From an uncultured Acidobacteriota bacterium (lineage in GTDB: Bacteria > Acidobacteriota > Thermoanaerobaculia > Multivoradales > SZUA-115): a stretch of 38,957 bases of DNA. Location of the stretch: assembly GCA_937867335.1 (NCBI GenBank), contig CALMKX010000254.1, positions 1-38,957 of the forward strand, in the 5' to 3' direction. Every line of letters starts with the position of its first letter. Position 1 is the stretch's first letter. Made by a program: the position numbers and the translations under genes. Shown piece by piece: positions 1 to 38,957 of this stretch. The notes under the pieces are model-generated. The model ran no database searches and was not told the DNA's origin. It was given only the letters and a program-made list of their open reading frames with translations.

Positions 1-539
1 GCCGCCAACGCCGGGAGCGGGCCGACATCACCTTCGGTCTCTCCGGGGTGGGCTGGGACGGCGATCGCGTGCTCGAGCGCTACGAGCTGCTCTACGAGGC
101 CGGCCTCGCCCTCGAGCGGGCCTGGGACGAGCGGCTGCGCGGCCAGAGGAACGGCGACGCCCGCCGGGCCGCGAAGCCCCTGGCGCTGCCGGCCGAAGCC
201 CTGCCCGGGCTGGCCATGGCCTTCGACCACCGGCGCATCCTCGCCACCGCTCTCGGCCGCCTACGGGGCAAGATCCGCTACCGGCCAGTGGTCTTCGAGC
301 TGCTCAGCGAGCCCTTCACCCTGCTCCAGCTCCAGCGCGCCGTCGAGGCCCTCGCCGGCCTTCGCCTCCACAAAGGCAACTTCCGCCGGCTCCTGGAGCA
401 CAGCGGCCTGGTGGAAGGCACCGGCCGCCAGCGAGCCAGCACCGGCGGCCGCCCCGCCGAGCTCTTCCACTTCCGCCGCGAAGTCCTCCGCGAACGCCCC
501 GCCCCCGGAGTCGGCCTGCCCGGACTGCGGCGGGAGTAG
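1..539 (+). CDS. NrtR-like Nudix-family transcriptional regulator, C-terminal part (5' end outside the window)
   Basis: The reading frame is open from base 3, so the gene begins before the window. The GTG at 48 is internal. What remains looks like the end of the Nudix domain followed by the winged helix of NrtR/NadQ-type regulators. I see an AFDHRRIL segment, then KIRYRPVVFELL, FTLLQLQ, an HKGNFRRLL helix and a GRPAELFHF ending. That order is typical of the family, in which a catalytically weak Nudix domain senses an ADP-ribose-type ligand and the winged helix represses NAD or sugar-use genes. The Nudix box itself is not visible, so hydrolase and regulator cannot be separated. The target genes are unknown and the downstream neighbour lies on the opposite strand. 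Family assignment is fairly sure; the exact role is not. Confidence 0.72.
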   Translation, partial: RQRRERADITFGLSGVGWDGDRVLERYELLYEAGLALERAWDERLRGQRNGDARRAAKPLALPAEALPGLAMAFDHRRILATALGRLRGKIRYRPVVFELLSEPFTLLQLQRAVEALAGLRLHKGNFRRLLEHSGLVEGTGRQRASTGGRPAELFHFRREVLRERPAPGVGLPGLRRE

Positions 540-541
540 GG

Positions 542-557
542 GAGCGAGGCGTCGCTC
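542..557 (+). terminator. Possible terminator hairpin after the Nudix-family gene
   Basis: A 6-bp perfect stem (GAGCGA/TCGCTC) with a GGCG loop starts three bases after the stop codon. It is followed by TCGCTT rather than a real T-run, so it is only a weak intrinsic terminator candidate. It lies between convergent genes, where terminators are expected. Confidence 0.35.
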
Positions 558-691
558 TCGCTTACAAGCGTGACTCGGCTCCTCAGACCCTCCTGCCTGT
601 TCCGAAGCCCACTCCTCCGCAGACTTCCGGAGCTCGTGCGCGCCTCTAGCCTCAGCTATGCCTGAAGCACTTCCTCTTGAACAGATGGCGC

Positions 692-1126
692 CTACTTGCC
701 GAGAATGCTGATCCCGTAGTAGCACGGGTTGCGGTGACACGAATACATCTTCACGACCAGGCGATACTTGCCTGTCCACCGTGGGTTTACCCCAATGATG
801 GGCAAGCTGTCCGTCTGCAGATCCTGGCCGATCTTGTTGTTGTACTCGTCGTAAAGCGTTAGGTCGAGATCCGAGCAGTCCTCGTCACAAACCGAGAGAA
901 CCTTGTAAGACCTGCCTCGCCTGAGAGTGAAAGTGAATGAGTCGGACTGTCCGGAATTCAGAGAGTCGAGCCTGTCGTTGTGAGTCTCGGTCCAACCATC
1001 AGTAAGCGCAGCTAGCTTGACGATTGCCAGTTGCCCGTTGACCTGGTCTGTGTACTCCCCAGCAGAGGCAGCTCTGGGCAAAGCCAAGATGACAAAGGCA
1101 GCTGTCGCAAGGATTGACATTTCCAT
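692..1126 (-). CDS. Small secreted hypothetical protein
   Basis: A 144-residue protein with a clear signal peptide of about 22 residues (hydrophobic core ILATAAFVILALP, cleavage probably after AASA). The mature part is polar, with SDSFTFTLRRGRSYKVLSVCDEDCSDLDLTLYD split across short beta-rich stretches and four cysteines (CDEDC, and C..NPC near the end) that could form disulfides after export. It resembles the jelly-roll domains often appended to secreted enzymes, but I do not recognise a family. The start is supported by a full AAGGAGG at 1137-1143, ten bases upstream. Its base composition is visibly less GC-rich than its neighbours, which suggests a different history. It is convergent with the Nudix gene and stands alone. 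Confidence 0.75.
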   Translation of the reverse strand: MEMSILATAAFVILALPRAASAGEYTDQVNGQLAIVKLAALTDGWTETHNDRLDSLNSGQSDSFTFTLRRGRSYKVLSVCDEDCSDLDLTLYDEYNNKIGQDLQTDSLPIIGVNPRWTGKYRLVVKMYSCHRNPCYYGISILGK

Positions 1127-1629
1127 CGCCGATGATCCTCCTTCCGTTTCATGATGGCCTGTTAGTTGCCACGTTAGTAGTCGATTATTGCGATTTCAGA
1201 GAACCCCGCGAGGCCTGGCCCTTCGACCTTCCAGAATCGGCTCCGACGTCGACCCACAGCGCTGGACTCTGCGAGCCTTTTCGAAGGTCGGCATTCCGAA
1301 GGCTCCCTGTTCCGGCGATCGAACTGATCCCTCCCAGAGACTGGTTGAACCGCTGCAAGTCGGAGCTTCAAATCGGTTTCGAAGACTCGACTTGGCAACA
1401 CCCTCCCTGACATCGGCGGCAACGCCGAGTTTGCTGGGATAGTGCCCAAGAGGGGTGCTGCCACCTTCCCGGCTCGGGTCGCGCGACCTTGGCTTGGTCT
1501 AATCAATAACGCGAAGTCAGACGAGTTCGGGGACCACGGATCTTCTCTGGGCTTGGCGGGGGCTCGGAGTCCTGCTGCTACCAACCCGCTATCATCCAAC
1601 CCTGAACTCGCGCGTGACCGGAGGGTGCC
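1127..1629. other. 503-base gap without a recognised gene
   Basis: Apart from the AAGGAGG of the leftward gene (1137-1143) and a GGAGGG for the rightward gene (1620-1625), I see no supported gene, RNA or repeat. Composition is more balanced than the rest of the window. Short open frames here lack ribosome sites and recognisable motifs. The promoters of the two divergent neighbours should lie here, but I could not identify convincing paired boxes. Confidence 0.5.
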
Positions 1630-2964
1630 ATGGTGGAGATGCTGGGGCGGGCGGTGGGTTGGGCGAGTGGGGTGGTTTGGGGGCCTTGGACGGTGGCTTT
1701 GCTGCTGGGCTCCGGGCTCTATCTCACTCTGCGGTTCCGCTTTGTGCAGCTGCTGCGTCTCCCGGAGGCGCTGCGGGCCCTGGGTGGGAAGGGCAGCGGT
1801 GGGGGCGGCGGCGGGGTGTTGACGCCTTTCCAGGCCTTCATGACCGGCCTGGCTGCCTCGGTGGGCACGGGCAACATCGCCGGGGTGGCCACGGCGATCG
1901 TCACCGGCGGGCCGGGGGCGGTGTTCTGGCTGTGGGTGTACGGCTTCTTCGCCGCGGCGATCAAATTCGCCGAAGCAGTGCTCGGCATGCGCTACCGGCA
2001 GGTGGACGGCGCTCGCTTCTCGGCCGGGCCGATGCACTATCTGCGGGACGGCCTCAAGGCACCGCGCCTGGCCCTGGCTTACGGGCTGATCGCCGGCGTG
2101 GCGGCTCTGGTGACCACGCCGTTCACCCAGCCAAACTCGATCGCCGTGGTCTTCTCCAGCCAGTTCCAGGTGCCGGCCTGGGTGAGCGGGGTGGTGCTCG
2201 CCGTGCTCACCTGGGTGGTGGTGATCGGCGGCGCCGGCTCGATCGGCCGGGCGGCGGAAAAGCTGGCACCGCTGATGGTGGGGTTGTACCTGGTGGGTGG
2301 GCTGATCGTGGTGCTCCGCCACGCCGAGGCCCTGCCAGGGGTGCTGGCGTTGATCGTGCGCGAGGCCTTCTCGCTCCACAGCGCGGCCGGCGGAGCGGCG
2401 GGCGTGGGCATGATGGTCGCCCTGCGCTACGGCCTCGCCCGGGGCATCTACGCCAACGAGGCCGGCTACGGCACGGCGGCGGTGGCCTATGGCTCGGCCC
2501 GCTCCGAGCGGCCGCTCGAGCAGGGCTTGAACGCGGTGATCGAAGTCTTCATCGTCACCTTCATCACCTGCACTTTGAGCGCGCTCACCGTGCTGGTTTC
2601 GGGCGTCTGGCAGTCCGGCGCCAAGAGCACGGCTCTGGTGGCGGCGGCTTTCGATACCTCGCTGCCCGGGGGCGGTTACGTGGTGGCCCTCTCGGCCCTG
2701 CTCTTCGGCTACACCACGCTGATCGGCTGGGCCTACTACGGCGAGCAGTTCCTCGAGTACGTGCTGGGCGGCTGGGTGGTGAAGCCCTACCGCTGGCTCT
2801 ACTGCGCCCTGGTGGTGCTGGGCGCCACCACCAGCGTGGACCTGGTCTGGGCCTGGGGGGATCTGATGAACGGCCTGCAGGTTTTCCCCAACCTGGTGGG
2901 CCTCCTGGGGCTCGCCGGCGTGGCCGCCCAGGTGCTCCGACCCGAGGCCGAGAAGGCGAGCTAG
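1630..2964 (+). CDS. Sodium/alanine-type amino-acid symporter (AGCS family)
   Basis: A 444-residue polytopic inner-membrane protein of the length usual for the alanine/glycine:cation symporter family. Recognisable family landmarks are the LTPFQAFMTGLAASVGTGN stretch with GTGNIAGV at 79-86, GPGAVFWLWV just after it, a GPMHYL segment around 135, and NEAGYGTA in the second half. These proteins import small amino acids such as alanine, glycine or glutamine with sodium or protons. The start is set by GGAGGG at 1620-1625. A glycine-rich insert at about residues 53-62 is unusual and probably a flexible loop. The next gene starts one base after the stop and encodes a dipeptide epimerase, so the natural cargo may be amino acids released from cell-wall peptides (inference). 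Confidence 0.9.
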   Translation: MVEMLGRAVGWASGVVWGPWTVALLLGSGLYLTLRFRFVQLLRLPEALRALGGKGSGGGGGGVLTPFQAFMTGLAASVGTGNIAGVATAIVTGGPGAVFWLWVYGFFAAAIKFAEAVLGMRYRQVDGARFSAGPMHYLRDGLKAPRLALAYGLIAGVAALVTTPFTQPNSIAVVFSSQFQVPAWVSGVVLAVLTWVVVIGGAGSIGRAAEKLAPLMVGLYLVGGLIVVLRHAEALPGVLALIVREAFSLHSAAGGAAGVGMMVALRYGLARGIYANEAGYGTAAVAYGSARSERPLEQGLNAVIEVFIVTFITCTLSALTVLVSGVWQSGAKSTALVAAAFDTSLPGGGYVVALSALLFGYTTLIGWAYYGEQFLEYVLGGWVVKPYRWLYCALVVLGATTSVDLVWAWGDLMNGLQVFPNLVGLLGLAGVAAQVLRPEAEKAS

Positions 2965-2965
2965 C

Positions 2966-4000
2966 ATGGCGGAAGTGCGCCGCTTCGCGATCCGCCCGTT
3001 CGAGCTCCATCTGCGCCACACCTTCCGGCTCTCGCGCGGGGCGAGCGACTCGCGGCGCAGCGCCCTCGTGGAGATCGAGGACGATGAGGGGCGGGTGGGG
3101 CGGGGGGAAGCCGCGCCGATCGCCCGCTACCGGCAGGACCAGGCTTCGTCGATCACCGCCCTCGAGGCGATGCTGCCCCGCCTTGCCGACCTCCGCCGCT
3201 TCGCCGGCACCGCCCGCAGGCTCGCCGTGCCAGGCCAGAGCGCGGCCGAGGCGGCCCTCGACATGGCCCTTTGGGACCTCGCCGGCCAACGCCTGGGAGC
3301 GCCGGTGTATGAGCTTCTGGGCCTCGATCCTCGCCCGCTGCCGGTGACCTCCTTCACTATCGCCATGGACACACCGGAGCGCCTGGTCGCCAAGGTGGAG
3401 GAGGCCGGCGCCTTCGAGGTGCTCAAAGTGAAACTCGGCTCGGCCGAGGACCGCCGGCTTCTCGAGGCCGTGCGCGGCGCCACGGACCGCCCCCTGCGGG
3501 TAGATGCCAACGAAGGGTGGGCCTTCGAGGAAGCCCTCGGCAACCTCGAGTGGCTGGCCGAGATGGGGGTGGAGCTGGTGGAGCAGCCGCTGCGCGAAGG
3601 CGAGCTCGATGCCACGCGGGAGCTCGCCCGGCAGAGCCCCTTGCCGCTTTTCGCCGACGAGGACGTGCACCGCGCGGAGGACATTCCCCGCCTGGCCGGG
3701 GTGTACCACGGCATCAACATCAAGCTCGCCAAATGCGGCGGGCCGAGCGAGGCGCTGGCGATGATCCAAGTGGCCCGCGCCCACGGCCTGCAGGTGATGC
3801 TCGGCTGCATGATCGAATCCTCCCTCGGCATCACTGCGGCGGCGCAGCTCGCTCCCCTGGTGGATTTCCTCGACCTCGACGGCCATTTGCTGGTCACCGA
3901 CGATCCCTTCGTGGGCGTGGGCTTCGCCTCCGGCCGGCTGGTGCTGCCGGAGGCTCCCGGCCTGGGGGTACGACCGCGGGCGGAGGCGGAGGGGCGATGA
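2966..4000 (+). CDS. Dipeptide epimerase (L-Ala-D/L-Glu epimerase type, enolase superfamily)
   Basis: A 344-residue enolase-superfamily enzyme of the muconate-lactonizing subgroup. Catalytic landmarks appear in order: KVK with Lys154 and Lys156, metal ligand Asp180 in RVDANEGW, Glu206 in VEQP, Asp231 in LFADED, and the second base in NIKLAKCGG (Lys253). A CMIESSLG segment near 281-288 and a DLDG segment near 313-316 match the substrate-determining end of Ala-Glu epimerases. Such enzymes interconvert L-Ala-D-Glu and L-Ala-L-Glu during murein-peptide salvage. Exact dipeptide specificity cannot be read with certainty; hydrophobic-dipeptide epimerases are the main alternative. It lies one base after the symporter and shares an ATGA overlap with the kinase gene, so it is co-translated with both. 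Confidence 0.88.
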   Translation: MAEVRRFAIRPFELHLRHTFRLSRGASDSRRSALVEIEDDEGRVGRGEAAPIARYRQDQASSITALEAMLPRLADLRRFAGTARRLAVPGQSAAEAALDMALWDLAGQRLGAPVYELLGLDPRPLPVTSFTIAMDTPERLVAKVEEAGAFEVLKVKLGSAEDRRLLEAVRGATDRPLRVDANEGWAFEEALGNLEWLAEMGVELVEQPLREGELDATRELARQSPLPLFADEDVHRAEDIPRLAGVYHGINIKLAKCGGPSEALAMIQVARAHGLQVMLGCMIESSLGITAAAQLAPLVDFLDLDGHLLVTDDPFVGVGFASGRLVLPEAPGLGVRPRAEAEGR

Positions 4001-4911
4001 GCTACGTCCTGGGCATCGATGCCGGCGGCACCAAGACGATGGGCCTCCTGGCCGACTCGACGGGCCGCGTGGTGGGCCGGATGCGCTCCGGCGGCGCCAA
4101 CTTGGTGGCGCACGGCGAGCTGGCGGTGGAGAAGGCCCTGTTCCAGGTGATCGAGGGCCTGGACGCCCCGGAGCCGGTGGCGGCGGTCTGCTTGGGCATG
4201 GCCGGGGTGGATCGGCCGGAAGACAAGCAGTTGCTGGTGGAGCTGCTGCGCCGCCTGGGCTTAAGGCGCGAGGTGCTGGTGGTCAACGACGCCTACATCG
4301 CCCTTGCCGCCGGGGCTCCGGAGAACACCGGCATCGTGGTGGTGGCCGGCACCGGCTCGATTGCCTACGGCGTGGACCCCGCGGGCGAGACCGCCCGTTC
4401 CGGCGGCTGGGGCTACCTGCTGGGGGACGAGGGCTCGTCCTTCTGGCTCGGCCACGCCGCGGTGCGCCAGGGCATCCGAGCGGCGGACGGCCGCGGGCCG
4501 GCCACTTCGCTCTACGAGCGGATCTGCCTGGAAGTGGGAGTCTCGGAGCCCTCTGGGCTGGTGAAGTGGTTCTACGACCAGGAGCTCTCCCGCTATCGGG
4601 TGGCCAAGCTCGCCGCCCTGGTGCAGCAGGAGGCCGACGGCGGCGACGAAGCCGCGCGGGCCCTGCTCGACCAGGCGGCCCAGCACCTGGCCCGGGCGGC
4701 TCGGGCGGTGGCCCGGCAGCTGCACTTCCCGGAGCCCTATCCGCTGGTGCTGGCCGGCGGGGTGTTCCGGGCCTGCCCCAGCCTCTACCAGCGAGTGGAG
4801 GCGAGCCTCGATCTGCCGGCGGCCCGGGTCGTGAGGCTCGAGGCCGAGCCGGCCAGCGGTGCGGTGAAGCTGGCGCTCGGCTTGCTCAAAGGCGAGTCGC
4901 AGCCAGGATAG
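3997..4911 (+). CDS. N-acetylglucosamine kinase-like BadF/BadG/BcrA/BcrD ATPase-fold protein
   Basis: A 304-residue sugar kinase of the ASKHA fold. The phosphate-1 loop is GIDAGGTKT near the N-terminus. The phosphate-2 region is VVAGTGSIAYG around residues 111-121, followed by the GGWGYLLGDEGSSFWLG signature of the GlcNAc-kinase/BadF group, and a C-terminal LVLAGGVF adenosine motif. I chose the ATG at 3997 because it overlaps the epimerase stop (ATGA) and begins directly with the ATP-binding strand. The family phosphorylates N-acetylglucosamine or related amino sugars, including MurNAc in some members. Beside a dipeptide epimerase this suggests recovery of murein sugars and peptides (inference). 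The true sugar is not determined. Confidence 0.87.
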   Translation: MSYVLGIDAGGTKTMGLLADSTGRVVGRMRSGGANLVAHGELAVEKALFQVIEGLDAPEPVAAVCLGMAGVDRPEDKQLLVELLRRLGLRREVLVVNDAYIALAAGAPENTGIVVVAGTGSIAYGVDPAGETARSGGWGYLLGDEGSSFWLGHAAVRQGIRAADGRGPATSLYERICLEVGVSEPSGLVKWFYDQELSRYRVAKLAALVQQEADGGDEAARALLDQAAQHLARAARAVARQLHFPEPYPLVLAGGVFRACPSLYQRVEASLDLPAARVVRLEAEPASGAVKLALGLLKGESQPG

Positions 4912-4924
4912 AATCCCCGCGATC

Positions 4925-5905
4925 ATGCCAGCGCGCTCCCGGCCCCAGCCGACCGCCCCTTCCCCGGCCGGTCCTCTCGACGTCAGTGTGGTGGTGCCGG
5001 TGCTCAACGAAGAGGGCTCGGTGGCCGAGCTCGCGGCGCGCGTGGCGCGGGTGCTCGAGGAGCTGGGCAAGAGCTTCGAGATCGTCTTCGTGGACGACGG
5101 CTCGCGTGACGGCACGGCCGAGGCGGTGCGCCGGGTGCACCAGGACGACCCGCGGGTGAAGCTGGTGCGCCTGCGCCGCAACTTCGGCAAGGCCGCGGCG
5201 CTCACCGCCGGCTTCGAGCACAGCCGTGGGGCGATCCTGATCACCATGGACGGCGACCTCCAGGACGATCCGGAGGAGATTCCGCGCTTCCTCTCGGCTC
5301 TGGAGGAAGGGGGGCTCGATCTGGTTTCCGGCTGGAAGCGCCAGCGCCACGACCCGATCTCCAAGCGCTATCCCTCGAAGCTCTTCAACGCCGTCACCCG
5401 CCGGCTCGCCCGGGTGGATCTCCACGACTTCAACTGCGGCTTCAAGGCCTATCGCCGCGAGGTGGTGGAGGAGATCGCTCTCTACGGCGAGCTCCATCGC
5501 TACATCCCGGTGCTCGCCAGCCGTCGCGGCTTCGCCATCGGCGAGATCGAGGTGCGCCACCATCCCCGCCGGCACGGCGTGTCGAAATACGGCTGGGATC
5601 GCTTCTACAAAGGCCTGCTCGATCTCATCACGGTGCTCTTCATCACCCGCTACACCCGCCGGCCCCTCCACCTTTTCGGCCTGATCGGCCTGGGCTTTCT
5701 GGGCGTGGGTTTCTTGATCAACGTCTACCTGGCCCTGCTCTGGCTGCAGGGGAGCTACCTCTCCAACCGGCCGTTGCTGCTCTTGGGGGTGCTCTTGATG
5801 GTGGTGGGAGTACAGGTGCTCACCACCGGGCTGATCGCCGAGATGCTGGCCTCGGCCGGCTTCAGGCGGGCCGAGAGCTATTCCATTCGGGAGCTTCTGG
5901 AATGA
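4925..5905 (+). CDS. Family 2 glycosyltransferase with two C-terminal membrane helices (DPM1/GtrB-like)
   Basis: A 326-residue GT2 enzyme. The N-terminal GT-A domain carries VVVPVLNEE (22-30), VDDGSRDGT (56-64) for nucleotide binding, DGDLQDDPEE (109-118) containing the metal-binding DxD, and a DFNCGFKAYRR acceptor segment. Two hydrophobic helices at about 243-265 and 274-300 follow, as in polyprenyl-phosphate glucose or mannose transferases of the GtrB/DPM1 type. The likely reaction is transfer of a sugar from a nucleotide donor to a lipid phosphate on the cytoplasmic face. It begins 13 bases after the kinase gene and overlaps the next gene by ATGA, so it belongs to the same operon. The sugar and the final acceptor are unknown. 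Confidence 0.88.
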   Translation: MPARSRPQPTAPSPAGPLDVSVVVPVLNEEGSVAELAARVARVLEELGKSFEIVFVDDGSRDGTAEAVRRVHQDDPRVKLVRLRRNFGKAAALTAGFEHSRGAILITMDGDLQDDPEEIPRFLSALEEGGLDLVSGWKRQRHDPISKRYPSKLFNAVTRRLARVDLHDFNCGFKAYRREVVEEIALYGELHRYIPVLASRRGFAIGEIEVRHHPRRHGVSKYGWDRFYKGLLDLITVLFITRYTRRPLHLFGLIGLGFLGVGFLINVYLALLWLQGSYLSNRPLLLLGVLLMVVGVQVLTTGLIAEMLASAGFRRAESYSIRELLE

Positions 5906-7047
5906 CCACCTGGGCTCGCTGCCTGGTTTGCTCGAGGACCGGTGAAGAGGCGCCGCTCGATCGCCCGGCCTTCCTCTCGCCGGCCGGCGCCCCCTGGCTG
6001 GTGCGCTATGAGCTCGACGCCGCCCGCGGCCGGGAGCTCAAGGCCGCTCTCGCCACCCGGCCCTGGACGCTGTGGCGCTACCGCGAGCTGCTGCCCCTGG
6101 CGGACTTCGAGCGGCGGGTGGACCTGGGTGAGGGCGGCACGCCGCTTCTGCCCCTGCGGCGGATCGGCCCACCGGGTGTGGAGGTGTGGCTCAAGGAGGA
6201 GGGCGGAAACCCCACCGGCTCGTTCAAGGCCCGAGGGCTCTCCCTGGCGGTCAACCGGGCCCGGGAGCTGGGAGCCGAGGGGGTGCAGCTGCCAAGCGCC
6301 GGCAACGCCGCCATCGCACTCGCCACCTTCGCCGCCGCCGCCGGGCTGCCGGCGCGGGTGGCCGTGCCGGAGGACACCCCCCAGACCGTGGTGCGGCGCT
6401 GCCGAGAGATGGGCGCCCAGGTGTTCACCGCTCCCGGCACGCTGGTGGAGGCCGGCAAGCTGCTGGCGGCCCAGGGCGGAGACTACTGGACCCTGGCCAC
6501 CTTGAAAGAGCCCTACCGCGCCGAGGGCAAGAAGACCATGGGCCTCGAGCTCGCCGAGCAATTCGGCTGGGAGCTGCCGGATTGGATCCTCTATCCGACC
6601 GGCGGCGGCACTGGCATCGTGGGTATGCACAAGGCCTTCGACGAGCTCGAGCAGCTCGGCCTCCTGCCGCCCGGCCGCAGGCCCCGCTTCGTGGTGGTGC
6701 AGATGGCCGGCTGCGCGCCCCTGGTGCGCGCCTTCGAGCGGGGCCTGGACCAGGCTCCGACCTGGGAGGATCCGCAAACCGAAGTCTGGGGCTTGAGGGT
6801 GCCGCAGGCGGTGGCGGATTTCTTGATCCTCCGTGCCCTCGCCGAGACCGGCGGTCGAGCCCTTGCCGTGGCGGAGGAGCGCCTGCCGGCGATCGCCGCC
6901 GAGGCCGCCCGCCGCGAGGGTCTGCGCGTGGGGCCGGAAGGCGCCGCGGCTCTCGCCGCCCTCGAGGATCTGGCTGCCCGCGGCGAGCTCCGCGAGGGCG
7001 AGCGGGTGGTGGTGTTCCAGACCGGCAATCCGGACAACTATCTCTGA
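5902..7047 (+). CDS. Threonine synthase-like PLP-dependent enzyme
   Basis: A 381-residue fold-type II PLP enzyme. The cofactor lysine is Lys109 in GGNPTGSFKARG, the phosphate-contacting strand is PSAGNAA (131-137), and the glycine-rich phosphate cup is PTGGGTG near residue 233. LGEGGTPLL just before the active site is typical of threonine synthases, which convert O-phosphohomoserine to threonine. A CLVC pair near the N-terminus may be the remnant of the zinc-knuckle seen in some threonine synthases. Related lyases such as diaminopropionate-forming enzymes cannot be excluded, because no homoserine-pathway gene is nearby. The start overlaps the GT2 stop (ATGA), which suggests translational coupling. 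Confidence 0.83.
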   Translation: MTTWARCLVCSRTGEEAPLDRPAFLSPAGAPWLVRYELDAARGRELKAALATRPWTLWRYRELLPLADFERRVDLGEGGTPLLPLRRIGPPGVEVWLKEEGGNPTGSFKARGLSLAVNRARELGAEGVQLPSAGNAAIALATFAAAAGLPARVAVPEDTPQTVVRRCREMGAQVFTAPGTLVEAGKLLAAQGGDYWTLATLKEPYRAEGKKTMGLELAEQFGWELPDWILYPTGGGTGIVGMHKAFDELEQLGLLPPGRRPRFVVVQMAGCAPLVRAFERGLDQAPTWEDPQTEVWGLRVPQAVADFLILRALAETGGRALAVAEERLPAIAAEAARREGLRVGPEGAAALAALEDLAARGELREGERVVVFQTGNPDNYL

Positions 7048-7062
7048 GCCGGGAGGCCCACG

Positions 7063-7590
7063 ATGCCAGCACGAGCCGCAGTTGGGATCATCGCAGTCCT
7101 CAGCCTGCTGGCCCCGTCAGTGGCCGCTTCGTCCACCGACTGGAAGCCGCTCGAGTTCCTGATCGGCGAGTGGGTCGCCGAGGGCGGCGGGCAGCCTGGG
7201 ACCGGCGCGGGCAGCTTCTCGTTCCAGCTCGAAGCCGGGGGGGCGGTGCTCACTCGCCACAACGTGGCCGACTACCCGGCGGCGGAGGGTCGGCCGGCCT
7301 CCCACCATGAGGACCTGATGGTGCTCTACCAAGAGGCGCCGGACGGGGCCCTCAAAGCCATCTACTTCGACAGCGAGGGGCATGTGCTCCACTACGCGGT
7401 GGACGTCTCGGCCGGGCAGGGCGATGTTCGCCTGGTCTCGGAGTCGGTTCCTGGAGCGCCTCGCTTCGAGCTGCGCTACCGGAAAGCCGGCGAGGCCGGC
7501 CTGAGTGGAGAGTTCAACATCGCGCCACCCGGCAAGGCCGAGTTCGGCCCCTATCTACGCTGGACGGCCCGGCGCACGGCTTCTCGCTGA
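7063..7590 (+). CDS. Exported lipocalin-like hypothetical protein
   Basis: A 175-residue protein with a signal peptide (hydrophobic VGIIAVLSLLAPSVAAS, cleavage near residue 22). The mature part opens with LEFLIGEWVAEGG, a pattern seen in DUF1579-type and other lipocalin or nitrobindin-like beta-barrels. It continues with alternating strands (GGAVLTRHN, LKAIYFDSEGHVLHY) and ends in YLRWTARR. It is probably a periplasmic beta-barrel that may bind a small hydrophobic ligand, but no function can be assigned. GGGAGG-like bases just upstream (about 7050-7056) support the ATG. It follows the threonine-synthase-like gene by 15 bases and is the last gene before a hairpin at 7591. Confidence 0.72.
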   Translation: MPARAAVGIIAVLSLLAPSVAASSTDWKPLEFLIGEWVAEGGGQPGTGAGSFSFQLEAGGAVLTRHNVADYPAAEGRPASHHEDLMVLYQEAPDGALKAIYFDSEGHVLHYAVDVSAGQGDVRLVSESVPGAPRFELRYRKAGEAGLSGEFNIAPPGKAEFGPYLRWTARRTASR

Positions 7591-7611
7591 GCCGGGCTCA
7601 GGCCTCCCGGC
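7591..7611 (+). terminator. Probable terminator closing the 1630-7590 gene run
   Basis: A perfect 6-bp GC stem (GCCGGG/CCCGGC) with a 9-base loop begins directly after the stop codon and is followed by AGAAATTTCT. The T-tract is short, but the placement between two transcription units is right. Confidence 0.5.
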
Positions 7612-7630
7612 AGAAATTTCTCCTCCGAGC

Positions 7631-7659
7631 TTATCCAGTGCAGTCAGGAGGTGTATGAT
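7631..7659 (+). promoter_or_regulatory. Possible sigma70-type promoter for the beta-propeller gene
   Basis: TTATCC (7631-7636) and TATGAT (7654-7659) are separated by exactly 17 bases. The -10 box is close to consensus (5 of 6) while the -35 is poor (3 of 6). It sits in one of the few AT-richer stretches and 30 bases upstream of a well-spaced start codon. Confidence 0.4.
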
Positions 7660-7689
7660 GATCTAGGATTTTCGAAAGGAGGAAAAGAA

Positions 7690-9255
7690 ATGAGAGCATA
7701 TTATCCATCTTACATGTTGCATTACAGCTTCCTTGGGCTTGTGCTTGCCGCTTGGGTGCCCGCTGCGACAGCCCAGACCTCCTCGATCCCCGCCGTCGAT
7801 TCCCCCCCGATTCCCATCCACCAAGTCTTCGCCACACGCCACTATTCGAGCGACGCCTCGGCGACCTCGATGGTCGAGGCCCAGGGCGGCGCTTTCGGGG
7901 CCGTTCTCGAGGCGCGGATCGGGGGCCCCGGCGAGTGGGAGCTCAGCGCGCGCCGGAGCCCGAGCCTGTTGAGCGACGGCGCCGTCGCCTTCGCCGAGTT
8001 CCCGGGCTGGCCCAACGGCCAACCCGTGAGCTTCGCGCTGGAAGGCGGTGGCAGCGGAACCGTCACCCTCAGGCTGCAATACGCCAGCCTCTCCGGCTGG
8101 GTCGGCACGCTCCAGAATGTGACCTGGAACAACAACGAGATCCTGGTGCGGACCCGTTCAGAGGTGGCAGGTGCCGTGGCGCGGGTGGCCGACCTCGAGC
8201 TCGATGGGGCCGCTCTTCCCGAAGCCTCGGAGGTCGTAGGGGCCCCGGGCGGCGCAACGGACATCCTCCGCCTGGTGGGAGCCCAGCTCAACGAGGGCTT
8301 CTCGCTGCGCGGGACTATCACCTTGTCCTGGACGGGCAGCCGCCCCAGGGGTTCGCAGCTCGATGCCCAGTTCTGGGTCGCCCGGGTGATTCCGCGCGAA
8401 GTGCACGGGCTCCTATGGATGGCCGAAAGCGGAGGGCTCGCCCTGGCGCCCACGCCCGAAGGTCGCCATGGCTGCGACCTGCTCTGCGGGCAGAAGGCGA
8501 GCACCGTGGCGGTGGACTCGGATCGCCTCGTCGGCTGGGCGTTGGTGGGCTCGGAGCTGCGCCGCTACAACTTCTCCGGCGGCCTCGAGCTGGCCATCCC
8601 GATCGCCGCTCCAGAGACTTCGGCGCAGCTGGCGGTGCGGCCGGAAGACGGCTCGGTGTGGCTGGCGGTGGACACGCTGCTATCCAACTGGGGGCCAGGA
8701 GGACAGCGCCTGGCCGGCCAGACCCTGCCGGACTCGGTGCGCGAGCTCGAGGTGGTGGGTTCGGAGCTGTGGGTCGCCACCGCCAGCACGGTCGAGGTGC
8801 GCGACGCGGTGAGCGGCACCCTGCTGCGTCGCCTGGATCTCGAACCGGGCGTTGCGGTGTCGGATCTCGCAGTGGACCGCGAAAGCGGTTCGGTGTGGGC
8901 CGCGGTGTCCGGGCAGCTGCGGCGATACCGGGCGGATGGCGAACTCGAGCTGATCCGGCCCCTGGGCGGGCTTTCCCTGGTGGAGAGCGACGGCCACGGG
9001 GGCGTGTTCGCGGGGGTCGACAACAGTGTCATGAGGATCGACGACCTCGCCCGTGTGGTCACCACCACGGCGCTGCCGCCCGACGCAAATCCGATCCGAT
9101 TCCTGGTGGCGGACGCCACCAGCTCGGGAGTCTGGGTCGGGGGAGCGAGCGGCGCCCTAGAGATCCGCTCGGATGGCGCGCGCCGGACGTCGCTGTGGGT
9201 GGTGCCTCGAGAAGAGCTGAGCGACGGCGCTCTCTACGTGGCGCCGGCCCTCTGA
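7690..9255 (+). CDS. Exported beta-propeller-like protein of unknown function
   Basis: A 521-residue protein. I start it at 7690, where AAAGGAGG (7675-7682) sits seven bases upstream, rather than at the ATG at 7651. The signal peptide (SFLGLVLAAWVPAATAQ) ends near residue 29. Residues of about 60-240 are beta-rich without recognisable motifs. The C-terminal half shows recurring blade-like units with the pattern GSVWLAV, SELWVAT, GSVWAAV and SGVWVGG, each followed by a turn, as in SMP-30, NHL or WD-like propellers. It also resembles the propeller part of large YD/RHS shells, but no YD repeats follow and the frame ends cleanly. The first codons are AT-rich and the rest GC-rich. It is probably a periplasmic or surface binding protein; no function is assigned. 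Confidence 0.75.
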   Translation: MRAYYPSYMLHYSFLGLVLAAWVPAATAQTSSIPAVDSPPIPIHQVFATRHYSSDASATSMVEAQGGAFGAVLEARIGGPGEWELSARRSPSLLSDGAVAFAEFPGWPNGQPVSFALEGGGSGTVTLRLQYASLSGWVGTLQNVTWNNNEILVRTRSEVAGAVARVADLELDGAALPEASEVVGAPGGATDILRLVGAQLNEGFSLRGTITLSWTGSRPRGSQLDAQFWVARVIPREVHGLLWMAESGGLALAPTPEGRHGCDLLCGQKASTVAVDSDRLVGWALVGSELRRYNFSGGLELAIPIAAPETSAQLAVRPEDGSVWLAVDTLLSNWGPGGQRLAGQTLPDSVRELEVVGSELWVATASTVEVRDAVSGTLLRRLDLEPGVAVSDLAVDRESGSVWAAVSGQLRRYRADGELELIRPLGGLSLVESDGHGGVFAGVDNSVMRIDDLARVVTTTALPPDANPIRFLVADATSSGVWVGGASGALEIRSDGARRTSLWVVPREELSDGALYVAPAL

Positions 9256-9341
9256 GGTTCCGCGACCTTGGCGAGGAGGCTCGAAGCTGGGCTCTCGTAG
9301 GCGTCGAGCGCCGAGGCCGGGCCTCCTCTCGAAGGCGGACC

Positions 9342-9917
9342 TTAGCTCTTCCCCGCCGGAGGCGCGGGCAGCAGGCAGTGGGCCCCTTCGAGGAAGCCCT
9401 CGGCCTCGACTTCGAAGGCCCGGTTGAATCGAGCACGGTAGTTCTCCCAGGCGATCGCGGCCGTGAGCTCCACCAGACCCGCCTCGCCGAGCTCGGCCTC
9501 TAGGGCGGCGAAGAGCTCCTGGGGCACCTGGGCGGGAGTGGCCGTCAGGGCGTCGGCGTAGCGCAGCACCTGGCGCTCGAGCTCGGAAAAGGCCGTTGAG
9601 CTCTCGTACTGGGGTAGGGCCAGGAGCTTCTCCTCGGCGAGGCCGGAGGCTCTGCTCACGGCAGAGCCGATGTCCACTCAGAACGGGCAGCCGATCTTGC
9701 CGGCGGCGCGGATCTGCGCCAGCTGCTTGAGCCCGGCCGGCACCCGCCGAGCTTTCTCGAGGGCTAGCTCCATTTGGCCGTAGCCGTAGAGCACCGGCTG
9801 GGAGAGAGCGTGGATGCGCAGCGGCGCCACCACCTTGCCCACCCGCTTGCGGCTGAAGAAAAAGGCGATGCGGGTGACGATCGAGCCGCCGCGGGTGATG
9901 CCTGGGATTCGTGCCAT
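9342..9917 (-). CDS. AhpD-like (carboxymuconolactone decarboxylase family) protein, predicted selenoprotein with in-frame UGA
   Basis: One 191-residue protein is encoded if the UGA at 9680-9678 is read as selenocysteine 80. The N-terminal part ends in IRAAGKIGCPF and the frame continues with VDIGSAVSRASGLAEEKL. In AhpD-like proteins this is where the redox CxxC motif lies, so the motif here becomes Cys77-Pro-Phe-Sec80. A perfect 8-bp hairpin directly after the UGA fits a bacterial SECIS. The family reduces peroxides or disulfides through this motif. The start has AAGGAGGG at 9921-9928. The next gene upstream in the transcript encodes a LOG protein 24 bases away. Alternatives are a TGC-to-TGA mutation or sequencing error giving a pseudogene. 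Selenocysteine machinery (selA, selB, selC, selD) is not in this window. Confidence 0.78.
9648..9668 (-). promoter_or_regulatory. Predicted bacterial SECIS element
   Basis: Read on the minus strand, nine bases after the UGA, GGCTCTGC pairs perfectly with GCAGAGCC around the five-base loop CGTGA. The apical loop therefore starts 17 bases after the UGA and has G as its second base followed by U. Bacterial SECIS elements lie within the coding region just downstream of the UGA, with a guanine at the start of the apical loop, which SelB binds. The stem is exact despite lying in coding sequence. Confidence 0.72.
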
Positions 9918-9941
9918 CGACCCTCCTTCGCCAGCCAGGAT

Positions 9942-10520
9942 TCAGAGCCGGGAAAGCTCGACGGTGGTCCGCGCCACCTGGAAGCGGCGGGCGAGAGCAG
10001 CCAGCAGTGAAGCCGGATCGCTCGAGACCTCGAGCAGCGCGCGATGCTCGCTGCGCACGAAACCGGCGGCCACCGCCTGGTCCAGGAAGCCAAGCAGAGG
10101 CGCGAAGTAGCCGTTCACCTCGAGCAGGCCGCAGGGCTTGGAATGGAGACCGAGCTGGGCCCAGGTGAGAATCTCGAACAGCTCGTCCAGGGTGCCCAGG
10201 CCCCCCGGCAGCGCCAGGAAGCAATCCGCCAGCTCGGCCATCAAGGCCTTGCGCTCGTGCATCGAGCTCACCACGTGGAGCCGGCTCAGGCCGAGATGGG
10301 CTACCTCTCGGGCCCGCAGATGCTCGGGAATCACCCCCACCACTTCGCTGCCAGCGGCCAGGGCGGCGTCGGCCAGGATGCCCATCAGCCCGACGTTGCC
10401 GCCGCCGTAGACCAGCCCCAGCCCGTGCTCGCCGAGCAGCCGGCCGAAGCCGGCCGCCGCCTGGGCATAGCCAGGCTGGTTGCCGGCGCTCGAGCCACAG
10501 TAGACGCAGACCCAGTTCAT
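9942..10520 (-). CDS. LOG-family (TIGR00730-type) nucleotide phosphoribohydrolase-like protein
   Basis: A 192-residue Rossmann-fold protein of the LOG/YgdH group, at about the normal length. The N-terminus [10 protein letters not shown] is characteristic, as are [12 protein letters not shown] (36-47), the MHERKALM segment (88-95) and the catalytic PGGLGTLDE (105-113) with Glu113. Members release free base from nucleoside 5'-monophosphates, notably cytokinin ribotides, and were long misannotated as lysine decarboxylases because of this motif. In bacteria without plant association the substrate is usually unknown. It lies 24 bases upstream of the AhpD-like gene and 10 bases after the small membrane-protein gene, in a minus-strand series. 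Confidence 0.88.
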
Positions 10521-10530
10521 CGCACCTCGC

Positions 10531-10962
10531 TTACGGGATCTCGGGGGCGAACGAAGGAGCCGAGCCGGATGCCGGCTCGAACTGCAGGCGGACCCCCTCG
10601 CGCAGCAGGACGATCAAGGTGAACACCCCCAGGACGGTGCCGAACGGGGGGAACATGCAAGAGATGGCCGCGATCACCAGACAGAAAGTGTAGCGCCGGC
10701 GCCGGGCGAGGGAACGGCCGGCCAGGGCCAAGCAGCTGGCCAAGGAGAGACCGGCCAGGATGAGGAAGCTGGCGAAAGCCACCAGCAACCAGCCCACGAA
10801 GCGGGGCGGGCCGTCGCCGTGGGAGTCGGTGAAGACGCCGCTCAGCATGGCCACGCCGAAGCCGAGGTGGATCAGGGGAAACAGGGAGGCCAGCGCCGCC
10901 ATCGCGGCGACGACGTAGTGGAAAACGGACAGCAGACGCAGGAAATCGTCGTTCCGGTTCAT
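10531..10962 (-). CDS. Small four-helix membrane protein of unknown function
   Basis: A 143-residue protein with four predicted membrane helices, at about residues 12-42, 55-82, 92-110 and 112-127. An [11 protein letters not shown] basic loop suggests a cytoplasmic face between helices 2 and 3. The N-terminus [17 protein letters not shown] resembles uncharacterised small membrane proteins common in GC-rich Gram-negatives. An AGGAGG directly upstream, read on the minus strand, supports the ATG. I do not recognise a domain with function. It precedes the LOG gene by 10 bases on the same strand and is probably co-transcribed with it. Confidence 0.78.
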
Positions 10963-11030
10963 GAACTCCTCCTCACCCGCCGCCTCCGGTAGACCTCTGC
11001 CGAGCGGGTCAGCCTACCTACGGGGCGGAG

Positions 11031-11049
11031 CCCGCGGCGATTCCGCGGG
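11031..11049 (-). terminator. Hairpin downstream of the sulfatase-like gene
   Basis: A 7-bp perfect stem (CCCGCGG/CCGCGGG) with a five-base loop lies 15 bases beyond the stop of the minus-strand gene at 11065. No T-run follows, so it may only slow polymerase or protect the 3' end. Confidence 0.38.
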
Positions 11050-11064
11050 TCATGCGAGGGGAGC

Positions 11065-12492
11065 TCAATCCACATAGCCGAGCGCTTTCAGAGCCTTGTC
11101 CACCTCCTGGCTGTGGCGCACGGCCAGACCCTTGGGCGGGTAGATCCAGGTCCGGCCGTCCATGATCCGCTCGAGCTCGGCACGCAGGCGCGCGGCCTCC
11201 TCGGGGTTGGCGGCCAGGAGGTCGCTGGCCTCGAGCGGATCCCGAGCCAGGTGGTAGAGCTCGTACCAGGGCGGCTTCAGGCCCGCCTTGAGCGGCAACT
11301 CGGGGTGGAAGACCAGCTTCCAGTCGAGATCCTGGATCGAGCGGTAATGCGTGAGGGGAGTGCCGCCGCCGGCCTCGGAGAAGGCCCAGCGGAACACTTG
11401 GGCGGCGCGGCTGAGGTCGGCCTCCCGGCTGCGGGCGAGCGGCAGCAGGGACTTGCCCTCGAGGCCGGCCAGGCTGGCCTGGGGGGCTACCAGGTCGTGC
11501 AGGGTGGGGTAGACGTCCACCAGCTCCACGGGCAGGGGCACCCGGCGGCCGGGCGCGTGGCGGTAGGGCTCGTAGAGCCACAGCGGCACGTGGGCTGTGG
11601 TGTTGTAGGGCAGTCGGCCGTGCTCTAGGTAGTACTCGTGCTCGCCCAGGCTCTCGCCGTGATCGGCGGTGAAGACGATGCAGCCGTCCTCGAGCAGGCC
11701 CATGTGCTCGAGCGCTCCGACCAGTTGCTCGATCGCCCCGTCCACCAGCCGGATGTTGGCGTCGTATTGGGCGATGTAGAACTTCAGCTCCTGGTTGCCG
11801 TCGATCTCCGCCTGGGCCGGGTTTTCGAGCTTCACCTTGCGGTCGCCGCTGTATTGGGCGTCGTTCAGAAAGGGATTGGCGAAGTCCCGCGGCAGGAAGT
11901 AGGGAGTGTGCGGGTCCGAGTAGTGGATCCACACGAACAGGCGATCGTCGTTCTTGTGCTTCTCGAGCAGGGGCAGGGCGAGCTCGTTGACCCGCCGGGC
12001 GTTCATCGAATCTCGATAACCGCGCTGATCCCCTTCGTCGAAGGGAAAGAACGAGCGCGTTTCCAGGTATTGATCGAAGCCGCGGTTCCAGTCCAGGTCC
12101 ACCGAGAGCACGCCGTTCGAGTTCACCCCCAGGGTGCTGAAGCCGCGGCCCTTGAAGAACTCCGGCAGAGTGAGGTAGCCCTCGGGAATGCGGATTGCCG
12201 CCTTGTGGGTGAGGCCGGTGGATTGCGGATATTGGCCGGTGAAGAGCGAAGCGAAGGACACGCCGGTCTTTGGCCATTGGGCGATCGCGCGCTCGAAGAG
12301 CACGCTCTTTGCCGCCAGGCGGTCGAGGTAGGGCGAGGTGGGCCGCGAGTAGCCGTAGGCGCCGAGGTGGTCGGCCCGCAGGGTGTCGACGGTGATCAAG
12401 AACACGTGGCGAGGGTGGAGGGGCGGGCGATCCTCCTGGCAACCGGTGGCGAGGGCGAGCAGAGGGAGCAGGGCGAGGAAGCGGCGGCGCAT
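11065..12492 (-). CDS. Sulfatase-fold lipoprotein of the alkaline phosphatase superfamily
   Basis: A 475-residue protein. Its N-terminus is a lipoprotein signal with LALATGC, so Cys18 is probably lipidated. The first metal-binding Asp36 is in LITVDTLRADHLG, and later metal ligands are in FTADHGESLGEH. At the place where true sulfatases have CxPxR before ASLLTG, this protein has TGVSF before ASLFTG. Thr76 therefore occupies the nucleophile position and the formylglycine signature is absent. That favours phosphodiesterase or phosphotransferase chemistry over sulfate ester hydrolysis (inference from the superfamily). The C-terminus KALKALGYVD carries the LGY ending discussed in the findings. It is divergent from the surface-sugar operon across only 42 bases, which suggests a link to envelope glycans. 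Confidence 0.85.
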   Translation of the reverse strand: MRRRFLALLPLLALATGCQEDRPPLHPRHVFLITVDTLRADHLGAYGYSRPTSPYLDRLAAKSVLFERAIAQWPKTGVSFASLFTGQYPQSTGLTHKAAIRIPEGYLTLPEFFKGRGFSTLGVNSNGVLSVDLDWNRGFDQYLETRSFFPFDEGDQRGYRDSMNARRVNELALPLLEKHKNDDRLFVWIHYSDPHTPYFLPRDFANPFLNDAQYSGDRKVKLENPAQAEIDGNQELKFYIAQYDANIRLVDGAIEQLVGALEHMGLLEDGCIVFTADHGESLGEHEYYLEHGRLPYNTTAHVPLWLYEPYRHAPGRRVPLPVELVDVYPTLHDLVAPQASLAGLEGKSLLPLARSREADLSRAAQVFRWAFSEAGGGTPLTHYRSIQDLDWKLVFHPELPLKAGLKPPWYELYHLARDPLEASDLLAANPEEAARLRAELERIMDGRTWIYPPKGLAVRHSQEVDKALKALGYVD

Positions 12493-12534
12493 GCCGTGGC
12501 GACCTTAACATAGCGTGCGGTATGCTCCCGGGCC

Positions 12535-14760
12535 GTGAGCCGCCCGGTAGTCTTCACCTTTCTGGCGCTCGGCTTGTTCCTGGTTCTCTTCCCCCTCACC
12601 CTCGGTAAGCCGGGGCTGCCGGCGGGCCTCAAGTCGGACGAGCCGGCCTACTACCTGATGGCCCTCTCGCTGGCCTACGATCGGGATCTGCGCCTGGAGG
12701 TGAAGGACGTCGACCGCGCTTTCCGGGAGTTCCCCTTCCACAAGGTGGACAACCTGATCGTGATGACCGACGACGGCTGGCGTTCCGTCTACTTCGGCAA
12801 GCCCTACCTCTACTCGCTTTTCGCCGCACCCTGGGCGCGCCTTGCCGGCGCCAACGGGCTCACCGCCTTCAACATGCTGATGCTGCTCGCCATGGTGGCG
12901 ATGGGCGGGGTCTATCTCTCCCGATTCAACCCACCGTGGCTGGCCCTGCTTTTTTCAGCCGGGTTCTTCCTGCTCTCGAACGCCTTTTCCTACGTCTTCT
13001 GGCTGCACCCGGAAGTGTTCAACATGTTCGGTGTGGCGGCCTGCCTGTTCTTCGGCCTCCACAGCCGGGAAGGCGAGGCCGAGCCGGCCCTCTGGCGGCT
13101 GGCGCTCTCGGGCGCGGCGCTGTCCCTGGCGGTCTATAACAAGCCGATGCTCGCCCTCCTGGGCGCTCCTCTGGTGCTCGCCTGGCTGCTGCGGCGGCGG
13201 TTCCGGGCGGCCCTCGTCTGGCTCGCCGGGGCGGCTGTCTCGCTCGGGCTGGCCGCCGGCCTCGCCCTGGCTTTGACCGGCCACCCCACCAGCTACCTGG
13301 GGGTGCGACGCCAGGGCGTGGTGCTTTGCCAGGCGGGGCAGATGCCGATCGCTCCGGTGGTGGTGCCGCCGGGTGGGGCACCGCCCCCGGTGCGCGGCAC
13401 CGGCGGCGCCTGGACGTGGATCTTCCAGGCTCCCGAGATCGGCCCGGCCGAACTTGCGGAGAATTTCGGCTACTTCCTGTGGGGGCGGCATACCGGGCTC
13501 TTCCTCTACGCGCCCTTCACCCTACTTTCGCTCGCCCTGTTCGCTCTCTTCGGCTGGCGGGATGCCCGGCGATGGGGGCTGCTGGCGAGCCTCCTGGCGA
13601 TCGCCCTCTTCTTTCTCTTGTTCATTCCGGACAACTGGCAGGGCGGCGGCGGGTTCATCGGCAATCGCTACTTCGTCAACGCCGTGCCGGCCTTCCTCTT
13701 CCTGGTGACCCGCATCGCGCCGGCGGCCCTCGTGCTGCTCGGCTACGCCGTCGGCGGGCTGTTGCTGGGGCCGATCCTGTTCACGCCGTTCGGCGCCGGC
13801 GGGCCCGAGCCCACGCTCCAGAGCCACGTGCGCAACCGGCCGTTCCGCTACTTCCCCCTCGAGCTCGGGCTGCGCGAGGTACCCGGCTACGACAAGGCCG
13901 AGATCGGCGATTTCACCCTCTCCGGTCGCCGCGACGTCTTCCTGCCCCGCGGCGAGCGCTTCTGGGCGCGCGGGGCGAGCTTCGTGGAGCTCTGGCTGGC
14001 GTCGCCCCGGAAGCTCTCGACGCTGCGCTTCGAGGTGAGGAGCTACGCCCCGGGCAACCGGGTGCGGGTGGCGACCGCCCGGGAAGAGCGCCAGCTGGAC
14101 TTCGGCGAGGTCGACGAGGCCGGAAGCGCCACCGGGCTGAGTCTGGCCGTGGGCGAACCGGATCGCGTGCGCCATCTGCCCCGCGGCATCCTCTACCTCT
14201 ACCGCCTGGAGGTCGAGCCGGCGGATGGCCGCCCCCGCAGCTGGGTGCGCGAGATGCCACCCAACAGCTGCCCGGCCTTCGCCCAGGACGACCGGCTGAC
14301 CGAAAGCTTCTTCGTGGGCGCCGAGCTGGCCTTCCTCGGAGAGGGGACCGACCTCGCCAAGAACGTCTACTCGCTGGCCTGGCACGAGGTCGAGCCGCGC
14401 ACCGAGGCCGCCGCCGGCGAACGCTTCCACCTCCGGGTGGTGCTCGAGAACACCAGCGGCGAGCCCTGGAGCTCGAGTGGCTCGGCCCGGGTGCGCCTGG
14501 CCTACCACTGGCTGGACGGCGCGGGCCGGGAGGTGGTGCGCGACGGCCGGCGCACCGAGCTGCCGCTGCCGCTTGCCTCGGGAGCGCGGGCCGAGGTGCA
14601 GATGGACATCGAGGCTCCCGGGGCCCCCGGAGCCTACGAGCTGGTGATCGACCCGGTCTTCGAGGGCGTGGCCTGGTTCTCGGAAAAGAACCCGGGAGCC
14701 ACCGTGCGCCGCCGGATCGAGGTGCTGCCGGCCGCGGGAATGGCGCCGATTGGCAGCTAG
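12535..14760 (+). CDS. GT-C-like polytopic membrane protein with C-terminal beta-rich domain
   Basis: A 741-residue protein with a GTG start. About ten hydrophobic segments fill residues 1-430. The first is followed by KSDEPAYYLMALSLAYDRD, where Asp35-Glu36 stand at the place of the catalytic acidic pair in GT-C glycosyltransferases that use lipid-linked sugars (ArnT, PMT). The segment GNRYFVNAVPAFLFLV is also GT-C-like. From about 430 to the end the protein is soluble and beta-rich, probably periplasmic, with an immunoglobulin-like last part (FHLRVVLENTSGEPWSSSG). I infer a lipid-linked sugar transferase acting on the periplasmic face. It leads a tightly coupled operon, and its last codons overlap the next gene. 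Confidence 0.75.
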   Translation: MSRPVVFTFLALGLFLVLFPLTLGKPGLPAGLKSDEPAYYLMALSLAYDRDLRLEVKDVDRAFREFPFHKVDNLIVMTDDGWRSVYFGKPYLYSLFAAPWARLAGANGLTAFNMLMLLAMVAMGGVYLSRFNPPWLALLFSAGFFLLSNAFSYVFWLHPEVFNMFGVAACLFFGLHSREGEAEPALWRLALSGAALSLAVYNKPMLALLGAPLVLAWLLRRRFRAALVWLAGAAVSLGLAAGLALALTGHPTSYLGVRRQGVVLCQAGQMPIAPVVVPPGGAPPPVRGTGGAWTWIFQAPEIGPAELAENFGYFLWGRHTGLFLYAPFTLLSLALFALFGWRDARRWGLLASLLAIALFFLLFIPDNWQGGGGFIGNRYFVNAVPAFLFLVTRIAPAALVLLGYAVGGLLLGPILFTPFGAGGPEPTLQSHVRNRPFRYFPLELGLREVPGYDKAEIGDFTLSGRRDVFLPRGERFWARGASFVELWLASPRKLSTLRFEVRSYAPGNRVRVATAREERQLDFGEVDEAGSATGLSLAVGEPDRVRHLPRGILYLYRLEVEPADGRPRSWVREMPPNSCPAFAQDDRLTESFFVGAELAFLGEGTDLAKNVYSLAWHEVEPRTEAAAGERFHLRVVLENTSGEPWSSSGSARVRLAYHWLDGAGREVVRDGRRTELPLPLASGARAEVQMDIEAPGAPGAYELVIDPVFEGVAWFSEKNPGATVRRRIEVLPAAGMAPIGS

Positions 14761-15865
14761 CCCCCTGCGCCTGCTGATCGTCTCGCACTCGCTCTCCGGG
14801 GGCGGGGCCGAGCGCTTCGCGGCCACCCTGCTGCGCCACCTGGACCGCTCCCGGTTCGCCCCGGCCGCCTGCCTGGCCAAGGACGATCGCCGCTACGGCG
14901 CGCCGGCAGGGCTGAGAATCGAGACCCTCGGTTACCGCGGCCTGGCGAGCCTGCCGGGGGCGGTGCGCCGGCTGCGCGCCCACCTCGAGGCGGAGCGGCC
15001 CGAGCTGGTGCTGTCGAATGTGCTCTCCACCAACTGCCTCACCGGCGCCGCGCTCGCGGGAACCTCGCTCGAGCTGCCCTGGGTGGCCCGGCTGGGCAAC
15101 GCCCCGGGGCTCGGGGAGCCGTGGTACCAGCGGCTGGCGGCCCGCCGCTTCTACCCGCGGGCCTGCCGGGTGGTGGCGAACTCGCAGGGGATGGTGGCGG
15201 CTGCGGCCCGCGAATACCCCGCGATCGCCTCCCGCCTCGAGGCCGTGCCGAACCCCACGGATTTCGCCGCGATCGATCGCCTGGCCGGAGAGCCGGCGCA
15301 GCTTGGGCGGCGGCAGGGCCGGCTGCAGCTGCTCTGGCTGGGGCGGCTCTCGGCCCAGAAGCGGCCGGAGCTCGCCCTCGAGATTCTCGCCCGCCTTCGC
15401 GGTAAGCTCGACGCCGGGCTCTGGCTGTGCGGTGAGGGCCCGCTGCGGCCGGCGCTGGCTCGCCGAGCCGCCCGCCTCGGGCTCGGGGATCGGCTCGAAA
15501 TGCCCGGGTTCGTGGCCAATCCCTTCGCCCTGATGCGCGAGGCCGATCTGCTGCTTGCAACCAGCGATTTCGAGGGTTTGCCCAACGTGTTGATCGAAGC
15601 CCAGGGCCTGGGCCTGCCGGCAGTGGCCACCCGCTGCCCCCACGGGCCGGACGAGATCGTGAGCGAAGGCGCAACCGGCCGCCTCTACCCGGTGAGGGAC
15701 GTCGCCTCAGGAGTCGAGGCCGTGCTCGAGCTGGGCCGGGACGCCGAGCGCCGGCGGGCGATGGGGGAGGCCGCCCGTTCCCAGGCCCGCGAGCGCTTCG
15801 ACCTGCCTCGAGTTCTGCCGCGCTGGCAGAGCCTGCTCTTGGCCGCGGCCGGGAGGAGTGCCTGA
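14750..15865 (+). CDS. Family 4 glycosyltransferase
   Basis: A 371-residue GT-B enzyme. The N-terminal domain starts LLIVSHSLSGGGAERFA, the glycine-rich loop of GT4 enzymes. The C-terminal domain has LLWLGRLSAQKRPELAL and the EX7E motif in SDFEGLPNVLIEAQGLG. The reaction is retaining transfer from a nucleotide sugar in the cytoplasm. The only sensible start is TTG at 14750, which places the coding start inside the end of the preceding gene (11-base overlap) and keeps LRLLIVSHS near the N-terminus. Its stop overlaps the ATG of the asparagine synthase gene. It is therefore translationally coupled on both sides within the polysaccharide operon. Donor and acceptor sugars are unknown. Confidence 0.88.
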   Translation: MAASPLRLLIVSHSLSGGGAERFAATLLRHLDRSRFAPAACLAKDDRRYGAPAGLRIETLGYRGLASLPGAVRRLRAHLEAERPELVLSNVLSTNCLTGAALAGTSLELPWVARLGNAPGLGEPWYQRLAARRFYPRACRVVANSQGMVAAAAREYPAIASRLEAVPNPTDFAAIDRLAGEPAQLGRRQGRLQLLWLGRLSAQKRPELALEILARLRGKLDAGLWLCGEGPLRPALARRAARLGLGDRLEMPGFVANPFALMREADLLLATSDFEGLPNVLIEAQGLGLPAVATRCPHGPDEIVSEGATGRLYPVRDVASGVEAVLELGRDAERRRAMGEAARSQARERFDLPRVLPRWQSLLLAAAGRSA

Positions 15866-17739
15866 TGTGCGGCATCGCCGGCCTGGTGGGGCGGCCCGGA
15901 GAGCGGGTGGACGAGGCTCTGCTCGCCGCCATGACCGATACCCTGCGGCACCGCGGCCCGGACGCCTCGGGCCTCCTGCTGCGCGAGAACGTGGGCCTGG
16001 GCCATCGTCGCCTGGCGGTGATCGACCTCGCTCGCGAAGCCGACCAGCCGCTCGCCAACGAAGACGGCACCGTGCAGGTGATCTTGAACGGCGAGCTCTA
16101 CAACTTCCAATCCCTGCGCGCCGAGCTCGAGGCCTGCGGCCATCGCTTCAAGACCGATCACTCGGACACCGAGGTGCTGGCCCATGGCTGGGAAGAGTGG
16201 GGCCCGGCCCTGGTGCCCCGGCTGCGGGGCATGTTCGCCTTCGTGCTGGCGGATTTCGGCCGCCGCAAGCTGTTCCTGGCCCGGGACCGCTTCGGCAAGA
16301 AGCCGTTCTACTACCGCACCGGCCGGGAGCGTTTCGCCTTCGCCTCGGAGATCAAGGCCCTGGCCCGGCTGCCGGAGCTCTCCCGGGAGCTCGATCTGGC
16401 GGCTCTGGGCGAGTACATGGTGTACGGCAACACCGCCGGCGACCACTCGATCTACCGCGAGATTCGCCGCTTGCCCGCAGCCCACACCTTGACCCTCGAC
16501 CTCGACGGCTCTCCGGAGGAGGCCCGGGTGGAGCGCTACTGGCGTTTCGAGCCCCGCCCCGAGGAGGCGCTCGAGGAAGGGCCGTTCCTCGAAGAGCTGG
16601 AGGCCGTGCTCTCCGAGGCGGTGCGGCTGCGGCTGATCGCCGACGTGCCCCTCGGCGCCTTCCTCTCGGGCGGCATCGACTCGAGCCTGGTGGTGGCGTT
16701 GATGGCCAAGCATGCGAGCGGGCCGGTGAAGACCTTCGCCATCGGCTTCGCTGAGGCCGAGTGGGACGAATCCGCCCACGCCCGGGCGGTGGCGGAGCAT
16801 CTGGGCACCGAGCACCACTGCGAGATCGTGACGCCGGACGCCCTTTCCGCCCTGCCTGAGCTGGTGGCCACCTACGACGAGCCCTTCGCCGATCCCTCGG
16901 CGATCCCCACCTACTACCTCTCGAGGATGACCCGCCGGCACGTGACGGTGGCCCTCTCGGGGGACGGCGGGGACGAGCTTTTCTTCGGCTACGACCGCTA
17001 CCGGGCGAGCGCCCGGCTCGCCCAGCTCTCGAAGCTCGCCACGCCGCTCGGCCGGGCGGTGGCCGGCGCGGCTTCGCGGCTCTTTCCGCCGTGCTCGTAC
17101 TTGCGCCGGGCGCTCTCTCGAGGCAGCCTCGAGGGCTTCGACCTCTACCACCACGCCCTGGGCTTCGCGCCGGACTATCTGGCCCTGCTCGGCCCCGAGG
17201 TGCGGAGCGCCCTCGGCGACAGCCGGCAGCAGAAGGCCGCGGCGGACTTCTTCCGCGTGCCCGGCTTGCCCTTCCTCGACCGCTGCCGCGACGCCGATCT
17301 CGAGAACTATTTGACCGACCACGTGCTGGTGAAGGTGGACCGGGCCTCGATGCGCTTCTCCCTCGAGGTGCGCTGCCCCCTGCTGGACCACGAGGTGGCG
17401 GAGCTCGCCGCCCGGGCCCCGGGGCGGCTGCAGATGCGCGCCGGCGAGCAGAAGGTGCTGCTGCGCCGGCTGGCCTACCGCTACGTGCCCCAGCGGCTGA
17501 TCGACCGGCCGAAGATGGGCTTCGGCGTGCCGATCTCGCGCTGGCTGCGCCGGGAGCTCGCGCCCTCGCTCGAGGCGGTGCTCGGCGACGAGCGCCACCC
17601 CGCCTGGCGCTACCTCGACCGCAAGGTGGCCGGGCGCTACTTCGAGGTGCACCTCTCCCGGCGGGGAGACTGCCAGTATCCACTCTGGCGGCTGTTGTTC
17701 TTCGCCCGCTGGGCGGAGGCGCGAGGGCTTTCGGGATGA
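15865..17739 (+). CDS. asnB: Asparagine synthase (glutamine-hydrolysing), AsnB-type
   Basis: A 624-residue two-domain amidotransferase. Cys2 in MCGIAGLVG is the glutaminase nucleophile once Met1 is removed. The glutaminase domain continues with RHRGPDASG and LNGELYNF. The synthetase domain has the PP-loop LSGGIDSS near residue 270 and LSGDGGDELFFGY around 370, both needed for ATP use. AsnB paralogues are frequently found in bacterial exopolysaccharide clusters, where some may amidate a sugar acid or amino-sugar substituent rather than make free asparagine. The operon context supports that view but does not prove it. Its start overlaps the GT4 stop by one base, and its stop shares an ATGA with the next GT2 gene. 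Confidence 0.93.
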   Translation: MCGIAGLVGRPGERVDEALLAAMTDTLRHRGPDASGLLLRENVGLGHRRLAVIDLAREADQPLANEDGTVQVILNGELYNFQSLRAELEACGHRFKTDHSDTEVLAHGWEEWGPALVPRLRGMFAFVLADFGRRKLFLARDRFGKKPFYYRTGRERFAFASEIKALARLPELSRELDLAALGEYMVYGNTAGDHSIYREIRRLPAAHTLTLDLDGSPEEARVERYWRFEPRPEEALEEGPFLEELEAVLSEAVRLRLIADVPLGAFLSGGIDSSLVVALMAKHASGPVKTFAIGFAEAEWDESAHARAVAEHLGTEHHCEIVTPDALSALPELVATYDEPFADPSAIPTYYLSRMTRRHVTVALSGDGGDELFFGYDRYRASARLAQLSKLATPLGRAVAGAASRLFPPCSYLRRALSRGSLEGFDLYHHALGFAPDYLALLGPEVRSALGDSRQQKAAADFFRVPGLPFLDRCRDADLENYLTDHVLVKVDRASMRFSLEVRCPLLDHEVAELAARAPGRLQMRAGEQKVLLRRLAYRYVPQRLIDRPKMGFGVPISRWLRRELAPSLEAVLGDERHPAWRYLDRKVAGRYFEVHLSRRGDCQYPLWRLLFFARWAEARGLSG

Positions 17740-18653
17740 GCGCCGCCGCGCCCAGCGTGGCGGCCATCGTGCTCAACTACAACGGCCGCGAGGTGACGCT
17801 CCAGGCCCTCGCCAGCCTCTCGGCCCTCGACTACCCGAGTTTGCAGCTGGTGGTGGTGGACAACGGCTCGAGCGACGGCTCCTACGAGGCGATCGCCCGG
17901 GCCTTCCCGGCCGTCCAGCAGCTGCGCACCGAGGTGAACCTGGGCCCGGCCGGCGGCGCCACCCTCGGCATGCGCTGGGCGATGGCCCAGGGCTTCGACT
18001 ACCTGTTGGTGCTCAACAACGACATCGAGGTGGCCCCGGACTTCCTCAGCCGCCTGGTGGAGGTGGCCGAGCGAGCGCCGGAGATCGGCATCGTGGGGCC
18101 CAAGAGCTACTACTTCTGGGATCGCGGCAGGATCTGGTCCGCCGGCGGCAAGCTGCGCTTCGGCGAGGCGGTGACCCGCGAACGGGGCGAGGGGCGGTTG
18201 GACCACGGCCAGTTCGACCGCGACCGGGAGGTGGACTACGTCAACGGCTGCGCCATGCTGATCAAGCGGGCGGTGGTGGAGGCCGTGGGCTACTGGGACC
18301 CGATCTTCCAACTCTGCTTCGAGGATGCCGATTTCTGCTATCGCGCCCGCCAGCATGGCTTCCGCTGCTTCTACGCCCACCGCGCGAAGCTCTGGCATAT
18401 GGTTTCGGTGTCCACCGGCGGCTACAAACCCGCGAAGACCTTTCACAGCGCCCGCTCGACGGCGGTCTTCCTACGGCGCTACGCTCGGCCCTGGCATTGG
18501 CCGGGGGCCGCCCTGGCGATCGCCGCGGCGATCCCCGCGGCGTTCGTCCGCGAGCTGGTGAAGGGCAATCAGGCGGCGGTGTTGGCCAAGGTGCGCGGCT
18601 ACCGCGAGGGGTTCAGGCTGGCTCTCTCCCCGCCGCCGCGCTACGAGGGTTAG
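17736..18653 (+). CDS. Family 2 glycosyltransferase (rhamnosyltransferase-like)
   Basis: A 305-residue GT2 enzyme. IVLNYNGREVT near the N-terminus, VVDNGSSDGSYE (41-52), LVLNNDIEV containing the metal-binding NND and an FEDADFCYRARQHG acceptor-side motif are characteristic of the WcaA/rhamnosyltransferase-like group. The conserved NLGPAGGATLGMRWA helix follows the nucleotide-binding half. A hydrophobic stretch at about 254-272 probably anchors the C-terminus to the inner membrane. I set the start at the ATG overlapping the asparagine synthase stop (ATGA). The product adds one sugar to a growing lipid-linked chain; which sugar cannot be read. Confidence 0.88.
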   Translation: MSAAAPSVAAIVLNYNGREVTLQALASLSALDYPSLQLVVVDNGSSDGSYEAIARAFPAVQQLRTEVNLGPAGGATLGMRWAMAQGFDYLLVLNNDIEVAPDFLSRLVEVAERAPEIGIVGPKSYYFWDRGRIWSAGGKLRFGEAVTRERGEGRLDHGQFDRDREVDYVNGCAMLIKRAVVEAVGYWDPIFQLCFEDADFCYRARQHGFRCFYAHRAKLWHMVSVSTGGYKPAKTFHSARSTAVFLRRYARPWHWPGAALAIAAAIPAAFVRELVKGNQAAVLAKVRGYREGFRLALSPPPRYEG

Positions 18654-18655
18654 GA

Positions 18656-19171
18656 ATGCTCGCCAATCTGCGCCGCGACATCGACCGCCTGGGCTCCGAA
18701 GGCCGGCCGCCGAGCCTCGGCCAGGCGCTCTCCGCTGCCCTTTTCGACAACGGCTTTCAGGCGGTGGTGTTCTACCGGCTGGCCCGCTGGTTCAAGGTGC
18801 GGCGCATCCCTGTCTTCGGCCCGGCGATCGCCCGCTTCAGCCAGATGGTGACCGGGGTGGAGATCTCGCCCTCGGCCGAGATCGGCCCGGGGCTCAGGAT
18901 CTCCCACGGCGTGGGGCTGGTGGTGGGGGGCTACGCCGTGGTGGGGGAGGATTGCCTGCTCCTGCACGGTGCCACGCTGGGCTCCCCTTCTGCGGCACGG
19001 GTGAGAGAAATGCCCCGACTGGGCGACCGGGTGTTCGTGGGCGCCCATGCAGCCGTGATCGGCGCCATCACCCTGGGCGACGATGTCAAAGTGGGAGCGG
19101 GCGCGGTGGTGACCCGCGACCTCCCCGTCGGCACCCATGTGCGGGCTCCCGAGGCCGTGGCGATCGAGTAG
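18656..19171 (+). CDS. Serine O-acetyltransferase-like hexapeptide-repeat transferase
   Basis: A 171-residue left-handed beta-helix acyltransferase. ISHGVGLVVGGYAVVGEDC (with His84) and LLHGATLG (with His104) match the two catalytic histidines of CysE, and repeated GxGAVV-like turns follow (KVGAGAVVTRDLP). It is much shorter than housekeeping CysE at the N-terminus, as are the CysE-like genes found in capsule and exopolysaccharide clusters (EpsC- and colanic-acid-type). There they probably acetylate a sugar or supply O-acetylserine locally. It starts two bases after the GT2 stop, so it is the last gene of this operon. Free serine acetylation remains a real alternative. Confidence 0.85.
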   Translation: MLANLRRDIDRLGSEGRPPSLGQALSAALFDNGFQAVVFYRLARWFKVRRIPVFGPAIARFSQMVTGVEISPSAEIGPGLRISHGVGLVVGGYAVVGEDCLLLHGATLGSPSAARVREMPRLGDRVFVGAHAAVIGAITLGDDVKVGAGAVVTRDLPVGTHVRAPEAVAIE

Positions 19172-19195
19172 ACTGGATCCCACGGTACCAGGGAC

Positions 19196-19810
19196 ATGGC
19201 ACTTCCCGCCCTCAAACCCAGCCTGCTCGAACCCGGCGAACTCGCCGGCCTGACGGTCGAGCAGTACCACCAGATGCTCGAAACGGGCATCCTCGAGGAC
19301 GGGGACCCCATCGAGCTGCTCGACGGGCTGCTGGTGCAGAAGGACCGGGGGGGAGCCGGGATGACCATCAGCCCGCGGCATCGGCTAACTGTGATGGCCT
19401 TAATGCGCCTCGATCGGTTTCTTGCGGATCGAGGATGCCATGTGATGCTCCAGAGTCCGCTCACCATCCTGCCGAAGAACGAGCCCGAGCCGGACGGCAT
19501 GATTGTCCAGGGCGAGCCGGCGCGCTACCGGGACCGGCATCCCGGCCCAGAGGAGGTCTCCTGCCTGATCGAGGTGGCGGACTCCTCGCTGCGCCGGGAT
19601 CGAGGCTGGAAGCAGCGCATCTACGCCTCGGCAGGCATCCCCCAGTACCTGATCCTCAACCTGCTCGAGAACCAGGTGGAATGCCACGAGAGCCCGGAGG
19701 GCGAGAGCTACCGGGTGCGGCAGGTGCTCGGCCCCGGCGAGCAGGTGGAGCTGCTGCTTCCCGAGGGCGGGGGGCGGCTCTCCGTGCCGGTTTCGACGCT
19801 GCTCGCCTAG
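19196..19810 (+). CDS. Uma2-family protein with a restriction-endonuclease-like fold
   Basis: A 204-residue protein of the DUF820/Uma2 family. The catalytic-type residues of the PD-(D/E)XK fold are visible: EPD (98-100), IEV (125-127), Asp135 and Lys139. The usual YASAGIPQYLILNL follows the lysine. The opening LTVEQYHQMLETG and ELLDGLLV are also standard. These proteins occur in many copies in cyanobacteria and Acidobacteriota. Nuclease activity is predicted from the fold, but a physiological role is not established. It starts 25 bases after the acetyltransferase and converges on the M50-like gene with a four-base overlap, so it is probably an independent insertion in the sugar region. Confidence 0.87.
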   Translation: MALPALKPSLLEPGELAGLTVEQYHQMLETGILEDGDPIELLDGLLVQKDRGGAGMTISPRHRLTVMALMRLDRFLADRGCHVMLQSPLTILPKNEPEPDGMIVQGEPARYRDRHPGPEEVSCLIEVADSSLRRDRGWKQRIYASAGIPQYLILNLLENQVECHESPEGESYRVRQVLGPGEQVELLLPEGGGRLSVPVSTLLA

Positions 19811-20574
19811 GCGCTTTTCGCGCCCGTCCCGGGCCGAGGCGCCAGGGAGCGGAACAGGAAATAGCCCGCGCCGAGGACGGCGAGGCCGATCCAGAGGAAG
19901 CCCCAGACCAGGGTGGGAATGCCGGTGAGGGCCGCGAGGGCTCCGGCGTCCGACTCGCTGAGGTGGGGCCGGGAGAGCACATCGTCCTGAATGTCGAAGA
20001 CGGCGTAGAGCATGCTGGTCAAGCCCACCAGGCGGAGCAGGAAGTCGTTGCCCCCCGGGGAGAGCCAGCGGGCGGCGGCAAGGAGAGCAAGGCCGGCCGC
20101 GAGGGCGAAAACCATGCCGAAGGAGAGCATGGGCCGCACCCAGAACAGCGCGGTCGCCAGCAGCAGGGCGCCCAGGATGGCGGTGAGCAGGCGGTCCCGC
20201 CGGGAGCGGGCGGCGAGGTTCAGGATCAGCCCGCCCCAGACCAGGCTGCCGAGGTAGCCGGCCGAGAGCACCAGGAAGCGGCTGCCGCCGGCCGTCTTGC
20301 ACAGCCCTCCCTCCTGGGGCACGAGCTCGATGCCCAGCACTTCGCCGCCGGTCGCCACGGCGGCCAGGCCATGGGAGAGCTCGTGGAACAGCACTACCAG
20401 CAGCTTGAGCGGGTAGACCACCCAGGTGGACCACAGCAACCAGAGCAGGGCGAGGGCCACCAGCAGGGGCAGCCAGCCGGTGCTGGTGGGCGCTTCCGGG
20501 GGCGGGGCAGCCGCCGGCCGGGCCCCGGCCTCGAGCTCGGCGAGCAGGCTCTCCACACTCGGCGGCGTGCTCAT
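19807..20574 (-). CDS. M50B-like site-2-type membrane metalloprotease
   Basis: A 255-residue membrane protein. The zinc-binding HELSH motif lies at 64-68 inside the second hydrophobic segment, followed by GLAAVATGGEVLGIEL, as in the Pfam M50B-like (PF13398) group. About six or seven membrane helices are predicted, including SAGYLGSLVWGGLIL. Such proteases cut membrane proteins, although most of this subgroup is uncharacterised. The start chosen at 20574 overlaps the SDR stop (ATGA), which makes it the last gene of the minus-strand sugar operon. A longer open frame upstream runs through the SDR gene and is not used. The substrate is unknown. Confidence 0.82.
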   Translation of the reverse strand: MSTPPSVESLLAELEAGARPAAAPPPEAPTSTGWLPLLVALALLWLLWSTWVVYPLKLLVVLFHELSHGLAAVATGGEVLGIELVPQEGGLCKTAGGSRFLVLSAGYLGSLVWGGLILNLAARSRRDRLLTAILGALLLATALFWVRPMLSFGMVFALAAGLALLAAARWLSPGGNDFLLRLVGLTSMLYAVFDIQDDVLSRPHLSESDAGALAALTGIPTLVWGFLWIGLAVLGAGYFLFRSLAPRPGTGAKSA

Positions 20575-21293
20575 GCCAGGCTCTGGCGGACGTCGATCTC
20601 GGTCACTTCGGCGCTCCTCGGCAGCGCCAGAGCGGCCACCACCAGGGCGGCGACGTCCGGTGCCTGGAGCAGCTTCTCGGGGAGGTAGGGGATGCCCTCG
20701 AGCCGGCACACCAGCTCCTGCATCGGCGTGGCCGTGCGGCCGGGGTAGATCGAGAGCACCCGCACCCCTTCCCGGGCAACCTCCTCGCGCAGGCAGTCGG
20801 CGAAGGCCCGCAGGCCGAATTTGCTGGCGGCGTAGGCGCTCACCCCGGCGCGGGTCACCTTGCCGGTGGTGGAGTTCACGAACACGATCTGCCCCCGCCG
20901 GGCGAGGATCGATGGCAGCAGCATCTGGGTGAGCAAGTAAGGGGCCCTGAGGTTGAGGCGGAACTGCGCGTCGAGCTCGGCTACGGGTAATTCGGCGACT
21001 GGCCCGCGGGTGAACGCCGCCGCCGAATGCACCAGGCCGTCCACGCCGCCGAAGGTGCCGAGCACCCGTGCCGCGAGGCGGCGCAGGGCGGCTTCGTCCT
21101 CGAGGTCGGCGCTCTGCACGTCCACCTCGGGAGAGACGCCGCGGAGCTCCTCGGCCACACCGGCGAGGCGGGCACGGTCTCGCCCGCAGAGCACCAGGCG
21201 GGCCCCCCGGGCGGCGAGAACTCGGGCGATCGCCGCCCCGATACCGCTCGAGGCGCCGGTGACGAGGTAGATCTGGTCGGCTAGGGCGTTCAT
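20571..21293 (-). CDS. Short-chain dehydrogenase/reductase
   Basis: A 240-residue classical SDR. The cofactor-binding TGASSGIG is at 12-19, with a CGRDR stretch (36-40) after the second strand that favours NADP. The active site is Ser141 (VNSTTG) with Tyr154 and Lys158 (YAASK). The substrate cannot be read from the sequence. Its position in a sugar operon raises the possibility of keto-sugar reduction, but classical SDRs act on many small molecules and true nucleotide-sugar reductases usually belong to the extended group. The start overlaps the DUF4910 stop (ATGA) and the stop overlaps the protease start. Confidence 0.87.
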   Translation of the reverse strand: MNALADQIYLVTGASSGIGAAIARVLAARGARLVLCGRDRARLAGVAEELRGVSPEVDVQSADLEDEAALRRLAARVLGTFGGVDGLVHSAAAFTRGPVAELPVAELDAQFRLNLRAPYLLTQMLLPSILARRGQIVFVNSTTGKVTRAGVSAYAASKFGLRAFADCLREEVAREGVRVLSIYPGRTATPMQELVCRLEGIPYLPEKLLQAPDVAALVVAALALPRSAEVTEIDVRQSLA

Positions 21294-22612
21294 CGTTCTC
21301 CCATGGGGGAAAGCAGGCCGGCTCGCTCGAGGTCCGTGGCCGCCTCGAGCAGGGCCTCGAAGGGCAGGCGGGAGCGCTCGGCGATGTCCAGCAGGCGCTG
21401 CTCGCCGTCGCTCTGGTTCAGCATCCAGAGCAGCGCCAGCTCCCGCTGCCGGGCTCCCTGGCCGCCCACCGCGCGGTAGAGGCCGCGGCGGCCGAGCTGG
21501 GGCTCGCCCTTGGGCGAGAGGTTCAGGTAGCGGCGGTCGGCTTCGAGCAGGCGGATCACGCGCTCGTAGACGGCGAGGGACTCGCCCAGGCTGGCCGCGC
21601 GCACCAGCTCCAGGTTGTCCGCCGAGGTGTGGTACTCCGGGTAGCGCCCCCAGGGCGTGCGGGTGAGCGAGCCCACCGGCAGGTTGAAGCCCGGGGAGCA
21701 GTACTGGCGCTCGTCGTAGCCGAAGGGCTCGAAGTCGGCGAGCTCATGGGGCAGCCCGGCGCTCGCCAGCACGTGGGCCACGGCGCGGTCGATGCGGGCA
21801 TCGCCGCGGCGGCTCCTCTTGTAGTGGAAGCCGCCGGCGTCCCCCAGGTTCGCCGCCACCAGGCCGGCCTCCACGCGCCGGGCCGCCTCCTCGTTGCGCG
21901 ACAACCACACCAGGGAACCGATGGTGCCCGGCAGGAGCAGGAAGCGGTAGCCGAAGCGCCGTTCGCGGGAGGCGAGCTCACGGGCGAGGAAGCAGGCCAC
22001 GGCGAGGCCGGAGAGGTTGTCGTTGGCGAGCGACGGGTGGCAGAGGTGGGCCGAGACGAGCACCTCGCGGCTCTCCCGGCCGGGCAAGAAAAGCTCGCCG
22101 TAGCTGAGCGAGCCGGCGAAAAGCTCGCTCGCCACCAGCACCTCGTACTCGCCTTCGGGCAAGGTCTGGCGCAGGCGGTGGGGCAGGCAGAAACCCCAAT
22201 TCTCCTGGTAGTAGCTGGTGCGGTAGGGGATCAGCTCCGGCTGCTCGGGCAGGCTGTGGAGGTGCCCCTCGAGCTCGGCTCTCGAGAGCCGGGCGTGCAC
22301 CGGCACGCTGTAGCTCATCAAGTGGAGGTTGTGCTCGGCGAAGTCCACCACTTTGCGGCCCGACGGGTCCCGGATCCACGCTTCGCGCACTCGCCACTCG
22401 CGGGGCACCGTCCAATCCAGGGCCGGTGTGCCGGAGGGCACCTCGACCACCTGAAAGGGGGCGATTTCGCGGGCCAGGGCCAGAGTCTGCCGCACTCCGT
22501 CGCCAGTGATGCTGCGGCAGATCGGGAACGCCCGGCGGATCCAGGCCTTCATCTCCTCGCCGCGGGCCAGGAGCTCGCTCGCGAGCGGCTGGGGCTCAGC
22601 CGGGGCGGTCAT
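21290..22612 (-). CDS. DUF4910/DUF2172 aminopeptidase-like protein with C-terminal winged helix
   Basis: A 440-residue cytoplasmic protein. Residues of about 25-100 start with RAFPICRSITGDGVRQTL, the hallmark of this family. The DUF2172 insert follows, and then an M28-like metallopeptidase core with HLCHPSLANDNLSG containing His189, His192 and Asp198, and EYHTSADNLE near 335. The last 70 residues form a winged helix (LLDIAERSRLPFEALL). Family members sit in many O-antigen and exopolysaccharide clusters beside nucleotide-sugar genes, yet their substrate is unknown. They may act on an aminoacyl or amide-linked sugar substituent. The start at 22612 overlaps the RfbC-like stop (ATGA). The same frame stays open much further upstream, but that region encodes RfbC and the methyltransferase in other frames. 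Confidence 0.88.
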   Translation of the reverse strand: MTAPAEPQPLASELLARGEEMKAWIRRAFPICRSITGDGVRQTLALAREIAPFQVVEVPSGTPALDWTVPREWRVREAWIRDPSGRKVVDFAEHNLHLMSYSVPVHARLSRAELEGHLHSLPEQPELIPYRTSYYQENWGFCLPHRLRQTLPEGEYEVLVASELFAGSLSYGELFLPGRESREVLVSAHLCHPSLANDNLSGLAVACFLARELASRERRFGYRFLLLPGTIGSLVWLSRNEEAARRVEAGLVAANLGDAGGFHYKRSRRGDARIDRAVAHVLASAGLPHELADFEPFGYDERQYCSPGFNLPVGSLTRTPWGRYPEYHTSADNLELVRAASLGESLAVYERVIRLLEADRRYLNLSPKGEPQLGRRGLYRAVGGQGARQRELALLWMLNQSDGEQRLLDIAERSRLPFEALLEAATDLERAGLLSPMGER

Positions 22613-23151
22613 GGCCTGGGGTGGTGGTGGAAGTAGGGCAAGGCGAGGTCCCGCTCGGAGATCATCGCCACCCGCTCCGGCCAGTTGATGCGGAACGAAG
22701 GGTCGTCGTAACGATAGCCGCGGGAGGCCTTGGCCACGTAGGGGGCGGAGATCAGATAGCTCACCTCGGTGTCGTCGGCCAGGGTCTGGTAGCCGTGGGC
22801 GAAACCCTCCGGCACGAACAGCTGCTCGCGGTTCTCGGCCCGCAGCACCAGCGAGTAATGCCGCGTGTAGGTGGGCGAGTCCGGCCGCAGGTCGACGATC
22901 ACGTCGTAGATCGCTCCCCGCGTGCAGCGCACCAGCTTCGCTTCCTGGTAGGGCGCCAGCTGGAAGTGCAAGCCGCGCAGAGTCCCCTTCTTGCGGTTGA
23001 AGGCCACCGCGGCCACTTCGACGTGGCGTTCCAGGCTCTGCCAGGCGAACTCCTCGCGGTTGAAGGTCTGGGCGAAGTAGCCGCGCTCGTCCTCGACCGG
23101 CTCGATCGACACCACATAGGCGCCGCGCAGCGAGAGCTCGGTCAGCTTCAC
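22609..23151 (-). CDS. rfbC: dTDP-4-dehydrorhamnose 3,5-epimerase-like protein
   Basis: A 180-residue RmlC-like cupin. The family features are clear: GTLRGLHFQ containing catalytic-type His62, VDLRPDSPTY (86-95), FVPEGFAHGYQTL (112-124), Tyr132, and the YDDPSFRINWP ending. RmlC epimerises the 3 and 5 carbons of dTDP-4-keto-6-deoxyglucose, and related members act on CDP- or other 4-keto sugars or only at one carbon. Beside RfbF, which makes CDP-glucose, a non-rhamnose substrate is more likely (inference). The start is a GTG preceded by GAGAAGG. It lies 12 bases after the methyltransferase gene and overlaps the DUF4910 gene. Confidence 0.88.
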   Translation of the reverse strand: MKLTELSLRGAYVVSIEPVEDERGYFAQTFNREEFAWQSLERHVEVAAVAFNRKKGTLRGLHFQLAPYQEAKLVRCTRGAIYDVIVDLRPDSPTYTRHYSLVLRAENREQLFVPEGFAHGYQTLADDTEVSYLISAPYVAKASRGYRYDDPSFRINWPERVAMISERDLALPYFHHHPRP

Positions 23152-23163
23152 CTTCTCGGCTCC

Positions 23164-24426
23164 CTAGGGCAACACGGTGAGCCCGGGGATCGGCACCACG
23201 AAGCGGCCGCCCCAGGCGCGCACGCTGGCCATCTGGCTCTGGATCTCCTCCTTCAAGTTCCAGGGCAGGATCAGCACGTAGTCCGGGCGGTCTTCGGCCA
23301 GATGCTCGGGAGCGTAGATGGGAATCCGCGTGCCGGGCAGGTAGAGGCCCTGCTTGTGCGGGGAGAGGTCCACCGTGTAGGGCAGGAGATCCGGCTTCAC
23401 GCCGCAGAAGTTGAGCAGGGTGTTGCCCTTGGCCGGCGCGCCGTAGCCGGCCACCTTGCGGCCGGCGGCGCCGGCGTCGAGCAGGAAGCGCAGCAGCTCC
23501 ACCTTCACCCGGTGGGCCTGAGCCGCGAGGCGAGCGTAGACCTCCGTGCCTTCGAGGCCGGCGCTGCGCTCGCGCTCGCTGAGCTCGAGCACCCGCTCGC
23601 TCGGAGCGCGCCCGGCCTCGGCCCGCGCGGCGTAGACCCGGAGCGAGCCACCGTGGGTGCCGAGCTCCTCGACGTCGAACACTGCAAGGCCATGGGCGGC
23701 GAAGACCCGGCTGGCCGTGGTGAGCGAGAAGTAGGAGAAATGCTCGTGGTAGATGGTGTCGAACTGGCTCTCGGCCAGGAGGCGCAGCAGGTGGGGGAAC
23801 TCCATGCAGAGCACACCGCTCGGCTTGAGCAAGTGGGCGAGCCCGGCCACGAAGTCGCCGAGGTCCGGTACATGGGCGAGCACGTTGTTGCCCACCAGGA
23901 GATCCGCGCTCTGGCCGCCGGCTGCGAGCTCCCGGGCGAGGGCGAGGCCGAAGAACCGATTCAAGGTGGCAATGCCCAGCTGCTCGGCGGCGGTGGCCAC
24001 GTTGGCCGCCGGCTCTACGCCCAGAACCGGCACACCGCGGGCGGCGAAGAACCGCAGCAGGTAGCCGTCGTTCGAGGCCACTTCCACCACCTGCGAGGCC
24101 GGCCCCAGCCCGAAGCGCGCGCAAGCGGCCTCGGCGAAGCGTTCGGCGTGGCGGAGCCAGCTTTCCGAGTAGGAGGAGAAGTAGGCGTAGTCCGAGAAGA
24201 TCTCCTCCGGCCGCTCGGCCGGCGGCAGCTGCACCAGCCGGCAGCTCGGGCAGGCGAAGACCTGCAGCGGGTAGAACGTCTCCGGCCGCGCCAGCTCTTC
24301 GGGGCGCAAGTAGGAGTTGGCGAGAGGCGAAACCCCCAGATCGAGAAAGGGCTCGCCCAGGCTCGCCTGGCAATGGCGGCAGGCCGGGGAGGGGGCTGGC
24401 ACCTGGACCGCTACCAGCTCTTCCAC
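23164..24426 (-). CDS. Sugar C-methyltransferase (NovU/TylC3-like, class I SAM-dependent)
   Basis: A 420-residue three-domain enzyme. The N-terminal zinc domain has CRHC (Cys16, Cys19) and CPSC (Cys59, Cys62). The SAM-binding domain shows VVEVASNDGYLL near 112-123, FFAARGVPVLGVEPA after it and YHEHFSYFSL around 226-235. The C-terminal domain has VAGYGAPAKGNTLLNF, characteristic of the Methyltransf_14 group. Such enzymes add a branched methyl group at C-3 of a 4-keto-deoxysugar nucleotide. It starts with GTG and overlaps the end of rfbF by 16 bases. Together with RfbF and RfbC this suggests a branched-chain deoxysugar, although the 4,6-dehydratase that should precede it is not in the window. 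Confidence 0.88.
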   Translation of the reverse strand: MEELVAVQVPAPSPACRHCQASLGEPFLDLGVSPLANSYLRPEELARPETFYPLQVFACPSCRLVQLPPAERPEEIFSDYAYFSSYSESWLRHAERFAEAACARFGLGPASQVVEVASNDGYLLRFFAARGVPVLGVEPAANVATAAEQLGIATLNRFFGLALARELAAGGQSADLLVGNNVLAHVPDLGDFVAGLAHLLKPSGVLCMEFPHLLRLLAESQFDTIYHEHFSYFSLTTASRVFAAHGLAVFDVEELGTHGGSLRVYAARAEAGRAPSERVLELSERERSAGLEGTEVYARLAAQAHRVKVELLRFLLDAGAAGRKVAGYGAPAKGNTLLNFCGVKPDLLPYTVDLSPHKQGLYLPGTRIPIYAPEHLAEDRPDYVLILPWNLKEEIQSQMASVRAWGGRFVVPIPGLTVLP

Positions 24427-25214
24427 GGTGGGGCCCCCTGGCGCCAGACCTCGTTCAGGTGGAGGTAGTCGCGGTAGGTGTCCATGGGATGCCAGTAGCC
24501 CTCGTGGAGGTACACCGAGAGTTGGCCGTCCCGGGCCAGCTTCTGGAGCGGGTCGAGCTCGAGGAAGAGCTGGGGATCGTCGTTCAAGTAGTCGAAGACC
24601 CCCGGCTCGAAGACGAAGAAGCCGCCCGAGACCACACCTTCAGCCAGGGTGGGCTTCTCGTTGAATTCCAGCACCTGGCCTCCCGCCACATGCATCTCGC
24701 CGTAGCGCGAAGTGGGATGCACACCGGTCACCGTGGCGAGCCGCCCCTGGCTCCAGTGGAAGTCGAGCAGGCGGGCGATGTCGACGTTGCCCACGGCATC
24801 GCCGTAGGTGAAGCAGAAGGTGCTCTGGGGCAGGTAAGAGCGCACCCGCCAGAGGCGGCCGCCGGTGCCGGTCTCGGCGCCGGTTTCAGCCAGGGTGACC
24901 CGCCAATCCTCGTGGCCGGTGCGGTTGTGGTACTCGATCGGCTGCCGCCCATCCATGCTGACGGTGAAGTCCCGGTGCATCTCGTGGTAGCGCAGGAAGT
25001 ACTGCTTGATCTCCCAGCCCAGATAGCCCAGGCAGAGCACGAAGCTCTGCAGGCCGTAGGTGGAGTAGATCTTCATGATATGCCAGAGAATCGGTTGCTC
25101 GCCGATCTCGACCATCGGCTTGGGGCGGTAGCCGGTCTCCTCGCGGAGACGCGTCCCTTTGCCCCCGCAAAGGATCACCACGGGGATGTCGGCAGGAGCC
25201 GGTCGGGAGCTCAT
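24411..25214 (-). CDS. rfbF: Glucose-1-phosphate cytidylyltransferase
   Basis: A 267-residue nucleotidyltransferase of normal length. LCGGKGTRLREET (15-27) is the nucleotide-binding loop, KPMVEIGEQPILWHIMKIY (32-50) follows, and TYGDAVGNVDI carries the metal-binding aspartate. ENQ-type signatures of other nucleotidyltransferases are absent. GVHPTSRYGEMHV and GGFFVFEPGVFDYL are typical of RfbF. It makes CDP-glucose from CTP and glucose-1-phosphate, the entry step for CDP-3,6-dideoxyhexoses and branched-chain sugars. It is the first gene of the minus-strand sugar operon, with a probable promoter about 60 bases upstream. Confidence 0.93.
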   Translation of the reverse strand: MSSRPAPADIPVVILCGGKGTRLREETGYRPKPMVEIGEQPILWHIMKIYSTYGLQSFVLCLGYLGWEIKQYFLRYHEMHRDFTVSMDGRQPIEYHNRTGHEDWRVTLAETGAETGTGGRLWRVRSYLPQSTFCFTYGDAVGNVDIARLLDFHWSQGRLATVTGVHPTSRYGEMHVAGGQVLEFNEKPTLAEGVVSGGFFVFEPGVFDYLNDDPQLFLELDPLQKLARDGQLSVYLHEGYWHPMDTYRDYLHLNEVWRQGAPPWKSW

Positions 25215-25276
25215 GGGCTCAAGAAAGTCCTCTCGAGGGGCCTGACGGAGCTTCGCCAGGGCGCTTTCGGCTGCCG

Positions 25277-25305
25277 ATTATTCAGGAGCTTCGAAGACTG
25301 GGCAA
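25277..25305 (-). promoter_or_regulatory. Probable promoter of the rfbF operon
   Basis: On the minus strand TTGCCC (25305-25300) and AATAAT (25282-25277) are separated by 17 bases. The -10 box matches 5 of 6 consensus positions and the -35 matches 4 of 6. It lies 62 bases before the rfbF ATG, in the 194-base gap after infC. This is the only AT-rich spot in the gap. Confidence 0.5.
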
Positions 25306-25408
25306 GCGCGGCGGCCGCCGACCCGAGCCGGAGCCCGGCCGGCCGAGCCTGCCGGCGCTCCCCCCGGTGGGCGAGGGGAGCTGGGAGCTCGAGGCTTCGA
25401 GAAGCGGG

Positions 25409-25969
25409 CTATTTGTGGACCGGGGCGTGCAGCGGGGCCAGAACCATCACGATCTGGCGGCCTTCCAGCTTGCTGCGGCTTTCCACCAGGGCCACGTCCT
25501 TGAGCTGCTCGGTGACCTTGTCGAGAATCTCGTTGCCGAGCTCGGGCCGGCGCATCTGACGGAAGCGGAAGAAGACCGTCACCTTCACCTTGTTGCCCTT
25601 CTCGAGGAATTTGCGGGCGTGGGCGGTCTTGATGTCGAAGTCGTGATCGTCGATGGTCGGCCGGTACTTGACCTCCTTGATCTCGATCACGGTGGCCTTC
25701 TTCTTGGATTCCTTCTCGCGCTTCTGCCGCTCGTAGCGGACTTTGCCCCAGTCGAGAATGCGCACGACCGGCGGGTCCGCAGCAGCGCCCACCTCCACCA
25801 GGTCCAGACCCCGCTCCTCGGCCAGCCGGCGTGCCTCTTCGATGGGCACGATACCGAGCTGTCCGCCGTCGGTGTCGATCAGCCGGACCGGGCTCTTGCG
25901 AATCCGGTCGTTGACGCGGGGCTCATTGGGATCAGCGGGACGCCGTTCGAACACGATGGGCTTTCGGAT
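25409..25969 (-). CDS. infC: Translation initiation factor IF-3, probable AUC start codon
   Basis: A 186-residue IF-3. The N-domain has EPRVNDRIRKSPVRLID, the linker is lysine-rich, and the C-domain contains KEVKYRPTIDDHDFDIK, KVKVTVFFRFRQMRRPELG and KLEGRQIVMVLAP. It binds the 30S subunit and rejects wrong start codons. The frame has a TAG at 25984-25982 overlapping the ribosome site. Downstream of it there is no ATG, and the first canonical start is GTG at 25954, 23 bases from AGGAGG (25983-25978). In the same frame an ATC lies at 25969, eight bases from AGGAGG, so I start there. infC genes commonly use AUU, AUC or AUA starts for self-repression. The usual rpmI-rplT partners do not follow. 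Confidence 0.93.
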   Translation of the reverse strand: MRKPIVFERRPADPNEPRVNDRIRKSPVRLIDTDGGQLGIVPIEEARRLAEERGLDLVEVGAAADPPVVRILDWGKVRYERQKREKESKKKATVIEIKEVKYRPTIDDHDFDIKTAHARKFLEKGNKVKVTVFFRFRQMRRPELGNEILDKVTEQLKDVALVESRSKLEGRQIVMVLAPLHAPVHK

Positions 25970-25977
25970 GGCAGATT

Positions 25978-25983
25978 CCTCCT
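25978..25983 (-). promoter_or_regulatory. Ribosome binding site fixing the infC start
   Basis: AGGAGG on the minus strand, eight bases before ATC at 25969 and 23 before GTG at 25954. The optimal spacing to the ATC is the main reason for choosing the rare codon. Confidence 0.75.
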
Positions 25984-25986
25984 AGA

Positions 25987-26008
25987 CGGGCCGCTCGAGG
26001 CGGGCCCG
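25987..26008 (-). promoter_or_regulatory. Hairpin in the infC leader
   Basis: CGGGCC and GGCCCG form a perfect 6-bp stem around a ten-base loop, ending three bases upstream of the AGGAGG. It could affect ribosome access or be part of a terminator for the upstream gene. In GC-rich DNA such stems also occur by chance. Confidence 0.35.
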
Positions 26009-26090
26009 ACGTGGGCTGAAGCGAACTGGTTCGTTCACCAGCCGGGTCATGCAGTGGGGTGGTTCATGAGCGAAGGCAACGCTCTCAAGC

Positions 26091-26807
26091 TCACCAGGAC
26101 TCTCCGGGCTTGAGCCCCACCACTTCGCAGGCCACTCCGAGGTCCTCGAGGGCCAGGCGCAGGGCTTCGGGGGTACCCGTCAGCACCGGAAAAGTGCCCC
26201 AATGGATCGGCATGGCTCGCCGCACACCGAGGTAGCGGCAGGCCCGCGCGGCCTGGTGGGGGTCCATGGTGAAGACATCGCCGATCGGCAGGAACGCCAG
26301 CTCCGGGCGCCAGAGCTCGCCGATCAGCTGCATATCGGAGAACAGGGCGGTGTCGCCCGCGTGGTAGAAGGTGTAGCCGCCGGGCAGGCGCACCACATAG
26401 CCGGCGGGGTTGCCGCCGTTGACCACCCGGTCGCCGTCGAGGATGGTCGAGGAGTGGTCGGCCCGCACCATGGTCACCTTCATACCCAGCACATCCGCGG
26501 TGCCGCCGGTGTTCATCGGCACCACGTTCTCGACGCCCTTCGAGGTGAGCCAGAGGTAGATCTCGAAGTTCGCCACTACCGCCCGGGGCTTGTAGCGCTG
26601 AGCCAGGGCCACGGCGTCGCCCATGTGGTCGGTATGACCGTGGGTGATCAGCATGGCGTCCAATCGGCCCAGCTCATGGCAGTCGGCCGGGCAGGCCGGG
26701 TTGCCTTGGACCCAGGGATCGATCAGCACCACCTCGCCGTCCGGCAGCTCGCAGCGAATGGTGGAGTGGCCCAGGTAGGTGAATTTGGGGCGAATGTGGG
26801 CGAGCAT
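26091..26807 (-). CDS. UPF0173-type metallo-beta-lactamase-fold hydrolase
   Basis: A 238-residue MBL-fold protein. The metal-binding THGHTDHMGD places His56, His58, Asp60 and His61, with another ligand in YHAGDTALFSDM and a final IHWGTF. FTYLGHSTIRCEL at the N-terminus and PIGDVFTMDPHQAARA are typical of the UPF0173 group, whose substrate is not known. There is no signal peptide, so it is cytoplasmic. Transcription is away from the MoaB-like gene across about 140 bases and toward infC, with 120 bases between. It probably has its own promoter, but I could not identify one. Confidence 0.9.
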   Translation of the reverse strand: MLAHIRPKFTYLGHSTIRCELPDGEVVLIDPWVQGNPACPADCHELGRLDAMLITHGHTDHMGDAVALAQRYKPRAVVANFEIYLWLTSKGVENVVPMNTGGTADVLGMKVTMVRADHSSTILDGDRVVNGGNPAGYVVRLPGGYTFYHAGDTALFSDMQLIGELWRPELAFLPIGDVFTMDPHQAARACRYLGVRRAMPIHWGTFPVLTGTPEALRLALEDLGVACEVVGLKPGESW

Positions 26808-26950
26808 CCTCGGTTACGTACCTCTACCTTCTTTGAGCGTTGCTTCGAAACCAGCGAAAAGCAGTCCCTCGATGGGATCGACGGGCCCTATTCTACTCAC
26901 TTTGCGGCCGTGTCGAGAGGGGGCTGGATGGCGATGATAGCCTCTCGGCC

Positions 26951-27469
26951 ATGGACGCCGTGAGCGAGCATCGTGCCTACGCGCCGGGGGAGCTGGGCTT
27001 CGCGGTGGTGACGGTGAGCGACAGCCGCCGGGCCGAGACCGACGGCAGCGGCGAGCGGATTCGCCGGCTGGTGCGCGAGGCCGGTCATCGGGTGGAGGGC
27101 TCGGTGCTGGTGCCGGACGAGGCGGCCGAGATCCGCCGAGCGGTGGAAGCGTACCTGGCCTCTCCCGGGGTGGATTTGGTGGTGACCACCGGGGGCACCG
27201 GCTTCTCCCCGCGGGACCGCACCGTGCCGGCCCTCGCGCCGCTCTTCACCGCCGAAGTGCCTGGCTTCGGCGAGCTTTTCCGCCAGCTCTCCTTCGGCGA
27301 GATCGGTGCCGCCGCGATGCTCTCCCGGGCCACCGCCGGTGTCGTCGGCGAGCGCCTGCTCTTCCTGCTGCCGGGCTCGCCCAAGGCCGTGGAGCTCGCC
27401 GTTTCGCGCCTCATCCTGCCCGAAGCCGGCCATCTGCTGGGCCAGGTGCGACGCAAGCCGGGGGGCTAG
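26951..27469 (+). CDS. MoaB/MogA-family molybdopterin adenylyltransferase-like protein
   Basis: A 172-residue MoaB/Mog-fold protein. AVVTVSDSRRAETDGSG (19-35) is the first conserved stretch, TTGGTGFSPRDRT the substrate-binding loop, and LLFLLPGSPKAVELA the conserved C-terminal helix region. These enzymes adenylylate molybdopterin before metal insertion, which serves molybdenum enzymes. No other molybdenum-cofactor genes are close. I chose the ATG at 26951, which leaves the usual short N-terminal extension. It converges with the small membrane gene, overlapping it by four bases. MoaB and MogA are not separable by eye. Confidence 0.88.
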   Translation: MDAVSEHRAYAPGELGFAVVTVSDSRRAETDGSGERIRRLVREAGHRVEGSVLVPDEAAEIRRAVEAYLASPGVDLVVTTGGTGFSPRDRTVPALAPLFTAEVPGFGELFRQLSFGEIGAAAMLSRATAGVVGERLLFLLPGSPKAVELAVSRLILPEAGHLLGQVRRKPGG

Positions 27470-27735
27470 GAGCTGCGGCCCCTGAACATCCGGTAGATCA
27501 AGAGCAGCAGGATCGAGCCGACCACCGCCACGACCAGGTTCTTGAGGCTCCAGCTCTGGATCGGCCCACCGTTCAAGAAGTGCGAGCTCAGCCAGCCGCC
27601 CAGCGCCGCACCGCCGATGCCCAGCAGGGTGGTGACGATCCAGCCCCCCGGGTCCTTGCCGGGCATCAAGAACTTGGCGAGGGCACCGGCGAGCAGTCCG
27701 AACAGCACCAGGGACACGCAGCCCATCGAAGGCAT
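27466..27735 (-). CDS. GlsB/YeaQ/YmgE-family small membrane protein
   Basis: An 89-residue membrane protein with three hydrophobic segments. LFGLLAGALAKFLMPGKDPGG and TTLLGIGGAALGGWLSSHF are the characteristic glycine-rich repeats of transglycosylase-associated (GlsB/YeaQ/YmgE) proteins. They are often induced by stress and have no proven biochemical role. AAGGAGGG at 27743-27750, seven bases upstream, fixes the ATG at 27735. A basic tail (YRMFRGRSS) should face the cytoplasm. It overlaps the convergent MoaB-like gene by four bases. Confidence 0.88.
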   Translation of the reverse strand: MPSMGCVSLVLFGLLAGALAKFLMPGKDPGGWIVTTLLGIGGAALGGWLSSHFLNGGPIQSWSLKNLVVAVVGSILLLLIYRMFRGRSS

Positions 27736-27806
27736 GGCAATTCCCTCCTTGAGGCGTTTCTGGCCCGGAGCATAGTGAAGAGAGGGGAGAAACGGAAGGA
27801 AGACGG

Positions 27807-28676
27807 CTAGCCGGCGAGGATCAGCTCGGCGAGGGCGTCGGCGCCGTTGGCCAGCGGGCGATAGCTGCCGAAGGTAGCGAGGCGCAGCTTCTGATTGTCG
27901 ATCTGGCGGGCGAAGGCGGTGAAGTGCGTGCGCTCGAAATGGCCCAGCCACTTCGCTTCCCAGTAGGCGTTGTAGCCGGCCCCGGAGAAGATGCGGTCCG
28001 CCCCGCCCAGCCACTCTGCCGCCGGGAAGAGGGCCTCGCGCTGGAAGAGATCGCAGCGGACCAGCTTCGCTTCCCCCTGGGTCACGGCCTCGAGGTGGAG
28101 GTCGGAGATCTCCCCGGGCTCGCCGGCGTGGAGCACCACCCACAAGGCCTCGTCCGGCCCGGCGCCCACCCGTTCCCGCAGCGCTTCGGGAGGCCGACAT
28201 TCCTCCGGGTTGGCGATCACGATCGGTGGCAGGCTGGCGTCCACGGCCTCGTAGGGGAAGGGCTCGATCGCCAGCAGGCGCTGGTACTGCTGGGAGCGGA
28301 AGGGAGTCTCAGGGGGGCCCACCAACCAGATCGGCGGGCAGCAGCGCACCAGCAGCCAGCTGGGGCAGCCGAGGGTGGGCAGCAGGTGGTAGAGCGGCGC
28401 CCAGAAGAGGTCCACCAGGAGCAGATCCGGCCCAAAGGCCTTGAGGCTCTGGGCGAGTTCGCTGTCTTCGGCCTTCGCCGGGTGGCGCAGCAGCGGATCG
28501 TCTTTGACGGTGACCGCCTGGTAGCTGGCCGTTTCAGCTGCAGGGAACGGCAGCGGGGGCCCGAAGATGCGGTACTCGCCGGCGAAGCCCGCACGGGCGA
28601 GGCCACGGGCGATGGCCAGGCCTCGAACCAGGTGGCCGGCCCCCACGGTGCCGGCGGTGAAATAGGCGACTCGCAA
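27807..28676 (-). CDS. GT-B-fold glycosyltransferase-like protein
   Basis: A 289-residue cytoplasmic protein. AGTVGAGHLVRGLAIARGLA near the N-terminus is the glycine-rich loop seen in MurG- and macrolide-type GT-B transferases. DRIFSGAGYNAYWEAKWLG near residue 225-243 resembles their C-terminal donor-binding loop. It is shorter than MurG and lacks a convincing complete nucleotide-sugar pocket, so the call is at fold level only. The start is TTG at 28676, with GAGAG a few bases upstream; an isolated TATAAT lies at 28715-28710 on the same strand. It precedes the GlsB-like gene on the same strand, 71 bases away. No sugar or acceptor can be inferred. Confidence 0.65.
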   Translation of the reverse strand: MRVAYFTAGTVGAGHLVRGLAIARGLARAGFAGEYRIFGPPLPFPAAETASYQAVTVKDDPLLRHPAKAEDSELAQSLKAFGPDLLLVDLFWAPLYHLLPTLGCPSWLLVRCCPPIWLVGPPETPFRSQQYQRLLAIEPFPYEAVDASLPPIVIANPEECRPPEALRERVGAGPDEALWVVLHAGEPGEISDLHLEAVTQGEAKLVRCDLFQREALFPAAEWLGGADRIFSGAGYNAYWEAKWLGHFERTHFTAFARQIDNQKLRLATFGSYRPLANGADALAELILAG

Positions 28677-28758
28677 TGCGCTCTCGCTGGGCAGAACTCC
28701 AGGTCGTAGATTATACGGAGTCCTGCATTGTTTGGATGGAACGGAGGGGCCCGAGCCG

Positions 28759-29529
28759 TCAACGGTTCCGGGCGATCACCACCGCGGGTAGGGTGCCCGG
28801 CGCCGGCGGCCAGGGCAGCACCAGGCCGCGGGCCACACCCTGGGCCGCTTGCTCGCCGTAGAGGTGGGCCACCAGGTAGAGGGCCGGGTCGTAGCTCCTG
28901 GCTCCGCCCTGGCTGGTGAGCGCCTTGCCGTCGTGGACGAAGGAGACGCCGCGGCGCAGGTCGAGCTTTGGGAAGCGCTGGGCGAAGGCATCCTGGTCGC
29001 CGGGGAAGGTGGTCATCGCCCGGCCGTCGAGCACCCCGGCCTTGGCCAGCACGAAGGCGCCGTCGCAGAGGGACATCACGAAGCGAGCCTGGGCGGCCGT
29101 CGTGCGTACCCAGGCGATCAAGGCCGAGTTCTCGAGGTCCGAGTCCATGCTGTGCTCGGCGCTCGGCACCACCAGGATGTCGATCGGCGGGGCGGTGGCG
29201 AAGCTCTTGTGGGGCACCAGCGTCAGGCCCTCGAAGGTGCGGATCGGCTTGCCGTCCGGCGACACCGTGAACACTTCGATCCCCGGCTTGGCGTGGAACA
29301 CCGTGTGGTGGAGCACATCGTAGGGCGCCATGAGCTCGGAGTTGTAGACCCCGTCGATCACCAGAAAGCCAGCCCGCAGGGGGCGGTCCTTGGGCAGCTC
29401 GGGCGGGGGCGGCACCTGCCAGGAGGTAGAAGCCGTCTCGGCCGCGCCCGCCGTGGCGGTCAGCAGGGCGAGCAGGCCAAGGCTAGCCAGAAGGTGGAGG
29501 GACAGCGAGCGGCGATGGAGGGATCTCAT
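28759..29529 (-). CDS. Exported DJ-1/PfpI-family protein
   Basis: A 256-residue protein with a signal peptide (SLHLLASLGLLALLTATAGAA, cleavage near residue 30). The mature part is a DJ-1/PfpI domain. The nucleophile-elbow cysteine is Cys155 in VMSLCDGAFVLA, preceded by VVPSAEHSM. The partner glutamate is probably Glu65 in YNSELMAPYDVL. TTFPGD follows, as in the GATase-like domain of transcription regulators of the GlxA type. Most of this family is cytoplasmic, so the export signal is unusual. No DNA-binding domain is present. The role may be handling reactive carbonyls or binding a small ligand in the periplasm (inference). The gene is divergent from the orphan operon starting at 29707. Confidence 0.85.
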   Translation of the reverse strand: MRSLHRRSLSLHLLASLGLLALLTATAGAAETASTSWQVPPPPELPKDRPLRAGFLVIDGVYNSELMAPYDVLHHTVFHAKPGIEVFTVSPDGKPIRTFEGLTLVPHKSFATAPPIDILVVPSAEHSMDSDLENSALIAWVRTTAAQARFVMSLCDGAFVLAKAGVLDGRAMTTFPGDQDAFAQRFPKLDLRRGVSFVHDGKALTSQGGARSYDPALYLVAHLYGEQAAQGVARGLVLPWPPAPGTLPAVVIARNR

Positions 29530-29636
29530 GAAGGACCTCGCAGAAGCGGTTCTCGAGCGCCGAGCCTGGCGCCGGGACTTGCGGGGAGAGTAACTCGACT
29601 CGTCGCCGTCCGCGACGTCGGGGCCATCTCGGAGGC

Positions 29637-29665
29637 TTGGCAGGAACTCGCGAACGATCTATAAT
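29637..29665 (+). promoter_or_regulatory. Strong sigma70-type promoter for the orphan operon
   Basis: TTGGCA (29637-29642) and TATAAT (29660-29665) are separated by exactly 17 bases. The boxes match 5 of 6 and 6 of 6 consensus positions. In DNA this GC-rich such a match is striking. Transcription would start near 29672, giving a leader of about 35 bases. Confidence 0.75.
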
Positions 29666-29685
29666 CGTATGCAGATAAGACGATT
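29663..29685 (+). repeat. Inverted repeat at the start site of the orphan operon
   Basis: AATCGT (29663-29668) and ACGATT (29680-29685) form arms around an 11-base spacer. They overlap the end of the -10 box and the predicted start point. TAATCG also recurs directly at 29662 and 29686. It could be a repressor operator. Confidence 0.45.
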
Positions 29686-29706
29686 TAATCGAGCCGGGAG
29701 GACGCC

Positions 29707-31356
29707 ATGAGCAGCATCCAGAGTGTGAGCCCGAAAGTGGTCCCTCAGAGCTCCGCCGGAGCCTTGAGCCAGCCCAAGGCCGGCGCCAAGGCCGCGGCGG
29801 ACCATTTCGAGAAAGCGGCGCCCGTACGGGGCTTTCTCCAGGCCGGGCTCGATCCCGTGCGGCAGGGCGTTTCCGGCCGCGATGTGGCGGCGGCTCTCGG
29901 CGTGAGCGAGGAGCGGCAGCGCGAAATCGACCAGCGGGTGCGAGAGGTCGAGGGCGGGCTCTACGGCGGCATGGTCTCGGTCGCCGAGACCACCGGCGAT
30001 CTGAACGACGCCGAGTACCAGTACTTCGTCTGGTCGCTCACGCAGGAGACCGCCGCGAGCGGCCAGTTCAACCAGGCGCTGCAGTACTTCGGCGGCGATC
30101 CCCGCTTCGGCACCGCTTTCAACCACGCCTACGAGCAGGGCTGGATCGACCGCTCCACGCTCTCGAACGCCCTCGACTGGCTCGCCAACACCTCCGATCC
30201 TCTGAACCAGGCGGCGGACCCCGGCGCGGTGCTCGGCATCCTGCTGCCGGCCGCCGGCGACGCTCTGAAGGCGGACCTCGCCACAGTGCTGGTCGATCAG
30301 CTGGCCCAGATGCCGCTGGGGGACGCCGCTTTCGACGGCTCGCGCACCAACTACGCCAACGCCCTGGCGGACCTCGCCTCGGCCAGCCCTGCCGCTACCT
30401 TGGCCGCGGCGAGAGAGCTGGTGCAGCAGCCCGGTGCCCAGGTCGCCCTGGTGGCCTTCGGCGACGCCGAGAAGGTGGCCGGCCTGGCGGAGGGAATCGC
30501 CGCCCTCGGGGGCGATCCCGCCTCTGCGCTGACTAGCTCGGAGGCGAGCAGCTTCCGCCGCCTGCGGGAGTTCCTCGAAGCCCGGGACGGCGGCGAGAGC
30601 CTGCGTAGCGAGATCGCGGCCCGCCGGGAGGCGATGGGCCCGGCCTGGAACGGAGCCGGGCTCGCGATGCCCGAAGACACCGGCGTCTACGACGCCACCT
30701 CCGCCCTGCCCACCCTGCTCAACCCCACCAACCGGGCCACCGTCGAGCGGCTGGCGGCGGAATACGGCATCGACCCGGCTCTGCTCGCCGGGGTGGTGGC
30801 CGCGGAGATGGACTTCGACCACAGCACCAAAGACGCCCTGCACGACGGCGTGGCCCGGAACTTCCCGTGGATCCTCGACCTGACCGGTCTCAGTCGCGGT
30901 GTGGGCATCGCCAGCGTGCACCAGAACCAGCTCTCGGACGCGATCGCCTACATCAACGCCCACCCGGACCACTTCAGCCCCGATGTGGTGGCAGCGGCCA
31001 ACGATTTCGACTCGTCCACCGGCAACCTGGCGAGCTTCGAGGGCTCGGTGGAGGCGGCGGCGATCGTCACGGCGGTGCTGGTGGACGTCAAGAGGCAGAA
31101 CGGCGGCACGGTCGATACGGCCCAGGACATGGCGGTGATCTGGGGGGCGTTCCGCAGCGGCATCGGCGGCTTCTCGAGCAACGAACAGGGCTCCGGAACA
31201 CTGGCGGTGGGGCAGGGGGGCTACGCCAACGTGGACGATTTCGCCCACAACCGGGCCAACGGCGCCGACGCCTTGCCTACCGAGATGCAGATCGGCGGCA
31301 ACGCCTATCAGTCCGAGCCCTACTTCGAGTACCTCCAGGGCGTTTTCGGGCCCTGA
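29707..31356 (+). CDS. Hypothetical protein with lysozyme/transglycosylase-like C-terminal segment
   Basis: A 549-residue protein without signal peptide or membrane helix. The first 40 residues are polar and low in complexity (SVSPKVVPQSSAGALSQPKA). Residues 60-320 are helical with no motif I recognise. From about 345, RLAAEYGIDPALLAGVVAAE with Glu367, then RGVGIASVHQNQLSDAI and a helical end, resemble the order of lytic transglycosylases (helix, catalytic Glu, GIGxxQ-like turn). The classical ESxFN after the glutamate is not conserved, so activity is uncertain. It has a GGGAGG ribosome site and a consensus promoter. A helical scaffold followed by a wall-cutting domain and no Sec signal would suit a cargo of a contact-dependent or phage-tail-like secretion system, which is speculation. 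Confidence 0.7.
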   Translation: MSSIQSVSPKVVPQSSAGALSQPKAGAKAAADHFEKAAPVRGFLQAGLDPVRQGVSGRDVAAALGVSEERQREIDQRVREVEGGLYGGMVSVAETTGDLNDAEYQYFVWSLTQETAASGQFNQALQYFGGDPRFGTAFNHAYEQGWIDRSTLSNALDWLANTSDPLNQAADPGAVLGILLPAAGDALKADLATVLVDQLAQMPLGDAAFDGSRTNYANALADLASASPAATLAAARELVQQPGAQVALVAFGDAEKVAGLAEGIAALGGDPASALTSSEASSFRRLREFLEARDGGESLRSEIAARREAMGPAWNGAGLAMPEDTGVYDATSALPTLLNPTNRATVERLAAEYGIDPALLAGVVAAEMDFDHSTKDALHDGVARNFPWILDLTGLSRGVGIASVHQNQLSDAIAYINAHPDHFSPDVVAAANDFDSSTGNLASFEGSVEAAAIVTAVLVDVKRQNGGTVDTAQDMAVIWGAFRSGIGGFSSNEQGSGTLAVGQGGYANVDDFAHNRANGADALPTEMQIGGNAYQSEPYFEYLQGVFGP

Positions 31357-31366
31357 GCTCGTAGTT

Positions 31367-31382
31367 ATGAATTGCAATTCAT
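31367..31382. repeat. 16-bp perfect palindrome upstream of the Cys/His-rich gene
   Basis: ATGAATTGCAATTCAT is its own reverse complement over all 16 bases. It overlaps the -35 box of the predicted promoter at 31372-31400, ten bases beyond the preceding stop codon. It is well placed to be an operator for a dimeric repressor. Confidence 0.65.
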
Positions 31383-31400
31383 CTATGTATTGGTTAGACT
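31372..31400 (+). promoter_or_regulatory. Possible promoter inside the orphan operon
   Basis: TTGCAA (31372-31377) and TAGACT (31395-31400) have 17-base spacing, with 4 of 6 matches in each. The TTGCAA forms the centre of the 16-bp palindrome, so repressor and polymerase would compete. Confidence 0.5.
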
Positions 31401-31436
31401 AGCGGAGTCCATCCGCTGGCAGAGAAGGAGGCGGCC

Positions 31437-32123
31437 ATGCACTCGAACGGGGTTCATTCCGGCAGCCCCGGGGGAGCTCCACCGGTCCAGCCCCTCCACG
31501 GGCCAGGGCCGGCAGGGCAGAGCGAACACGGCCATCGAGCTCGCGGCCGCCACCACGGCCATGCAGCCTGCGAGGAGCCAGAAGATTGCTTCACCCAGGC
31601 CGAGGCAGAGGCCGCGGCCGGCATCCCCGGAGACGACCGCTTCGAGCGGCTGAGCCCGGAGCAGCAGGAGCTTCAAGCGCGGGTGGCGGCCGGGGAGCTC
31701 ACTCCCGAACAGGCGGCGTTGCTGGCCGGTTCGAACCCGCCCGGCCATGAGAACGCTTGCACCGCTCCCGGCAACTCCGAGTACGGCCACGAGCAGGGCA
31801 AGTGCGGCGAAGGGCCCCAGTGCAAGGAGGAGCAGGCCCTCGAGGCAAGCCTCCAGGTCACCCAGGACGCCGCCCAGGAGCAGACCGAGGAGACCTTCGA
31901 GAACTGCCTGGAGCAGCGCCAGGAAGCCCAGTTCGAGGAGGAGCACCTGGAAGTGAAGCTGGAGCGGCAGGACAGCATCAAGGCGGAAGAGCGCCTGCAG
32001 CGCACCGACCGCGAGCTCTTCGAGCGAGTGCACTCGGAAGACGAGTTCCACGAAGCCCTGAAGGATCGAGACGCCCTGCGCGTCGGCAACCCGCTCGCCA
32101 ACCCCGCGGAGATCCAGGGATGA
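31437..32123 (+). CDS. Hydrophilic Cys/His-rich hypothetical protein
   Basis: A 228-residue soluble protein with no signal peptide. Residues 1-60 are low in complexity and rich in His, Gly and Pro (RGRHHGHAACEEPEDC). The middle has further cysteines and histidines (HENACTAPG, HEQGKCGEGPQC), spaced as if they could bind metal. Residues of about 62-95 contain two PEQ units (LSPEQQELQ and LTPEQAALLAG). From about 130 the protein is a long acidic coiled-coil (EEEHLEVKLERQDSIKAEER). An AAGGAGG directly upstream supports the ATG. I do not recognise the family. It sits between the lysozyme-like gene and a small gene that it overlaps by ATGA. Confidence 0.68.
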   Translation: MHSNGVHSGSPGGAPPVQPLHGPGPAGQSEHGHRARGRHHGHAACEEPEDCFTQAEAEAAAGIPGDDRFERLSPEQQELQARVAAGELTPEQAALLAGSNPPGHENACTAPGNSEYGHEQGKCGEGPQCKEEQALEASLQVTQDAAQEQTEETFENCLEQRQEAQFEEEHLEVKLERQDSIKAEERLQRTDRELFERVHSEDEFHEALKDRDALRVGNPLANPAEIQG

Positions 32124-32392
32124 CCGCCGCCGTGCAACTCCACACCAGCACGGCCGGCTCCAGCCAGGGGCATTCCTCGGCGGTCGGCGGCTCCGCTTCT
32201 TCGTTGCTTCGGGGTCTCTTTCTGGGAGCCGCAGGCGCTTTCGCGCCGCGTCCTCAAGGCAGGGATCGCTTCGAGCGGGCCGGTGCCGCGAGCGTCTTCG
32301 ACCGCCACGGCGCGCCGCTCGAGGGAGCCACCGAGTGGCACCCCGCCGAGGGCGGCTTCGATTGGGGTTCCTTCGAGCCCGAGGAGGTCTGA
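32120..32392 (+). CDS. Small hypothetical protein, last gene of the orphan operon
   Basis: A 90-residue protein whose ATG overlaps the previous stop codon (ATGA), which is the best support that it is translated. The N-terminus is Ser/Gly-rich (TSTAGSSQGHSSAVGGSASS). A short hydrophobic stretch (SLLRGLFLGAAGAFA) at about 28-42 could be a membrane contact. The remainder is charged and ends EWHPAEGGFDWGSFEPEEV. No domain is recognised. It ends ten bases from the convergent sulfotransferase-like gene. Confidence 0.6.
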   Translation: MTAAVQLHTSTAGSSQGHSSAVGGSASSLLRGLFLGAAGAFAPRPQGRDRFERAGAASVFDRHGAPLEGATEWHPAEGGFDWGSFEPEEV

Positions 32393-32402
32393 GCCGTCGC
32401 GC

Positions 32403-33020
32403 CTAGGAGGCGCGGCGGTTGCGGTAGAGGGTTTCGTCCACCACCGCCACCATGCGGTCCACCGCGAGCTTGCCGCCCAGGAACGCATTGATCCGCTCGG
32501 CTTCGCGCCGGGGCTGGGCGAGCACCTGGCGGTAGTCGATCTCCAGAGTGTCGAACTGCGGGTAGTGGCGCAGCCAGTAGCCGGCGCGCCAGAGGTGGTT
32601 CTGGAACAGCTCGCGCATCTCCTCGTCCGAGGAGCCCTCGCCCTCGCCGCGGTGGGTGAGCATCTTCTTCTGCGAGGCCAGCACCTCGTCGAGGTCCCGG
32701 CGCATGAACACCACCTGGTAGTTGAGGTTCGGGGGCAAGTCCTTGAGCAGGAAGGAGATGATCTTCACGGCCTTGCCCCGGGCCGAGGCCAGCCAGCCCT
32801 TGTCCGCGGCTTCGCCCAGGTTCTTCACCCGCTCGTCTTCGTAATAGCCGCGGGGGTTGTCCTCGTCGGCGGTGCGCACGCCGTCGGTCACCACCGTCAG
32901 GCCCCCTGCCTCGAGCATCTTCATGGCCATCGAGGTTCCTGAGCGCGGCAGCCCCGAAACCACCACCACGGGCGCGCCATAGCGCAGGCGGCGCAAAGCC
33001 CAACGCCAACTCCAAGCCAT
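32403..33020 (-). CDS. Sulfotransferase-family P-loop protein
   Basis: A 205-residue protein. VVVSGLPRSGTSMAMKML (about 19-36) is the PAPS-binding 5'-phosphosulfate loop of sulfotransferases. RGYYEDERV follows, then YQVVFMRRDLDEVLASQKKM as the 3'-phosphate region and LEIDYRQVLAQPRREAERI near the C-terminus. The length is short but usual for bacterial members. It should move sulfate from PAPS to a sugar, lipid or peptide hydroxyl in the cytoplasm. I prefer ATG at 33020, with GGAG ten bases upstream, over a GTG at 33035. It is divergent from the phosphodiesterase cluster and converges with the orphan operon. Confidence 0.83.
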   Translation of the reverse strand: MAWSWRWALRRLRYGAPVVVVSGLPRSGTSMAMKMLEAGGLTVVTDGVRTADEDNPRGYYEDERVKNLGEAADKGWLASARGKAVKIISFLLKDLPPNLNYQVVFMRRDLDEVLASQKKMLTHRGEGEGSSDEEMRELFQNHLWRAGYWLRHYPQFDTLEIDYRQVLAQPRREAERINAFLGGKLAVDRMVAVVDETLYRNRRAS

Positions 33021-33264
33021 CGCTTTGGTCTCCACCGAGCCGGGAACCGGGCACGGAGGGCGGCCTCGGGGCTGTGCTTCGGCGCCCTCGTATGCGCTTG
33101 ATCTCCCCCCGAGCGAAGGGCTATGCTGCCCCTCCGGTCGGCAACCCGCCGGCTCGGAGCAGCCTTATAGCACACCGGATGGTTCTGGCCGCGAGGCCTC
33201 GACGGCGCCCTCGCCAGCCACCGGCCGCCCTTCCGAACCGAAAGCGCGATTCCGCCGAGACGCC

Positions 33265-35460
33265 ATGGCCCATACCGCCTCCGTCGCTCTTCCTCTGAAG
33301 CCTCGCCGGGCCTCGGCCCCCAAGCTCCACGCGGCCGCCCTGGCCGCCCTCGCCCTGGCTCTGGGTTGGGCCTTGCCCGCCCAGGCCTACGTGGGCCCGG
33401 GCGCCGGCTTCGCCCTGGCCTCGTCGTTCGCGGTGGTGTTCGTCACGATTGTGCTGGCCATCTTCGCCATCCTGGCCTATCCGTTCCGGGTGGCCTGGCG
33501 CCGCCTGCGGCGAGGCAAGCCCCCCCAGGCGCGGGTCAAGAGGCTGATCGTGGTGGGTTTCGACGGCCAGGACACGCGCCTGACCGACCGCTTTCTCGCC
33601 GAAGGCAAGCTGCCCAACTTCAAGAAGCTGGCCGAGCTCGGCTGCTACCGGCCGCTCGCCTCCACGTATCCTTCGCTCTCGCCGGTGGCCTGGTCTTCGT
33701 TCTCGACCGGCACCCACCCGGCCAAGCACAACATCTTCGACTTCCTCGACCGCGACCGCCGCACCTATCTACCGATGCTCTCCTCGACCCGCATCGGCGA
33801 AGTGAGGCGCTTCTTCCGCCTGGGCAAGTGGCGGATTCCCCGCGACAAGCCCGAGCTCACCCTGCTGCGCCGCTCGACGCCGTTCTGGACCTTGCTGGGC
33901 CAGAAGGGGATCTGGTCGACCGTGCTGCGGGTGCCGATCACCTTCCCGCCGGACCGCTTCTACGGCGCCGAGCTCTCGGCCATGTGCGTGCCGGACCTGC
34001 TCGGCACCCAGGGCACCTTCCTGCTGTTCACCACCCGTCCGGCCAGCGGCAAATTCAAGGAGGGCGGCATCCGCGTGGCCCTCGAGCCGCCCGGGGCCGA
34101 GCGCTTCGAAACTCGCCTCGAGGGCCCCGAGAACCTCTTCCTCGAGGACCGGCCGCCGCTTTCGACGGCGATGAGCCTCACGGTAGACCGCGCGGCGAAG
34201 AAGGCCACGATTGCGATCGGCAGCGAAGAGACCGTGACCCTCGCCGTGGGCGAGCTCTCCGGCTGGCTGTCGGTGCTCTTCAAGGCAGCTCCGGGCGTGA
34301 CCGTGCGGGGCATCACCCGCGTGCAGGTGACCGAGATCGGCGAGCATTTCTCGCTCTACGTGGCGCCGATCAACCTCGACCCGGAAGGGCCGGCGATGCC
34401 GATCTCCCACCCGAGCTACTACGCCACCTACCTGGCGAAGAAGATCGGCCCCTTCGCCACCCTGGGCCTCGCCGAGGACACCTGGTCCTTGAACGAGAAG
34501 GTGGTGGACGACGGCACCTTCCTGAAGCAGACCCTGGACATCGACGACGAGCGGCAGCGGATGTTCTTCGCCTCCCTCGACCAGCTGAAGAAGGGCTCGC
34601 TGGTGTGCGTGTTCGACGCCACGGACCGCATCCAGCACATGTTCTGGCGTTACCTCGAGAAGGACCACCCCGCCCACAGCGCCAATCCGCAGACCGAGCA
34701 CGCCAACGCCATCGAGGAACTCTACCGGCGCAACGACGAGGTGGTGGGCAAGGTGCTGGCCAAGATGCGCCGGGGCGATCTGCTGATGGTGATCTCGGAC
34801 CACGGCTTCACCTCCTTCCGCCGCGGTGTGAACCTCAATGCCTGGCTGCTCGCCAACGGCTATCTCGCTTTGAAGGAAGGCTGCGACGGTAGCGGCGAGT
34901 GGCTGGCGGACATCGACTGGAGCCGCACCCGGGCCTACGGCGTGGGCCTGGCCGGGATGTTCCTCAACGTGCGCGGCCGCGAAGCCCAGGGCATCGTGGA
35001 GCCGGGCCGCGAGGCGGCGGCGCTCAAGGCCGAGATCCTCGCCAAGATGTCCGGTTTGAAAGACACCGAGAAGGGCGGCGAGGTGGGCATCCGGGAGGTC
35101 TTCGACACCGCCAAGCTCTACAGCGGCCCGTACCTCGAGAACGCCCCGGACCTGATCGTGGGCTACAACCACGGCTACCGGGTGTCCTGGGACTCGGCCA
35201 CCGGCATGGCAAGCGGCGCGGTGTTCGAGGACAACCTCAAGGCCTGGAGCGGCGACCACTGCGTGGACCCGCGGATCGTGCCGGGTGTGTTCTTCTGCAG
35301 CCACAAGATCGACGTCGACCAGCCCGCGCTGATGGACGTGGCGCCCACCGCCCTCACTCTCTTCGGTCTCGAGCCGCCGGCCCATATGGACGCCCGGCCC
35401 CTGTTCAAGGCCGGGCCCCTGGCGGCAGACCCGTTCGCCCGGAAAGCGAAGGCGGCGTGA
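33265..35460 (+). CDS. Membrane-anchored type I phosphodiesterase/alkaline phosphatase-superfamily protein
   Basis: A 731-residue protein. Two hydrophobic segments, at about 22-42 and 50-74, precede the catalytic domain, so it is anchored near its N-terminus. LIVVGFDGQD holds metal ligand Asp100. TYPSLSPVAWSSFSTG gives a candidate nucleophile Ser139. VFDATDRIQHMFW, MVISDHGFTSF and AWSGDHC carry the remaining metal-binding Asp and His residues. The order matches the PF01663 phosphodiesterase family, which cleaves nucleotide or lipid phosphodiesters and can transfer phosphoryl groups. About 200 residues between nucleophile and second metal site form a beta-rich insert (VAPINLDPEGPAMPISHP). The next gene encodes a homologue and starts at the overlapping GTGA. 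Confidence 0.85.
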   Translation: MAHTASVALPLKPRRASAPKLHAAALAALALALGWALPAQAYVGPGAGFALASSFAVVFVTIVLAIFAILAYPFRVAWRRLRRGKPPQARVKRLIVVGFDGQDTRLTDRFLAEGKLPNFKKLAELGCYRPLASTYPSLSPVAWSSFSTGTHPAKHNIFDFLDRDRRTYLPMLSSTRIGEVRRFFRLGKWRIPRDKPELTLLRRSTPFWTLLGQKGIWSTVLRVPITFPPDRFYGAELSAMCVPDLLGTQGTFLLFTTRPASGKFKEGGIRVALEPPGAERFETRLEGPENLFLEDRPPLSTAMSLTVDRAAKKATIAIGSEETVTLAVGELSGWLSVLFKAAPGVTVRGITRVQVTEIGEHFSLYVAPINLDPEGPAMPISHPSYYATYLAKKIGPFATLGLAEDTWSLNEKVVDDGTFLKQTLDIDDERQRMFFASLDQLKKGSLVCVFDATDRIQHMFWRYLEKDHPAHSANPQTEHANAIEELYRRNDEVVGKVLAKMRRGDLLMVISDHGFTSFRRGVNLNAWLLANGYLALKEGCDGSGEWLADIDWSRTRAYGVGLAGMFLNVRGREAQGIVEPGREAAALKAEILAKMSGLKDTEKGGEVGIREVFDTAKLYSGPYLENAPDLIVGYNHGYRVSWDSATGMASGAVFEDNLKAWSGDHCVDPRIVPGVFFCSHKIDVDQPALMDVAPTALTLFGLEPPAHMDARPLFKAGPLAADPFARKAKAA

Positions 35461-37484
35461 GCTCCCCTCGAACGCAGAGCGGGCGCGTGGCCGGCGCGCC
35501 CGGGAAGCCGCGCGGCCGGAGCCGACTGGCGCTCGCGGCGGTGCTGGTCGCAGCCCTGGCAGCGGCTCTCGGCTGCCACGGCAAGAAGGCCCAGCAGCCG
35601 AAGGTGATCGTGATCGGCCTGGACGGCCTGGACTTCACCCTGACAGGCCAGCTGATGGCCGAGGGCAAGCTGCCCAATCTCTCGAAGATTGCCCAGCGGG
35701 GCTTCTTCCAGGCCCTGGGCACGGCGGTGCCGCCGCAGAGCCCGGTGGCTTGGTCCAACTTCATCACCGGCATGGACGCGGGCGGCCACGGCATCTACGA
35801 CTTCATCCACCGCGATGCCAAGACCATGGTGCCCTATCTCTCGACCAGCCGGGTCGACGAGACCACCCGCTTCTTCCGCATCGGCAAGTACCAGTTCCCC
35901 TTGAACGGCGGCAAGACCCGGCTGCTGCGCCAGGGCACGCCGTTCTGGGAGGTGCTCGCCCAGCACGGGATCGACACCGCGGTGGTACGCATGCCGGCCA
36001 ATTTCCCGCCTTCGGGCAAGGCGGACAAGGAGATCTCCGGCATGGGCACGCCGGACCTCCTGGGCACGCCGGGAACCTTCCAGTTCTACACCACCGAGCT
36101 CTTCAAGTACTACGGCAAGGAGATCACCGGCGGCGAAGTGCACGAAGTGGTGGTGGAGAACGACCAGGTCCAGGACAAGATCTACGGCCCCACCAACCCC
36201 TACCTCGCGCCGATCGAAGGCCAGAAGCCCGAGCGGCTGGCCGAGCCCTTCACCGTCTACCTCGACCCTCATCGCGATGCCGTCAAGCTGGTGCTGGCAG
36301 ACCAGGAGCGGCTGCTCGAGAAGGGCGAGTGGAGCGACTGGCTCACCATCGACTTCAAGCTCGCTCCCACCCAGCACCTGACGGGCATCGCCCGCTTCTA
36401 CCTGAAGCAGGTGCGGCCGGAGCTCGAGCTCTACGTGACGCCGATCAACCTCGACCCCCTGGCGCCGGCCCAGCCGATCTCCCACCCCGAGGATTTCGCC
36501 GCCGAGCTCGCCGAGCGCACCGGCCGCTACTACACCAAGGAGATGCCGGAGGACACCAAGGCCCTGAACGCGGGCATCTTCACCCCGGAGGAGTTCCTGC
36601 ACCAGGCCGAGCTCGCCACCGAGCCGCAGATCGTGCAGCTCCAGCAGATGCTCGACGACTACCGCCAGGGCCTGCTGTTCTTCTACTTCGGCGACACCGA
36701 TCAGGTGGCCCACATGATGTGGCGCGCGATGGACCCGGCCCATCCGGCCTACAACGCCGCCCAGGACGGCCCCTTCGCCGAGGTGATCCCCAAGCTCTAC
36801 CAGAAGTTCGACCGGGTGCTGGGCTACGTGCTCGAGCACGCGCCGCCGGATGCCCTGGTGCTGGTGATGTCGGACCACGGCTTCGCCCCCTTCCGGCGGG
36901 CGGTGAACCTCAACAGCTGGCTTCGGGACAACGGCTACCTCGCCACCCTCGATCCCACCCGGCGGGCCACCTCGGGCTTCTTCGACAACTTCAACTGGGC
37001 GAAGACCAAGGCCTACGCCCTCGGCTTGAACGGCCTCTACATCAACCTCGCGGGCCGCGAGAAGGACGGCATCGTGCCGGCTTCGGAGCGCGAAGCCCTG
37101 ATGAAAGAGCTCTCGGCGAAGCTCCTGGCCCTGACCGACACCAAGAACGGCGAGCGGGCGATCACCAAGGTCTACCCCCGCGAGGAGGTCTACCAGGACC
37201 GCGGCCACCTCGAGATCGGCCCGGACCTCGTGGTGGGCTTCGCCCGCACCTGGCGCACCTCGAACGAGTCGGCCCTGGCCGGCCTGGCCGCCGAAGTCTT
37301 CTCGGACAACACCGCCGCCTGGAGCGGCGACCATTGCATGGACCACGAAACGGTGCCCGGAGTGCTCTTCGGCACCCGCAAGCTCGCCCGGCCGGCTGCG
37401 AGCCTCAAGGACCTCGCGGCCTCCATCCTGGTCGAGCTCGGAGTCCAGGAACCCTTCCCCCCGCGGGCGCCGAGCGCCCCCTAG
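35457..37484 (+). CDS. Lipoprotein phosphodiesterase/alkaline phosphatase-superfamily protein, paralogue of the preceding gene
   Basis: A 675-residue protein beginning with GTG that overlaps the previous stop. A lipoprotein-type signal ends in VAALAAALGC, so Cys40 is the probable lipid attachment. The catalytic domain matches its neighbour point by point: VIGLDGLDF with Asp56, QSPVAWSNFITG with Ser95, YFGDTDQVAHMMW, VMSDHGFAPF and AWSGDHC. The shared insert TPINLDPLAPAQPISHPEDF confirms a tandem duplication within one operon. The first protein is anchored by membrane helices and this one by lipid, so they may act on opposite faces or at different distances from the membrane. No TonB or transporter gene is nearby. 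The substrate is unknown. Confidence 0.85.
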   Translation: MSSPRTQSGRVAGAPGKPRGRSRLALAAVLVAALAAALGCHGKKAQQPKVIVIGLDGLDFTLTGQLMAEGKLPNLSKIAQRGFFQALGTAVPPQSPVAWSNFITGMDAGGHGIYDFIHRDAKTMVPYLSTSRVDETTRFFRIGKYQFPLNGGKTRLLRQGTPFWEVLAQHGIDTAVVRMPANFPPSGKADKEISGMGTPDLLGTPGTFQFYTTELFKYYGKEITGGEVHEVVVENDQVQDKIYGPTNPYLAPIEGQKPERLAEPFTVYLDPHRDAVKLVLADQERLLEKGEWSDWLTIDFKLAPTQHLTGIARFYLKQVRPELELYVTPINLDPLAPAQPISHPEDFAAELAERTGRYYTKEMPEDTKALNAGIFTPEEFLHQAELATEPQIVQLQQMLDDYRQGLLFFYFGDTDQVAHMMWRAMDPAHPAYNAAQDGPFAEVIPKLYQKFDRVLGYVLEHAPPDALVLVMSDHGFAPFRRAVNLNSWLRDNGYLATLDPTRRATSGFFDNFNWAKTKAYALGLNGLYINLAGREKDGIVPASEREALMKELSAKLLALTDTKNGERAITKVYPREEVYQDRGHLEIGPDLVVGFARTWRTSNESALAGLAAEVFSDNTAAWSGDHCMDHETVPGVLFGTRKLARPAASLKDLAASILVELGVQEPFPPRAPSAP

Positions 37485-37498
37485 AGCGGAGCCCAGAG

Positions 37499-37696
37499 AT
37501 GTTTGGCAACACCGTGAAGATCAAGCTGGACAAGGACTTGCTGGCGCGCATCGAGCGCGTCTCGCGGGTGGCGGGCTACTCCTCGCCGGAGGAGTTCATC
37601 AGCCACGCGCTGGAGAAGGAGCTCGCCAAGCTCGAGGACGCCGGCTCGGAAGAAGAGCTCAAGAAGCGGCTCCGGGGCCTCGGCTACATCTCCTAG
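37499..37696 (+). CDS. Small ribbon-helix-helix-like protein with LGY C-terminus
   Basis: A 65-residue protein. VKIKLDKDLLARIERVSRVA looks like the strand and first helix of a ribbon-helix-helix fold, and SSPEEFISHALEKELAKLE like its second helix. Such proteins are usually dimeric DNA binders of the CopG/Arc type. The last 20 residues are an acidic then basic helix ending RLRGLGYIS, which matches the C-terminus of the sulfatase-like lipoprotein at 11065. It starts 14 bases after the phosphodiesterase gene with weak AGAG-type spacing, and six bases separate it from the membrane-protein gene. It could regulate the cluster or be an assembly partner; I cannot tell. Confidence 0.72.
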   Translation: MFGNTVKIKLDKDLLARIERVSRVAGYSSPEEFISHALEKELAKLEDAGSEEELKKRLRGLGYIS

Positions 37697-37702
37697 ACGG
37701 CG

Positions 37703-38542
37703 ATGGCGACCCTCAACTCCCTGCTGCGGCAGCTCTTCGACCTGCTGCTCTCCCCCTTCGCCGGCCTGCCCTCGGTGGTGCCGGTCACCGCGATTTCGGT
37801 GGTGGTGGGGGTGGCGATGCTCTGGGTGTACAAGAAGACCTCCAACCAGCAGAAGATCGAGGACGTGAAGCAGCAGATCTTCGCCAGCGTCTTCGAGATC
37901 CGCCTGTTCAACGACAACCTGCCGGCGATCTTCCGCGCCCAGGGGGATATCTTCCGGCGCATCCCCCGCTACCTCTCGCTCTCCTTCGTGCCCCTGGCCT
38001 GGATGCTCCTGCCGATGGTGCTGCTGATCGCCCAGCTGCAGTTCCACTACGGCTACCAGGGCTTGCAGCCCGGGCAGCCGGTGCTGCTGAAGGCCACCCT
38101 GAAGCCCGGCGCGAGCCTGCCGCAGGACGCCGCCGGCGCTCTCGACGTGGCGCTCTCTGCGCCCGAAGGCCTGAAGGTGGAGGCCGGGCCGGTGTGGGTG
38201 CCTGCGCTGCGCGAAGTGAGCTGGCGCCTGGCCGCCGAGCGCCCGGGCTCCTACCAGCTCACCCTCAAGGCCGGCAGCGAGAGCCTCACCAAGACCGCCG
38301 TCTCCTCCGAGAAGAACCTGCGCCGCTCGCCGATCCGAGTGGGCGGCGCCTTGCTCGACCAGCTGCTCTACCCGGCGGAGGACCCCATCCCCACCACCAG
38401 CCCCTTCGCCGAGGTGAAGCTGGACTACCCCGAAGCCGAAGTGAACCTGCTCGGCTGGCACACCCACTGGCTGATCGCCTTCTTCGTCCTCTCCCTGGTG
38501 GCCGCCTTCGCGCTCAAGGGCTGGATGGGCGTGGAGCTGTAG
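37703..38542 (+). CDS. Membrane protein with coiled-coil and periplasmic domain, distantly Oxa1/EMC3-like in layout
   Basis: A 279-residue protein. Membrane helices are predicted at about 25-43, 94-113 and 252-275. Between the first two is a charged helical hairpin (KKTSNQQKIEDVKQQIFASV). A beta-rich domain of about 130 residues lies between the second and third, probably on the outer side (KAGSESLTKTAVSSEKNL). The helix, cytoplasmic coiled hairpin, helix order resembles the Oxa1/TMCO1/EMC3 membrane-insertase group, but I see no sequence signature, so the similarity is only architectural. It follows the ribbon-helix-helix-like gene by six bases and ends the operon. It may form a complex with the phosphodiesterases (inference). 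Confidence 0.75.
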   Translation: MATLNSLLRQLFDLLLSPFAGLPSVVPVTAISVVVGVAMLWVYKKTSNQQKIEDVKQQIFASVFEIRLFNDNLPAIFRAQGDIFRRIPRYLSLSFVPLAWMLLPMVLLIAQLQFHYGYQGLQPGQPVLLKATLKPGASLPQDAAGALDVALSAPEGLKVEAGPVWVPALREVSWRLAAERPGSYQLTLKAGSESLTKTAVSSEKNLRRSPIRVGGALLDQLLYPAEDPIPTTSPFAEVKLDYPEAEVNLLGWHTHWLIAFFVLSLVAAFALKGWMGVEL

Positions 38543-38556
38543 GGCGAGAAAACCCA

Positions 38557-38579
38557 GCGGGGGAGCGAGCGTCCCCCGC
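38557..38579 (+). terminator. Probable terminator closing the phosphodiesterase operon
   Basis: GCGGGGGA and TCCCCCGC form a perfect 8-bp stem around a seven-base loop, 14 bases after the stop codon. It is followed by ATTCC, so the T-tract is minimal. Its strength and position make it the best terminator hairpin in the window. Confidence 0.58.
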
Positions 38580-38730
38580 ATTCCCCAGCAGCCCCTGCCT
38601 CCAAGCCTCCTGGCTGGCCCGCCTCCAGGCTCGCCAGCGCTGCATTCCTTCGCTTCGACATGTGCAGTAAGATTCGCTCAAGCTTGCCATGGAACAAGTT
38701 CGCTGGCTCAGGGCAACGAGCTGGCCGTTC

Positions 38731-38736
38731 GAGGAG
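38731..38736 (+). promoter_or_regulatory. Ribosome binding site of the TIR-domain gene
   Basis: GAGGAG lies eight bases upstream of a GTG at 38745. It favours that codon over the out-of-frame ATG at 38689. Confidence 0.6.
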
Positions 38737-38744
38737 TTCGGCCG

Positions 38745-38957
38745 GTGGCGGAATTCGACGTCTTCCTCTCTCACAACAGCCAGGACAAGGCGGCCGTGAA
38801 AGCCTTGGGCGAGGAGCTGAAGGCCCGGGGAATCACGGTCTGGCTGGACGAGTGGGAGCTGCGGCCGGGTAAGCGCTGGCAGAAGGAGCTCGAGGCTGCG
38901 ATTGCCATCTCGCGCTCGGTGGCGGTCTTCGTGGGCGCGAATGGCCTGGGCCCCTGG
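38745..38957 (+). CDS. TIR-domain protein, N-terminal 71 residues (continues beyond the window)
   Basis: The frame from GTG at 38745 opens with VAEFDVFLSHNSQDKAAV, the first strand and BB-loop region of bacterial TIR domains. LKARGITVWLDEWELRPGK follows, then WQKELEAAIAISRSVAVFVG, where the glutamate near residue 49 is at the usual catalytic place of NAD-cleaving TIRs. The visible part ends at GLGPW, still inside the domain. Bacterial TIR domains cut NAD or make signalling nucleotides, often in phage defence; others only mediate assembly. The C-terminal sensor or effector part is outside the window, so its role cannot be decided. It lies downstream of a terminator hairpin and is probably separately transcribed. 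Confidence 0.85.
   Translation, partial: MAEFDVFLSHNSQDKAAVKALGEELKARGITVWLDEWELRPGKRWQKELEAAIAISRSVAVFVGANGLGPW

Follow-up and report, generated by a model that had tools for sequence, protein, structure and literature searches.

A CMD/AhpD-like gene with an in-frame UGA and a conserved SECIS-like hairpin as a predicted selenoprotein gene of an uncultured Acidobacteriota bacterium

Results

Gene anatomy and genomic neighbourhood

We analysed a 38,957-nucleotide stretch of contig CALMKX010000254.1 (hereafter, the window). On its minus strand, positions 9342..9917 hold a CMD/AhpD-like selenoprotein gene of 191 codons, Sec80 included. The frame begins with ATG at 9917, comprises 79 codons in all up to a TGA (9680-9678), continues for 111 codons and closes with TAA at 9344-9342. 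The read-through product, a CMD/AhpD-like protein of 191 aa, carries the motif Cys77-Pro-Phe-Sec80, in which Sec80 corresponds to the UGA at 9678..9680 and the first Cys of this CxxU motif to the codon at 9687..9689, both on the minus strand. The ATG is preceded by a strong Shine-Dalgarno (upstream letters GAAGGAGGGTCG; Shine-Dalgarno GAAGGAGGG, within GAAGGAGGGT at 9922..9931, minus strand), and none was found before GTG 9677, which mechanical gene calling takes as a start. GC3 is 0.88 and 0.87 in the two halves, i.e. the coding GC pattern is the same on either side of the TGA.

A scan of the whole window for TGAs with coding-like flanks on both sides in one frame returned two, that at 9680-9678 and that at 9944. 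The latter is the real stop of the upstream LOG/lysine-decarboxylase-like gene (PF03641; 9942..10520, minus strand), which shares the frame of the Sec gene and genuinely ends about 24 bp before it. TGA closes 16 of the 28 coding-like ORFs of the window and is thus an ordinary stop in this organism. The scan and the translation bear out the original prediction of an AhpD-like frame broken only by the TGA at 9680-9678, within the redox motif. Four other coding-like ORFs of the window (7651-9255, 10531-10962, 29707-31356 and 37703-38542) had no Pfam match at E 0.001.

The neighbours of the Sec gene are the LOG-like gene and a sulfatase. Neither is conserved beside the genes of the relatives, and we therefore rejected them as a clue to function. 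Seven other loci (L113, L114, L117, L118, L121, L123 and L126, Cys and Sec members, two of them Sec) adjoin a C-terminally extended sigma-factor-like gene, for which Pfam sigma-70 domains were confirmed at one locus. These loci recall the reported linkage of CxxC CMD proteins to ECF41 sigma factors, for which a role in oxidative stress has been proposed (PMC3426412). No sigma-factor-like gene lies near the window gene.

A hairpin downstream of the UGA

Inside the coding sequence, 9 nt past the UGA, the RNA can form the bacterial SECIS-like hairpin GGCUCUGC-CGUGA-GCAGAGCC (9648..9668, minus strand). An 8 bp stem, the 5-nt loop CGUGA, the 9-nt spacer and 17 nt from UGA to loop reproduce the geometry originally claimed, and the MFE of the region is -15.5 kcal/mol. 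In the published bacterial SECIS model, 4-16 bp of stem carry a loop of 3-9 nt with G among its first two positions, UGA and loop are 16-37 nt apart and the MFE is <= -7.5 kcal/mol (PMC13188914); the window hairpin lies within all of these limits, its G being at loop position 2. A perfect stem of at least 8 bp obeying the SECIS geometric rules arises by chance at 0.33% of the coding codons of the window and at about 1% of its TGAs, and the folding energy z of -1.2 is unremarkable alone, so that the hairpin taken by itself is suggestive, weak and not conclusive. At gathering and E-value thresholds, Rfam gave no SECIS family match here, the hits being chance microRNA-type matches. The case is settled by the conservation of the hairpin in relatives.

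Distribution of Sec and Cys among relatives

Homologues were gathered from whole genomes and from a genome-contig collection; the scan of the latter returned nothing with a single protein query and 80 loci with alignment A1 as the query. In the window clade (clade A), UGA stands at the exact codon in 39 distinct sequences, namely the window and 38 relatives, and nine homologues assigned to this clade by best match carry a Cys codon at the Sec column. One of these nine, L079, is highly divergent, and the tree places it outside clade A. Cys77 is invariant in alignment A2 and in all 49 clade rows. Relatives at 57-60% identity have the same TGA. Record titles of the clade A UGA sequences name Acidobacteria, Planctomycetota, Deltaproteobacteria/Myxococcales, Neomarinimicrobiota, Sumerlaeota, Verrucomicrobia and a proteobacterium. 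A sister clade (clade B) holds UGA in 39 further distinct sequences. The anticipated alignment of the UGA with Sec or Cys in homologues is thereby confirmed. In the tree, whose support is SH-aLRT only, the 39 Sec and 8 Cys rows of clade A are intermingled, a pattern suggestive of Sec/Cys exchange on more than one occasion.

A third, more distant AhpD-like group (L038, L040, L041, L072 and L074-L078) has Sec members of its own, of the CEYU...H type. It keeps the Glu/His relay, and the hairpin after its UGA, seen in L038, L040 and L041, differs. Two of the gathered loci, L095 and L096, are identical in sequence around the Sec site while their records are titled Acidobacteria and Verrucomicrobia; one of the two MAGs may be contaminated or mislabelled. 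Locus L166 (1560-1820; about 4560-4820 of contig C547 in genome G046) is a remnant of a clade A gene, in which an N-terminal part (51% identical) and a C-terminal part (59%) are joined directly, the intervening active-site segment and its Sec codon being absent. Its frame runs on into unrelated sequence to give 669 aa with a FadL-like domain downstream, and it could be either a fusion gene in decay or an assembly chimera.

Conservation of the hairpin

Core pairing and compensatory changes are seen across the 78 Sec rows of clades A and B. The six apical stem pairs are formed in 39, 39, 39, 37, 38 and 34 of the 39 clade A sequences, at stem pair 5 clade A mostly has U-A or U-G and clade B G-C, and L115 keeps the stem with altered letters (UCGGC/GCCGA). 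Of the 78 rows, 77 have G at the second loop position and 73 have U at the third. Within the clade A hairpin, Ser is encoded by TCT in 36/39 sequences and Arg by AGA or AGG in 35/39; in the codon usage of the window, TCT makes up 2.5% of Ser codons, AGA 0.5% and AGA plus AGG 3.2% of Arg codons. Among the Cys homologues, a common hairpin at the corresponding place was not found. On sequence grounds, the conserved hairpin and its rare codons are a mark of RNA-level selection, for which the protein sequence alone is no explanation. Hence, the element predicted to be a SECIS both agrees with the published model and is conserved and covarying among relatives.

Selenocysteine machinery

The assembly is 97% complete at 5.56 Mb and fragmented into 391 contigs. 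It contains selA (522.6 bits), selD (256.6 bits) and a tRNA-Sec (selC; 69.1 bits with the Rfam model), whose loop CUUCAAA gives the anticodon UCA; ARAGORN missed this tRNA. The selD gene is fused, within a single long open frame, to an N-terminal pyridine-nucleotide-oxidoreductase-like domain (L165; contig C2 of genome G000). No intact selB was seen. Its N-half (287.9 bits; L012:386-1447) is on contig C71 and its C-half (40.6 bits; L163:1-930) at the start of contig C299, both at contig ends, and near its contig end the N-half runs into unrelated Flp-pilin-like sequence of opposite strand. The split is most simply an assembly break, and the junction of the N-half is probably a misassembly. Of the four sel genes sought in the same genome, selA, selC and selD are accordingly intact and selB is present in two pieces. 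Among 12 other checked genomes with a Sec gene of either clade, selA was detected in 11; G194, a genome with the Sec gene, gave no selA match. This co-occurrence does not discriminate, given how common selA also is among relatives that lack the Sec gene.

Family, fold and active site

The protein scores 24.6 bits against PF02627 (CMD), above the Pfam gathering cut-off of 23, and 20.4 bits against NCBIfam TIGR01926 (peroxidase-related), below its cut-off of 81.8. NCBIfam NF053654 matches residues 1-173 with 107.6 bits, below the cut-off of 310; the Sec members of clade A, the window included, score 107-129 bits, and L026 of the sister clade 324. The AlphaFold model (mean pLDDT 92.9) is an all-helical AhpD-like fold with CxxU. 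In Foldseek, the top match is the debrominase Bmp8 (6ohj/6ohi; E 7.5e-07) and the best solved matches are all AhpD/CMD-like, with TM 0.89 (target-normalised) for 2o4d, 0.82-0.85 for 6k40 and 0.77-0.80 for Bmp8.

In M. tuberculosis AhpD, the proton relay consists of Glu118, Cys130, His132, Cys133 and His137 (PMC3141380). Of these, the two Cys alone have counterparts in the window protein, namely Cys77 and Sec80. The relay Glu (Cys-12) is replaced by Gln65, at a position that varies in the clade, and the relay His (four residues after the second Cys/Sec) by Gly84. This Sec+4 residue is Gly in 35 and His in one of 40 clade A Sec rows; the sister clade has Asn there in each of its 39 Sec rows. The designation AhpD-like in the original prediction thus holds for the CMD/AhpD-like superfamily (PF02627); with two relay residues missing, to call the protein an AhpD enzyme is overstated. 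A further residue, Glu158, is shared by every clade A row and every clade B Sec row, and no other group has it. Most loci came from the contig-collection scan, whose pattern contained this Glu, and the search itself thus accounts in part for the invariance; Glu158 also occurs in members found without that pattern, both in clade A (the window, L024, L061, L063 and L064) and in the sister clade (L025-L027, L056, L058, L059 and L062).

Discussion

Based on the above data, this locus is almost certainly a single gene for an AhpD-like selenoprotein of the CMD superfamily, in which UGA is decoded as Sec80 by means of a hairpin within the coding sequence. Other readings of the same DNA have to be weighed against this. 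Superfamily Cys homologues mostly have Cys at the Sec column, and a single base change would turn TGC or TGT into TGA, which could make the gene a pseudogene or the TGA a sequencing or assembly error. The same TGA, however, recurs in unrelated assemblies from several phyla, in 38 further distinct sequences of the clade. This recurrence rules out the error and refutes this reading; moreover, the coding signature is intact on either side, and the hairpin that is conserved after the UGA is missing there in Cys homologues. We attach next to no weight to it. Nor is there any realistic prospect that the TGA is a true stop separating two short genes, of 79-aa and 111-aa products, with re-initiation at GTG 9677. 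Mechanical ORF calling does list two, and a GTG does directly follow the TGA, but that GTG lacks the strong Shine-Dalgarno of the ATG, and the split would cut through the redox motif of a single domain that relatives with a Cys codon encode without a stop. Decoding of the UGA as another residue, through a variant code or a suppressor tRNA, would draw on nothing further than the in-frame UGA itself; given that TGA terminates 16/28 coding-like ORFs, the upstream gene included, that tRNA-Sec and selA/selD are in the genome and that the site aligns with Cys, we consider it wildly improbable. The homologues, the conservation of the hairpin and the sel genes thus support the original view that the two apparent short genes are one selenoprotein with Cys-Pro-Phe-Sec.

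An alternative that concerns function only, and is compatible with Sec insertion, is a genuine selenoprotein carrying out non-peroxidase thiol/selenol chemistry on the same fold, such as reductive dehalogenation of the Bmp8 type or disulfide reduction. The debrominase Bmp8 is the top Foldseek match, and in nearly all members the relay His has become Gly or Asn and the Glu is not conserved. On the other hand, 2o4d and 6k40, AhpD-like proteins for which no debrominase role is described, are roughly as good matches, PA0269 is ahead of Bmp8 by sequence, and identity to Bmp8 is only ~20%; we regard this alternative as unlikely. In the absence of the relay Glu and His, peroxidase activity by the AhpD mechanism is itself uncertain. 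We also considered that Sec renders the relay dispensable. This idea is weakened by the Cys members of the clade, which are also without the relay, and by the Sec group L038/L040/L041, which retains it; relay loss is therefore not tied to Sec alone. Very tentatively, the family could be an uncurated and widespread CMD-fold Sec clade that has lost the AhpD relay, with Glu158 of the last helix, which relay-bearing relatives lack, substituting for it and an altered chemistry, for example dehalogenation or disulfide reduction.

For the selenoprotein reading, the demonstrated elements (layout of the gene, conservation of the UGA, conservation and covariation of the hairpin, sel genes and the predicted fold) lead us to infer Sec insertion, the catalytic order and the substrate as follows. 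The ribosome would start at ATG 9917, and the hairpin 9 nt past the UGA (9680-9678), within the coding sequence, would act as the bacterial SECIS. SelB would deliver Sec-tRNA(UCA), so that Sec80 is inserted in place of termination, and the protein would fold as an all-helical AhpD-like domain with Cys77-x-x-Sec80. Sec80, at the second position of the motif, most likely attacks a peroxide or disulfide as the oxidised substrate, and the selenenyl-sulfide would then be resolved by Cys77. The enzyme may accordingly be a peroxidase or a disulfide reductase.

Automatic annotation would split such a gene or drop it. In NCBIfam 20.0, no curated selenoprotein model claims the window protein, and the clade extends across MAGs from Acidobacteriota, Planctomycetota, Myxococcota and a number of further phyla. 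The annotation would be mended by a profile made from the clade. Its Sec and Cys homologues without the AhpD relay also form a set for testing the benefit of Sec.

Comparison with known systems

The Sargasso Sea survey of 2005 already reported AhpD-like CxxU selenoproteins (PMC1088965), and a 2026 review lists AhpD-/CMD-like selenoproteins of the TIGR01926, NF041238, NF041047 and PF02627 types (PMC13188914). As in these, Sec takes the place of the second Cys of CxxC in the window protein, which is a further case of this known class. Of the types in the review, the window protein passes only the PF02627 cut-off, and its clade may correspond to that type. Among curated families, NF053654 (GroundWater_YciW, 'YciW-related (seleno)protein') is similar in having Sec at the same column, a hairpin at the same position and the AWEN motif. 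It differs in its motif, mostly GC(E/V/P)FU-QDINAAV in the NF053654 sister clade vs GCPFU-(I/V)DIGSAV in the window clade. Since the scores are far below the cut-off, NF053654 does not cover the window clade, which, from the sequence comparison, is its sister outside that curated model.

The classical AhpD-like protein PA0269 (PDB 2o4d) has the all-helical fold and the position of the CxxC in common with the window protein, whereas the latter has Sec for Cys, does not conserve the relay Glu and His, and carries Glu158 instead of Ile. M. tuberculosis AhpD is a poor match (E 0.57). Bmp8 (PDB 6ohi/6ohj) provides the best fold match but is only ~20% identical, and dehalogenation is not implied by this likeness.
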